From Defluviitaleaceae bacterium (GTDB lineage: Bacteria > Bacillota > Clostridia > Lachnospirales > WRAA01), in NCBI GenBank assembly GCA_009780015.1, contig WRAW01000015.1, positions 1-41,885 on the forward strand: a DNA stretch of 41,885 nucleotides, given 5' to 3'. Below are positions 1-41,885 of the stretch, one piece after another (positions within the stretch are counted from its first letter, which is position 1; each line of letters starts with the position of its first letter). The position numbers and the translations under genes are program-made. Under the pieces are notes generated by a model. That model made no database searches. It saw only the letters and a list, made by a program, of their open reading frames with translations, and was not told the origin of the DNA.

Positions 1-33
1 AATCAGCGTATTCAACTAAAAACAAAACTGACT

Positions 34-48
34 CCGTTTGAAAAACGG
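34..48. repeat. Small hairpin near the left edge
   Basis: CCGTTT/AAACGG form a 6-bp stem with a 3-base loop. No long T run follows. It may be the remains of a terminator for a gene to the left of the window. Apart from this hairpin, the palindromic element at 156-206 and the promoter at 234-263, nothing else is recognisable in positions 1-305. Confidence 0.3.
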
Positions 49-155
49 CGCCAGTTTGCGTAATTTGTAGATATACTGCGATAGGGCTATTATTTTCGTG
101 TCTGGTGAAGCTGGTTCAGTACAGAGTAGCCGCTTTGGGGCTTTGTTTTTATATA

Positions 156-206
156 GGGCGTGTTGCCACTACGCAAAGATGCGCATTTGGTAGTGGCAAC
201 ACGCCC
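156..206. repeat. 51-bp palindromic element G (GGGCGTG ends, TA flanks)
   Basis: Arms 156-171 and 191-206 are perfect reverse complements (16 bp, beginning GGGCGTGTTGCC), and the flanking TA on each side (154-155, 207-208) extends the symmetry. The 19-base centre contains CAAA...TTTG and the palindrome ATGCGCAT. Ends and TA flanks resemble element C at 8269-8475, so it is read as a miniature member of the same end class. It lies upstream of the promoter of the next gene. A factor-independent hairpin is possible, but no T run follows. Confidence 0.6.
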
Positions 207-233
207 TAATCAACAGTTTTGAAAAGAACCGGT

Positions 234-263
234 TTGACGCCTGTGAGAGTGCTGTGATATAAT
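234..263 (+). promoter_or_regulatory. Sigma-70-type promoter for the QueG-like gene
   Basis: TTGACG (234-239), an 18-base spacer and TATAAT (258-263). The ATG at 306 is about 36 bases past the expected start point. Confidence 0.6.
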
Positions 264-305
264 TTGTGTGATACTCAGAACTGTTTGTACCGGGAGAGAT
301 CATAT

Positions 306-1187
306 ATGGATCAGGTGTCAAAAAAATCAAACGCGAGCCTGCAAAGTGAGTTACATGCTTTCATTTTGGAATTTTACCAAGATCATGAGCTTAATAAATT
401 CCGATATGATGAAACAAAACGGTATTTCGACGTGCCTGTGATAGGCTATGCGGACGGGGACGACCCAATTTTTGAGAGCTATAAGAATGTCGTCTGCAAA
501 AATCATTTGACGCCGCGCGAAGCTTACTCAAAAATTCGTCCTGATGAAAACCCGAAAAAGCTTACGGTGATATCTATTTTATTACCGCAGACCAAGGAAG
601 TGCGGGACTCAAACAGACGCCACCGGCAAGACTCTCCTATTCCGTCATATGACTGGGTGGATGTAAAAGTCCGGGGGAGGGAGATGCAGGCCAAGCTCAA
701 CAACGCGATTGTGGGTATCCTGGCTTCAAATGGAATCAATAGTTTCGCCACGGACTCAACAGAATTGATACACGCGAAATTTAAAACTGATCCGCTTTCC
801 GTCGATATTCAGTGGTCGGAACGGCATATCGCATATGCGGCGGGATTAGGAACCTTTGGTCTATGCGGAAACATTATTACCGAAAAAGGGAAAGCAATGC
901 GGTGCGCAAGCTTGATCGCGGCCGTCGAATTTCCCGTGACGCCGCGCCCCTATCAACATTATAGAGAGTACTGTCTGTTTTATCCAAACGGCGAGTGTAA
1001 AGCGTGTATCGGTAGATGCCCCGTATCAGCGATATCTGAAAGCGGCAAAAACATTGAGCTGTGCAAGGAGCGCATATGGGCGGGAAAACCGATTGTTACG
1101 GAAAAATATGATTTAATGGAGCACGGCTGTGGTCTTTGTCAATTGAGCGTACCTTGTGAAGCCGGTATACCTGCCAGGAAGAAATAA
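306..1187 (+). CDS. QueG-like 4Fe-4S double-cluster protein
   Basis: A 293-residue cytoplasmic protein. The C-terminal third carries two cysteine clusters: CKACIGRCP, then HGCGLC...VPC, the ferredoxin-like pattern of epoxyqueuosine reductase (QueG) relatives. QueG reduces epoxyqueuosine in tRNA using cobalamin and two 4Fe-4S clusters. This protein is shorter and its N-terminal half is divergent, so it could be a paralogue with another reductive role. The ATG at 306 is chosen because GGGAGA lies just upstream; the frame is open back to a TTG at 264 inside the predicted leader. It stands alone behind its own promoter. Family assignment is fairly safe; the substrate is not known. Confidence 0.7.
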   Translation: MDQVSKKSNASLQSELHAFILEFYQDHELNKFRYDETKRYFDVPVIGYADGDDPIFESYKNVVCKNHLTPREAYSKIRPDENPKKLTVISILLPQTKEVRDSNRRHRQDSPIPSYDWVDVKVRGREMQAKLNNAIVGILASNGINSFATDSTELIHAKFKTDPLSVDIQWSERHIAYAAGLGTFGLCGNIITEKGKAMRCASLIAAVEFPVTPRPYQHYREYCLFYPNGECKACIGRCPVSAISESGKNIELCKERIWAGKPIVTEKYDLMEHGCGLCQLSVPCEAGIPARKK

Positions 1188-1200
1188 CGCCAGAAATCTG

Positions 1201-1229
1201 TTGAAGTGGCGGGGCCGCTATGTTATAAT
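1201..1229 (+). promoter_or_regulatory. Promoter for the EIIC-like/rsmF pair
   Basis: TTGAAG (1201-1206), a 17-base spacer and TATAAT (1224-1229), placed between the stop of the preceding gene and the GTG at 1266. Confidence 0.6.
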
Positions 1230-1265
1230 TCGCAAGAAACAACCGGAAGTGTGAGGAGTGAATCA

Positions 1266-2267
1266 GTGAAGATACAGAACTATGTTAGCGGAGTGCTTGG
1301 CGCAATGGCCAAGGGGCTGTTCGCCACGCTGATAATGGGCACGATAATAAGGCAGGTCGGAATAATCGCCGATATTTACATGCTGAGGGAGCTTGGACAG
1401 GTCGCAATGTTCCTGATGGGCCCGGCGATTGCCGGAGCGGTTGCCATGGAACGCGGCGCGAAGACGTTTACCGTGTTGTCCGCGGCGGTGGTCGGCGCGG
1501 TTGGCGCCGGCAGCGTCAGCATGTCCATGGGCGGCGGCTGGATGATAGCGGTGGGAGAGCCCGTAGGGGCGCTGCTTGCCGGAATTGTCGCGGCCGAGGT
1601 CGGCCGGCTGATCGAGGGCAGGAGCAAGTTCGACCTTATGATCGTGCCGGTTGTGGTGATACTCGCGGGCGGCTTTGTGGGCCTGACGCTTGCGCCGTAT
1701 GTCGCGGCGGCTCTTACGGCTGTCGGAGCGTTTATCAATAATCTGACGACCTTGCAGCCGCTGACCATGGGGATACTGATTGCCGTGACCGTGGGAATGG
1801 CTCTGACCGGCCCGATTTCGTCGGCGGCGCTGTGCATCGCGATCGGCATTGACGGGCTGGCGGCTGGCGCGGCGCTTGCAGGGGGCGCGGCGCAGATGGT
1901 TGGTTTTGCAGTGGCGAGCTTTCGCGAGAACAAGTTCAGCGGGTTGATAAGCCAGGGTTTGGGGACAAGCATGATACAGTTTCCAAATATCGTAAGAAAT
2001 CCGCTGATATGGGTTCCACCCATAATCGCGAGCGCCGTAGGCGGAGGGCTGTCGACGATGGTGTTTCGTATGGAGACGACGTCGGTGGGGGCGGGAATGG
2101 GAACTTCCGGCCTTGTGGGTCAGTTCACGACATACGCGGTAATGGGAGAGGCTTCGCTCATTCCCATGGCGTTGCTGCATTTTGTAATACCTGCGGTCGT
2201 CAGTCTGGCCGTAACTGAATTCATGAGAACCAGAAATTGGATACGCTTGGGAGATATGCAACTGTAA
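1266..2267 (+). CDS. PTS EIIC-like membrane protein (PTS_EIIC_2 type)
   Basis: A 333-residue, very hydrophobic protein with about ten predicted membrane segments rich in Gly, Ala and Met. It resembles the stand-alone EIIC-like family (PTS_EIIC_2), whose members are annotated as sugar-transport subunits but usually lack linked EIIA and EIIB domains; none is seen here. The start is the GTG at 1266, preceded by GAGGAG at 1253-1258 with a 7-base gap; the frame is open further upstream, but that extension covers the promoter. Its TAA stop overlaps the ATG of the methyltransferase gene (TAATG), so the two are probably co-transcribed. Substrate unknown. Confidence 0.7.
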   Translation: MKIQNYVSGVLGAMAKGLFATLIMGTIIRQVGIIADIYMLRELGQVAMFLMGPAIAGAVAMERGAKTFTVLSAAVVGAVGAGSVSMSMGGGWMIAVGEPVGALLAGIVAAEVGRLIEGRSKFDLMIVPVVVILAGGFVGLTLAPYVAAALTAVGAFINNLTTLQPLTMGILIAVTVGMALTGPISSAALCIAIGIDGLAAGAALAGGAAQMVGFAVASFRENKFSGLISQGLGTSMIQFPNIVRNPLIWVPPIIASAVGGGLSTMVFRMETTSVGAGMGTSGLVGQFTTYAVMGEASLIPMALLHFVIPAVVSLAVTEFMRTRNWIRLGDMQL

Positions 2268-3643
2268 TGCTGCCGATAGAGTACTTACAACACATGGAAG
2301 AACTGCTTGGAGGCGAGTTCGGCGCGTACCTGCGCGCTATGGACGAGCCTTCGCACGCTGGTATACGAACCAATCGCCTGAAAATTACGCCGGGCGAGTT
2401 GTCGCGTCTGATCGAAAAAGAGCCGGAGGGTGTGCCCTGGTGCGCTGACGGTTTCTATATGCCGGACGGGTTTCGAGCGGGAAAGAGCGCGCTGTACCAC
2501 GCGGGCCTGTATTATATTCAGGAGCCGTCGGCCATGAGCGCGGCGCAGGCCTTGGGAGTGTCCCCAGGAGAGAGGGTTCTCGATCTTTGCGCCGCCCCCG
2601 GCGGCAAGTCGACCCAGTTGGCCGGGGCGCTGGGCGGCGAGGGCTTGCTCATCTGCAATGACGTCAGCCGCTCACGCCTGAAAGCCTTGGTCAAGAACCT
2701 TGAGCTGGCCGGAGTCCGAAACGCCGTCGTAACATGCGAAGAGCCGCGCAAGCTGGCTCGTGCGTTTCCGGGCTTCTTCGACAAAATTCTGATAGATGCC
2801 CCGTGTTCAGGCGAGGGGATGTTCCGCAAGGACAGGGACGTATTGAAGGCATATTCAGCCCAGCGGATTGAGTTTTTCGCGCGAACTTCCCGGGACTTGC
2901 TTGAAAGCGCGGCATTGATGCTGTCGCCGGGGGGACGTATATTGTTTTCCACATGTACGTTCAATAAGACTGAGAACGAGGACTCGGTAGACGGTTTCCT
3001 GGCGTCAAACCGGGATTTTAGCCCGGCCGAAATACGGCTGAAAGGCGATGACGGCTTTGCCAAGGGCTTCGGCGGGAACGGCGAAAACTATAGGCGGCTG
3101 TTCCCGCACAGAGTACACGGCGAGGGGCATTTCCTGGCGGTTCTTGAAAAGAGAGGGAACTCTTCGCAAAATGAGAATAATGTTTCGGTATCCATGCCCA
3201 AATCACTCAAAAGAGCCGCGCGAAGCCAGCAAGCTGTCTTCCGTGACTTTGCGGCATATGCGTTGCGCGATGATTTTCTGATTGACGCTGAACTGTACGT
3301 CATGGGCGACACGCTGTACACGCTTCCGCCGGGGCTTCCGAATCTTGACGGCATCAGGCTCGTCAAGACGGGCCTGCGTCTTGGGGAATTACGTCAGTCC
3401 CGCTTCGAGCCGAGCCAGGCTCTGGCAATGGCGCTTACATGCCGTGACGTAAAGCAGGTTGCGGACTTTCCGCACACTTCCGCGGAGGTCGTTAAATATC
3501 TAAAAGGTGAAACACTTGAGATGGCTCCCGGAAGTCAGGATGGATGGGCTCTGGTGTGTACCGAAGGGTATCCGCTGGGCTGGGGCAAGGTTTTGCGCGG
3601 CATACTAAAGAACAAGTACAATAGGAATTGGCTGATGGATTAA
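2267..3643 (+). CDS. rsmF: RsmF/NSUN-type RNA (cytosine-5-)methyltransferase
   Basis: A 458-residue class I SAM-dependent RNA m5C methyltransferase. The SAM-binding motif DLCAAPGGKSTQ, the motif IV DAPCSGEGMF and the motif VI STCTFNKTENE are all present; the last two hold the release and nucleophilic cysteines of the RsmB/RsmF family. The part after about residue 310 matches the RsmF-type C-terminal RNA-binding region. The likely target is a cytosine in 16S rRNA (YebU-like), but the exact base cannot be read from sequence. The ATG at 2267 overlaps the previous stop. The TAA stop (3641-3643) is also the left flanking repeat of element A. Confidence 0.88.
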   Translation: MLPIEYLQHMEELLGGEFGAYLRAMDEPSHAGIRTNRLKITPGELSRLIEKEPEGVPWCADGFYMPDGFRAGKSALYHAGLYYIQEPSAMSAAQALGVSPGERVLDLCAAPGGKSTQLAGALGGEGLLICNDVSRSRLKALVKNLELAGVRNAVVTCEEPRKLARAFPGFFDKILIDAPCSGEGMFRKDRDVLKAYSAQRIEFFARTSRDLLESAALMLSPGGRILFSTCTFNKTENEDSVDGFLASNRDFSPAEIRLKGDDGFAKGFGGNGENYRRLFPHRVHGEGHFLAVLEKRGNSSQNENNVSVSMPKSLKRAARSQQAVFRDFAAYALRDDFLIDAELYVMGDTLYTLPPGLPNLDGIRLVKTGLRLGELRQSRFEPSQALAMALTCRDVKQVADFPHTSAEVVKYLKGETLEMAPGSQDGWALVCTEGYPLGWGKVLRGILKNKYNRNWLMD

Positions 3644-3900
3644 GAACCTGTGGTCAATATCCGAAATGCTGGCTAGAAGTGGCGGTTTTTCGCCAGTCTA
3701 GGAAGGAGCGACGCCGCGTACCCATAGCGGTACGCAAGGATGCTGTGTGCCGGTGGCACACGTTTAGCATCGAAGCGCCAGCGTAGGTGGAGCGACTGAC
3801 GACCCGGGGTCCCCATAAAGCCCGGTTTTGGCTTTATGGGGTGGACTGTGGCGGAAAACCGACCTTCTAGGCTGCGTTGAGCGGTGTTGACCACAGGTTC
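3644..3900. mobile_element. Element A: 257-bp mosaic MITE-like element, TAA flanks
   Basis: Ends are GAACCTGTGGTCAA and its exact reverse complement (3887-3900), with weaker symmetry for about 40 more bases. TAA lies directly on both sides (3641-3643, 3901-3903), as expected of a target duplication; the left copy is the rsmF stop codon. Three internal hairpins are visible: GCGTACC/GGTACGC (3716-3735), the GGATGCTGTGTGCC...GGCACAC module (3738-3771), and a perfect 12-bp stem CCCCATAAAGCC/GGCTTTATGGGG (3811-3841). The modules recur in elements C, D and E. It encodes no protein, so it would be non-autonomous. Confidence 0.75.
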
Positions 3901-3922
3901 TAAGCCTTACAGGAGAGACGCA

Positions 3923-5344
3923 ATGTACGACGTGATAATAATCGGCGCGGGAGTAATCGGCTGCGCAATCGCGCGAGAACTGTCGCGATACAGCCTCAGG
4001 ACTCTTGTGCTGGAGAAGGGCAGCGACGTGGCCGTGGGAGCGTCCAAGGCCAACAGCGGCATCGTGCACGCGGGATACGACGCGAAGCCGGGCACGCTCA
4101 AGGCGCATTACAACATGCTTGGCGTCTCAATGTTCGAGGAATTCTCACGAGAGCTGGGCTTCGCCTTCGACATGCGCGGTTCATTCGTGGTATGCATGGA
4201 CGAGGCCGACGTTCCAAAACTTGAGGAATTGATGGTGAGAGGCCAAGATAACGGTGTACCCGGTCTTGAGATAGTTGACGGCGGGCGTCTGCGCCTGCTT
4301 GAACCGGGCGTGAGCGAAAAGGCCGTCAAGGCGCTGTACGCACCGACCGGTGGGATAGTGTCTCCTTATGAGATGACATTGGCTTTAGCCGAAAATGCCG
4401 CAGAAAACGGTGTGCAATTCAAGTTTGGCGCGAAGGTAACCGGTGCGGCCAAGGGCAACGACGGCAATTTCACAGTGACGACAACGCAGGGAGGCTTCGC
4501 GGCGCGCGCGCTTATAAATGCGGCGGGCGTCCATGCCGACGAAGTTAACAACATGATTAGCGCCTACAAAATAAACATAGTGGCGCGCAAGGGCGAGTAT
4601 ATAATGCTTGACAAGATCGGCGGCGTACACTCGACTATTTTCCAGCTCCCGACAAAGATGGGCAAGGGGGTGCTGGTTTCGCCGACCGTTGACGGAAACA
4701 TAATCCTGGGCCCAACCGCCGTCGATGTAGACGACAAGGACGATGTGTCCACAACCGCCGCGGGCTTGCAGGGTATCCTGAAAAACGCGCTGATATCCGT
4801 ACCGGGTCTGCGACTTGACCGCACAATAGTTTCGTTTGCCGGGTTGCGCGCGCACAGCGCGGACGGCGATTTTATAATAGGTGAAGCGCCGGATGTGAAG
4901 GGCATGATAAACGCCGCGGGGATAGAATCCCCCGGCATTACGTCCGCCCCTGCGATTGCGCGGCATGTGGGGTCAATTGTCGTACAGATGCTGGACGCCA
5001 AGCCGGACCCCGGTTTTAACCCGATCCGTAAGCCTCACTTTAATTTTCGCCGGTCGGACGACGCTGCCCGCGCCGCGGCTGTCTCGCGAAACCCCGACTA
5101 TGGCAGAATTGTTTGCCGCTGCGAGCTTGTAAGTCTTGGCGAAATGCGCGACGCCATCCGTTCGCCGGTTCCTGCGCGGGACATGGACGCGCTCAAGCGC
5201 AGAACGCGAACGGGCATGGGTCGATGCCAGGGCAGCTTTTGTACGAGCCGCGCCCTGGGGCTGCTGGCCGAAGAGTTGGGCGTCGACCTTTGCGAAGTGA
5301 CAAAATTCGGCGAAAACTCGAGGATACTATATGACAGAAGTTGA
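3923..5344 (+). CDS. GlpA-like FAD-dependent oxidoreductase with BFD-type 2Fe-2S domain
   Basis: A 473-residue flavoprotein. It opens with a dinucleotide-binding motif (IIGAGVIGCAIAREL), followed by a DAO/GlpA-type FAD domain with the GIVHAGYDAKPGTLKA segment typical of anaerobic glycerol-3-phosphate dehydrogenase homologues. The last 80 residues hold four cysteines (VCRCE...GRCQGSFC), a BFD-like 2Fe-2S domain. AGGAG lies 6-7 bases before the ATG at 3923. It overlaps the next gene by 14 bases, and the two resemble the GlpA-GlpB arrangement. Glycerol-3-phosphate is a likely but unproven substrate; other 2-hydroxyacid or amine oxidases share this fold. Confidence 0.75.
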   Translation: MYDVIIIGAGVIGCAIARELSRYSLRTLVLEKGSDVAVGASKANSGIVHAGYDAKPGTLKAHYNMLGVSMFEEFSRELGFAFDMRGSFVVCMDEADVPKLEELMVRGQDNGVPGLEIVDGGRLRLLEPGVSEKAVKALYAPTGGIVSPYEMTLALAENAAENGVQFKFGAKVTGAAKGNDGNFTVTTTQGGFAARALINAAGVHADEVNNMISAYKINIVARKGEYIMLDKIGGVHSTIFQLPTKMGKGVLVSPTVDGNIILGPTAVDVDDKDDVSTTAAGLQGILKNALISVPGLRLDRTIVSFAGLRAHSADGDFIIGEAPDVKGMINAAGIESPGITSAPAIARHVGSIVVQMLDAKPDPGFNPIRKPHFNFRRSDDAARAAAVSRNPDYGRIVCRCELVSLGEMRDAIRSPVPARDMDALKRRTRTGMGRCQGSFCTSRALGLLAEELGVDLCEVTKFGENSRILYDRS

Positions 5345-6323
5345 TATCGCTATAATAGGAGCGGGCCCGGCCGGCCTTGCCGCCGCGGTTGCGGCGTACG
5401 ACGCCGGCGCGGCGGATATACTGATACTGGATCGCGACTCCAGTCTTGGCGGAATACTGAACCAATGTACGCACGAGGGTTTCGGCGAATATACCTTCGG
5501 GGAAGTTCTGGACGGACCGGCCTACGCCGAGCGCTGCGCGAAGCTGGTTGTGGAACGGGGCATCCGTACCATGCAGGATACAATAATTACGGACTTGACC
5601 CCTGAGCGCGTACTTACCGCCGTGAACTCACACGGCTTACACAAAATAAGCGCGCGCAGCATAGTGCTTGCTACGGGATGCCGCGAACGCGGACGCGGGG
5701 TTTTGGGCATAGCGGGTGATCGTCCCGCCGGAGTGCTGACCGCCGGAACCGCGCAGAAGCTGGTCAATACCTACGGACTCGTCCCAGGGCGCGAGATCGT
5801 CATACTTGGGTCGGGCGACATCGGCCTTATAGCCGCCAGGCTGCTGACGATTAACGGCGCGCGCATAAAGGCCGTCGTCGAAAGGAACCCGCAAAGCCCG
5901 GGACTTGCCGGCAATATCGAGCAGTGCCTCGACGCTTTCGGCATAGAGCTGCGTCTGTCGCACAACGTCACCCGCATCGAAGGCCGTGAGCGCGTAACCG
6001 GTGTGTACGTCGCAAAAGTGGGTGAAAATATGCAGTCAATCCCCGGGACGGAAGAGCTTATCCCGTGCGATACGCTGCTGCTGTCCGTCGGCCTGATACC
6101 CGAGAACGAGCTGGCAAGCCGCGCGGGGGTACGGCTGGACGCGAGAACGGGCGGCGCGGTAGTTGACGAAACATGTCGGACGAGCGTCCCGGGCGTGTTC
6201 GCATGTGGGAATGCCGTGCGCGTACACCAGCTTGTCGACAATGTATACGAAGAAGGCGCGCTGGCGGGCCGCCACGCCGCGCAATATGTCTTATCCTGTG
6301 AGGGACGCCATGCAGAAGCTTGA
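5331..6323 (+). CDS. GlpB-like FAD/NAD(P)-dependent oxidoreductase
   Basis: A 330-residue pyridine-nucleotide-disulphide-type flavoprotein. It has an N-terminal FAD motif (IIGAGPAGLAAAVAAYDAG), a second dinucleotide fold near residue 155 (VILGSGDIGLIAARLL) and the C-terminal FAD motif GVFACGNAVRVH. There is no CxxC disulphide of the thioredoxin-reductase type. Proteins of this kind are usually found directly after a GlpA-like gene, often with a small DUF1667 protein as third partner; that partner is absent here and the next gene is an RNA methyltransferase. It probably forms a complex with the preceding gene product and passes electrons between the two flavins. Confidence 0.72.
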   Translation: MTEVDIAIIGAGPAGLAAAVAAYDAGAADILILDRDSSLGGILNQCTHEGFGEYTFGEVLDGPAYAERCAKLVVERGIRTMQDTIITDLTPERVLTAVNSHGLHKISARSIVLATGCRERGRGVLGIAGDRPAGVLTAGTAQKLVNTYGLVPGREIVILGSGDIGLIAARLLTINGARIKAVVERNPQSPGLAGNIEQCLDAFGIELRLSHNVTRIEGRERVTGVYVAKVGENMQSIPGTEELIPCDTLLLSVGLIPENELASRAGVRLDARTGGAVVDETCRTSVPGVFACGNAVRVHQLVDNVYEEGALAGRHAAQYVLSCEGRHAEA

Positions 6324-7452
6324 TCTTATCGCAACAACGACATTCGGGCTGGAGGCCACGGTAAAGCGCGAGCTTGAGCGCCTGGGCTTTGCCGATGCGC
6401 GCTCCTCCGACGGCCGTGTGGACTTCACCGGCGACGCTTCGTCAATCGCGCGCGCAAACCTGTGGCTGCGCTCGTCCGACAGGGTGCTTCTTAGAATGGG
6501 CGAGTTTACGGCGACGACGTTCGATGAGTTGTTCGAGCGGACAAAGTCTCTTCCTTGGGACGACTGGATTACTAAGGACGGAAAATTCACTGTGACCGGA
6601 AAGTCGGTTAAGTCCACGTTGTTCAGCGTGCCCGACTGTCAGTCCATCGTCAAGAAGGCCGTGGTAGAAAAGCTGCGGTCGCGGCACAACGTCGACTGGT
6701 TCGACGAAACGGGGCCGGAGTACAAGGTGCAGGTTGCGCTGTTGAAAGACACAGCGACCCTGACCATCGACACAACAGGCCCAGGACTGCACAAGCGCGG
6801 ATACCGCGAGCACGCGGGGGCGGCCCCTCTAAAGGAAACGCTGGCTGCTGCCCTTATCGAACTGAGCTTCTGGAAGCCGGGACGGATTCTTTTGGACGGC
6901 GTGTGCGGCTCCGGCACAATTCCCATAGAGGCGGCGCTAATTGCCCGCGGCATAGCGCCCGGCCTTAACCGCGCGTTCGTCAGCCAGACGTGGCCGCAGA
7001 TATCCGACCTTATTTGGAAGGATGAGCGCCGCCGCGCCTACGCCGCTATTTCATATGACACTGAGCCTCAAATCTACGGCTATGACATTGATCCGAACGT
7101 AATCGAGCTGGCCAAGGCAAACGCGGCCAAAGCAGGAGTGGACGACTGCATCACATTCGGGGCGTCGCCACTGGGCAAGCTTTCACTGCCCGGAGCTTTC
7201 GGCGTGTGCATCATGAACCCACCCTACGGCGACCGGATGGCAAGTGCCAAGGAAGCCGCCGCCCTCTACCGTGAAATGGGCGCGCTTTTTGCCGCCGATA
7301 AGTCGTGGTCGGTGTACGTAATCACCTCCGACGAGGACTTCGAGCGGCACTACGGAGCAAAGGCCGACAAGAAACGCAAGCTCTTCAACGGCATGATAAA
7401 GACGGACTATTACCAGTTCCACGGAAGAAGGCCGGGCCATGAAGGCGTATGA
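6310..7452 (+). CDS. RlmL/YcbY-type RNA N2-guanine methyltransferase (THUMP domain)
   Basis: 380 residues. The N-terminal part (to about 160) is a THUMP-type RNA-binding region; the rest is a SAM-dependent methyltransferase with [14 protein letters not shown] (SAM loop), [17 protein letters not shown] and the catalytic NPPYGDRM motif. This matches the single-domain homologues of the N-terminal half of E. coli RlmL, which makes m2G in 23S rRNA. The ATG at 6310 sits 14 bases inside the preceding gene after GTGAGGGA, and the downstream gene starts 14 bases before its stop, so it belongs to a tight operon. The modified base is inferred from the family only. Confidence 0.82.
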
Positions 7453-7720
7453 ATACGACGCGGCAATACAAAAAGCCCCAGACATGGACGCCGCGTATGT
7501 CGTGTTTCCATTTGATATACGCGAGGTGTTCGGCAAGGGGCGTGTGAAAGTTCGTGCGACGTTTGACGGCGAACCTTATGACGGAAGCATTGTAAACATG
7601 GGAGTAAAGAACGCCGACGGATCGGTGTGCTACATAATCGGGATAACAAAGGCCATACGCGCGAAGATCGGCAAGCAGCCGGGGGATACGGTTCGAGTCA
7701 CGATCCGCGAACGGGAGTGA
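7439..7720 (+). CDS. DUF1905 domain protein
   Basis: A 93-residue protein that is nearly all one DUF1905 domain: a small beta-barrel-like fold with the conserved core [20 protein letters not shown], then [23 protein letters not shown]. Such domains occur alone or joined to YdeI/OmdA-type domains; their biochemical role is not established. The start overlaps the preceding gene by 14 bases, and a TTG-started acetyltransferase follows after 6 bases. Confidence 0.75.
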
Positions 7721-7726
7721 GAGTAT

Positions 7727-8269
7727 TTGATACAGATACGCAATATGAACGATATCACGCCGGACCAGTTAGGGCAAGCGGCGCGCGTACTCAGCGACAG
7801 TCTGCCGTGGGGCTACGCCGCGCCCGAAGATGCCATGCGTGAGATCAAGCGAAGGCTTGTGCCTGAGAACACCATGCTGGCGGTCGTTTCGGAAGGCGAA
7901 GTCGTGGCGCTTGCCGGTATGATGGATCCGACTTATGACGGGCGGGTATTTGAGCTGCACCCGCTTGCCGTCAGAAGCGACCGTCGGGGACGGGGAATGG
8001 GACGCGCCCTGGTTACGGCTCTGGAAGACGCGGCCCGGAGCCGGGGTGGCGTTGTCATGTGGCTGGGAGCCGACGACGACAGCGCCGAAGGAGAGACCAC
8101 TTTGGCCGGCGTAGACCTGTTCGACGATCTTCCGGGGCGTCTCGCTAATTTCAAGCCTGGTACTCACCAGGCGGGGTTCTATATGAAACTGGGATACGGT
8201 ATTATCGGCGTCATGCCCGAAGCAAGCGGCCCGGGCAAGCCCGACATATACATGGCGAAACGACTCTAG
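7727..8269 (+). CDS. GNAT acetyltransferase, AAC(6')-like
   Basis: A 180-residue GNAT-fold protein. The acetyl-CoA pyrophosphate loop is RSDRRGRGMGRAL near residue 84. The stretches WLGADDDSAEGETTLAGVDL and GFYMKLGYGIIGVMP...GKPDIYMAKRL follow the pattern of the AAC(6')-like subgroup, but similarity to that subgroup does not show antibiotic modification. The TTG at 7727 has GGGAG 8 bases upstream; an ATG at 7745 is the alternative. The TAG stop is made of the TA flank plus the first base of element C, and the gene converges on degV. Confidence 0.75.
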   Translation: MIQIRNMNDITPDQLGQAARVLSDSLPWGYAAPEDAMREIKRRLVPENTMLAVVSEGEVVALAGMMDPTYDGRVFELHPLAVRSDRRGRGMGRALVTALEDAARSRGGVVMWLGADDDSAEGETTLAGVDLFDDLPGRLANFKPGTHQAGFYMKLGYGIIGVMPEASGPGKPDIYMAKRL

Positions 8270-8475
8270 GGTGTGCCGGCAATAGATTTTTCGGAATATT
8301 TTTGGTCGAACTCCACCCCACGAAGCCAAAACCAGGCTTCGTGGGGGCCCCGGTTTTGTGCCGCTCTTCGTCGGTTCCTTCTAGCGTACCACTGCGGGTA
8401 CGCGTCGTCGTCACCTCCTAGATTGGCACAAAATCGCCTCAAAAATCTTCTCGAAAAACTATTGTCGACACACCC
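8269..8475. mobile_element. Element C: 207-bp mosaic MITE-like element, TA flanks
   Basis: Ends are GGGTGTGCCGGCAATAG and an imperfect reverse complement ending CACACCC, and both are followed inward by a T-rich stretch; similarity between the arms runs about 40 bases. TA flanks both sides (8267-8268, 8476-8477). Inside are the 12-bp stem CCCCACGAAGCC/GGCTTCGTGGGG (8316-8346), the hairpin GCGTACC/GGTACGC (8384-8403) and TCCTAGATTGGC (8416-8427), which is identical in element E. It lies exactly between the stop codons of two convergent genes and could act as a terminator for both. Confidence 0.75.
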
Positions 8476-9311
8476 TAAAACGATAGTATAAGCCCGCCGC
8501 GGCTGGCGTAGGTGGAACACAGCCCGCGGCATTCAAGGATGACGATTTTCTTAAAGTTGACGCGCTTGGTGACTTCTTCCTTGAGCTTTGTGGCTTTCTC
8601 GAGGGCTTTGACGTGGGAGATGGCAAGTATTTTGTTCTCGAAGTCAATGCCTTCCTTGCATACGATATCAACAAGTTTGGTGATGGCCTTGGCTGTGCCG
8701 CGCGCTTTGTCTACCATGGCGATTTCGCCGTCCAGAGCCTTGCAGACGGGCTTGATTGAAAGCAGCGACGCGATCTGCGCGATGTACGGTTTGACGCGCC
8801 CGGTCTTTACCAGGTTGTCGTACTTGTCCAGCACGAAGTATGTCTTCATGTTGCTGATGAAGTTGTTGACGGAGGTCACGATTTCTTCGTTATTCAGCTT
8901 TTCGCGCGAGGATTCGAGAATTTTCTCGACAATCAGGTACTCTGCCACCGACGCGGAAAGACTGTCGAATACGTGGGCAAACCTTGCCTTGCCTTCCTCC
9001 AGATAAATATTCTTGGCGGTCATGGCGCTGTTGTACGTTCCGCTAAGCTTTGACGAAAGCGTCACCATGAACACGCTGTCCTTGTCCGCAAACCTGTCAA
9101 GGAAGCTCTGGGGCGCGGGCGCGGCGGTCTTTGGCGCGCCGCTGTAGTTTTCCATGGCCAGGATGTATTCGTCCACATTGAGGTTTTCATCATCAATATA
9201 GACATTTTCTCCAAGTTGCAGCGTAAGCGGCGCGACTTCCACGCCGGGCTCCGGGGTGTTCTTGAGTTCAGGCGGCAGCTCGCAGCCGCTATCCACTACA
9301 ATTTTAATCAT
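8475..9311 (-). CDS. DegV family fatty-acid-binding protein
   Basis: 278 residues, the usual length for DegV/FakB-type proteins, which bind a fatty acid between two domains and in some Firmicutes present it to a fatty-acid kinase. The N-terminal KIVVDSGCELP, the VTLSSKLSGTYNSA segment near residue 90 and the VKTGRVKP segment near 165 are family signatures. No kinase gene is nearby. GGAG precedes the ATG. The stop codon lies across the TA/element C junction. A 22/23-base copy of the gene's 5' end recurs at 11317-11339. Confidence 0.88.
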   Translation of the reverse strand: MIKIVVDSGCELPPELKNTPEPGVEVAPLTLQLGENVYIDDENLNVDEYILAMENYSGAPKTAAPAPQSFLDRFADKDSVFMVTLSSKLSGTYNSAMTAKNIYLEEGKARFAHVFDSLSASVAEYLIVEKILESSREKLNNEEIVTSVNNFISNMKTYFVLDKYDNLVKTGRVKPYIAQIASLLSIKPVCKALDGEIAMVDKARGTAKAITKLVDIVCKEGIDFENKILAISHVKALEKATKLKEEVTKRVNFKKIVILECRGLCSTYASRGGLILSF

Positions 9312-9341
9312 TGGCGGTACTCCTTCGCGGATTTTTTCAAC

Positions 9342-9370
9342 AGTATAGCACAGGAGCAGCCAATTGTACA
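9342..9370 (-). promoter_or_regulatory. Possible promoter for degV
   Basis: On the minus strand: TGTACA (9365-9370), a 17-base spacer and TATACT (9342-9347), the last preceded by TGC as in extended -10 elements. The -35 match is weak. Confidence 0.4.
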
Positions 9371-9671
9371 GCGAAATTATCTTAGTCTTACGGAAATCAA
9401 TTTTCAGAATATTTATACTCAGTCTTAGTCCAGGTCTATAGAAAATTTATACAAAATTTTATGTAAAATATTGTTATGTTTGTAGATTGACAAAAGGGGG
9501 GACATGATGCAAAATATGTATACTCTAACCTAATGTGCGCGCAAATTATCAGGAGCCTTTAGCCAATTAGAAAGGGTGAATATTTTCAGCGAACGTCTCT
9601 TGCGCAATTTAATTAGCGTGTTTTCATTGACTTAGGCTACAAAAGTGAATATGTGTAGAAGTAGGCCATTT
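9371..9671. other. AT-rich intergenic stretch
   Basis: No gene is supported. Runs of A and T are frequent. A weak promoter for the next gene may be present: TTGACT (9627-9632), 17 bases, TATGTG (9650-9655). A TTGACA at 9487-9492 has no properly spaced -10 box. No clear hairpin or RNA gene was seen. Confidence 0.4.
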
Positions 9672-10166
9672 ATGAAGTCAATTAAGAAAGCAATTATGAT
9701 ATTTTTATGTTTTGTGCTGACAGTTTCTATGAGTGTTACTGTTTTTGCAGTAGAGCCATCTGTTTCTCAGCTTCAAGATATTAATGTGAGAAATCTTAAT
9801 GTAAGGGCTTACCATGTTTCTGACGATGAATCAGTTTTCGTTATAGAAATACCCAGCTCATATGAGAGGGCTATTCCTGGTACTATACAGGCTGTGGTGA
9901 CTCGACAGCCTAATGGAGCTGTGCAAGTAGTTATACATAATCGATCTGTTATGAATGTTTCGATAAATGGTAATATTGCCCTATTTGGTGATGCACCGCC
10001 CTTTAACGCAGTAGCCAATCATTTGATTGTTAATAACGTTATTGGCGCGGGAGGCTCGATACCGTATACTGTTTTTCCTTGGAATGGCACTTATGGTGGT
10101 GGAGTAATTACGTTGACCGTGACACCGGTATTTCCGTTTACAGGCCCCCTGCCTCAGGTACTCTAA
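9672..10166 (+). CDS. Small secreted protein, unknown function
   Basis: A 164-residue protein with a clear signal peptide: a lysine-containing start (MKSIKKAI), a hydrophobic core to about residue 20, and a likely signal-peptidase-I site after VFA near residue 26. The mature part is rich in Val, Asn and Ile with alternating hydrophobic residues, suggesting a beta-sandwich, and it has no cysteines. I do not recognise the family. The ATG at 9672 is preferred because it starts the signal sequence; the ribosome binding site is weak (AGTAGG). It begins the AT-rich patch, whose codon use differs visibly from the flanking genes. Confidence 0.6.
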   Translation: MKSIKKAIMIFLCFVLTVSMSVTVFAVEPSVSQLQDINVRNLNVRAYHVSDDESVFVIEIPSSYERAIPGTIQAVVTRQPNGAVQVVIHNRSVMNVSINGNIALFGDAPPFNAVANHLIVNNVIGAGGSIPYTVFPWNGTYGGGVITLTVTPVFPFTGPLPQVL

Positions 10167-10221
10167 TTTTTTAAACTGCCAGGTATAGTTGGTATTTCAT
10201 ATCACTGTAGCCTTGTATACC

Positions 10222-10266
10222 GTATCTGTATCTAGTACCTGTTGAGCGGTGCTAGATACAGGTTTT
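10222..10266. repeat. Diverged hairpin element I (B-like)
   Basis: CTGTATCTAGTACC (10226-10239) and GGTGCTAGATACAG (10248-10261) form a 14-bp stem with one G-T pair. The right half reads TTGAGCGGTGCTAGATACAGG, close to the right end of element A (TTGAGCGGTGTTGACCACAGG). It is probably a decayed member of the GRRCCTG class. It lies just upstream of the pseudogene. Confidence 0.5.
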
Positions 10267-10295
10267 TAATGTATTTTTTAGTGGAGGAAGCATAC

Positions 10296-10791
10296 GTGTT
10301 TATTGAATGTGAAAAGTTATCTATAGAGGAAAGGATTCTTTTAATGCCTAGCATCCTTCCATTGGTATACATTATTTTTGAGGATAGGAAGTATGGATAC
10401 AGTACGGGTATCATAATGAACGAAATTTTAAATTATCAAACGATTTGTAAAGATGAGTTTTTGTCGCTTTACTTTACTGTAAAAAAATATAATCATGAGA
10501 TCGCTAGAGATATGCTGTCTAATTTTATTAAAAATGAAACAAACCGTTTTAATCAGAGTTAGGATGAAAATTCAAGCGGATATTCTATTTTTGCTGGAGC
10601 AAGACTGTTCTATAAGTGACATAGGTATGGTTATATTATCGCATATGGGTTTAGACTTTAAAGAAGAATTTATTTTAATGGTGCAAGAGTTTAATGAAGA
10701 CATCTATAAGTCAATGTTTTTAAATGGAGAGCTTTGTAATTATGATATAAAATACTTCTTAGAATGGGAAGATTCTCATCATGGAGCATAG
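10296..10791 (+). pseudogene. Frameshifted paralogue of the following gene
   Basis: Two overlapping frames together spell one protein like the next gene. The first, from a GTG at 10296 (GGAGGA 7 bases upstream), begins near LSIEERILLMPS and stops after NETNRFNQS. The second continues as RVRMKIQADILFLLEQ...GLDFKEEFILMVQEFNEDIYKSMF. These align in order with LSLEEKNKLMPD, NTENDLFKRVKMSIQAG and GLDFKNQFISNIKHHDENIYNLLF of the neighbour. One extra T in the four-T run near 10547 would explain the break. It could be a decayed gene, an assembly error or, less likely, a frameshifted product. Confidence 0.65.
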
Positions 10792-11230
10792 ACACTTATC
10801 GCTAGAAGAGAAAAATAAGCTCATGCCAGATGTAATCATAGTATTAAATATGATTCGCTCTTTCCATGAATTTGGTATATCTTGCCTAGCGAAGAGAAAA
10901 GCGCTAGGTTATAATGATGATCAATTTCTATTGCTTTGTTGTACAACAGTAGCGGCCGGGAATAATCCAATAGTGTCACGCAAGATATTGTTTAATATTA
11001 TTAATACTGAAAATGATTTATTTAAAAGAGTTAAGATGTCAATTCAGGCCGGGACTACTCTCATGCTGCAACATCCTCTAAAACCTCAAGATCGTCTTGT
11101 GCTATCAGCGATTTTTTCTCTTTCATGTATTGGACTAGATTTTAAAAATCAATTTATCTCAAATATTAAACATCACGACGAGAATATTTATAATTTATTA
11201 TTTAAAAATGATGATTTTAACATTTCTTGA
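10781..11230 (+). CDS. Small conserved protein of unknown function
   Basis: A 149-residue, mostly helical, soluble-looking protein without signal peptide. I do not recognise the family with confidence. It is the intact copy of the tandem pair; the upstream frameshifted copy overlaps its start by 11 bases. The order of hydrophobic helices faintly recalls the cytoplasmic part of MotA-like proteins, but that is not enough for a call. It lies in the AT-rich patch, its ribosome binding site is weak, and no partner suggests a role. Confidence 0.5.
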   Translation: MEHRHLSLEEKNKLMPDVIIVLNMIRSFHEFGISCLAKRKALGYNDDQFLLLCCTTVAAGNNPIVSRKILFNIINTENDLFKRVKMSIQAGTTLMLQHPLKPQDRLVLSAIFSLSCIGLDFKNQFISNIKHHDENIYNLLFKNDDFNIS

Positions 11231-11290
11231 GAAGATGATAGGGTGCATAATGATTGAGAATGTGATTATGTAGGAGACGTGTTAGTTAAG

Positions 11291-11339
11291 GTATATTGTC
11301 AAGAAAGATTTGACGCGCCGCTGTCCACTACAATTTTAA
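11291..11339 (-). pseudogene. Remnant of a degV 5' end
   Basis: Read on the minus strand, this begins KIVVDSGASNLS and then meets a stop. The 23 bases at 11317-11339 match 22 of 23 bases at the start of the intact degV gene (9285-9307), in the same orientation. Either a second DegV gene decayed here, or a duplicated end of degV marks the edge of the AT-rich patch. Element B follows immediately. Confidence 0.5.
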
Positions 11340-11417
11340 AACCTGTGTTCAATACACGAAATGCTGTCGGGAAACTGCCGCTTCTAGACAGTATTGAGCG
11401 GTATTGGACACAGGTTC
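11339..11417. repeat. Element B: 79-bp hairpin, reduced form of element A
   Basis: The arms AAACCTGTGTTCAATAC and GTATTGGACACAGGTTC pair, and pairing continues inward around CTGTC/GACAG. ACGAAATGCTG and TTGAGCGGTATT match the corresponding parts of element A, so B looks like A without its inner modules. The flanks are TTA (left) and TGA (right), so any target duplication has decayed. Confidence 0.6.
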
Positions 11418-11475
11418 TGATCTTAAAAGTTGAACCGGACGTATATGCGGTTGAAAATGCGAAATATTCTTTACG

Positions 11476-11655
11476 TTATCTGAAGATGTCCAGCGGCGGC
11501 TCTATCGAATCGGCAAGCTCCATGCTGCAATGTGACGATCCGAAGTACGCGCACTCGCGGCAGCCCATGTTGTTGGTGCGTCTGTACGACAATGGAATGT
11601 CGTGGCCCATGGGGCGGTAGGTCGGGCAGTTTTTGATATTTCTGGGGGAGTACAT
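11476..11655 (-). CDS. Small cysteine-containing protein, unknown
   Basis: A 59-residue open frame starting MYSPRNIKNCPTY, with a very good ribosome binding site (GGAGG, 9-base gap). It contains MGCRECAYFGSSHC near the middle, with one more cysteine at NCPTY, so a small zinc or Fe-S binding fold is possible. It ends in PPLDIFR before a TAA. Its base composition fits the main genome better than the adjoining AT-rich patch. I do not recognise the family. A longer frame continues upstream, but its start has no comparable ribosome binding site. Confidence 0.5.
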   Translation of the reverse strand: MYSPRNIKNCPTYRPMGHDIPLSYRRTNNMGCRECAYFGSSHCSMELADSIEPPLDIFR

Positions 11656-11855
11656 GGCGTCGTGCCTCCTTTTTTTGTTTTTGGTAATAGTATCGTCAAT
11701 TGTGAGACGAATATGCAAGGAGAAGCCATTCGTTGAAAACAAGCCGTGTATGCCGCGAAATAACGTTATCAACACTACAACCGGAAGCGTTGTTTTTTCG
11801 CAAAAACTCTGCGTATTTTCAAGTCGGGCGGAGCTGATTTGGCGCGTATTGGCTA
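11656..11855. other. Intergenic stretch without recognised gene
   Basis: Both strands have open frames here, but none has a credible start signal and the plus-strand frame runs through the consensus promoter at 11856-11884. Nothing else is recognised. Confidence 0.4.
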
Positions 11856-11884
11856 TTGACACAGCCGGAGATAGTCGGTATAAT
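11856..11884 (+). promoter_or_regulatory. Consensus promoter of the hydrogenase locus
   Basis: TTGACA (11856-11861), a 17-base spacer and TATAAT (11879-11884), a full match to the sigma-70 consensus. The predicted start lies about 125 bases before the ATG at 12016. That leader includes a 9-bp hairpin of the form GCGTGGGGT/ACTCCGCGC at about 11963-11986. Confidence 0.75.
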
Positions 11885-12015
11885 GATATTGATAATAAAA
11901 TGTCAATGACATGCCGGAAATGACGTTAAAGTATACATAGGACACAAAGCTGTGCTGGTCGGCGTGGGGTATCTTGACTCCGCGCTATTATCATGAATAT
12001 CATGGGGTGCTCCTT

Positions 12016-13692
12016 ATGAACGAATACTTGAAGCTTCATGAGGCCGATTGCAGGAACTGCTACAAGTGCATACGGCACTGCGAGGTCAAGGCCATCAGCT
12101 TCAACTCCAACAGGGCAAAAATTGTGCATGACGAGTGCGTACTGTGCGGGCAGTGTTTTATTGTATGTCCGCAAAACGCGAAGGTCATCCGGGACGACCT
12201 TCCGGTTGTCAAGGAGATGATTTCGGGAGACGCGCCCGTTTACGCCAGTATAGCCCCGTCCTTCGCGGCCAACTATCCCGGTGTAAGCGCCGACGCCCTG
12301 CGCGCCGCGCTGATAAAGCTGGGATTTGCGGACGCCGGGGAAACGGCGGTGGGCGCGACAATAGTCAAGAATTATTACGACGAAATGCTTGATACAGAGG
12401 CACAGCCGATACTTATCTCGTCCTGCTGTCATACCGTAAACATGCTTATCCGGCGCTACTATCCGGCTGCGCTTCCTTATCTGGCGAAGATACAGTCGCC
12501 CATGCAGGCTCACTGCGCGTTGTTAAAACGGGAGAACCCCGGCGCGAAAACGGTGTTTATCGGGCCTTGTATATCCAAAAAGGAAGAGGGAGACCGGTAT
12601 CCGGGAATAGTGGACTGTGTTCTTACATTTGCGGAGTTGTCAAAATGGTTGGCCGAAGAGGGGATTACCCTGGACGCCGGCTCTGCGGAAAGTCCGGGCG
12701 GAAAGGCGCGGCTGTTTCCGATAGTCGGCGGCATCATACGCAGTATGAGAGCGGATAATAAAAATTACCGCTACCTGGTTGTCGACGGCATAGACCAATG
12801 TATCGCGGCCCTGAAAGATATATCGAAAGGCGGCACAGACCGCTGCTTTATAGAGATGTCGGCCTGCAAGGGCAGTTGTGTCGGCGGCCCCGGAATGGAT
12901 CATGTGAACACGACGCCGGTCAAGAGCTATATAGCGGTGGATAAAATCGCGGGAAGCGACGACTTTCTGGTTGATATGCCGGAAGCGGGTTTGCTTGAGA
13001 AAGATATTTTCGCTAAATCTATCAACGCTTCAAAGCCTGGAAGCAAGGCGCTGGAAGAGGCGCTGCGCAAAATGGGCAAGGACAAGCCGTCGGACGAACT
13101 CAACTGCGGCAGCTGCGGCTACGAAACATGCCGGGAAAAGGCCGCGGCCATTATAAGTGGCAAGGCCGACCTGTCCATGTGCCTGCCCTACCTTATGGAA
13201 AAGGCGCAGAGCTTTTCCGATACCATCATCAACAATACCCCGGACGGCGTGATAGTGCTGAATGAGGCTATGGAGATACAGCAGATCAACTCCGCCGCCT
13301 GTTCCATCCTGAATGTCAGAAACCAGGACGACGTGCTGGGCATGAATGTCGTCTGCGTGCTTGACCCGTCGCTCTTTGCCGAGGTTATAGCCAGCCGCCA
13401 TAACGTATACGAGCGAAAGATATGCCTAGCGGAGTATACAAGGCACGTTGTAATGACCGTTATATACGACAAAAGCTACAATATCGTCATATGCGTCATG
13501 CGTGACGTTACCGAGACCGAAGAGGAGCGCGAATATAAGAAAGACCGTGACCGCAAGACCGTCGAAATCACGGATAAGGTGATCGAAAAGCAAATGCGCA
13601 CGGTACAGGAGATCGCTTCCCTGCTGGGCGAAACCACGGCAGAAACCAAGATTGCTCTTACAAAGCTAAAGGAGACGCTGCACAATGAATAA
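12016..13692 (+). CDS. hydS: Sensory-type (group C) [FeFe]-hydrogenase homologue with PAS domain (HydS-like)
   Basis: 558 residues. Two 4Fe-4S motifs fill the first 55 residues. The H-cluster domain follows, with the three loops in variant form: SSCCHTV near 134, GPCISKKEE near 181 and SACKGSCVGGPG near 279; all four H-cluster cysteines and the cysteine used for proton transfer in loop 1 are kept. Then come a further 4Fe-4S module (NCGSCGYETC, about 362) and a PAS domain (about 400-500). This order is that of HydS, thought to sense H2 rather than turn it over at high rate. The ATG at 12016 begins the first Fe-S motif. Its end overlaps the phosphatase gene by 8 bases. Confidence 0.82.
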   Translation: MNEYLKLHEADCRNCYKCIRHCEVKAISFNSNRAKIVHDECVLCGQCFIVCPQNAKVIRDDLPVVKEMISGDAPVYASIAPSFAANYPGVSADALRAALIKLGFADAGETAVGATIVKNYYDEMLDTEAQPILISSCCHTVNMLIRRYYPAALPYLAKIQSPMQAHCALLKRENPGAKTVFIGPCISKKEEGDRYPGIVDCVLTFAELSKWLAEEGITLDAGSAESPGGKARLFPIVGGIIRSMRADNKNYRYLVVDGIDQCIAALKDISKGGTDRCFIEMSACKGSCVGGPGMDHVNTTPVKSYIAVDKIAGSDDFLVDMPEAGLLEKDIFAKSINASKPGSKALEEALRKMGKDKPSDELNCGSCGYETCREKAAAIISGKADLSMCLPYLMEKAQSFSDTIINNTPDGVIVLNEAMEIQQINSAACSILNVRNQDDVLGMNVVCVLDPSLFAEVIASRHNVYERKICLAEYTRHVVMTVIYDKSYNIVICVMRDVTETEEEREYKKDRDRKTVEITDKVIEKQMRTVQEIASLLGETTAETKIALTKLKETLHNE

Positions 13693-14857
13693 CTTTTGTA
13701 CGGACAGCGGATTCCAGAGCCTGAATAAGTTCGAGGAAATATTGTGCGGCGACACCGTCGAGATTGTCGAAAGCGAACACGGCGAAGTTATCGCCGTGTT
13801 GACGGACGGTCTTGGCAGCGGTGTAAAAGCCAGCATACTTTCGACAATAACGGCAAAAATAATTGCCACAATGATGTCTGCGTCCATGGATCTTGAAGAC
13901 TGCGTATCCGCCGTAGCCGCGACACTGCCGGTCTGCGAGGTGCGCAGGATAGCCTATTCGACTTTTACGATCATAAGGATTGTCAACAATTCGGAGGCCG
14001 AAATCATCCAATACGACAACCCCCGCGTGATATTCCTGCGGGATGGTGTTTACACGGACATGCACGAAACGTCGGTGGTTATCGACGGCAAGACTATCTA
14101 CAAGTCCCGGGTCAGGCTAAGAGAAAACGACACCTTCATAGCGGTCAGCGACGGCGTTATCCACGCAGGTGTGGGAAAAACGCTCAACTTCGGCTGGCAG
14201 CGCGACGACTTGATAAAGTATGTAGAGGGCGTCTACAGCCCTACGTACACCGCCAAATCCCTGGCGACCATTGTGCTTGGCGTATGCAATGATCTGTACG
14301 GCGGCGAACCGGGCGACGACACCACGGTTTGCGCCATAAGAATCCGCAAGCGCGCTCCCGTAAATCTGCTTATAGGGCCGCCGTCCAATTCCGACGACGT
14401 ACAGAGGATGATGTCGCTGTTCTTCTCAAAAGAAGGCAAGCATATTATCTGCGGAGGAACCACATCCGGCCTTGCATCGGAATTTCTTAATAAGCCGGTC
14501 AAGGCGGACATACGCTATCTTGACCCTGAAATACCGCCCACCGCAGAGATAGAAGGGGTAGACTTGGTTACGGAAGGCGTAATCACGTTCAGCCGCGTGC
14601 TGTTCTACTCAAAGGACTATCTAAAAGACAACAGGCATTATCAGGATTGGAGCGTTAAGAGGGACGGCGCGTCGATGATAGCCCGGATGCTGTTTGAAGA
14701 GGCCACCGATATCAACTTCTTTGTGGGAAGAGCCGTTAATCCGGCGCATCAAAACCCTGATTTGCCGATAGGGTTCAGCATCAAGATGCGGCTGGTGGAA
14801 GAGCTTTCCGACGCGCTCAAGCAAATGGGGAAGCGTATAAAGGTCAGTTATTTTTAA
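13685..14857 (+). CDS. SpoIIE/PP2C-type serine phosphatase with extra C-terminal domain
   Basis: 390 residues. The first 225 form a SpoIIE-like PP2C phosphatase: the metal-binding aspartates lie in LTDGLGSGVKA (near 38), FIAVSDGVIHAG (near 155) and PGDDTTV (near 215). SpoIIE phosphatases usually act on anti-sigma-factor antagonists. A further domain of about 160 residues follows, beginning VNLLIGPPSN and including IICGGTTSGLASEFL; I know this extension only from hydrogenase-linked phosphatases. It overlaps hydS, which supports a sensor-output pair. No kinase, antagonist or sigma factor is visible in the window. Confidence 0.8.
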   Translation: MNNFCTDSGFQSLNKFEEILCGDTVEIVESEHGEVIAVLTDGLGSGVKASILSTITAKIIATMMSASMDLEDCVSAVAATLPVCEVRRIAYSTFTIIRIVNNSEAEIIQYDNPRVIFLRDGVYTDMHETSVVIDGKTIYKSRVRLRENDTFIAVSDGVIHAGVGKTLNFGWQRDDLIKYVEGVYSPTYTAKSLATIVLGVCNDLYGGEPGDDTTVCAIRIRKRAPVNLLIGPPSNSDDVQRMMSLFFSKEGKHIICGGTTSGLASEFLNKPVKADIRYLDPEIPPTAEIEGVDLVTEGVITFSRVLFYSKDYLKDNRHYQDWSVKRDGASMIARMLFEEATDINFFVGRAVNPAHQNPDLPIGFSIKMRLVEELSDALKQMGKRIKVSYF

Positions 14858-14886
14858 TAGACTTGTCCGGTTAACGGACAGGTCTA
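14858..14886. promoter_or_regulatory. Palindrome between the phosphatase gene and hydC
   Basis: TAGACTTGTCCG and CGGACAGGTCTA form a 12-bp stem with one G-T pair and a GTTAA loop, one base after the phosphatase stop. No T run follows, so an operator or mRNA-processing hairpin is as likely as a terminator. It does not match the Rex-site pattern. Confidence 0.5.
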
Positions 14887-14919
14887 ATATATAACATATC
14901 CACGAAGGGAGAGTACATA

Positions 14920-15405
14920 ATGAGCGTTGAGTTTGACGCGCGGGTGATTGACAATATTTTGGACAGCTACGAACGAAAGTCCAGCGCGGTTATCGCCATT
15001 CTGCAAGAGATTCAGGAGCACTACAATTACCTGCCGAGAGAGGTATTTCCGCAGATTTCGGGCGCTCTGGGCATAAGCCAGGCGCGGATATACTCTATCG
15101 CCACTTTTTATGAGAATTTCTCCCTGGAGCCCAAGGGCAAGTATGTAATAAAGATTTGCGACGGTACGGCCTGCCACGTGAGAAAGTCCATACCGATTCT
15201 AAACCGGCTCAAGACGGAGCTGGGTCTTACCGCCGGCGAGAAAACCACTCCCGACTTGCTCTTTACCGTGGAAACGGTATCGTGCCTTGGAGCGTGCGGC
15301 CTTGCCCCGGTTATAACGGTCAACGACAAGGTTTACCCGGCCATGACCCCGGAAAAGTCGGCCGAACTGCTTACAAAGCTGAAGGAGGCTGAGGCGAATG
15401 CTTAA
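14920..15405 (+). CDS. hydC: Bifurcating [FeFe]-hydrogenase subunit HydC (NuoE-like)
   Basis: 161 residues with a helical N-terminal part and a thioredoxin-like domain binding one 2Fe-2S cluster through CDGTACHVR and CLGACGLAP. This is the NuoE/HydC family, which relays electrons within the NADH module of trimeric hydrogenases. GGGAGAG lies upstream of the ATG, and the gene overlaps hydB by 8 bases. In the complex, H2 reduces NAD+ and ferredoxin together, or the reverse. Confidence 0.88.
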   Translation: MSVEFDARVIDNILDSYERKSSAVIAILQEIQEHYNYLPREVFPQISGALGISQARIYSIATFYENFSLEPKGKYVIKICDGTACHVRKSIPILNRLKTELGLTAGEKTTPDLLFTVETVSCLGACGLAPVITVNDKVYPAMTPEKSAELLTKLKEAEANA

Positions 15406-17275
15406 AACCCGGCAAGATTTAATGGCGCTCCGTTCTCAGTGCCAGGAAGCGGTGAAGCTGGAATCAAAGAGAATTTTGGTTTGCGCCGGCACGGGCTGTA
15501 TTTCCAGCGGTTCCTTGGAGATATACGCGCGCCTGGAGGAAGTTTTGAAGGAGAAAAACATCCCCTGTTCGCTGGAACTGAATTTGGAGGCTCATAAGAG
15601 CGGCATAGTAGGCCTGAAAGAATGCGGCTGCCACGGTTTCTGCGAGATGGGCACACTGGTCAGGATAGAGCCTCAGGGATACCTTTATGTCAAGGTTCAG
15701 CTTGAGGATTGCCAAGAGATAGTTGACGAAACCATTGTCAAAGGCAGCCCTATCGAGCGGCTGACGTATAAATTTGACGGCAAGCCTGTTGAGATACAGG
15801 ACGAAATACCTTTCTACAAGAAGCAGACCCGTGTTGTGCTTGGTCATTGCGGACATATTGACGCTAATTCTATCCGGGAATATCTGGCGGTCGGCGGCTA
15901 TTCGGCCTTTGAGAAAGCGCTGTTCGACATGGATAACGACGCCATAATAAAGGAAGTATCCGACGCCAACCTACGCGGCAGGGGCGGCGGCGGCTTCCCG
16001 GCCGGGCGCAAGTGGGCTCAGGTGCGTCGCCAGAAAAATGATCCTAAATATGTCGTTTGTAACGGCGACGAGGGCGACCCCGGTGCCTTCATGGACAGAA
16101 GCATCATGGAAGGCGACCCGCATCTTATGCTTGAGGGCATGATGATTGCCGGGCTTGTGTGCGGCGCATCGGTGGGATATATATATGTCCGCGCCGAATA
16201 CCCCATGGCGGTAAACCGGCTGCGCAGAGCTCTCGCTCAGGCCGAGGAACTTGGCTTGCTGGGCGACAACATACTTGGAAGCGATTTCTCGTTCCATATT
16301 AAGATTAACCGCGGCGCGGGCGCGTTTGTGTGCGGTGAAGGCAGCGCCCTGACCGCCTCGATAGAAGGCAAGCGCGGTATGCCCCGCGTGAAGCCGCCCA
16401 GAACGGTCGAGCACGGCCTGTTTTACAAGCCGACCGTACTGAACAACGTTGAAACCTTCGCGAACGTGCCCCTTATTATAAACAAGGGCGCGGAATGGTA
16501 CAGGGGCCTGGGTACGGAAAGTAGCCCCGGAACCAAGGTTTTCGCCCTTACGGGCAATATCGTCAACACCGGGCTGATAGAAGTGCCGATGGGGGCTACG
16601 CTTAGAGAGATAATATTCGACATAGGCGGCGGCATGAGGGACGGAGCCAAGTTCAAGGCCGTTCAGATCGGCGGGCCTTCAGGCGGCTGCCTGACCGAGG
16701 AGCATCTTGACCTGCCGCTTGACTTCGACTCCTTGAAAAAGGCGGGGGCGATGATCGGCTCCGGCGGAATGGTCGTCATGGACGACAATACATGCATGGT
16801 GGGGATCGCGCGCTTCTTCATGAACTTTACGCAGCACGAATCCTGCGGAAAGTGCGTGCCGTGCCGCGAGGGAACAAAGCGTATGCTCGAGATACTCGAC
16901 CGCATTACCGGCGGCGAAGGCCGCGAAGGCGACATCGAAATGCTTCTTGAGCTGTCCGATACTATTACGGCCACATCGCTGTGCGGGCTGGGCAAGACAG
17001 CCGCGTTCCCGATAGTAAGCACAATTAACTCGTTCCGCTCGGAATACGAGGAGCACATATTTGAAAAACGCTGCGCCACGGCCAGCTGCGAAGGGCTCAA
17101 GCGCATAGTCATTGACGAGGTTCTTTGCAAGGGCTGTACCAAGTGCGTAAAAGCCTGCCCGGTAAACGCGATTTCAGGCAAGGTAAAGGAGCCGTTCATA
17201 ATCGACCAGAGCGCTTGCGTCAAATGCGGAGCCTGCCTGCCGGTTTGCCCATTCAACGCAATTAAGGAGGTGTAG
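15398..17275 (+). CDS. hydB: Bifurcating [FeFe]-hydrogenase subunit HydB (NuoF-like)
   Basis: 625 residues in the usual HydB order: an N-terminal thioredoxin-like 2Fe-2S domain (CAGTGCISSGS, CGCHGFC); the NuoF core with FMN and NADH sites (GRGGGGFPAGRKW, NGDEGDPGAFMDRS); a 4Fe-4S site (ESCGKCVPCREGTKRM with SLCGLG); and two C-terminal 4Fe-4S motifs (CKGCTKCVKACP, CVKCGACLPVCP). This is the proposed bifurcation site for NAD(H) and ferredoxin. GGAGG precedes the ATG, and hydA follows after 6 bases. Confidence 0.9.
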   Translation: MLKTRQDLMALRSQCQEAVKLESKRILVCAGTGCISSGSLEIYARLEEVLKEKNIPCSLELNLEAHKSGIVGLKECGCHGFCEMGTLVRIEPQGYLYVKVQLEDCQEIVDETIVKGSPIERLTYKFDGKPVEIQDEIPFYKKQTRVVLGHCGHIDANSIREYLAVGGYSAFEKALFDMDNDAIIKEVSDANLRGRGGGGFPAGRKWAQVRRQKNDPKYVVCNGDEGDPGAFMDRSIMEGDPHLMLEGMMIAGLVCGASVGYIYVRAEYPMAVNRLRRALAQAEELGLLGDNILGSDFSFHIKINRGAGAFVCGEGSALTASIEGKRGMPRVKPPRTVEHGLFYKPTVLNNVETFANVPLIINKGAEWYRGLGTESSPGTKVFALTGNIVNTGLIEVPMGATLREIIFDIGGGMRDGAKFKAVQIGGPSGGCLTEEHLDLPLDFDSLKKAGAMIGSGGMVVMDDNTCMVGIARFFMNFTQHESCGKCVPCREGTKRMLEILDRITGGEGREGDIEMLLELSDTITATSLCGLGKTAAFPIVSTINSFRSEYEEHIFEKRCATASCEGLKRIVIDEVLCKGCTKCVKACPVNAISGKVKEPFIIDQSACVKCGACLPVCPFNAIKEV

Positions 17276-17281
17276 GGAATC

Positions 17282-18991
17282 ATGGAAAAGAAAGAGTATA
17301 TGACGATTGACGGAATACCCGTAGAGATAGAGGGAGAGAAGAACCTCCTTGCGATGATAAGAAAGGCGGGAATAGAACTGCCGACTTTCTGCTATCACTC
17401 CGAGCTGTCGATATACGGCGCCTGCCGTATGTGCATTATCGAAGACAGCAAGGGAAACCTGGACGCGGCCTGTTCGGCTCAGCCATGGCCGGGAATGGAG
17501 ATACGCACCAACACGGAGCGCCTGAGAAAGTACCGCAAGATGATACTCGAACTGCTGTTGGCAAATCATTGCCGCGACTGCACAACATGCGCCAGCAGCG
17601 GAAGCTGCAAGCTTCAGGACTTGGCCATGCGCTTCAATATCGAGGGCGTACGCTTCCCCAACACTGCCACAGAGCCTGTGCTTGACGATTCGTCCCTTTG
17701 CATCTCCAAGGATCAGAGCAAGTGTATCCTGTGCGGCGACTGCGTGCGTATGTGCGACGAGGTTCAGAGCATCGGAGCGATTGACTTCGCGGGGCGCGGC
17801 TCCAAGGCGACCATCAGTACGATATTTAACGACCCTCTGGCGCAAACGGACTGTGTGGGCTGCGGCCAGTGCGCCGCTATATGTCCCACGGGCGCCATAG
17901 TGGTGCGCAGCGACACCAACCGGCTATGGAAGGATCTTGACGATAAAAACACAAAGGTAACGGTTCAGGTAGCCCCTGCGGTCAGAGTAGCTCTGGCGGG
18001 ACAGTTTGGAGTGACGCAGGGCGAAAACGCCATGGGCAAGATCGTGGCGGCACTTAGGCGTATGGGCTTTGATGAAATATTCGACACTTCCACCGGCGCA
18101 GATCTGACGGTACTGGAGGAAGCAAACGAGCTTCTCAAGCGTCTTGAAGCCAACCCCAACGGCTCTGAGTTCCCGCTGTTTACTTCCTGCTGCCCCGCGT
18201 GGGTCAACTTCTGTGAGAATAATTACCCTGAGCTCTTGAATAATGTCTCCACATGCCGTCCCCCCATACAGATGATGGCGGCGATCATCAAGGAGCAGTA
18301 CGCGCCATCCAGCCGCCGCTCGGTGCATGTCGCCGTTACGCCATGCTCGGCCAAAAAATTCGAGGCCGCGCGCCCGGAATTTGCCGTTGACGGCGTTCCC
18401 CGCGTGGACTATGCCATAACCACGCAGGAATTGATACAGATGATTAAGGAATCGGGCTTGGTCTTTTCAGAACTGGAGCCGGAGGCGGTGGATTCGCCGT
18501 TCGGCTCGATGACCGGCGCCGGCCTAATCTTCGGCGTCACGGGGGGCGTTACGGAAGCGGTACTGCGCCGCATTTCCTCCGACAAAACCATTACGGGCCT
18601 TCAAACCCTCAAGCTGAGCGGAATCCGCGGCATGGAAGGCGTAAAGGAAGCGACCGTGAAAGTTGGAGACCGCGACGTTCGGATAGCCGTCGTAAGCGGC
18701 TTGAAAAACACACGAGATCTGATAGAGCGTATCAAGAACGGGGAGCGTTACGACTTCGTAGAGGTCATGGCCTGTCCGGGAGGCTGCGTCAGCGGCGCAG
18801 GCCAGCCATATGTGTCGGAAAGCGAAAAGGCGCTGCGTGGCAAGGGTCTGTACTCGGCCGACAAGCTGAGCAACGTCAAGCGCTCCGAGGAGAACCCGCT
18901 TATGATGACTCTGTACAACGGCATGCTCAAGGGGCGCGTCCATGAACTGCTGCATGTGCACTACACGGGCAAGGGGGGCGAAAACCATTGA
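17282..18991 (+). CDS. hydA: [FeFe]-hydrogenase catalytic subunit HydA
   Basis: 569 residues. The N-terminal 2Fe-2S domain has its cysteines in CYHSELSIYGACRMC; the His/Cys-ligated 4Fe-4S site is HCRDCTTCASSGSC; two ferredoxin motifs follow (CILCGDCVRMC, CVGCGQCAAICP). The H-cluster loops are FTSCCPAW (about 300), VTPCSAKKFE (about 351) and VMACPGGCVSGAGQP (about 494). Loop 2 has TPC where MPC is usual, and loop 3 has GAGQP where GGGQP is usual. The length and place after hydCB fit a group A bifurcating enzyme; the maturation genes hydE, hydF and hydG are not in the window. Its stop overlaps the next start (TTGA). Confidence 0.92.
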   Translation: MEKKEYMTIDGIPVEIEGEKNLLAMIRKAGIELPTFCYHSELSIYGACRMCIIEDSKGNLDAACSAQPWPGMEIRTNTERLRKYRKMILELLLANHCRDCTTCASSGSCKLQDLAMRFNIEGVRFPNTATEPVLDDSSLCISKDQSKCILCGDCVRMCDEVQSIGAIDFAGRGSKATISTIFNDPLAQTDCVGCGQCAAICPTGAIVVRSDTNRLWKDLDDKNTKVTVQVAPAVRVALAGQFGVTQGENAMGKIVAALRRMGFDEIFDTSTGADLTVLEEANELLKRLEANPNGSEFPLFTSCCPAWVNFCENNYPELLNNVSTCRPPIQMMAAIIKEQYAPSSRRSVHVAVTPCSAKKFEAARPEFAVDGVPRVDYAITTQELIQMIKESGLVFSELEPEAVDSPFGSMTGAGLIFGVTGGVTEAVLRRISSDKTITGLQTLKLSGIRGMEGVKEATVKVGDRDVRIAVVSGLKNTRDLIERIKNGERYDFVEVMACPGGCVSGAGQPYVSESEKALRGKGLYSADKLSNVKRSEENPLMMTLYNGMLKGRVHELLHVHYTGKGGENH

Positions 18992-19233
18992 TTGAACTGA
19001 ATGTATGCGTCGGAAGCTCCTGCCATCTGAAAGGCTCGTACAACGTCATACAGGCTTTTCAGCAGATGATAGAAGAAGGGGCTCTACACGATAAAATCGA
19101 GATGAAAGCGCAGTTCTGCATGAAGCAGTGCCAACGGGGCGTATCTGTCTCCATAGGCAATGATACGTACAGCGTTTCGCCCGAAACGGCGCGGGAGTTC
19201 TTCCGTAATACGCTTGTACCTATGACGAAATAG
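18988..19233 (+). CDS. Thioredoxin-like 2Fe-2S ferredoxin
   Basis: An 81-residue small protein with CVGSSCHLKG and FCMKQCQRG, the four-cysteine pattern of thioredoxin-like 2Fe-2S ferredoxins (also seen at the HydB N-terminus). It starts with TTG overlapping the hydA stop, so it is translationally coupled to the hydrogenase and may be an accessory electron carrier or subunit. Its exact partner cannot be read from sequence. Confidence 0.78.
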   Translation: MIELNVCVGSSCHLKGSYNVIQAFQQMIEEGALHDKIEMKAQFCMKQCQRGVSVSIGNDTYSVSPETAREFFRNTLVPMTK

Positions 19234-19251
19234 CGGTTTAGTATGTTGCTG

Positions 19252-19269
19252 GGGTGTGTCGACACACCC
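19252..19269. repeat. 18-bp perfect palindrome H
   Basis: GGGTGTGTCGACACACCC equals the right end of element C (reverse complement) joined to itself. No TA or longer flanking repeat is seen. It may be a collapsed member of the GGGYGTG class. Confidence 0.5.
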
Positions 19270-19278
19270 TTGATGGTG

Positions 19279-19304
19279 GCCGGGCGCGTTAATTACGGCC
19301 CGGC
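19279..19304 (+). terminator. Possible terminator after the hydrogenase operon
   Basis: GCCGGGC and GCCCGGC form a 7-bp GC-rich stem with a 12-base loop, followed by TTCATACTTT. The T tract is poor, so termination may be weak or the hairpin may have another role. Confidence 0.4.
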
Positions 19305-19318
19305 TTCATACTTTGTAA

Positions 19319-19531
19319 GAGCCTGTTTAATATCTTTTTGCCGTTGGATTGGCGAGCCAAATTTTTCGCAATTTTAGGATGCTGTGTGCCAGTGGCACAC
19401 GTTTAGCATCCGAAGCGCCAGCGTAGGCGGAGGAAGTGACGCCCGGGGACGGCCCCCGCGAAGCCCGGGTTTGGCTTCGTGGGGTGGAGTCTGGCCGCCA
19501 AGACAATGATGAAAAGATATTAAACAGGCTC
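19319..19531. mobile_element. Element D: 213-bp mosaic MITE-like element, TAA flanks
   Basis: Perfect 20-bp terminal inverted repeats (19319-19338, 19512-19531) begin GAGCCTGTTTAATAT, and TAA lies directly on both sides (19316-19318, 19532-19534). Internal modules: TTGGATTGGCGAGCC (also in E, inverted), the GGATGCTGTGTGCC...GGCACAC module (19378-19410, also in A and E) and the stem CCCCGCGAAGCC/GGCTTCGTGGGG (19454-19484, also in A and C). It separates the hydrogenase operon from the transhydrogenase operon and ends 24 bases before the next ATG, so it may carry or disturb that operon's upstream signals. Confidence 0.78.
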
Positions 19532-19555
19532 TAAAGACCAGGCGGGAGGAATGAA

Positions 19556-20086
19556 ATGAGCTGCAATTGTTTGGAAAACAAGACATGGATATGCACCGAC
19601 CCGAGTATCGACGTGTCGCTGCTGGAGCCCACGCTGGAAAAGTACACGGATTCAAAAGGTAGCATTATACCGATACTGCAGGCGGCGCAGAATCTGTACG
19701 GATATCTGCCCACGGACTTGATCGCGTATATATCGCGCCGTGCGGGCATCAAGCCGTCGAAGGTGATGGGCGTGGTGACGTTCTACGCGCAGTTTCGCAC
19801 AAAACCGATAGGCAAGCACCTGATAATGCTGTGCAAGGGAACGGCGTGCCATGTAAACGGCGCGTCGATGATTGAGGAAGCTATCCGCGAGAACTTAGGC
19901 GTCGAGGAGGGGGCTATAACCCCGGATGGCCTGTTTACATACAACAACGTGGCGTGTATCGGCTGCTGCAGCCTGTCGCCCGTCATGATGATCGGCGACG
20001 ACACTTTCGGGATGCTTACCAAGGAGAAGGTGGCGGAAGTCCTTGACGGTATCAGGGCGCGCGAAGCGGAAGGGGTGAGCGAATGA
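19556..20086 (+). CDS. NuoE-like subunit of a second bifurcating complex (StnA-like)
   Basis: 176 residues with the NuoE/HydC thioredoxin-like 2Fe-2S domain (CKGTACHVNGA, CIGCCSLSP) after a helical N-terminal part. It is clearly a paralogue of the hydC product. GGGAGG precedes the ATG at 19556, and the gene overlaps the next start by 4 bases. In this three-gene cluster it would relay electrons for the NuoF-like subunit. The Stn-like assignment rests on the neighbours rather than on this protein alone. Confidence 0.8.
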   Translation: MSCNCLENKTWICTDPSIDVSLLEPTLEKYTDSKGSIIPILQAAQNLYGYLPTDLIAYISRRAGIKPSKVMGVVTFYAQFRTKPIGKHLIMLCKGTACHVNGASMIEEAIRENLGVEEGAITPDGLFTYNNVACIGCCSLSPVMMIGDDTFGMLTKEKVAEVLDGIRAREAEGVSE

Positions 20087-21840
20087 CGGCGAAAATATTG
20101 GTCGGAAAGGGAAGCTGCGGTATCGCCGCCGGGGCTAACGTGGTATTTGACGCGCTCTCAAGCGGCGTTCGCGAGTCCGGCGTCGACTGCCCGGTAACAA
20201 TTACAAGCTGCGTCGGAATGTGCTATCTTGAGCCTATTGTAGACGTAATAGACGCTAAGGGCGTTAAGAATACATATGTTCGGATGGATCAGAAGGGCGC
20301 GGGAGAACTTGTCAAGGCTCTGAAAGGCGAGGACAGCGCGGTGGCGCAATATCTTATTTCCGACGCTGACGCGGGTGTTTTGTCGGCGCAGCGCCGGGTC
20401 GCCCTGCTTAACTGCGGCATCATAAACCCTGAGCTGATTGGCGAATATCTTGCCGCCGACGGATACAAGGCTGCCGAGAAATGCCTCAAAGAGAAGACCC
20501 CCGAACAGGTTATCGACGAGATAAAGATATCGGGGCTGGCGGGACGTGGCGGCGCGGGCTTCCCCACGTGGTTCAAGTGGAGTGCGGCCAGAAGCTCTAA
20601 GGGCGACAAAAAGTATGTCATCTGTAATGCCGACGAGGGCGACCCCGGCGCGTTCATGGACCGCGCCATCATCGAGGGCGACCCCCACGTACTGATAGAG
20701 GGTATGCTGATCGCGGCTTACGCTATCGGCTCCGACGAAGGCGTGGTATACGTCCGCGCCGAATATCCGCTGGCCATCACGCGGCTTGAAATAGCCATAG
20801 AGCAAGCCCGCGACGCCGGATACCTTGGGAACAATCTGTTCGGCAGCGGCTTCAGCTTTGATATGCGCATCAAGGCGGGGGCGGGGGCATTCGTATGCGG
20901 CGAGGAAACGGCCCTGATCGCTTCTCTTGAGGGCGAACGTGGTATGCCGCGGCTCAAGCCGCCTTTCCCGGCGCAAAAGGGCTTTTGGCAGCAGCCCTCG
21001 AATATTAACAATGTGGAGACGTTTGCCAACGTGCCGTGGATTATACGAAACGGCGGCGCGGCTTTCAGCGCCATGGGAACCGAGAACTCCAAGGGGACAA
21101 AGGTGTTCGCGCTTACCGGCAAGATCGCCAAGGGCGGCCTGGTGGAAATACCCATGGGTCAGACCATACGCGACGTGGTGTACGGCGTAGGCGGAGGCAT
21201 TAAGGACGGACGCGCGTTCAAGGCCGTGCAGATGGGCGGCCCCTCAGGCGGCTGTATCCCTGCGGGACTCATTGACACACAGATCGACTACAAGACGCTT
21301 GGTGCCACCGGTGCGATAATGGGCTCCGGCGGCATGGTCGTCATGGACGACACAACCTGCATGGTGGACATGGCCAGGTTCTTTCTTGACTTTACATGCA
21401 AGGAGAGTTGCGGCAAGTGCGTACAGTGCCGCATCGGAACCAAGCGTATGCTGGAAACGCTGGAACGCATCTGCGAAGGCGAGGGGCGCGAGGGTGATAT
21501 CGAGCTGCTTGAGAGGCTGGCCAACCAGGTCAAGGACGCTTCTCTCTGTGGCCTTGGCCAGACCGCGCCGAATCCGGTTCTGACCACCATCCGCTATTTC
21601 AGGAACGAGTACGAGGATCATGTATACAACAAGAAGTGTACGGCGCGCCAGTGCAAGCCGCTGCTTACGTATTCCATCGAACCGGAAAAGTGCATAGGCT
21701 GTACGCTGTGCGCGAAGAAATGCCCCAACGACGCCATTGCTGGCGAGGTAAAGAAGCTTCATGTTATAGATATGGATAAGTGCGTAAAATGCGGCAAGTG
21801 CGTGGACGTTTGCAAGTTTAACGCGGTAATTGTGGAATAG
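20083..21840 (+). CDS. NuoF-like NADH/FMN subunit of a second bifurcating complex (StnB-like)
   Basis: 585 residues. Order: a thioredoxin-like 2Fe-2S domain with GKGSCGIAAG and SCVGMCYLEP; the FMN/NADH core (GRGGAGFPTWFKW, NADEGDPGAFMDRA); 4Fe-4S motif ESCGKCVQCRIGTKRM with SLCGLG; and two C-terminal 4Fe-4S motifs (CIGCTLCAKKCP, CVKCGKCVDVC). It is a close paralogue of the hydB product, though shorter at the N-terminus. It sits in a cluster with no hydrogenase catalytic subunit, which points to NADH:ferredoxin chemistry joined to NADP through the next gene product. Confidence 0.85.
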   Translation: MTAKILVGKGSCGIAAGANVVFDALSSGVRESGVDCPVTITSCVGMCYLEPIVDVIDAKGVKNTYVRMDQKGAGELVKALKGEDSAVAQYLISDADAGVLSAQRRVALLNCGIINPELIGEYLAADGYKAAEKCLKEKTPEQVIDEIKISGLAGRGGAGFPTWFKWSAARSSKGDKKYVICNADEGDPGAFMDRAIIEGDPHVLIEGMLIAAYAIGSDEGVVYVRAEYPLAITRLEIAIEQARDAGYLGNNLFGSGFSFDMRIKAGAGAFVCGEETALIASLEGERGMPRLKPPFPAQKGFWQQPSNINNVETFANVPWIIRNGGAAFSAMGTENSKGTKVFALTGKIAKGGLVEIPMGQTIRDVVYGVGGGIKDGRAFKAVQMGGPSGGCIPAGLIDTQIDYKTLGATGAIMGSGGMVVMDDTTCMVDMARFFLDFTCKESCGKCVQCRIGTKRMLETLERICEGEGREGDIELLERLANQVKDASLCGLGQTAPNPVLTTIRYFRNEYEDHVYNKKCTARQCKPLLTYSIEPEKCIGCTLCAKKCPNDAIAGEVKKLHVIDMDKCVKCGKCVDVCKFNAVIVE

Positions 21841-21854
21841 GAGGGGAGAAAGCA

Positions 21855-24800
21855 TTGAGTAAAATTCGTGTAAATATAGACGGGCGCGAGTGTTTCGGCT
21901 ACGACAGCCAGACCATTTTTGAAATCGCCAGAGAAAACGGTGTCGATATCCCAACCCTATGCCACGACGACCGGGTAAAGCTGTACGGAAGCTGCGGAAT
22001 ATGCGTGGTGGAAACCGAGGGGAACCCCAAGCTGCTGCGCTCCTGCTCGACATTAGCCGCAAACGGGATGATTATCAAGACCGATTCTGAGCGTGTGCGT
22101 TATAGCCGTAAGACAACTCTCGAACTGCTTCTCAGCGACCATACCGGCGACTGCCGCCCGCCGTGCGTTCTGGCATGTCCGGCTCAGACAGACTGCCAGG
22201 GCTATGTCGGGCTGATCGCCAACGGCGAGTACGATGAAGCTCTCAAGCTTATAAAGGAAAAGATACCGCTTCCGGCCTCTATCGGAAGGGTATGTCCGCA
22301 TCCCTGCGAAGAGGCCTGCCGCCGCGAGCTTGTGGAAGAACCCATAGCTATAGCCGCGATCAAGCGGTTTGCCGGCGACATGGACATAGACACGGCGGGC
22401 GGGTTGTTTACGCCTGATGTCGGCGAGCCTACGGGCAAGTCCGTCGCTATTGTCGGGGGAGGCCCCGGCGGCTTGACCGCCGCGTACTTTCTGCGGAAAA
22501 AGGGTCATGCCGTAACCATTTACGACGCAATGCCGCACATGGGCGGTATGCTGCGCTATGGAATCCCCGAATACCGCCTGCCTAAGAAGCTGTTGCAGAC
22601 AGAGATAGATTCTATTGAGCAGATGGGCGTAACGCTCAAGAATAATGTCAGAATAGGCAGTGACGTAACGCTGGATCATCTTCGCCGCGTGTACGACGCA
22701 GTTATCGTTGCCGTGGGAGCGTGGTCGTCTTCAGATTTGCGCTGTCCCGGCGAGGAGTTGGACGGCGTGCTGGGCGGTATAGACTTTTTGCGGGATGTTG
22801 TTCTGGGCAGCCGTGTTTTCGCGGGCCGTAAGGTCGCCGTCGTGGGCGGCGGCAACACGGCGATGGACGCCAGCCGCACAGCGGTGCGCCTGGGCGCGGA
22901 GGCGGTCTACAATGTCTATCGCCGCACAAGGAACGAGATGCCCGCGGAGGAAATCGAAATTGTCGAAGCAGATGAGGAAGGCGTAATCTTCAAGAACCTT
23001 ACCAACCCCATTGAAGTAGTGGGCGAAAACGGCAAGGTAGTTGCTCTGCGCCTCCAAGTCATGGAATTGGGCGAGCCTGACGCCTCGGGCCGCCGCGCTC
23101 CCGTTCCGGTTCCCGGTAAGGAGGAACGCCTCGAGGTAGATACCGTCATAGCGGCCATCGGCCAAAAATTGGCCCCTGCTGGCCTTGAGGGAATCGAACT
23201 GACAAAGTGGGGAACCATTTCCGCCGACGAGAGCACGTTCCTGACAAGTCTGCCCGGCGTGTTCGCAATAGGCGACGCTACCAACAACGGCGCGGATATC
23301 GCGATTTCTGCCATCGGAGACGCTGCAAAGGCCGTGGACATGGTGGATCAGTATCTCAAGGGCGAGCGGCTGGAATACAAGGAGCCGTACCTTGTTAAAA
23401 GCGAGAAAACCGCTGAGGATTTCGCGGATAAACAGAAACAGCGGCGCGTACACGCGCATCACCGGCCCGCAAACCAGCGGCGCGGTGACTTCGTAGAGAT
23501 CAGCACGGCGTTCAGCAAGGAAGAAGCCAGGAACGAGGCAAGCCGCTGCCTTGAGTGCGGCTGCCAGGACTACTTCGAGTGCAAGCTGCTTAAATACGCC
23601 CACCAATACGATGTGAGGCCGGAAGACTTCAGCGGAGCAGCGCCCAGCGGCTTAGTGGATGAAACTCATCCGTTCATAGTGCGCAACCCCGGCAAGTGCA
23701 TCCTGTGCGGGCTGTGCGTCCGGGTCTGCGAAGAGGTCGTAGGGCCTGCGGCCCTGGGCCTGGTCAGCCGCGGATTTGGGGCCGAGGTTAAGTCCGCGCT
23801 TGACGCCGGTCTGAAAGACGCCGGATGTATCGGCTGCGGCATGTGCGTGGACATGTGCCCCACCGGAGCGCTGACGGAAACCATGCCTATCGCCAAGAGG
23901 ACTCCTCTTGAGGAGCGGATTACGGAAACAGCCTGTTCCTTCTGTTCGGTAGGGTGCCAGACAAAGCTGGCCTCCGTCGGCAATACGCTTACGCGCAGCC
24001 TTCCCGCCGCCGAAAGGCAGTCAGACGCGTTCCTGTGCGAAAAGGGACGATTCGGATTCGGCGAGATCGCAAGGCGCAAGAGGCTTGCCGCGCCGTTAGT
24101 TAAAGGCGAGGACGGCTTTATAGAAACCAGCTTTGAATATGCGGCGGACTATGCAAACAGAGGCTTGCGCGCGTTGCAGGCGCGGCATGGCGAAGGATGC
24201 GTCGCTGTGGCGATATCCGACAGGTATACGAACGAGGAAGCGTTCTTGATAAAGGAATACGCAAATCGGGCGCTTCATACCGACAAGGTGTTTTCATTCG
24301 GGCGTGTGAGCGGCGGGCTGGGTGATGTCCTTGGGCGCGACTGCTCAACGTCGTCCCTGGACGAGTTGGATGGCACTGAACTGATCGTTCTTGTGGAAGC
24401 CAACTTAATGAAGAACCACGCTTCGGCGGGAATGAAGGTCAGGCGCGCGGCGGGGAACGGCGTCAAGCTGTTGGTTCTCGGCGGCGAAGACCCATTGATG
24501 GACGAGATCGCCACCATGAAGGTAGATACGGGCAATATGGACGTGCTTCGCCAAATGGTAAAGCGAGCTCTTGAGTCCGGCAAAAATAAGAACGCGGACG
24601 GAAGAGATGAATTAGCCGCCTGGCTTGAAAGCATCGCAGTCGGCGAAAAAGCCCGTGCCGCTGCCGATATGTACCTGAGCGCAAAAAAAGCCATAATCAT
24701 TTTTGAGAAAAATACATTATCGAAGGATGCCGCGCGGCTGGTCGGCAATCTGACCGTGCTTGGCGGACACGCGACCGGCCCGCGCGACGGCGTCGTTCAA

Positions 24801-25319
24801 CTGCTGCCCGGCGCAAACAGCCAAGGCTTGTCCGACTTGGACATTCTTCCCGGCGAGGCGTTCCTGGATCAGCTTGCTTCAGGGGAAATCCGCGGCATGT
24901 TTGTATTCGGCGAGGACGTTCCGGGAGTAGACCTCAACAAGCTGGAGTTTCTCGCGGTTCAGGATATCCATATGACCGAGACGGCGCAAAAGGCGGACGT
25001 AGTGTTCCCAGCCTCCAGCTTTGCCGAGACGGACGGAAGCTATACCTCGGCCGATGGAAGAGCGCGGATTCTCAACAAGGCAGTCGAGCCGTATCCCGCA
25101 ATGGACAACAGCGTCCAGGCGCTTGAGCTGGCGGCTCTGGCCGGAGCGCCACTTGGATACCGCAACGCGGAAGACATACGCCGCGCAATACGCCGGAAGC
25201 CAATCGTAAAACAAGCCCCCCGCCTAGCTGTTCCCGGCGGCGAGAACTTGTCGCGGGAGGCGGTTCCGATCAGCAATGAACTATACGCCGGTTTCATAGA
25301 ATATACCGGCAGCAAGTAA
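21855..25319 (+). CDS. Multidomain 2Fe-2S / GltD-NfnB / ferredoxin / FdhA-like fusion (StnC-like)
   Basis: 1154 residues. Residues 1-90: 2Fe-2S domain (CHDDRVKLYGSCGIC). About 95-530: GltD/NfnB-type domain with Fe-S cysteines (CRPPCVLACPAQTDC), the FAD motif VAIVGGGPGGLTAA and the NAD(P)H motif VAVVGGGNTAMDASR followed by NVYRRTRNEMP. About 600-690: two 4Fe-4S motifs (CILCGLCVRVC, CIGCGMCVDMCP). About 690-1154: a formate-dehydrogenase/NuoG-like domain whose 4Fe-4S site is kept (CSFCSVGC...CEKGRFG). Where FDH has its Mo-binding Cys or Sec (RVCHSPSVAGL-like), this protein has RVSGGLGDVLG, so it should not be a formate dehydrogenase. GAGGGGAGA precedes the start. Confidence 0.8.
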   Translation: MSKIRVNIDGRECFGYDSQTIFEIARENGVDIPTLCHDDRVKLYGSCGICVVETEGNPKLLRSCSTLAANGMIIKTDSERVRYSRKTTLELLLSDHTGDCRPPCVLACPAQTDCQGYVGLIANGEYDEALKLIKEKIPLPASIGRVCPHPCEEACRRELVEEPIAIAAIKRFAGDMDIDTAGGLFTPDVGEPTGKSVAIVGGGPGGLTAAYFLRKKGHAVTIYDAMPHMGGMLRYGIPEYRLPKKLLQTEIDSIEQMGVTLKNNVRIGSDVTLDHLRRVYDAVIVAVGAWSSSDLRCPGEELDGVLGGIDFLRDVVLGSRVFAGRKVAVVGGGNTAMDASRTAVRLGAEAVYNVYRRTRNEMPAEEIEIVEADEEGVIFKNLTNPIEVVGENGKVVALRLQVMELGEPDASGRRAPVPVPGKEERLEVDTVIAAIGQKLAPAGLEGIELTKWGTISADESTFLTSLPGVFAIGDATNNGADIAISAIGDAAKAVDMVDQYLKGERLEYKEPYLVKSEKTAEDFADKQKQRRVHAHHRPANQRRGDFVEISTAFSKEEARNEASRCLECGCQDYFECKLLKYAHQYDVRPEDFSGAAPSGLVDETHPFIVRNPGKCILCGLCVRVCEEVVGPAALGLVSRGFGAEVKSALDAGLKDAGCIGCGMCVDMCPTGALTETMPIAKRTPLEERITETACSFCSVGCQTKLASVGNTLTRSLPAAERQSDAFLCEKGRFGFGEIARRKRLAAPLVKGEDGFIETSFEYAADYANRGLRALQARHGEGCVAVAISDRYTNEEAFLIKEYANRALHTDKVFSFGRVSGGLGDVLGRDCSTSSLDELDGTELIVLVEANLMKNHASAGMKVRRAAGNGVKLLVLGGEDPLMDEIATMKVDTGNMDVLRQMVKRALESGKNKNADGRDELAAWLESIAVGEKARAAADMYLSAKKAIIIFEKNTLSKDAARLVGNLTVLGGHATGPRDGVVQLLPGANSQGLSDLDILPGEAFLDQLASGEIRGMFVFGEDVPGVDLNKLEFLAVQDIHMTETAQKADVVFPASSFAETDGSYTSADGRARILNKAVEPYPAMDNSVQALELAALAGAPLGYRNAEDIRRAIRRKPIVKQAPRLAVPGGENLSREAVPISNELYAGFIEYTGSK

Positions 25320-25345
25320 TCCGTAATCAATAATTTCCATGTGTG

Positions 25346-25382
25346 AAGCAATCCGATGCTGTTGCGTCATGCCGGATTGCTT
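25346..25382 (+). terminator. Terminator-like hairpin after the transhydrogenase operon
   Basis: AAGCAATCCG and CGGATTGCTT form a perfect 10-bp stem with a 17-base loop, 27 bases after the stop, followed by TTGCGC. The T run is short. Confidence 0.55.
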
Positions 25383-25385
25383 TGC

Positions 25386-25500
25386 GCATTATAGGAATAT
25401 GACTGCGAAACTGCATCAAATGAGGGGTGCGCGGAATCGCAAGATCCCGTGCTGTTTACCCCGGCGCGTGATGCAGATTGAGCTGCATATTCCTATATGC
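25386..25500. repeat. 115-bp imperfect inverted repeat
   Basis: GCATTATAGGAATATG (25386-25401) pairs with CATATTCCTATATGC (25486-25500), and CTGCATCA (25411-25418) pairs with TGATGCAG (25469-25476); GGGG and CCCC lie further in. This gives a long interrupted hairpin with no coding potential. Its ends do not match the other elements in the window. It may be another miniature element or a structured transcript. Confidence 0.5.
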
Positions 25501-25546
25501 CGATATGTCGGAAGACAGCAGGTTTTTGTTTGTTCAAAACTCTCAC

Positions 25547-25575
25547 TTGACAACCACTTCGATTAATAGTAAACT
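25547..25575 (+). promoter_or_regulatory. Promoter of the pyr operon
   Basis: TTGACA (25547-25552), a 17-base spacer and TAAACT (25570-25575). The expected start near 25582 gives a very short 5' end before the leader peptide's ribosome binding site. Confidence 0.7.
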
Positions 25576-25596
25576 ATTTCGGGCGGTGAATGAATA

Positions 25597-25719
25597 ATGG
25601 TACTGATTGACGTTGGAATATGGAACAATGAAGGAATGTGGGGTAATCTTATTCCCAATTTCAATCTTCATCTTCAATCTTCACCTTCAATTTTAAATTT
25701 TGTTTTTCAATCTCCTTGA
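25597..25719 (+). CDS. Predicted pyr operon leader peptide (40 codons)
   Basis: A 40-codon open frame starting MVLIDVGIWNNEGMW and ending FVFQSP-stop. The ribosome binding site is GGGCGGTGA (25581-25589), one mismatch from GGAGGTGA, with about 8 bases to the ATG. The second half is read through a pyrimidine-rich stretch, and 13 of the 17 bases at 25691-25707 are T. The TGA stop (25717-25719) lies in the loop of the terminator hairpin. A ribosome finishing this frame would therefore cover the 5' arm of the hairpin. This is the logic of the E. coli pyrBI leader; the peptide itself shows no similarity that I can see. Confidence 0.6.
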   Translation: MVLIDVGIWNNEGMWGNLIPNFNLHLQSSPSILNFVFQSP

Positions 25720-25741
25720 TTCGCGGGGAGATTTTTTATTT
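25709..25741 (+). terminator. Attenuator-like intrinsic terminator before pyrB
   Basis: AATCTCC (25709-25715) pairs with GGAGATT (25727-25733), followed by TTTTATTTC. It is downstream of the operon promoter and 20 bases before pyrB, so it must be read through for expression. The T-rich tract just before it would make RNA polymerase pause when UTP is low. No sequence resembling a PyrR-binding loop was recognised. Confidence 0.65.
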
Positions 25742-25759
25742 CAGGGAGGAGAGGTTTGA

Positions 25760-26689
25760 ATGGACTTGCAAGGCAGACACCTGGTAGAACCGCTGGATTT
25801 ATCGGTGGATGAGATTGAATGGCTGATTGACGCGGCCGGGCGCATTGTTGCCAAGCCCGAGGATTATGCCGAAGCTTGCAAGGGGAAACTGCTTGCGACG
25901 CTGTTTTACGAGCCAAGTACGAGGACTAGGTTTTCGTTCGAGGCGGCGATGCTGCGGCTGGGCGGGCAGGTTATCGGCTTTTCAGAGCCGTCGTCAAGCT
26001 CCGTGTCAAAGGGCGAAAGCATTGCGGACACCATCAGGACTGTCGCGTGCTACGCGGATATAGCGGTCATGCGCCATCCAAAGGAGGGTTCGGCCCTGGT
26101 GGCGTCGAGGTGTGCTGACATACCCGTCATCAACGGCGGGGACGGCGGACATCATCACCCGACGCAGACCCTAACCGACCTGATGACCATTAAGCTCGAA
26201 AAGGGCGGATTTAACAACATTACGGTGGGGATGTGCGGCGACTTGAAGTTTGGGCGCACGGTACACTCCCTGATACGCGCGCTTACCCGTTACAGCGGTG
26301 TAAGGTTTGTGCTGATTTCCCCGGATGAACTTCGCGTACCGGAATATGTGCGCGAAGAGGTCGAGAGGTCGGGCGCGGAGTTCGAGGAGACCCGCGACTT
26401 GCGCGAAGCCCTGCCGGAGCTTGACGTGTTGTACATGACCCGCGTGCAGCGCGAGAGGTTTTTTAACGAAGAGGATTACATCCGTCTCAAAGACAGCTAT
26501 ATCCTTGACGCGGAAAAACTCAGGAGCGCCAAACAAAGCTTGATGGTACTTCATCCGTTGCCGCGCGTAAACGAAATATCCGCAGATGTGGACGCCGACC
26601 CGCGCGCCTTCTATTTCCGGCAGGCCAAGAACGGCATGTATATCAGGATGGCGCTGATAATGGCGCTGCTCGGATCGAAAGGGGTATAG
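25760..26689 (+). CDS. pyrB: Aspartate carbamoyltransferase catalytic chain
   Basis: 309 residues, the standard length. It joins carbamoyl phosphate and aspartate, the first committed step of pyrimidine synthesis. The carbamoyl-phosphate motif is [15 protein letters not shown] (near 52), HPTQTLTDL is near 134 and HPLPRVNEI near 265. GGGAGGAGAGG lies before the ATG. pyrI follows after 2 bases, so this is the regulated, dodecamer-forming type of enzyme. Confidence 0.95.
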
Positions 26690-26691
26690 TC

Positions 26692-27108
26692 ATGGAAATA
26701 AACAGCATTGCCAACGGGATCGTTATAGACCATATCCGCGCCGGGTTTGGGCTCAAGGTGCTGGAATACCTGAAAATTGACAAGGGGCTTGGCTCCGTGG
26801 CAATAATTATGAATGCCGTAAGCGAAAAGCACGGCCGTAAAGACCTTATCAAGCTTGAAAACGTCGAAAACGTCGATGTGGACGTGCTGGGGCTTATCGA
26901 CCATAACGCGACGGTAATATACATTAAAAACGATGGGATCGTGAAAAAAGCGAAGCTGTCGCTCCCCGAGAAAGTGACGAACGTAATCCTGTGCAAGAAT
27001 CCGCGCTGCGTTACGTCGGTTGAGGCTGTGCCGCATGTGTTCCATCTGGCGGACGCTTCGGGCAAGTATCGGTGCGAGTATTGCGACAACATGGTAAAAA
27101 GCCAATGA
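26692..27108 (+). CDS. pyrI: Aspartate carbamoyltransferase regulatory chain
   Basis: 138 residues. The N-terminal allosteric nucleotide-binding domain starts INSIANGIVIDHI, and the C-terminal zinc domain holds the four cysteines as CKNPRC and CEYC. It links the catalytic trimers and confers nucleotide feedback. The stop overlaps pyrC by ATGA. Confidence 0.94.
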   Translation: MEINSIANGIVIDHIRAGFGLKVLEYLKIDKGLGSVAIIMNAVSEKHGRKDLIKLENVENVDVDVLGLIDHNATVIYIKNDGIVKKAKLSLPEKVTNVILCKNPRCVTSVEAVPHVFHLADASGKYRCEYCDNMVKSQ

Positions 27109-28406
27109 GAGATAATCGGCAACTGTTGATTACCGGCGGAAGGGTCATTGATCCGCGAAGCGGAACCGACGAGGCGCGCGACATATTTGTCGCAGACGGC
27201 GTTATCAGGCCGGTTTTCGCCGACACGCCGGATTGCCGCGTGTTTGACGCGTCCGGGATGATTATTGTTCCGGGGCTTGTGGACTTGCATGTGCATTTTC
27301 GTGAGCCGGGCGCGGAGTATAAGGAAGACATAGAGTCCGGAAGCCGCGCGGCGGCGCGCGGTGGATACACGACGGTTTGCTGTATGCCGAACACAAAACC
27401 GGCCATTGACAGCCGGGAGATTGTTGAGCTTGTGGCCGGGCGCGGCCGAAAAAACGGGCTTGTGAACCTGCTTGTCGTGGGGGCTCTTAGCAAGGGGCAG
27501 GAAGGGCGTGAGCTCGCCGATTTTGAGGGGATGCTAAGAGGCGGCGTATGCGCCCTGTCCGACGACGGCAAAACGCTCATGGATTATGATCTGATGCGCC
27601 AAGCCGCAACGCGCGCGAAAGAACTTGGCCTGCTGATAACAGACCACGCTGAAAATCATGTTAAAAGCGTGGGCGGCGTTATTAACGACGGCGACGTGTC
27701 GCGGAGTTTAGGGGTCTATGGAATACCGAGCAGCGCTGAGGCCGACATTGTTGCGCGGGATATCGAGCTTGCGCGGGAAACGGGATGCCGTATACACTTG
27801 CAGCACATCAGCGCAAAGGAAAGCGTCGCGCTGATATGCGAGGCAAAGCGCCGGGGTATCCCCATAACCGCCGAAACAGCCCCGCATTACTTCACCTTGA
27901 CTGACGAGGCGGTGCTTGTCCACGGCGCAAATGCCAAGATGAACCCGCCGCTGAGAACAGAGAGCGACAAACAAGCCATAATCGAAGCTCTGCGCGACGG
28001 TACAATCGACGTCATAGCCACAGACCACGCGCCGCATTCCGTAGAAGAAAAATCGCGGCCGCTTGAACAGGCGCCGTTTGGCGTTGTCGGGCTGGAAACG
28101 GCGTTCGCGGTAAGCTATACCGCGCTGGTTGCTCCGGGGCACATAACTTTGCCGGAGCTTGTACGCCTGATGAGCTTTAACCCGGCAAACATCCTGAACT
28201 TAGAGAGCGGCGGTCTTGCCGTCCGTGATACGGCGAATTTCGCGGTGTTTGATATTGGCAATCCGTACGGCATTGATTGTGGAAGATTCGTATCCAAAGG
28301 TAGGAATACGCCGTTTAACGGGATGAAGGTGTACGGGCGTACGGCTCTCACTGTTTGCAGCGGTAAGATAAGTTGGGAGGACGGCAATGATAGATCATTT
28401 AATTGA
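27105..28406 (+). CDS. pyrC: Dihydroorotase
   Basis: A 433-residue class I (amidohydrolase-type) dihydroorotase. Metal ligands are visible in DLHVHFREPG (near 60), in the His residues of ITDHAEN and LQHISA, and in ATDHAPHS (near 305). The ATG at 27105 overlaps the pyrI stop; a longer in-frame extension would lie inside pyrI and is not favoured. It cyclises carbamoyl aspartate to dihydroorotate. It overlaps pyrF by 20 bases. Confidence 0.93.
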   Translation: MRDNRQLLITGGRVIDPRSGTDEARDIFVADGVIRPVFADTPDCRVFDASGMIIVPGLVDLHVHFREPGAEYKEDIESGSRAAARGGYTTVCCMPNTKPAIDSREIVELVAGRGRKNGLVNLLVVGALSKGQEGRELADFEGMLRGGVCALSDDGKTLMDYDLMRQAATRAKELGLLITDHAENHVKSVGGVINDGDVSRSLGVYGIPSSAEADIVARDIELARETGCRIHLQHISAKESVALICEAKRRGIPITAETAPHYFTLTDEAVLVHGANAKMNPPLRTESDKQAIIEALRDGTIDVIATDHAPHSVEEKSRPLEQAPFGVVGLETAFAVSYTALVAPGHITLPELVRLMSFNPANILNLESGGLAVRDTANFAVFDIGNPYGIDCGRFVSKGRNTPFNGMKVYGRTALTVCSGKISWEDGNDRSFN

Positions 28407-29286
28407 AAGGATCGAAGTCTTGGGCGCGCCGGTTGTCGTCGGGCTTGACCCGACTCTGGAAATGATACCGGGAAGGATTAGGCAAGGCGATTCCTTTGAG
28501 GCGATATCCTCGGCGATGTTTGAGTTCAACCGTGAGATTATCGACGCGGTATACGACCTTGTGCCAGCCGTCAAGCCGCAGATAGCCATGTATGAGCGAT
28601 TCGGCGCCGACGGGCTGTGGGCGTACGCGGATACGGCGGCCTATGCCCGAAGCAAGGGTCTGCTGGTTATCGGAGACATAAAGCGCGGTGATATATCAAG
28701 TACGGCGGAGGCATACGCCGCGCACATCGGCGGTACGGAAGCGGGCGGACAAAGGCTCTTTCCCTGGCCGGTGGATGCCGTGACGCTGAACCCGTACTTC
28801 GGTAAGGACAGCTTGACGCCGTACCTCGACATATGCGCGGCGCAGGAGAAGGGAATATTCCTGCTGGTCAAGACGAGCAACCCCGGCAGCGGCGACTTAC
28901 AGGACTTGCGGCTGGAGTCCGGCAAGCTGGTTTATGAGCATGTCGCCGACTTGGTGTCGGAATGGGGCAGGGATTTTGTCGGCAAGCACGGCTACAGCAA
29001 GGTCGGGGCTGTGGCAGGTGCGACGTTTCCCGAGCAGGGCCGCGAAATGAGGAAGCGTATGCCTCACACCTTCTTCCTTGTACCGGGATATGGGGCGCAG
29101 GGAGGGTCAGGCAAGGACTTGCAAGGATTTTTTGACGCAGACGGGTCGGGCTGTATAGTAAACTCCTCGCGCGGTATTACAGCGGCTTGGAAGAAGGACA
29201 AACGCTTTGGCGAACACGGCGTAGGCGACGCGGCGCGCGAGGCCGTGGAAGCCATGATAAAAGACTTGAGGGAGGCTTGGTCTTGA
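28387..29286 (+). CDS. pyrF: Orotidine 5'-phosphate decarboxylase (long type)
   Basis: 299 residues, the longer PyrF type. The catalytic lysine/aspartate motif is IGDIKRGDISSTAEAY near residue 96. VVGLDPTLEMIPG at the start and the phosphate-binding region near GYGAQGGSG agree. It makes UMP from OMP. GGGAGG precedes the ATG inside the end of pyrC. Confidence 0.93.
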   Translation: MIDHLIERIEVLGAPVVVGLDPTLEMIPGRIRQGDSFEAISSAMFEFNREIIDAVYDLVPAVKPQIAMYERFGADGLWAYADTAAYARSKGLLVIGDIKRGDISSTAEAYAAHIGGTEAGGQRLFPWPVDAVTLNPYFGKDSLTPYLDICAAQEKGIFLLVKTSNPGSGDLQDLRLESGKLVYEHVADLVSEWGRDFVGKHGYSKVGAVAGATFPEQGREMRKRMPHTFFLVPGYGAQGGSGKDLQGFFDADGSGCIVNSSRGITAAWKKDKRFGEHGVGDAAREAVEAMIKDLREAWS

Positions 29287-30035
29287 GCGGCGTATGTACT
29301 GCCGAGATTATAGGCAACGACGAAATCGCGCCCGGGATATTCAAGCTGCGCCTGAGGTTGCCCGCCGGGTATCAGCGCCCGGAGCCGGGGCAGTTTGTGA
29401 ATCTTTATCTTAACGACCCAAGCCGCTTGCTTCCGCGCCCTATCAGCGTCTGCGGCTGGCACGAAAGCGTGCTGACCTTGGTTTACGCTGTGGTCGGCGC
29501 GGGAACCAGGGCGATTTCCGGCTATGGAATCGGAGCGAAAATCCGCGTTTCGACCCCGCTCGGAAACGGCTTTGCTGTACAGCCGGTCAAAAGCTGTATA
29601 TTGGTCGGCGGGGGCGTTGGTGTGCCGCCGCTGTTATATCTTGCGAACAGGCTGGCGGAGAATGGCCGTGATGCCCTTGCGGTGTTGGGTTTTCGCGGCG
29701 AGCCGTTTTTGACGGACGAATTCCCATGCGCCGTAGAAGTCGCCACAGACGACGGTTCCGCAGGATTCAAGGGTAACGTGGTGGAGCTGCTGGAAAAGTT
29801 GAATCTCCCGGCGTCCGGCACGCAAATATTAGCCTGCGGGCCAAAGCCGATGCTTGGGGCTCTGGCGAAGTTTGCCGCCAAGCGCGGTATTGCGCTGCAA
29901 GTATCCCTCGAGGAACGTATGGGCTGCGGCTATGGCGCGTGTGTGGGCTGCGTCTGCAAGACGGCGGGCGGTAGCCGCAAGGTATGCGAGGATGGGCCAG
30001 TGTTTGCCGGGGACGAGGTGATTTGGGATGAGTGA
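29283..30035 (+). CDS. pyrK: Dihydroorotate dehydrogenase electron transfer subunit
   Basis: 250 residues from a TTG that overlaps the pyrF stop, with GGGAGG about 7 bases upstream. FAD binds through RPISVCGW; NAD contacts are expected around GGGVGVPPLLY; the 2Fe-2S cluster is held by MGCGYGACVGCVC and the later CEDGP. It passes electrons from PyrD to NAD+. It overlaps pyrD by 8 bases. Confidence 0.93.
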   Translation: MSGVCTAEIIGNDEIAPGIFKLRLRLPAGYQRPEPGQFVNLYLNDPSRLLPRPISVCGWHESVLTLVYAVVGAGTRAISGYGIGAKIRVSTPLGNGFAVQPVKSCILVGGGVGVPPLLYLANRLAENGRDALAVLGFRGEPFLTDEFPCAVEVATDDGSAGFKGNVVELLEKLNLPASGTQILACGPKPMLGALAKFAAKRGIALQVSLEERMGCGYGACVGCVCKTAGGSRKVCEDGPVFAGDEVIWDE

Positions 30036-30942
30036 TTTGCGGGTTATCTTTTGCGGGCTGGAGCTTCAGAACCCGATTGTTACGGCCTCCGGTACGTTTT
30101 CTGCGAAGGGAAGCGGAAAGTTCTACGACTTTTCGAGATTGGGCGCGGTTACGTCAAAGGGCGTGGCAATCGACCCGTGGCCGGGAAACCCTACGCCGCG
30201 CATAGCCGAGACGCACAGCGGTATGCTCAATGCCATAGGGCTGGAAAACCCCGGAGCGGAGAGGTTTATCGCTGAGGAACTGCCGCTTATAAGAAACGGA
30301 ATTGATTTTTCCGGCACAAGGATAATCGCAAACGTAGCGGGTCGCAGCGTTGAAGAGTATGTGCGGGCCGCCGAACTGCTTAACGCCGCTGACGTAGACA
30401 TGCTCGAGCTTAACATATCATGCCCGAACATCAAGGAAGGCGGCGTTTCATTCGGAACGTCCCCAGCAGTGGCCGCCAAGGTTACGCAGGAAGTGCGCCG
30501 CGTCGTGACAAAGCCGCTCATAGTAAAGCTGACGCCTAATGTGACGGACATTTGCGAAATAGCGCATGCGGCGGAGTCATCCGGGGCGGACGCGCTTTCC
30601 CTTATAAATACGCTGACCGGAATGAGGATAGACGTACGGAAGCGCCGCCATGTTCTCGCGAACAAAACAGGCGGGCTTTCCGGCCCCGCGATAATGCCTG
30701 TAGCGATACGCATGGTCTATCAAGTCGCTTCCGCGGTAAAGATACCCATACTGGGCATGGGCGGGATTATGAGCGGCGCGGATGCGGCGGAATTCCTGAT
30801 GGCGGGGGCTTCGGCGGTAGCCGTGGGCACTGCGGCGCTGGTAGACCCCACCGCGCCGGTGCGTATATTGGATGAACTGAAAGACTTCATGGACGAGCAT
30901 GGTTTTGCAAATATCGAGGCAGTCAAAAACGCATTGAAATAG
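30028..30942 (+). CDS. pyrD: Dihydroorotate dehydrogenase, class 1B catalytic subunit
   Basis: 304 residues. The active-site cysteine of class 1 enzymes is in ELNISCPNIKEGG near residue 135, and the FMN phosphate region is IPILGMGGIMSGADAAEF. Together with pyrK this is the NAD-dependent 1B form, as expected in an anaerobe. Confidence 0.94.
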   Translation: MSDLRVIFCGLELQNPIVTASGTFSAKGSGKFYDFSRLGAVTSKGVAIDPWPGNPTPRIAETHSGMLNAIGLENPGAERFIAEELPLIRNGIDFSGTRIIANVAGRSVEEYVRAAELLNAADVDMLELNISCPNIKEGGVSFGTSPAVAAKVTQEVRRVVTKPLIVKLTPNVTDICEIAHAAESSGADALSLINTLTGMRIDVRKRRHVLANKTGGLSGPAIMPVAIRMVYQVASAVKIPILGMGGIMSGADAAEFLMAGASAVAVGTAALVDPTAPVRILDELKDFMDEHGFANIEAVKNALK

Positions 30943-30965
30943 ATAAATTATGCCAGGAGGCGGGT

Positions 30966-31631
30966 ATGGATTATAAGTCGGAATTTATAACGTTTATGGC
31001 AAGGGCGGGCGCGCTCACCTTCGGGGACTTTGTCACGAAGAGCGGGCGAAGGACGCCGTACTTTGTAAACACGGGCAAGTACAGCGATGGCGGACAGATT
31101 TCCAGGCTGGGAAATTTCTACGCCGACTGCATCATGGAAAACGTAAATATCACCGAGAATACAGTGCTGTTCGGCCCGGCTTACAAGGGCGTCGCACTTG
31201 CGGTGTCCGCGGCAGTCGCGCTGTCCGGGCGCGGGGTGAACGTGGGCTACTGTTTCAACCGCAAGGAAGTCAAGGATCACGGAGAGGGCGGCGCGCTGGT
31301 CGGGCACAAGTTGACCGGCGGCGACAGGGTACTCATCATCGAAGACGTAATCACGGCTGGCACGGCTGTGCGGGAAGTACTGCCGATACTTCAAGAAGCC
31401 GGAGCGGTCGTAGACGGTTTGATAATATCCGTAGACCGCATGGAGCGCGGCGCTGGCGAACGTACCGCGATACAGGAGATATGGGAGGAATACAATATCC
31501 CAACGTTCCCAATCGTAAATGTGCGTGACATTCTCAAGTGCCTTCACAACAACCCCGTAGACGGAAAAGTATTGATAGACGACGGTACGGCGGCGCGAAT
31601 AGAAGCTTATATGGAGGAATATTGTGTATAG
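30966..31631 (+). CDS. pyrE: Orotate phosphoribosyltransferase
   Basis: 221 residues. The PRPP-binding motif is VLIIEDVITAGTAVREV near residue 125; GPAYKGVALAV and the flexible loop FNRKEVKDHGEGG are also typical. CAGGAGG lies 6-7 bases before the ATG. It is the last gene of the pyr operon. Confidence 0.94.
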   Translation: MDYKSEFITFMARAGALTFGDFVTKSGRRTPYFVNTGKYSDGGQISRLGNFYADCIMENVNITENTVLFGPAYKGVALAVSAAVALSGRGVNVGYCFNRKEVKDHGEGGALVGHKLTGGDRVLIIEDVITAGTAVREVLPILQEAGAVVDGLIISVDRMERGAGERTAIQEIWEEYNIPTFPIVNVRDILKCLHNNPVDGKVLIDDGTAARIEAYMEEYCV

Positions 31632-31648
31632 TAGAAGGGTTTGATTAA

Positions 31649-32410
31649 GTGCGAACAAGCATTAAAATGATTGCCACAGACCTTGACGGCACGCTGCTGA
31701 GATCGGATAAAACCATATCGGAACACACAAAATCCGTATTAAGCCGATGCCGGGAATCCGGCCTTAAATTGGTATATGCCACAGGGCGCGGCGGAATTGA
31801 CGCCAACATTGTTCCGCCGGAGCTTTTTGACGGAAGAATCACCATGAACGGCGCAGTTGCAAAGGCCGGTGATGCGGTTGTTTATAACTGTCCGATACCT
31901 TACCGGGACGCTCGCCGGCTTCTCGTTTCTTGTGATAAGCGAGGCTTGCGCATAGTATCGCAAACAAGTGATATGCACTATTCCAATTTCGCGACGTCGG
32001 ATGTGTGGCCAAGGCTTACAAATTATAAGATCGTAGATTTTTCACGGCATGACGCGGACGCGGAAAAAATATATACTTTCGACCTTACGCCCGAAGATAT
32101 AAGCTTTATAGAAAACCAGCTTCCTGACAACCTGTACATGGTTGTGATGACAGACGGTTTAGCCATGATTGTGCATAAAGGCGCTACGAAGTCGAAAGCG
32201 GTTTCCGAACTGGCAAGTTTTTGGGGTATCGACAAGTCTGAGATTGTAGCTTTCGGCGACGACTTGAATGATATCGACATGATTTCATACGCGGGAGTAG
32301 GCGTAGCCATGGAAAACGCGCTTGATGAAGTGAAAGCCGCCGCCGGTCATGTCTGCAGCTCCAATGACCATGACGGTGCGGTAAGGTGGTTGGAAGATAA
32401 TGTGTTGTGA
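31649..32410 (+). CDS. HAD superfamily (Cof-type) phosphatase
   Basis: A 253-residue HAD hydrolase of the Cof/YidA type. Motif I is ATDLDGTLLRSD, motif II is near VYATGR, motif III is the lysine in GATKSKAVSE, and motif IV is VAFGDDLNDIDMI. A large cap domain lies between. Such enzymes remove phosphate from sugar phosphates or flavin and pyridoxal precursors; the substrate cannot be told. The GTG at 31649 has GAAGGG 9 bases upstream; the ATG six codons later is possible. It follows pyrE after 17 bases and may be co-transcribed. Confidence 0.82.
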   Translation: MRTSIKMIATDLDGTLLRSDKTISEHTKSVLSRCRESGLKLVYATGRGGIDANIVPPELFDGRITMNGAVAKAGDAVVYNCPIPYRDARRLLVSCDKRGLRIVSQTSDMHYSNFATSDVWPRLTNYKIVDFSRHDADAEKIYTFDLTPEDISFIENQLPDNLYMVVMTDGLAMIVHKGATKSKAVSELASFWGIDKSEIVAFGDDLNDIDMISYAGVGVAMENALDEVKAAAGHVCSSNDHDGAVRWLEDNVL

Positions 32411-32431
32411 TGATATTTATGAAGTAAGGAA

Positions 32432-32476
32432 ACGCCCCTCGTTCCACGTATTAGTTAATCGTGGCGCGAGGGGCGT
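32432..32476. terminator. Bidirectional terminator between convergent operons
   Basis: ACGCCCCTCG and CGAGGGGCGT form a perfect 10-bp stem; after a two-base mismatch CCACG/CGTGG extends it. T-rich bases follow on each strand. It lies between the HAD gene (+) and the amidohydrolase gene (-). Confidence 0.7.
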
Positions 32477-32481
32477 GTTTG

Positions 32482-33825
32482 TTAGTAATTGAGTTTTTCG
32501 GTCAGGTCGTACTTTTTTGACATTTCGAGGCAGAGCTCGTCCGCGACGGCGGAAATTTTTTCGTGATGGGAAAGAAGGTCTTTCCTCAGCGAGGCGAAGT
32601 CCTTTGTCAGAAGTCGCTTGTTATGGACTACGAGCCGTCCGTTCACGATTGTGGACTCCACGTTCGAGGCGTTGGCGCTGTAGACGATTGCGCCGTAATA
32701 GTCGTAGATTGGGGACATGTTGGGGCTGTCGGTTTCGAGGATCACGATGTCCGCTTTTTTACCGGCTTCTATCGAGCCTGTCAGGTGATCGATGCAAGCG
32801 GCTTTTGCGCCTTCGATGGTTCCCATGCGTACCACGTGCTCACAGGGGAACGCGCTGCGATCCTTGTACTTGATTTTCTGGCAGCGGGCGGCCAGGGGCA
32901 TCTGGCTCAGAACGTTGAGGGCGTTGTTGCTCATGGGGCCGTCGGTTCCCAGTCCGACCGTAATGCCCCTTGCCTGCATTTCCATGACGGGGGCTATGTC
33001 CTTGGCGGCCTTGGTGTTTGCGCCCGGATCATAGGAAACCTTGACGCCGCGCTTCGCGAAAATGTCCAGGTCGTCGCCGGAGGCCAGACAGGCATGCGCC
33101 GCCAGGAATTTGTCGTCGAGAATACCCAGCTTGTCGAGGCGTTCCACGGGACTTATACCGTATTTTTCCCGGCTTTCCTTCATCTCGTAGACCATTTCGG
33201 CCAGATGCATCTGCATAAGGGCGCCGTGTTCGCGGGCAAGCTTGTGGGCGGCTTGCATGTGTTCGCTCGAGACGCTGTAGGGGGCGTGGCATGTCACGGA
33301 CGGCCGCACAAGTGGGTGTCCGCTCCATTTCTCAAGGAACTCACGTGTCGCCGTAAACGAGGACTCGAAGTTCGCCGAGGTGATATTCTCGGAAATTACG
33401 CCTCTGATGCCGATGTCGGCCACCGCTTCGGCCTGAGTAAGGACTATATTTCCGTGATCTACAATGGTGGTGATGCCGCTAAGCAGCATTTCCGCGCAGG
33501 CATAGTACGTGCCGTGGCGCACCAGTTCCTCGGACATGGTACGAGCCTCGAGCGGCAGCATAAAGCGGTTGAGACGGTCGGGAACGTCGTCGGCAAGACT
33601 GCGGTACGTAATCATGGACATGTGGCAGTGGCAGTTGACCATGCCGGGCATGACGATTTTGCCTGAACAGTCCAGCACGTGGCAGTTGTCAAGCTGCGGC
33701 AGCGCTTCCATGGGGCCGGCTTGCGCGACGGCGTCCCCGGCGGTCAGCACGAAGCCGTTTCGGTGGATCGTTCCCTGCCCATCCATTGTCAGGACGACCG
33801 CGTTCTTTAACAGTATTTTGTTCAT
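32482..33825 (-). CDS. MTA/SAH-deaminase-like amidohydrolase
   Basis: 447 residues, of the TRZ/ATZ/SsnA/MtaD group of the amidohydrolase superfamily. Metal-binding motifs: NCHCHMSM (near 63), TCHAPYSVS, AAHACL and the aspartate in GLGTDGPMSNN. Members deaminate methylthioadenosine, S-adenosylhomocysteine, guanine or related rings. GTGAGGG precedes the ATG. It lies 12 bases after the substrate-binding gene of the importer, so it may process the imported compound; that link is inference. Confidence 0.8.
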   Translation of the reverse strand: MNKILLKNAVVLTMDGQGTIHRNGFVLTAGDAVAQAGPMEALPQLDNCHVLDCSGKIVMPGMVNCHCHMSMITYRSLADDVPDRLNRFMLPLEARTMSEELVRHGTYYACAEMLLSGITTIVDHGNIVLTQAEAVADIGIRGVISENITSANFESSFTATREFLEKWSGHPLVRPSVTCHAPYSVSSEHMQAAHKLAREHGALMQMHLAEMVYEMKESREKYGISPVERLDKLGILDDKFLAAHACLASGDDLDIFAKRGVKVSYDPGANTKAAKDIAPVMEMQARGITVGLGTDGPMSNNALNVLSQMPLAARCQKIKYKDRSAFPCEHVVRMGTIEGAKAACIDHLTGSIEAGKKADIVILETDSPNMSPIYDYYGAIVYSANASNVESTIVNGRLVVHNKRLLTKDFASLRKDLLSHHEKISAVADELCLEMSKKYDLTEKLNY

Positions 33826-33837
33826 CGAGCCCTCACG

Positions 33838-35421
33838 TTAGTCAATGAGGATGTATGCGTATGTCAGGTTGTGGGCGTTGCCCGGCTCGACCCACATTCC
33901 GCCCAATCCGCGGCGTACCGCCATGCCGATCTCGTTGAAATAGAGGGGGATCGCGGCGGCTTCTTCGCGCGTGATTTCCTGGATGCGCTGGTAAAGCTCT
34001 ATGCGCCTCTGTTCGTTTGTTTCCTGCTGAGCTTCGTCGAACAGGCTCATTATTTCGGGGTTGTTCATCGCGGAGCGGTTGGAGGCTATGCCTGGGGCGT
34101 GCGAACGGCGGGAGTCGTCGCCGAACGGATGATTCGAGAAGCCGATCAGGATCGCGTCGTGCTGAAGGTTTGTTGTGTATTCGGTAGCCGCGGAGAAGTC
34201 CATCTCCCTTATGATTACGTTGATGCCGATTTCACGAAGCTGCGCCTGAAGTATCTGCGCGCCCAGCCTGTAGTTTGTCGCGAAGGATATTATTTCGAGG
34301 TCAAGGCCGTCCTCGAAGCCGGCTTCGATCATGAGTTCCCTGGCTCTGTCAACGTCGTGAGGGTGAGGAACTATGTTCGGGTTGTAGCCGAACTGATCCC
34401 AGCCCCAGAATGTGTTTGCCTGTACGGCGTGGCCGCCTTCGGCTCCCAGCATTATGTCGTCGACGTTTATCGCGTAGGCGATAGCGTTGCGCAGAGTCTG
34501 GTTGGCGGTGGGGTATCTGCTGGCGTTGAGGGCCAGATAGTTAAGGGAGCTTCCCGTGAAGCGGATAAGCTCAAGGTTGGGGTCGCCTTCCACAATGGCG
34601 TGCTCTTCGGGGTTTGTGCGTACGCTTATGTCGATCTCGCCGTTTTGCAGGGCTATCAGAGCCGCGGCGGGTTCGAGCATCGTTCTGAATGTGATTGTTT
34701 CAGTCGGTACGGGGCCGTCCCAGAAGCCGTCGAAGCGCTCGACAATGGCAAAGTCGGACTCTACCAGTTCTCTGAGCATGAACGCGCCTGTTCCTACGTT
34801 GTAGCCGGATTCGGGGTCTTCCGCGAAAGCCCTTCTGCTAAGAATGCCGTAGGAGGGCTGCGAAATAATGTACTGAAAGTCCATGTTGGGGTTTTCCAGC
34901 CTCATCTGGATTGTAAGATCGTCTATTACCGTGATTTCGGCAACCGAGTTGAATATTCCCCTCAAAGCGGTGTGGGAGGTTTCCATGCCGCGCTCCCATG
35001 TGAAGAGCACGTCGTCGGCCGTGAGTGTGTCGCCGTTGTGGAACTCCATTCCCGGACGAAGGTTGAATGTCCACGTTACCAGGTCTTCGCCAACCGACCA
35101 GTCAAGCGCCGCGCCGGGCATCAGCTCGAATGTTTCGGGGTGATAGACTACCAACGGCGTGTGGGTGAGCATGTACAGGCGCCTGTGCTGAGGATTGTTG
35201 AACGCCTGAGGGTCGGAACTGTCGATGTTGACGTCGAATACCATCGTTATATTGCTTTGGAATGTGCCTCCGTTTCCGCCGGCCGGCGCGGGGGCTTCCG
35301 CTTGGGGCGCGGCCGGGTCTGCGGCGGGTGCGGGTGCAGGAGCCGGTGTGGCGGCGCAGGCGGTAAGGATGGCTGCCGCTGCGGCGACGGACAACATTGC
35401 CAGAATCCTGTTCTTCTTCAT
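33838..35421 (-). CDS. ABC importer substrate-binding lipoprotein (SBP family 5)
   Basis: 527 residues. The N-terminus is a lipoprotein signal (MKKNRILAML, lipobox ILTAC near residue 22) followed by an Ala/Pro-rich linker, then an SBP_bac_5 domain of the DppA/OppA type (GAALDWSVGEDLVTWTFNLR, then RPGMEFHNGDTLTADDVLFT). It captures peptides or other small amines outside the cell. GGAGG precedes the ATG. The 73 bases before it may hold a separate promoter, but none is convincing. It is downstream of the ATPase and permease genes. Confidence 0.9.
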   Translation of the reverse strand: MKKNRILAMLSVAAAAAILTACAATPAPAPAPAADPAAPQAEAPAPAGGNGGTFQSNITMVFDVNIDSSDPQAFNNPQHRRLYMLTHTPLVVYHPETFELMPGAALDWSVGEDLVTWTFNLRPGMEFHNGDTLTADDVLFTWERGMETSHTALRGIFNSVAEITVIDDLTIQMRLENPNMDFQYIISQPSYGILSRRAFAEDPESGYNVGTGAFMLRELVESDFAIVERFDGFWDGPVPTETITFRTMLEPAAALIALQNGEIDISVRTNPEEHAIVEGDPNLELIRFTGSSLNYLALNASRYPTANQTLRNAIAYAINVDDIMLGAEGGHAVQANTFWGWDQFGYNPNIVPHPHDVDRARELMIEAGFEDGLDLEIISFATNYRLGAQILQAQLREIGINVIIREMDFSAATEYTTNLQHDAILIGFSNHPFGDDSRRSHAPGIASNRSAMNNPEIMSLFDEAQQETNEQRRIELYQRIQEITREEAAAIPLYFNEIGMAVRRGLGGMWVEPGNAHNLTYAYILID

Positions 35422-35494
35422 AGTTTTCCTCCTAAATTAGTTACCTGACTACATGCGGTATAATATTGCTCTGTATGTCAAAGGCGGCGCACTG

Positions 35495-36445
35495 TTATTT
35501 TACAAGATAACAGGCCACCAGATGACCGGGGGTTATTTCCACCAGGGGAGGACACTCGCTGCGGCACTTGTCGAAGGCGTGTTCACAGCGGCTTTGGAAG
35601 CGGCACTCGTTTTTGGGAGAAATGGGTGATGTGATTTCGCCCTTGAGTATGATGCGCTCTTTTTTATGGCCGTACTCGGGAATAGGTATTGCCGAGAGCA
35701 GGGCCTTGGTGTAGGGGTGCATCGGGTTCTTGAAAAGCTCTTCCGTGGGGGATTTTTCCACGATCTGGCCAAGGTACATTACCGCTATTTCATCGGAAAA
35801 ATTGTGGACAACGGCCAGGTCGTGGGTTATAAAGATGTATGTCAGGCCGTTGCTGCGCTGTAAATCTTTGAGCAGGTTCAGTATTTGCGCCTGTATTGAG
35901 ACGTCGAGGGCGGACACGGGCTCGTCGCAGACTATAAATCTTGGTTCCATGGCCATCGCGCGGGCTATTCCGATGCGCTGGCGGCGGCCGCCGTCCAGTT
36001 CGTGCGGGTATGTGTTCGTAAGGCGGCTGGTCAGGCCCACCATTTCCATCAGCTCGAGTACGCGGTTTTCGACTTCGGCCTTGCCGGTTATGATATTATT
36101 TGTCGTGATAGGCTCACGGATTGTCTGGGATACGGTTTTGCGCGGGTCGATAGACGAGAAAGGGTCTTGGAATATGATCTGCATCTTGCGGCGAAGCTTG
36201 CGCAGGGCGGCGCCCTGTATATTCGTGATGTCCTGACCCTCGAAGCGCATGGTTCCGCCGGTGGAGTCCAGAAGCCGCAGCAGGACGCGTCCCGTGGTGG
36301 ACTTGCCGCAGCCGGACTCGCCGACAAGCCCCAATGTCTTGCCTTGTTCAAGCGTAAAGCTTATGTCGTCAACGGCGTGCAGCATTCCGCCGGGCGTCTT
36401 AAAGTATTTTTTGAGGTTGTTGACTACCAGCATTGGTTCAGCCAT
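35495..36445 (-). CDS. ABC importer ATPase, DppF/OppF type
   Basis: 316 residues. Walker A is GLVGESGCGKSTTGR (near 38), the signature is ELDGGRRQRIGIARA and Walker B is FIVCDEPVSALD. The signature has DGGRR where SGGQQ-like forms are more usual; this variant is known in the family. The C-terminal oligopeptide/dipeptide domain has four cysteines (CRFQSRCEHAFDKC...CPP). It overlaps the upstream ATPase gene by 8 bases. Confidence 0.9.
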   Translation of the reverse strand: MAEPMLVVNNLKKYFKTPGGMLHAVDDISFTLEQGKTLGLVGESGCGKSTTGRVLLRLLDSTGGTMRFEGQDITNIQGAALRKLRRKMQIIFQDPFSSIDPRKTVSQTIREPITTNNIITGKAEVENRVLELMEMVGLTSRLTNTYPHELDGGRRQRIGIARAMAMEPRFIVCDEPVSALDVSIQAQILNLLKDLQRSNGLTYIFITHDLAVVHNFSDEIAVMYLGQIVEKSPTEELFKNPMHPYTKALLSAIPIPEYGHKKERIILKGEITSPISPKNECRFQSRCEHAFDKCRSECPPLVEITPGHLVACYLVK

Positions 36446-37439
36446 TGCCCCACCTCCTGACTATTTGGAATGACGGATCGTCATACGCGAGGCACTCCAC
36501 GATATGCCCGCTTTCCAGTTCGCGGGGTACGGGCTTGCTGGTGTGACAGCGCTCTCCCGCGTAGGAGCAGCGCGGCGCGAACGCGCAGCCCGGCGGTAAT
36601 TCCGCGGGGTTTGGCATCAATCCGGGGATTGGTTTGAGCGACTCCACTCGGGCGTTGATATTGGGAAGCGAGTTGAACAAACCCTCGGTGTAGGGATGTG
36701 CAGTGTGCAGGAATATATCTTTCGCGCTGCCGACCTCTACTATGCGTCCGGCGTACATGACCGCCACATTGTCGCAAATTTCGCTTACGACGCCAAGGTC
36801 GTGGGTAATCATCAGCATTGCTGTCTGATACTTGTTTTTGAGTTCCTTCATCAGTTCCAGCACTTGCGCCTGTATGGTTACATCCAGGGCGGTAGTGGGT
36901 TCGTCGGCAATCAGCAGGGACGGGTTGCAAGAGAGCGCGATGGCTATGACCACCCTCTGTTTCATCCCGCCGGAGAATTGGTGCGGGTACTCGAGCGCGC
37001 GGCTTCTTGGTATGCCGACCAGCTCAAGTATTTCCTCGGCGCGCTTCATCGCGTCGGCCTTGCTCAGCTTTTCGTGCAGGGCGATGCTTTCGGCGATCTG
37101 GTCGCCCACGGTAAAGACGGGATCAAGGCTTGTCATCGGGTCTTGGAAAATCATAGCGACTTCCTTGCCGCGGATGGCTTCCATCCGGCGTATGGGAAGC
37201 CCGGTGACGTCCCTTCCGTTCAGCACGACGGCCCCCGACTTTATAGCGCCGGGAGGGGATTGTATCAGCCGCATTATCGACAGGGCGGCGGTGGTCTTGC
37301 CCGCGCCGGTTTCGCCTACCAGGCCGAGGGTTTCCTCCTTGCCTATTGAGAGGCTTATGCCGTTGACGGCGTGTACCGTTTCGGCTTCCAGTTCATAGTG
37401 CACGACCAGATTTTCGATGGAAAGTACTTTCTCGCTCAT
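36438..37439 (-). CDS. ABC importer ATPase, DppD/OppD type
   Basis: 333 residues. Walker A GLVGETGAGKTTAALS (near 37), signature FSGGMKQRVVIAIAL, Walker B LLIADEPTTALD. The C-terminal domain shared by this family has CAFAPRCSYAGERC. It pairs with the following ATPase to drive the importer. It lies 9 bases after the second permease gene. Confidence 0.9.
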   Translation of the reverse strand: MSEKVLSIENLVVHYELEAETVHAVNGISLSIGKEETLGLVGETGAGKTTAALSIMRLIQSPPGAIKSGAVVLNGRDVTGLPIRRMEAIRGKEVAMIFQDPMTSLDPVFTVGDQIAESIALHEKLSKADAMKRAEEILELVGIPRSRALEYPHQFSGGMKQRVVIAIALSCNPSLLIADEPTTALDVTIQAQVLELMKELKNKYQTAMLMITHDLGVVSEICDNVAVMYAGRIVEVGSAKDIFLHTAHPYTEGLFNSLPNINARVESLKPIPGLMPNPAELPPGCAFAPRCSYAGERCHTSKPVPRELESGHIVECLAYDDPSFQIVRRWGNG

Positions 37440-37448
37440 GAACGCCTC

Positions 37449-38342
37449 CTATCTCTTGAGCTTGGGATCAAGGGCGTCTCTAAGGCCGTCGCCCAGCAGG
37501 TTCAGAGCCAGTACGATAAGCATTATCGAAAGCCCGGGAAACAGGGTCAGGTATCCATGAGTGCGCATATAGGAACGTCCGGCGGAGAGCAAAGCCCCCC
37601 ATTCCGGGTCGGGCGCGGGAACGCCCAGCCCAAGAAAGCTCATGGCCGAGGCGGATATTATGTTTTGCGCCACTTGGAGAGTGGCTGTGACGATGATGGG
37701 AGAGAGGCAGTTGGGAAGTATGTGCGAGAAAATGATCTTGCGTCCGGTAAGGCCGATAACCCACGAGGCCTCTACATATTCCTGATCCCGTACGGTAAGC
37801 ACCGACGCCCTCGTAATACGCACAAACTGAGGGATCGACGCCAGTCCGAGCGCCAGTATCAGGTTCGTAAGGCTGGCTCCAAGCGACGCCACAATAACGG
37901 CACCCAGGAGGAGGCCGGGGATGGCGGCGAAAATATCGGTAAGACGCATAACGACGTCTTCTTTATACCCGCCGTAAAATCCGGCGAAAGCGCCCAGGGC
38001 AATGCCGATAAGTGCGGCGATGCCCACCGAGCCGAAGCCGACTGCCAGAGAATAGCGGGAACCGTAAAGAATACGCACCATCAGGTCGCGTCCAAGCTCG
38101 TCGGTTCCGAGCGGATGTTCAAGGCTTGGGGGTTGGAGGCGCATCGGTATATTCTGTCTGATTACGTGTTCGTCATAGTCCACAAAGAATCCGATGGTCA
38201 GAGCCGTGAGTATGGCCAGCAGCACCACTATCAAGCCGGCCATTGCTCCTTTGTTCTTGCGAAATTGACGCCATACGCCGGCCCAGTGCGATTGAGCCTT
38301 CTTGGAGGCGGGTGATTGGAGGTTGCAAGTATTCCCGTTCAC
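37449..38342 (-). CDS. ABC importer permease, DppC/OppC type
   Basis: 297 residues with about six membrane segments. It has an N-terminal DppC-type region (WRQFRKNKGAMAGLIVVLL), the HPLGTDELGRD motif near 95, and the EAA-like coupling motif EYVEASWVIGLTGRKIIFSHI. It overlaps the first permease stop by 4 bases. Confidence 0.9.
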   Translation of the reverse strand: MNGNTCNLQSPASKKAQSHWAGVWRQFRKNKGAMAGLIVVLLAILTALTIGFFVDYDEHVIRQNIPMRLQPPSLEHPLGTDELGRDLMVRILYGSRYSLAVGFGSVGIAALIGIALGAFAGFYGGYKEDVVMRLTDIFAAIPGLLLGAVIVASLGASLTNLILALGLASIPQFVRITRASVLTVRDQEYVEASWVIGLTGRKIIFSHILPNCLSPIIVTATLQVAQNIISASAMSFLGLGVPAPDPEWGALLSAGRSYMRTHGYLTLFPGLSIMLIVLALNLLGDGLRDALDPKLKR

Positions 38343-39283
38343 GATGTTTTCCCTCTCCTTACGTACTGCGACTTGATCCTTGGGTCAACCATGGCGTACA
38401 GCAGGTCGACTACCAGCAAGATGATGCTGGTAAGTATGGTCGTAAGAACGACGCAGCCCAGAATCATGGGCGCATCCCTCTGGTTTATAGAGTCCATCAT
38501 AAGCCTACCGACGCCGGGTATCGCAAATACTGATTCGGTCAGGATCGAGCCGCCTAGAGCGATGCTAAGCTGTGTGCCGATAATTGTTATGATCGGGATG
38601 AGGGCGTTTTTGAGCGCGTGCCGGTTAACTACCGCTCTTTCGGAAACGCCTTTCGCGCGTACAGTTCGGAGGTAATCCTGCCCCAGCACATCCAGCATCG
38701 ACGACCTTGTCATCCTGGTCAGGTTGGCGGTAAGCCCCGTACCTACGGCAAAGGCCGGCAGCACAAGGCTGATCGGGCCGGTGTAGCCGCTCGAGGGAAA
38801 CCAGCCCAAGTGCAGTGAAAAGACAATAATCAGGATCAGCCCGAACCAAAAATTCGGCATCGAGAGCCCCAACATCGAGAACAGCATTGCGATGTTGTCC
38901 TGGATCGAGCCCTTGCGGACTGCCGAGTAAATGCCAAGCGGCAGGGACAGCAGCACCGAGACCATTGTAGCGCTGAACGCGAGACGCAAGGTCATGGGCA
39001 GGCGCTGGAAATAAGTCTCCAGCACACTTCGTCCGCTAATCAGAGACACCCCCAGGTCGCCGGTAAACAGCCCCTGCATATAGCTCAGATAGCGGATGAT
39101 AAAGGGCCTGTCCAGTCCAAGCTCGTGGCGCAGCGCGATCAGTTCCTCTTCCGACATTTGATCCCCGCCCAGGGCAAAGACTGCATCCCCCGGAGCCAAA
39201 TCCAGGATGAAGTAAACAAGCAGCGTGGCCCCGATAATGACCGGAAACAGAAACAGTATACGCCTAATTACAAACCGTATCAT
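38339..39283 (-). CDS. ABC importer permease, DppB/OppB type
   Basis: 314 residues with about six membrane segments. It opens with the usual FVIRRILFLFPVIIGATLLVY-type first helix and has the coupling motif DYLRTVRAKGVSERAVVNRH near 210. It is the first gene of the importer operon. Element E begins only 24 bases upstream of its start, so its promoter must lie within or beyond that element. Confidence 0.9.
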   Translation of the reverse strand: MIRFVIRRILFLFPVIIGATLLVYFILDLAPGDAVFALGGDQMSEEELIALRHELGLDRPFIIRYLSYMQGLFTGDLGVSLISGRSVLETYFQRLPMTLRLAFSATMVSVLLSLPLGIYSAVRKGSIQDNIAMLFSMLGLSMPNFWFGLILIIVFSLHLGWFPSSGYTGPISLVLPAFAVGTGLTANLTRMTRSSMLDVLGQDYLRTVRAKGVSERAVVNRHALKNALIPIITIIGTQLSIALGGSILTESVFAIPGVGRLMMDSINQRDAPMILGCVVLTTILTSIILLVVDLLYAMVDPRIKSQYVRRGKTS

Positions 39284-39307
39284 TTGCGCAGCTCCTTTTC
39301 GGCGTTA

Positions 39308-39482
39308 GAGCCTGTCTAATATTTTTTCCCTATCGTCTTTGCGGTTGATTTTCCGCCTTTCGTCGCCACCTTCTCCACCTACGCCGGCGCTTAGGATGCT
39401 GTGTGCCACCGGCACACAGCATCCTAGATTGGCGTAAAATCAGGCTCGCCAATCCAACATTCCGGGTACTGAATACAGGTTC
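39308..39482. mobile_element. Element E: 175-bp hybrid MITE-like element, TTA flanks
   Basis: TTA flanks both sides (39305-39307, 39483-39485). The left end begins GAGCCTGTCTAATAT as in element D, but the right end, read in reverse, is GAACCTGTATTCAGTACCCG, as in elements A and B. Inside is a perfect 15-bp hairpin AGGATGCTGTGTGCC/GGCACACAGCATCCT (39393-39425), then TCCTAGATTGGC (39422-39433) as in C, and GGCTCGCCAATCCAAC as in D inverted. It lies between divergent promoters. Confidence 0.75.
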
Positions 39483-39513
39483 TTACAATTTTCACACTCT
39501 AATCAATGAAGAA

Positions 39514-39605
39514 ATAACTATTGAAACAATTTTGTAATCATTATATAATACGGCTATCAGCAATTCAATATTATTAAAATTATGCTTTCGATAACTAAAA
39601 GTTAT
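39514..39605 (+). promoter_or_regulatory. LysR gene promoter with possible operators
   Basis: TTGAAA (39521-39526), a 17-base spacer and TATAAT (39544-39549). ATAACTA occurs just before the -35 box (39514-39520) and again within ATAACT-AAA-AGTTAT, a perfect palindrome directly before the ribosome binding site (39591-39605). ATTG-AAA-CAAT overlaps the -35. These are possible LysR-type binding sites, and the stretch separates divergent genes. Confidence 0.55.
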
Positions 39606-39616
39606 GGAGGGTTGTT

Positions 39617-40540
39617 ATGTATCTGAAAGAAATCGTGTACATGACGGAGATTCAAAAGTATGGCAGCATTACTGCGGCGGCGGAACGCCTCTTCATATCG
39701 CAGGCGGCGCTTAGCAAGTATCTCAAAAATGTGGAGCAGCAGGTAGGTTCGCCATTGTTCAGCCGGATGGGGAACGAGATGGTTCCCACCTATATCGGCA
39801 AACAGTATCTGGACTCCGCGGCTAAAATACTGCATGTGCAGGACAACTGGAACCTGGAGCAGTCGGACTTGCTCGGGGAGGAAAGGGGTAGCATCAATGT
39901 GCTGATCCCGCCGATGCGCAGTTCGTCGGTGATACCATATGTTATGCCTCGTTTTTGGAATAAATATCCCCATGTTGAAGTGTTTCTGCTGGAGGAGTCC
40001 TCGTTTGTGCTGGAAAAATTGGAGACGCATCAGCATATCGACTTTGCCATCTCGAGCAATATCGAGCCCGACGCGGGGTTGATACAGGCATACTTGGGCA
40101 GGGAGGAGATTGTTCTTGTCCTGCCTAAAGATCATCCGCTTGCCGGAATGGGGACGATACGCGAGGGATGCCGCTATCCATGGCTCGATATACGGCTGAT
40201 TCAAAACGAGCAGTTTGTTCTGAATCCAAAGGATCAGATCACCGGAAGAGTAGCCGCGCAGCTGTTTGAGCAGGCGGGGATAACGCCAAAGGTGCTGCTT
40301 TACACCCGCAACAACGAAACGGCGATCAGGCTGGCGGCCACAAGCCGTGTCCTTACCTTCTCGCCGGAAACTTATATTAAGGAAGCAAGCTGTTCTCAGT
40401 CACTGTCGTGCTATTCCGTAGGATACCCGTGGTCTGAAATCAAGCTTTACGCCAGCTATAAACGGGGCCGCTACTTTTCGTCGTACGCAAGGGATTTCCT
40501 GGACTTAATACGGGAGTACATGGTTCAAGCGGCGGGTTAG
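39617..40540 (+). CDS. LysR family transcriptional regulator
   Basis: 307 residues. The N-terminal winged helix-turn-helix covers about residues 4-62 (YGSITAAAERLFISQAALSK), and a substrate-binding effector domain follows. GGAGG lies 6 bases before the ATG. It is divergent from the ABC importer/amidohydrolase operon and probably controls it, with a ligand related to the imported compound; this is inferred from position only. Confidence 0.88.
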   Translation: MYLKEIVYMTEIQKYGSITAAAERLFISQAALSKYLKNVEQQVGSPLFSRMGNEMVPTYIGKQYLDSAAKILHVQDNWNLEQSDLLGEERGSINVLIPPMRSSSVIPYVMPRFWNKYPHVEVFLLEESSFVLEKLETHQHIDFAISSNIEPDAGLIQAYLGREEIVLVLPKDHPLAGMGTIREGCRYPWLDIRLIQNEQFVLNPKDQITGRVAAQLFEQAGITPKVLLYTRNNETAIRLAATSRVLTFSPETYIKEASCSQSLSCYSVGYPWSEIKLYASYKRGRYFSSYARDFLDLIREYMVQAAG

Positions 40541-40548
40541 GAAAATTA

Positions 40549-40568
40549 GAACCTATGAACACAGGTTC
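40549..40568. repeat. 20-bp mini-element F, TTA flanks
   Basis: GAACCTATG and CACAGGTTC almost meet, leaving only two bases (AA) between the two ends. TTA lies on both sides (40546-40548, 40569-40571). It looks like the two ends of element A or B with everything between them lost. Confidence 0.6.
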
Positions 40569-40585
40569 TTAGCCTGAACAAAACG

Positions 40586-40624
40586 AAAGGCGTCTTGATC
40601 TGTTGTGACCAAGACGCCTTTTCT
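40586..40624. terminator. Bidirectional terminator
   Basis: AAAGGCGTCTTG and CAAGACGCCTTT form a perfect 12-bp stem with a 12-base loop, followed by TTC; the A-rich 5' side gives a T tract on the other strand. It lies between the convergent LysR gene and the 259-residue gene. Confidence 0.85.
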
Positions 40625-40626
40625 GT

Positions 40627-41406
40627 TTATAGGATTCCGCTGGGATTCCAGCCGCTTTCGATCAGCTTGCGGTAGATGGGGCGCCTTCTGAAGAACAATT
40701 CGGATATCAACAGCGACTCCGCCACGGCTCGCAGGAGCTGACGGCGCTGCCATGAAGGGCACTCGCACGCCGAGAGCATTATTTCGGCGGCCTCGGCGCT
40801 TACGGCGGCGGTGCGCCGCAAGACGTCGTCCACCATTTGGTTCAGCCTTTCCCTGTATAGATAACCCTCGAATATCGGACTTCCGCTGAACTCTTGCTCA
40901 TTGATGACATCGACCACATGCGGCATGATGCTTGCGCTTATATCGCTCATGAGATGGTGAGCATAATCGAGATCGTACTCCTTTTTGGCGTGACGCTCGG
41001 GGCCGGAGTAGCCGATAGGATTTGGAAAGTCGGCAGGCGGCGGGTTGGAGGCTTGGGACTCAATAGGCGGATGATTTATTGATGCTTCGTTCGATGCTAT
41101 TGTCGCAGGCGTGTGCGTTGTGATCGGCGTATAGCTCAGGATAGCCGCAACGCCTTGCTCGGATATGGGCGGGATTTCCGCGCGGCCGGCTTCGCACGCG
41201 CACGATCCGCATTTTGTGTCGCTTGCAAGTGAGTCAACATAGCCTTTGTAATGTGGCCAGCCCTTGCCTATATCGGGGCTTACGGATTTTTCCCTGACGG
41301 ATGATTTCTGTATTTTGTTGGATTGCGGTTCCCTGGTCTTGCTGAACTCCAAAAACTCAATTAACATCGCCTCGAGCTCCGTTGGCTTCGAGTTGTAATA
41401 ATACAT
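40627..41406 (-). CDS. Conserved-looking protein of unknown function
   Basis: 259 residues from the ATG at 41406, preceded by GGGAGGA. I do not recognise it. Three parts are visible: a short N-terminal segment (MYYYNSKPTELEAMLIEFL) likely to be helical; a middle part rich in Pro, Ser, Thr and Ile with no clear fold and containing CGSCAC; and a helical C-terminal 110 residues with SACECPSWQRRQLLRAV and ELFFRRRPIYRKL. There is no signal peptide or membrane segment. It is divergent from dnaG. Confidence 0.6.
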   Translation of the reverse strand: MYYYNSKPTELEAMLIEFLEFSKTREPQSNKIQKSSVREKSVSPDIGKGWPHYKGYVDSLASDTKCGSCACEAGRAEIPPISEQGVAAILSYTPITTHTPATIASNEASINHPPIESQASNPPPADFPNPIGYSGPERHAKKEYDLDYAHHLMSDISASIMPHVVDVINEQEFSGSPIFEGYLYRERLNQMVDDVLRRTAAVSAEAAEIMLSACECPSWQRRQLLRAVAESLLISELFFRRRPIYRKLIESGWNPSGIL

Positions 41407-41452
41407 AGACAATCCTCCCAAAACGACTTATCTCATACAATATATGCCGATA

Positions 41453-41478
41453 TCTATTTTTGCGCCAGCAAAAATAGA
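41453..41478. promoter_or_regulatory. Palindrome between divergent genes
   Basis: TCTATTTTTGC and GCAAAAATAGA form a perfect 11-bp stem with a GCCA loop. It lies between the divergent start of the 259-residue gene and dnaG. It may be an operator for one or both; it has the shape of a terminator, but no gene ends here. Confidence 0.45.
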
Positions 41479-41528
41479 GGGATTAGCAGACGCGTGTCGA
41501 ATATTATACCTAGTAGGAGCGGATAGAC

Positions 41529-41885
41529 ATGACGCTGAAACGATATCCTCAGGAGACAATCGAAGACATCCGCCACGGAAACGATATCGTGGACGTCGTG
41601 TCCGGCTATGTAAGTCTTTCAAACAAGGGCGGGCGGTTATTCGGACTGTGCCCGTTTCACAGGGAGAAGTCGCCGTCGTTTTCCGTCTCTCGTGAGCGGC
41701 AGCTTTACCATTGTTTCGGCTGCGGCGCGTCGGGAAATGTGATAAGTTTTGTTATGCAGATCGAAAACTTTGTGTTTCTGGACGCGGTGAGATTCCTGGC
41801 GGATCGCATAGGCTACACGTTGCCGGAGCTTGGGGACGCGGTTGCCGCCGCGCGCGCCTCTGCCGTAAAGGAGCGAATTCTTGAA
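41529..41885 (+). CDS. dnaG: DNA primase, N-terminal part (cut by window edge)
   Basis: The first 119 residues of DnaG. The N-terminal zinc-binding domain is complete: CPFHREKSPSF, then YHCFGCGASGNVISF, the CHC2 zinc finger that binds template DNA and guides primer synthesis. The start of the catalytic core lies beyond the window. GGAG at 41516-41519 is 9 bases before the ATG. Confidence 0.93.
   Translation, partial: MTLKRYPQETIEDIRHGNDIVDVVSGYVSLSNKGGRLFGLCPFHREKSPSFSVSRERQLYHCFGCGASGNVISFVMQIENFVFLDAVRFLADRIGYTLPELGDAVAAARASAVKERILE

Follow-up and report, generated by a model that had tools for sequence, protein, structure and literature searches.

A pyrimidine biosynthetic operon is located in the genome of a Defluviitaleaceae bacterium (GCA_009780015.1, contig WRAW01000015.1, forward strand), within a stretch of 41,885 nt that was analysed as a whole and is referred to as the window. 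The operon is preceded by a putative regulatory region (25547-25759), and the features of the locus are the following:

25547..25575, + strand: promoter, with the -35 box TTGACA at 25547-25552, a 17 nt spacer, and the -10 box TAAACT at 25570-25575 (10/12 matches)
25582..25589, + strand: Shine-Dalgarno (SD) site of the leader ORF, GGCGGTGA, coinciding with the predicted transcript 5' end or close to it
25597..25719, + strand: leader ORF (pyrL-like), with ATG at 25597, 40 codons, and TGA at 25717-25719
25664..25708, + strand: U-rich (pyrimidine-rich) tract, the last codons of the leader ORF, proposed from its composition only as the site of UTP-sensitive pausing
25709..25741, + strand: intrinsic terminator, a 10-bp hairpin (25709-25733) with a loop of 5, then the T run TTTTATTT
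25760..26689, + strand: pyrB, aspartate carbamoyltransferase catalytic subunit
26692..27108, + strand: pyrI, aspartate carbamoyltransferase regulatory subunit
27072..31631, + strand: pyrC, pyrF, pyrK, pyrD, and pyrE, the remainder of the operon

An earlier interpretation of this DNA (the sequence-only reading) had recognised a pyrBI-like attenuator here, made up of a strong promoter, a 40-codon leader with a good ribosome binding site, a T-rich tract, and a terminator whose loop holds the leader stop codon, all just before pyrB. The ORF was recovered, encoding the 40-aa peptide MVLIDVGIWNNEGMWGNLIPNFNLHLQSSPSILNFVFQSP, together with its SD site, which shows a single mismatch versus GGAGGTGA. 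The T-rich tract is equally evident: the 45 nt located 5' of the stem contain 53% T and 76% pyrimidine, the former value being reached by 6e-5 of the 45-mers of the window. As for the promoter, its -35 box is perfect and the whole is one of the two best matches in 11 kb, but 7 matches were found in these 11 kb versus a shuffle mean of 7.0, so that the match, though present, does not go beyond chance and alone proves little. The terminator, whose score was equalled in 8/1000 leader shuffles, does carry the stop codon in its hairpin, but not entirely in the loop, as 25717-25718 belong to the uppermost part of the 5' arm, 25719 being the first loop base. The 26 nt existing between the terminator and pyrB leave no room for a promoter, and the operon must therefore be transcribed through the terminator. 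The folding of the whole leader has an MFE no better than that of shuffled sequences (z 0.18) and is uninformative. In shuffles of the window locus alone, an ORF with an SD site stops at this terminator with a chance of 0.022; the strength of the case comes from the relatives.

Upstream of the operon, the region 20083-25319 encodes a NuoF-like flavoprotein followed by a protein of 1154 aa, in which a part resembling the glutamate-synthase small subunit is joined to one resembling NuoG/formate dehydrogenase; this protein matched no full-length NCBIfam model at cut-off. A hairpin with 17-nt arms (82% complementary) lies at 25339-25389, shortly 3' of the stop of this upstream gene (25319), and is possibly its terminator. 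Just 5' of the pyr promoter, an imperfect inverted repeat of 29 nt (76%), whose arms (25390-25418 and 25469-25497) are 50 nt apart, is present in single copy in the window.

PyrR is the usual regulator of pyrimidine operons in Firmicutes. The PyrB orthologues were gathered from genome searches and their upstream regions were scanned, disclosing three types of organization. In the first, a leader ORF accompanies a terminator; in the second, seen in Caloramator, Fervidicella, Clostridium drakei, and others, the terminator is accompanied by PyrR loops; and in the third, that of the Lachnospiraceae and some near relatives, no terminator exists. About 25 related genomes have the first layout upstream of pyrB, the leader-type loci being the window, L002, L004, L031, L032, L034, L035, L112-L114, L116, L117, L136, L138, L139, L141, L142, L144-L150, L047, and the Treponema locus L083; the named strains Clostridium aminobutyricum DSM 2634 and Bacilliculturomica massiliensis harbor it. 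In most relatives a TTGACA-like promoter is located 20-80 nt 5' of the ORF, and GG(T/C)GGTGA-like SD sites are also present in L031, L032, and L116. The peptides are unlike each other, typical C-termini being IFIITILSFVYFIF, SIQYFVF, IVFIVFLYMSP, and CYFIYSYFNN (each followed by the stop), and all of these ends are encoded by U-rich codons. The stop typically coincides with one of the hairpin bases 1-10, most relatives having it among the first of them, and the ORF passes through the hairpin in L116, L047, and L149 only. The conservation of the leader that was expected from the sequence-only reading hence concerns the ORF, the U-rich end, the stop position, and the terminator, which recur in these ~25 genomes, and not the peptide sequence, which is not conserved between distant relatives. 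Neither leader nor terminator was found at pyrB in the near relatives L003, L005, L033, and L115, so that the device is dispensable. At a further locus (L137 in G676, 1235-1323), the Rfam Clostridiales-2 RNA (RF02937) lies between the terminator and pyrB.

The association between ORF and terminator was evaluated by a shuffle test in which the terminator was kept and the upstream 215 nt were shuffled (dinucleotides kept), counting the ORFs that span 12-70 codons, have an SD match of five bases, and stop at the terminator. Such an ORF was found in 19/45 loci without PyrR sites versus 1.64 expected from the shuffles (P 7e-17) and, once the window and its near-copies had been removed, in 16/39 versus 1.48 (P 6e-14), both P values being indicative as the loci are not fully independent; none of the 19 PyrR-type controls has an ORF stopping at the terminator. 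These counts derive from a strict criterion, which misses the leaders with a weaker SD (L002, L113, L114, L139, and L141) and the run-through ones (L116, L047, and L149). Moreover, in the 45 nt preceding the stem the leader class has a stronger excess of U over A than the PyrR class (P 1e-6), and this excess is also stronger near the stem than further upstream (P 2.5e-5). In the ordinary genes of the same genome the stem begins past the stop codon in 17/17 cases (median 13 nt), unlike in the leader. The stop-to-stem distance, taken as a gauge of coupling, gave no useful contrast between these 17 terminators and an E. coli sample of 9.

The leader peptides of L136, L138, and L140 (the latter from C. 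aminobutyricum) can be aligned over 55 codons and show 20-25 amino-acid changes versus the 33-38 expected with substitutions placed at random (0/2000 draws as low). The substitutions at the three codon positions (11/14/30, 21/13/34, and 19/16/33) fall mostly at the third one, and the leader frame of this trio is under protein-level constraint. The same test was not significant for L139/L141 and L047/L149, which are either too close or have too few changes. The peptide of the window has no close relative of its own, and the translation of its ORF is presumed from the class to which it belongs. The leader of L136, L138, and L140 (G599, G663, and C. aminobutyricum) is unusually long (55-56 codons), with the conserved core YPSV.ELICLLPLSG and the C-terminus DDC(I/L)I, and its role may extend beyond the carrying of ribosomes, e.g., to that of a stalling peptide.

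The PyrR RNA element (RF00515) has no match in the window, in its genome, or in the leader-type loci. The PyrR protein was not found in the genome of the window (best 29.8 bits, a partial match, against a cut-off of 138), whose assembly is 84% complete, so that this absence alone is weak; however, the protein is absent from 30/30 of the genomes checked in which pyrB has no PyrR sites, and 8/8 of those with such sites possess it. Duplex folding of the terminator 5' arm against the upstream sequence detected a significant complement in 1/26 ORF-type leaders versus 15/19 PyrR-type controls. Hence, neither a PyrR-binding loop nor an antiterminator, either of which would have spoken against the sequence-only reading, was found in the leader, and with both missing the ribosome is left as the evident switch.

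On the whole, it is very likely that the element of the window is a pyrBI-type translation-coupled transcription attenuator, as its recurrence, the ORF excess (19/45), and the lack of PyrR and of an antiterminator suggest, with UTP-sensitive pausing and blockage of the hairpin by the ribosome as its predicted steps. Transcription would start near 25582, and a ribosome would load immediately on the leader ORF. When UTP is ample, the RNA polymerase would outrun the ribosome, allowing the hairpin 25709-25733 to form and transcription to stop before pyrB. When UTP is low, the polymerase would slow down in the U-rich codons and the ribosome would close up and reach the stop at 25717-25719, where it would cover the 5' arm of the hairpin, so that the polymerase could continue into pyrBICFKDE. 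In E. coli, termination has been reported to fall from ~90% to <10% when a ribosome occupies a stop codon located 5 bp ahead of the terminator (PMC4824070), and the clostridial stop position appears thus suited to masking the hairpin. According to PMC7858274, which cites Johnson 2020, the polymerase of B. subtilis largely outruns the ribosomes; tight coupling in Firmicutes cannot therefore be assumed, and a default outrunning with a catch-up upon U-rich pausing at low UTP would be compatible with this picture.

The pyrBI (pyrL) system of E. coli and Salmonella is the closest in organization: in both cases a leader ORF with a T/C-rich tract in its 3' half precedes pyrBI, the terminator overlaps the ORF, no antiterminator exists, and the operon begins with pyrB and pyrI. 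The same scripts applied to MG1655 recovered the ORF, the U/C-rich tract, and the terminator as expected (pyrL spans -138 to -4 and crosses the terminator, which is located at -50 to -31 and preceded by CCGTTTTTCTTCCCG). Unlike in the window, where the stop is inside the hairpin, the 44-codon ORF of E. coli extends past the terminator, with only 3 nt left between its end and pyrB. Tight coupling across pyrL has been described as needed to prevent the terminator from forming (PMC5021804). The window element is best regarded as a new, and probably convergent, form of pyrBI attenuation, with the stop usually at or in the hairpin rather than beyond it. It shares a translated (here predicted) leader and a terminator with the amino-acid leader-peptide attenuators known in Firmicutes, including the hisZ/hisS leader of bacilli (PMC2965389), but these contain a regulatory codon run and an alternative hairpin, both missing here, and the operon of the window is a pyrimidine one.

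Other explanations were considered. As no switch other than the position of the ribosome is evident, the signal sensed by the attenuator might be an amino acid or the status of translation instead of UTP; termination would then change when the ribosome stalls or is missing, and the U-rich codons would be incidental. Phe, Ser, Ile, and Leu are indeed frequent among the last leader codons. This explanation appears unlikely, though, because no single amino acid dominates (the highest is Phe, with 14%), there is no antiterminator as in the trp or his attenuators, the operon makes pyrimidines, and the U enrichment is a nucleotide-level property common to unrelated peptides. The PyrR-dependent attenuation of B. 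subtilis, Caloramator, and C. drakei acts on the same operon through similar terminator hairpins, which could be taken to indicate a PyrR-type or other RNA switch with a site too diverged to be recognised and an ORF present by chance. This possibility, already largely refuted, is very improbable: binding loop, PyrR protein, and antiterminator pairing are missing from the window system, the leader MFE is not better than that of shuffles, and the ORF excess is about tenfold over them.

Just as improbable is that the ORF represents a small gene like any other, having a terminator of its own, or that it only raises pyrB translation by re-initiation. Stop codons near terminators are described as common in Firmicutes (PMC7858274) and leader ORFs are proposed as an aid to re-initiation (PMC4833913); nevertheless, no other promoter position is available for pyrB in the window, the stem of the ordinary genes lies after the stop, and no peptide is common to the whole group. 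Finally, the pyrG reiterative-transcription attenuator also concerns a pyrimidine gene, with a terminator in the leader and GGGC near the start, and the predicted transcript start of the window is inside TTTCGGGCGG; in such a scheme the transcript would start with GGGC, extra G residues would be added at low CTP, and the poly-G would pair with the 5' arm. This is the least credible explanation, as the start region (GGGC) is not conserved in relatives, the 5' arm AATCTCC has only two adjacent C, and the ORF, central here, would be left with its excess unexplained; besides, the pyrG of the same genome does not have such a leader. In the same genomes, a leader of the pyrB kind was found neither 5' of carA nor 5' of pyrG. 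The pyrG upstream regions L189 and L190 (G599 and G394) have a common leader, AATAAGG...CCTTATTTTTTT, in an attenuator-like arrangement. The carA gene (carbamoyl-phosphate synthase small subunit) was not found at E 1e-60 in the genome of the window (G000) or in G085, G124, G232, G164, G185, and G665, all of them with pyrB, which may be due to assembly incompleteness or to another source of carbamoyl-phosphate.

Returning to the UTP-sensing attenuator, its origin was explored with a quick PyrB tree, with moderate branch supports, in which a single cluster (support 90) of 45 rows (28 leader, 16 none, and 1 PyrR, the latter being the nested L143) contains the leader-type loci. This cluster lies among the PyrR-type clostridia, while E. 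coli is placed on a very long separate branch. Moreover, the terminators of the basal leader-type loci L147, L148, and L150 (GCCTTCC...GGAAGGC) resemble the PyrR-type ones. We read this as a putative switch from PyrR to leader control on the lineage of this cluster, with later losses. An origin independent of the enterobacterial pyrL-pyrBI, which the sequence-only reading had put forward as a possibility, is thus favoured by the position of the leader loci and the remoteness of E. coli, within the limits of a quick tree and a long branch. In the termite-gut Treponema L083 and L099, pyrB clusters with the clostridial pyrB and is preceded by a similar leader ORF and terminator (in L083 the ORF ends with MQIMKVYTIKPRFPVFFIILYK and the stop), which suggests that Treponema may have obtained pyrB by transfer together with its leader. 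Overall, it seems likely that in PyrR-less clostridia (the order of the window and Family XIII-like lineages) and in some termite-gut Treponema, PyrR was lost and a UTP-sensing translational attenuation of pyrB evolved independently, with the stop at the hairpin so that the terminating ribosome would mask the 5' arm.

In 2010, Naville and Gautheret (PMC2965389) presented the histidine leader of bacilli as, to their knowledge, the first such leader peptide system outside Proteobacteria and Actinobacteria, without mention of pyrB. A search of the open-access literature found no pyrBI-type leader reported for Firmicutes, and with this scope the novelty of the clostridial system is provisional. 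If the proposed mechanism is true, ribosome and polymerase can couple in these Firmicutes when the polymerase slows down, and a protein-RNA regulator, PyrR, would have been convergently replaced by a race between ribosome and polymerase, with a switch point traceable in the PyrB tree. The system would offer a natural test of transcription-translation coupling in Firmicutes, the two processes being reported as mostly uncoupled in B. subtilis, and the presence of the layout in C. aminobutyricum DSM 2634 and B. massiliensis makes it testable in named strains.
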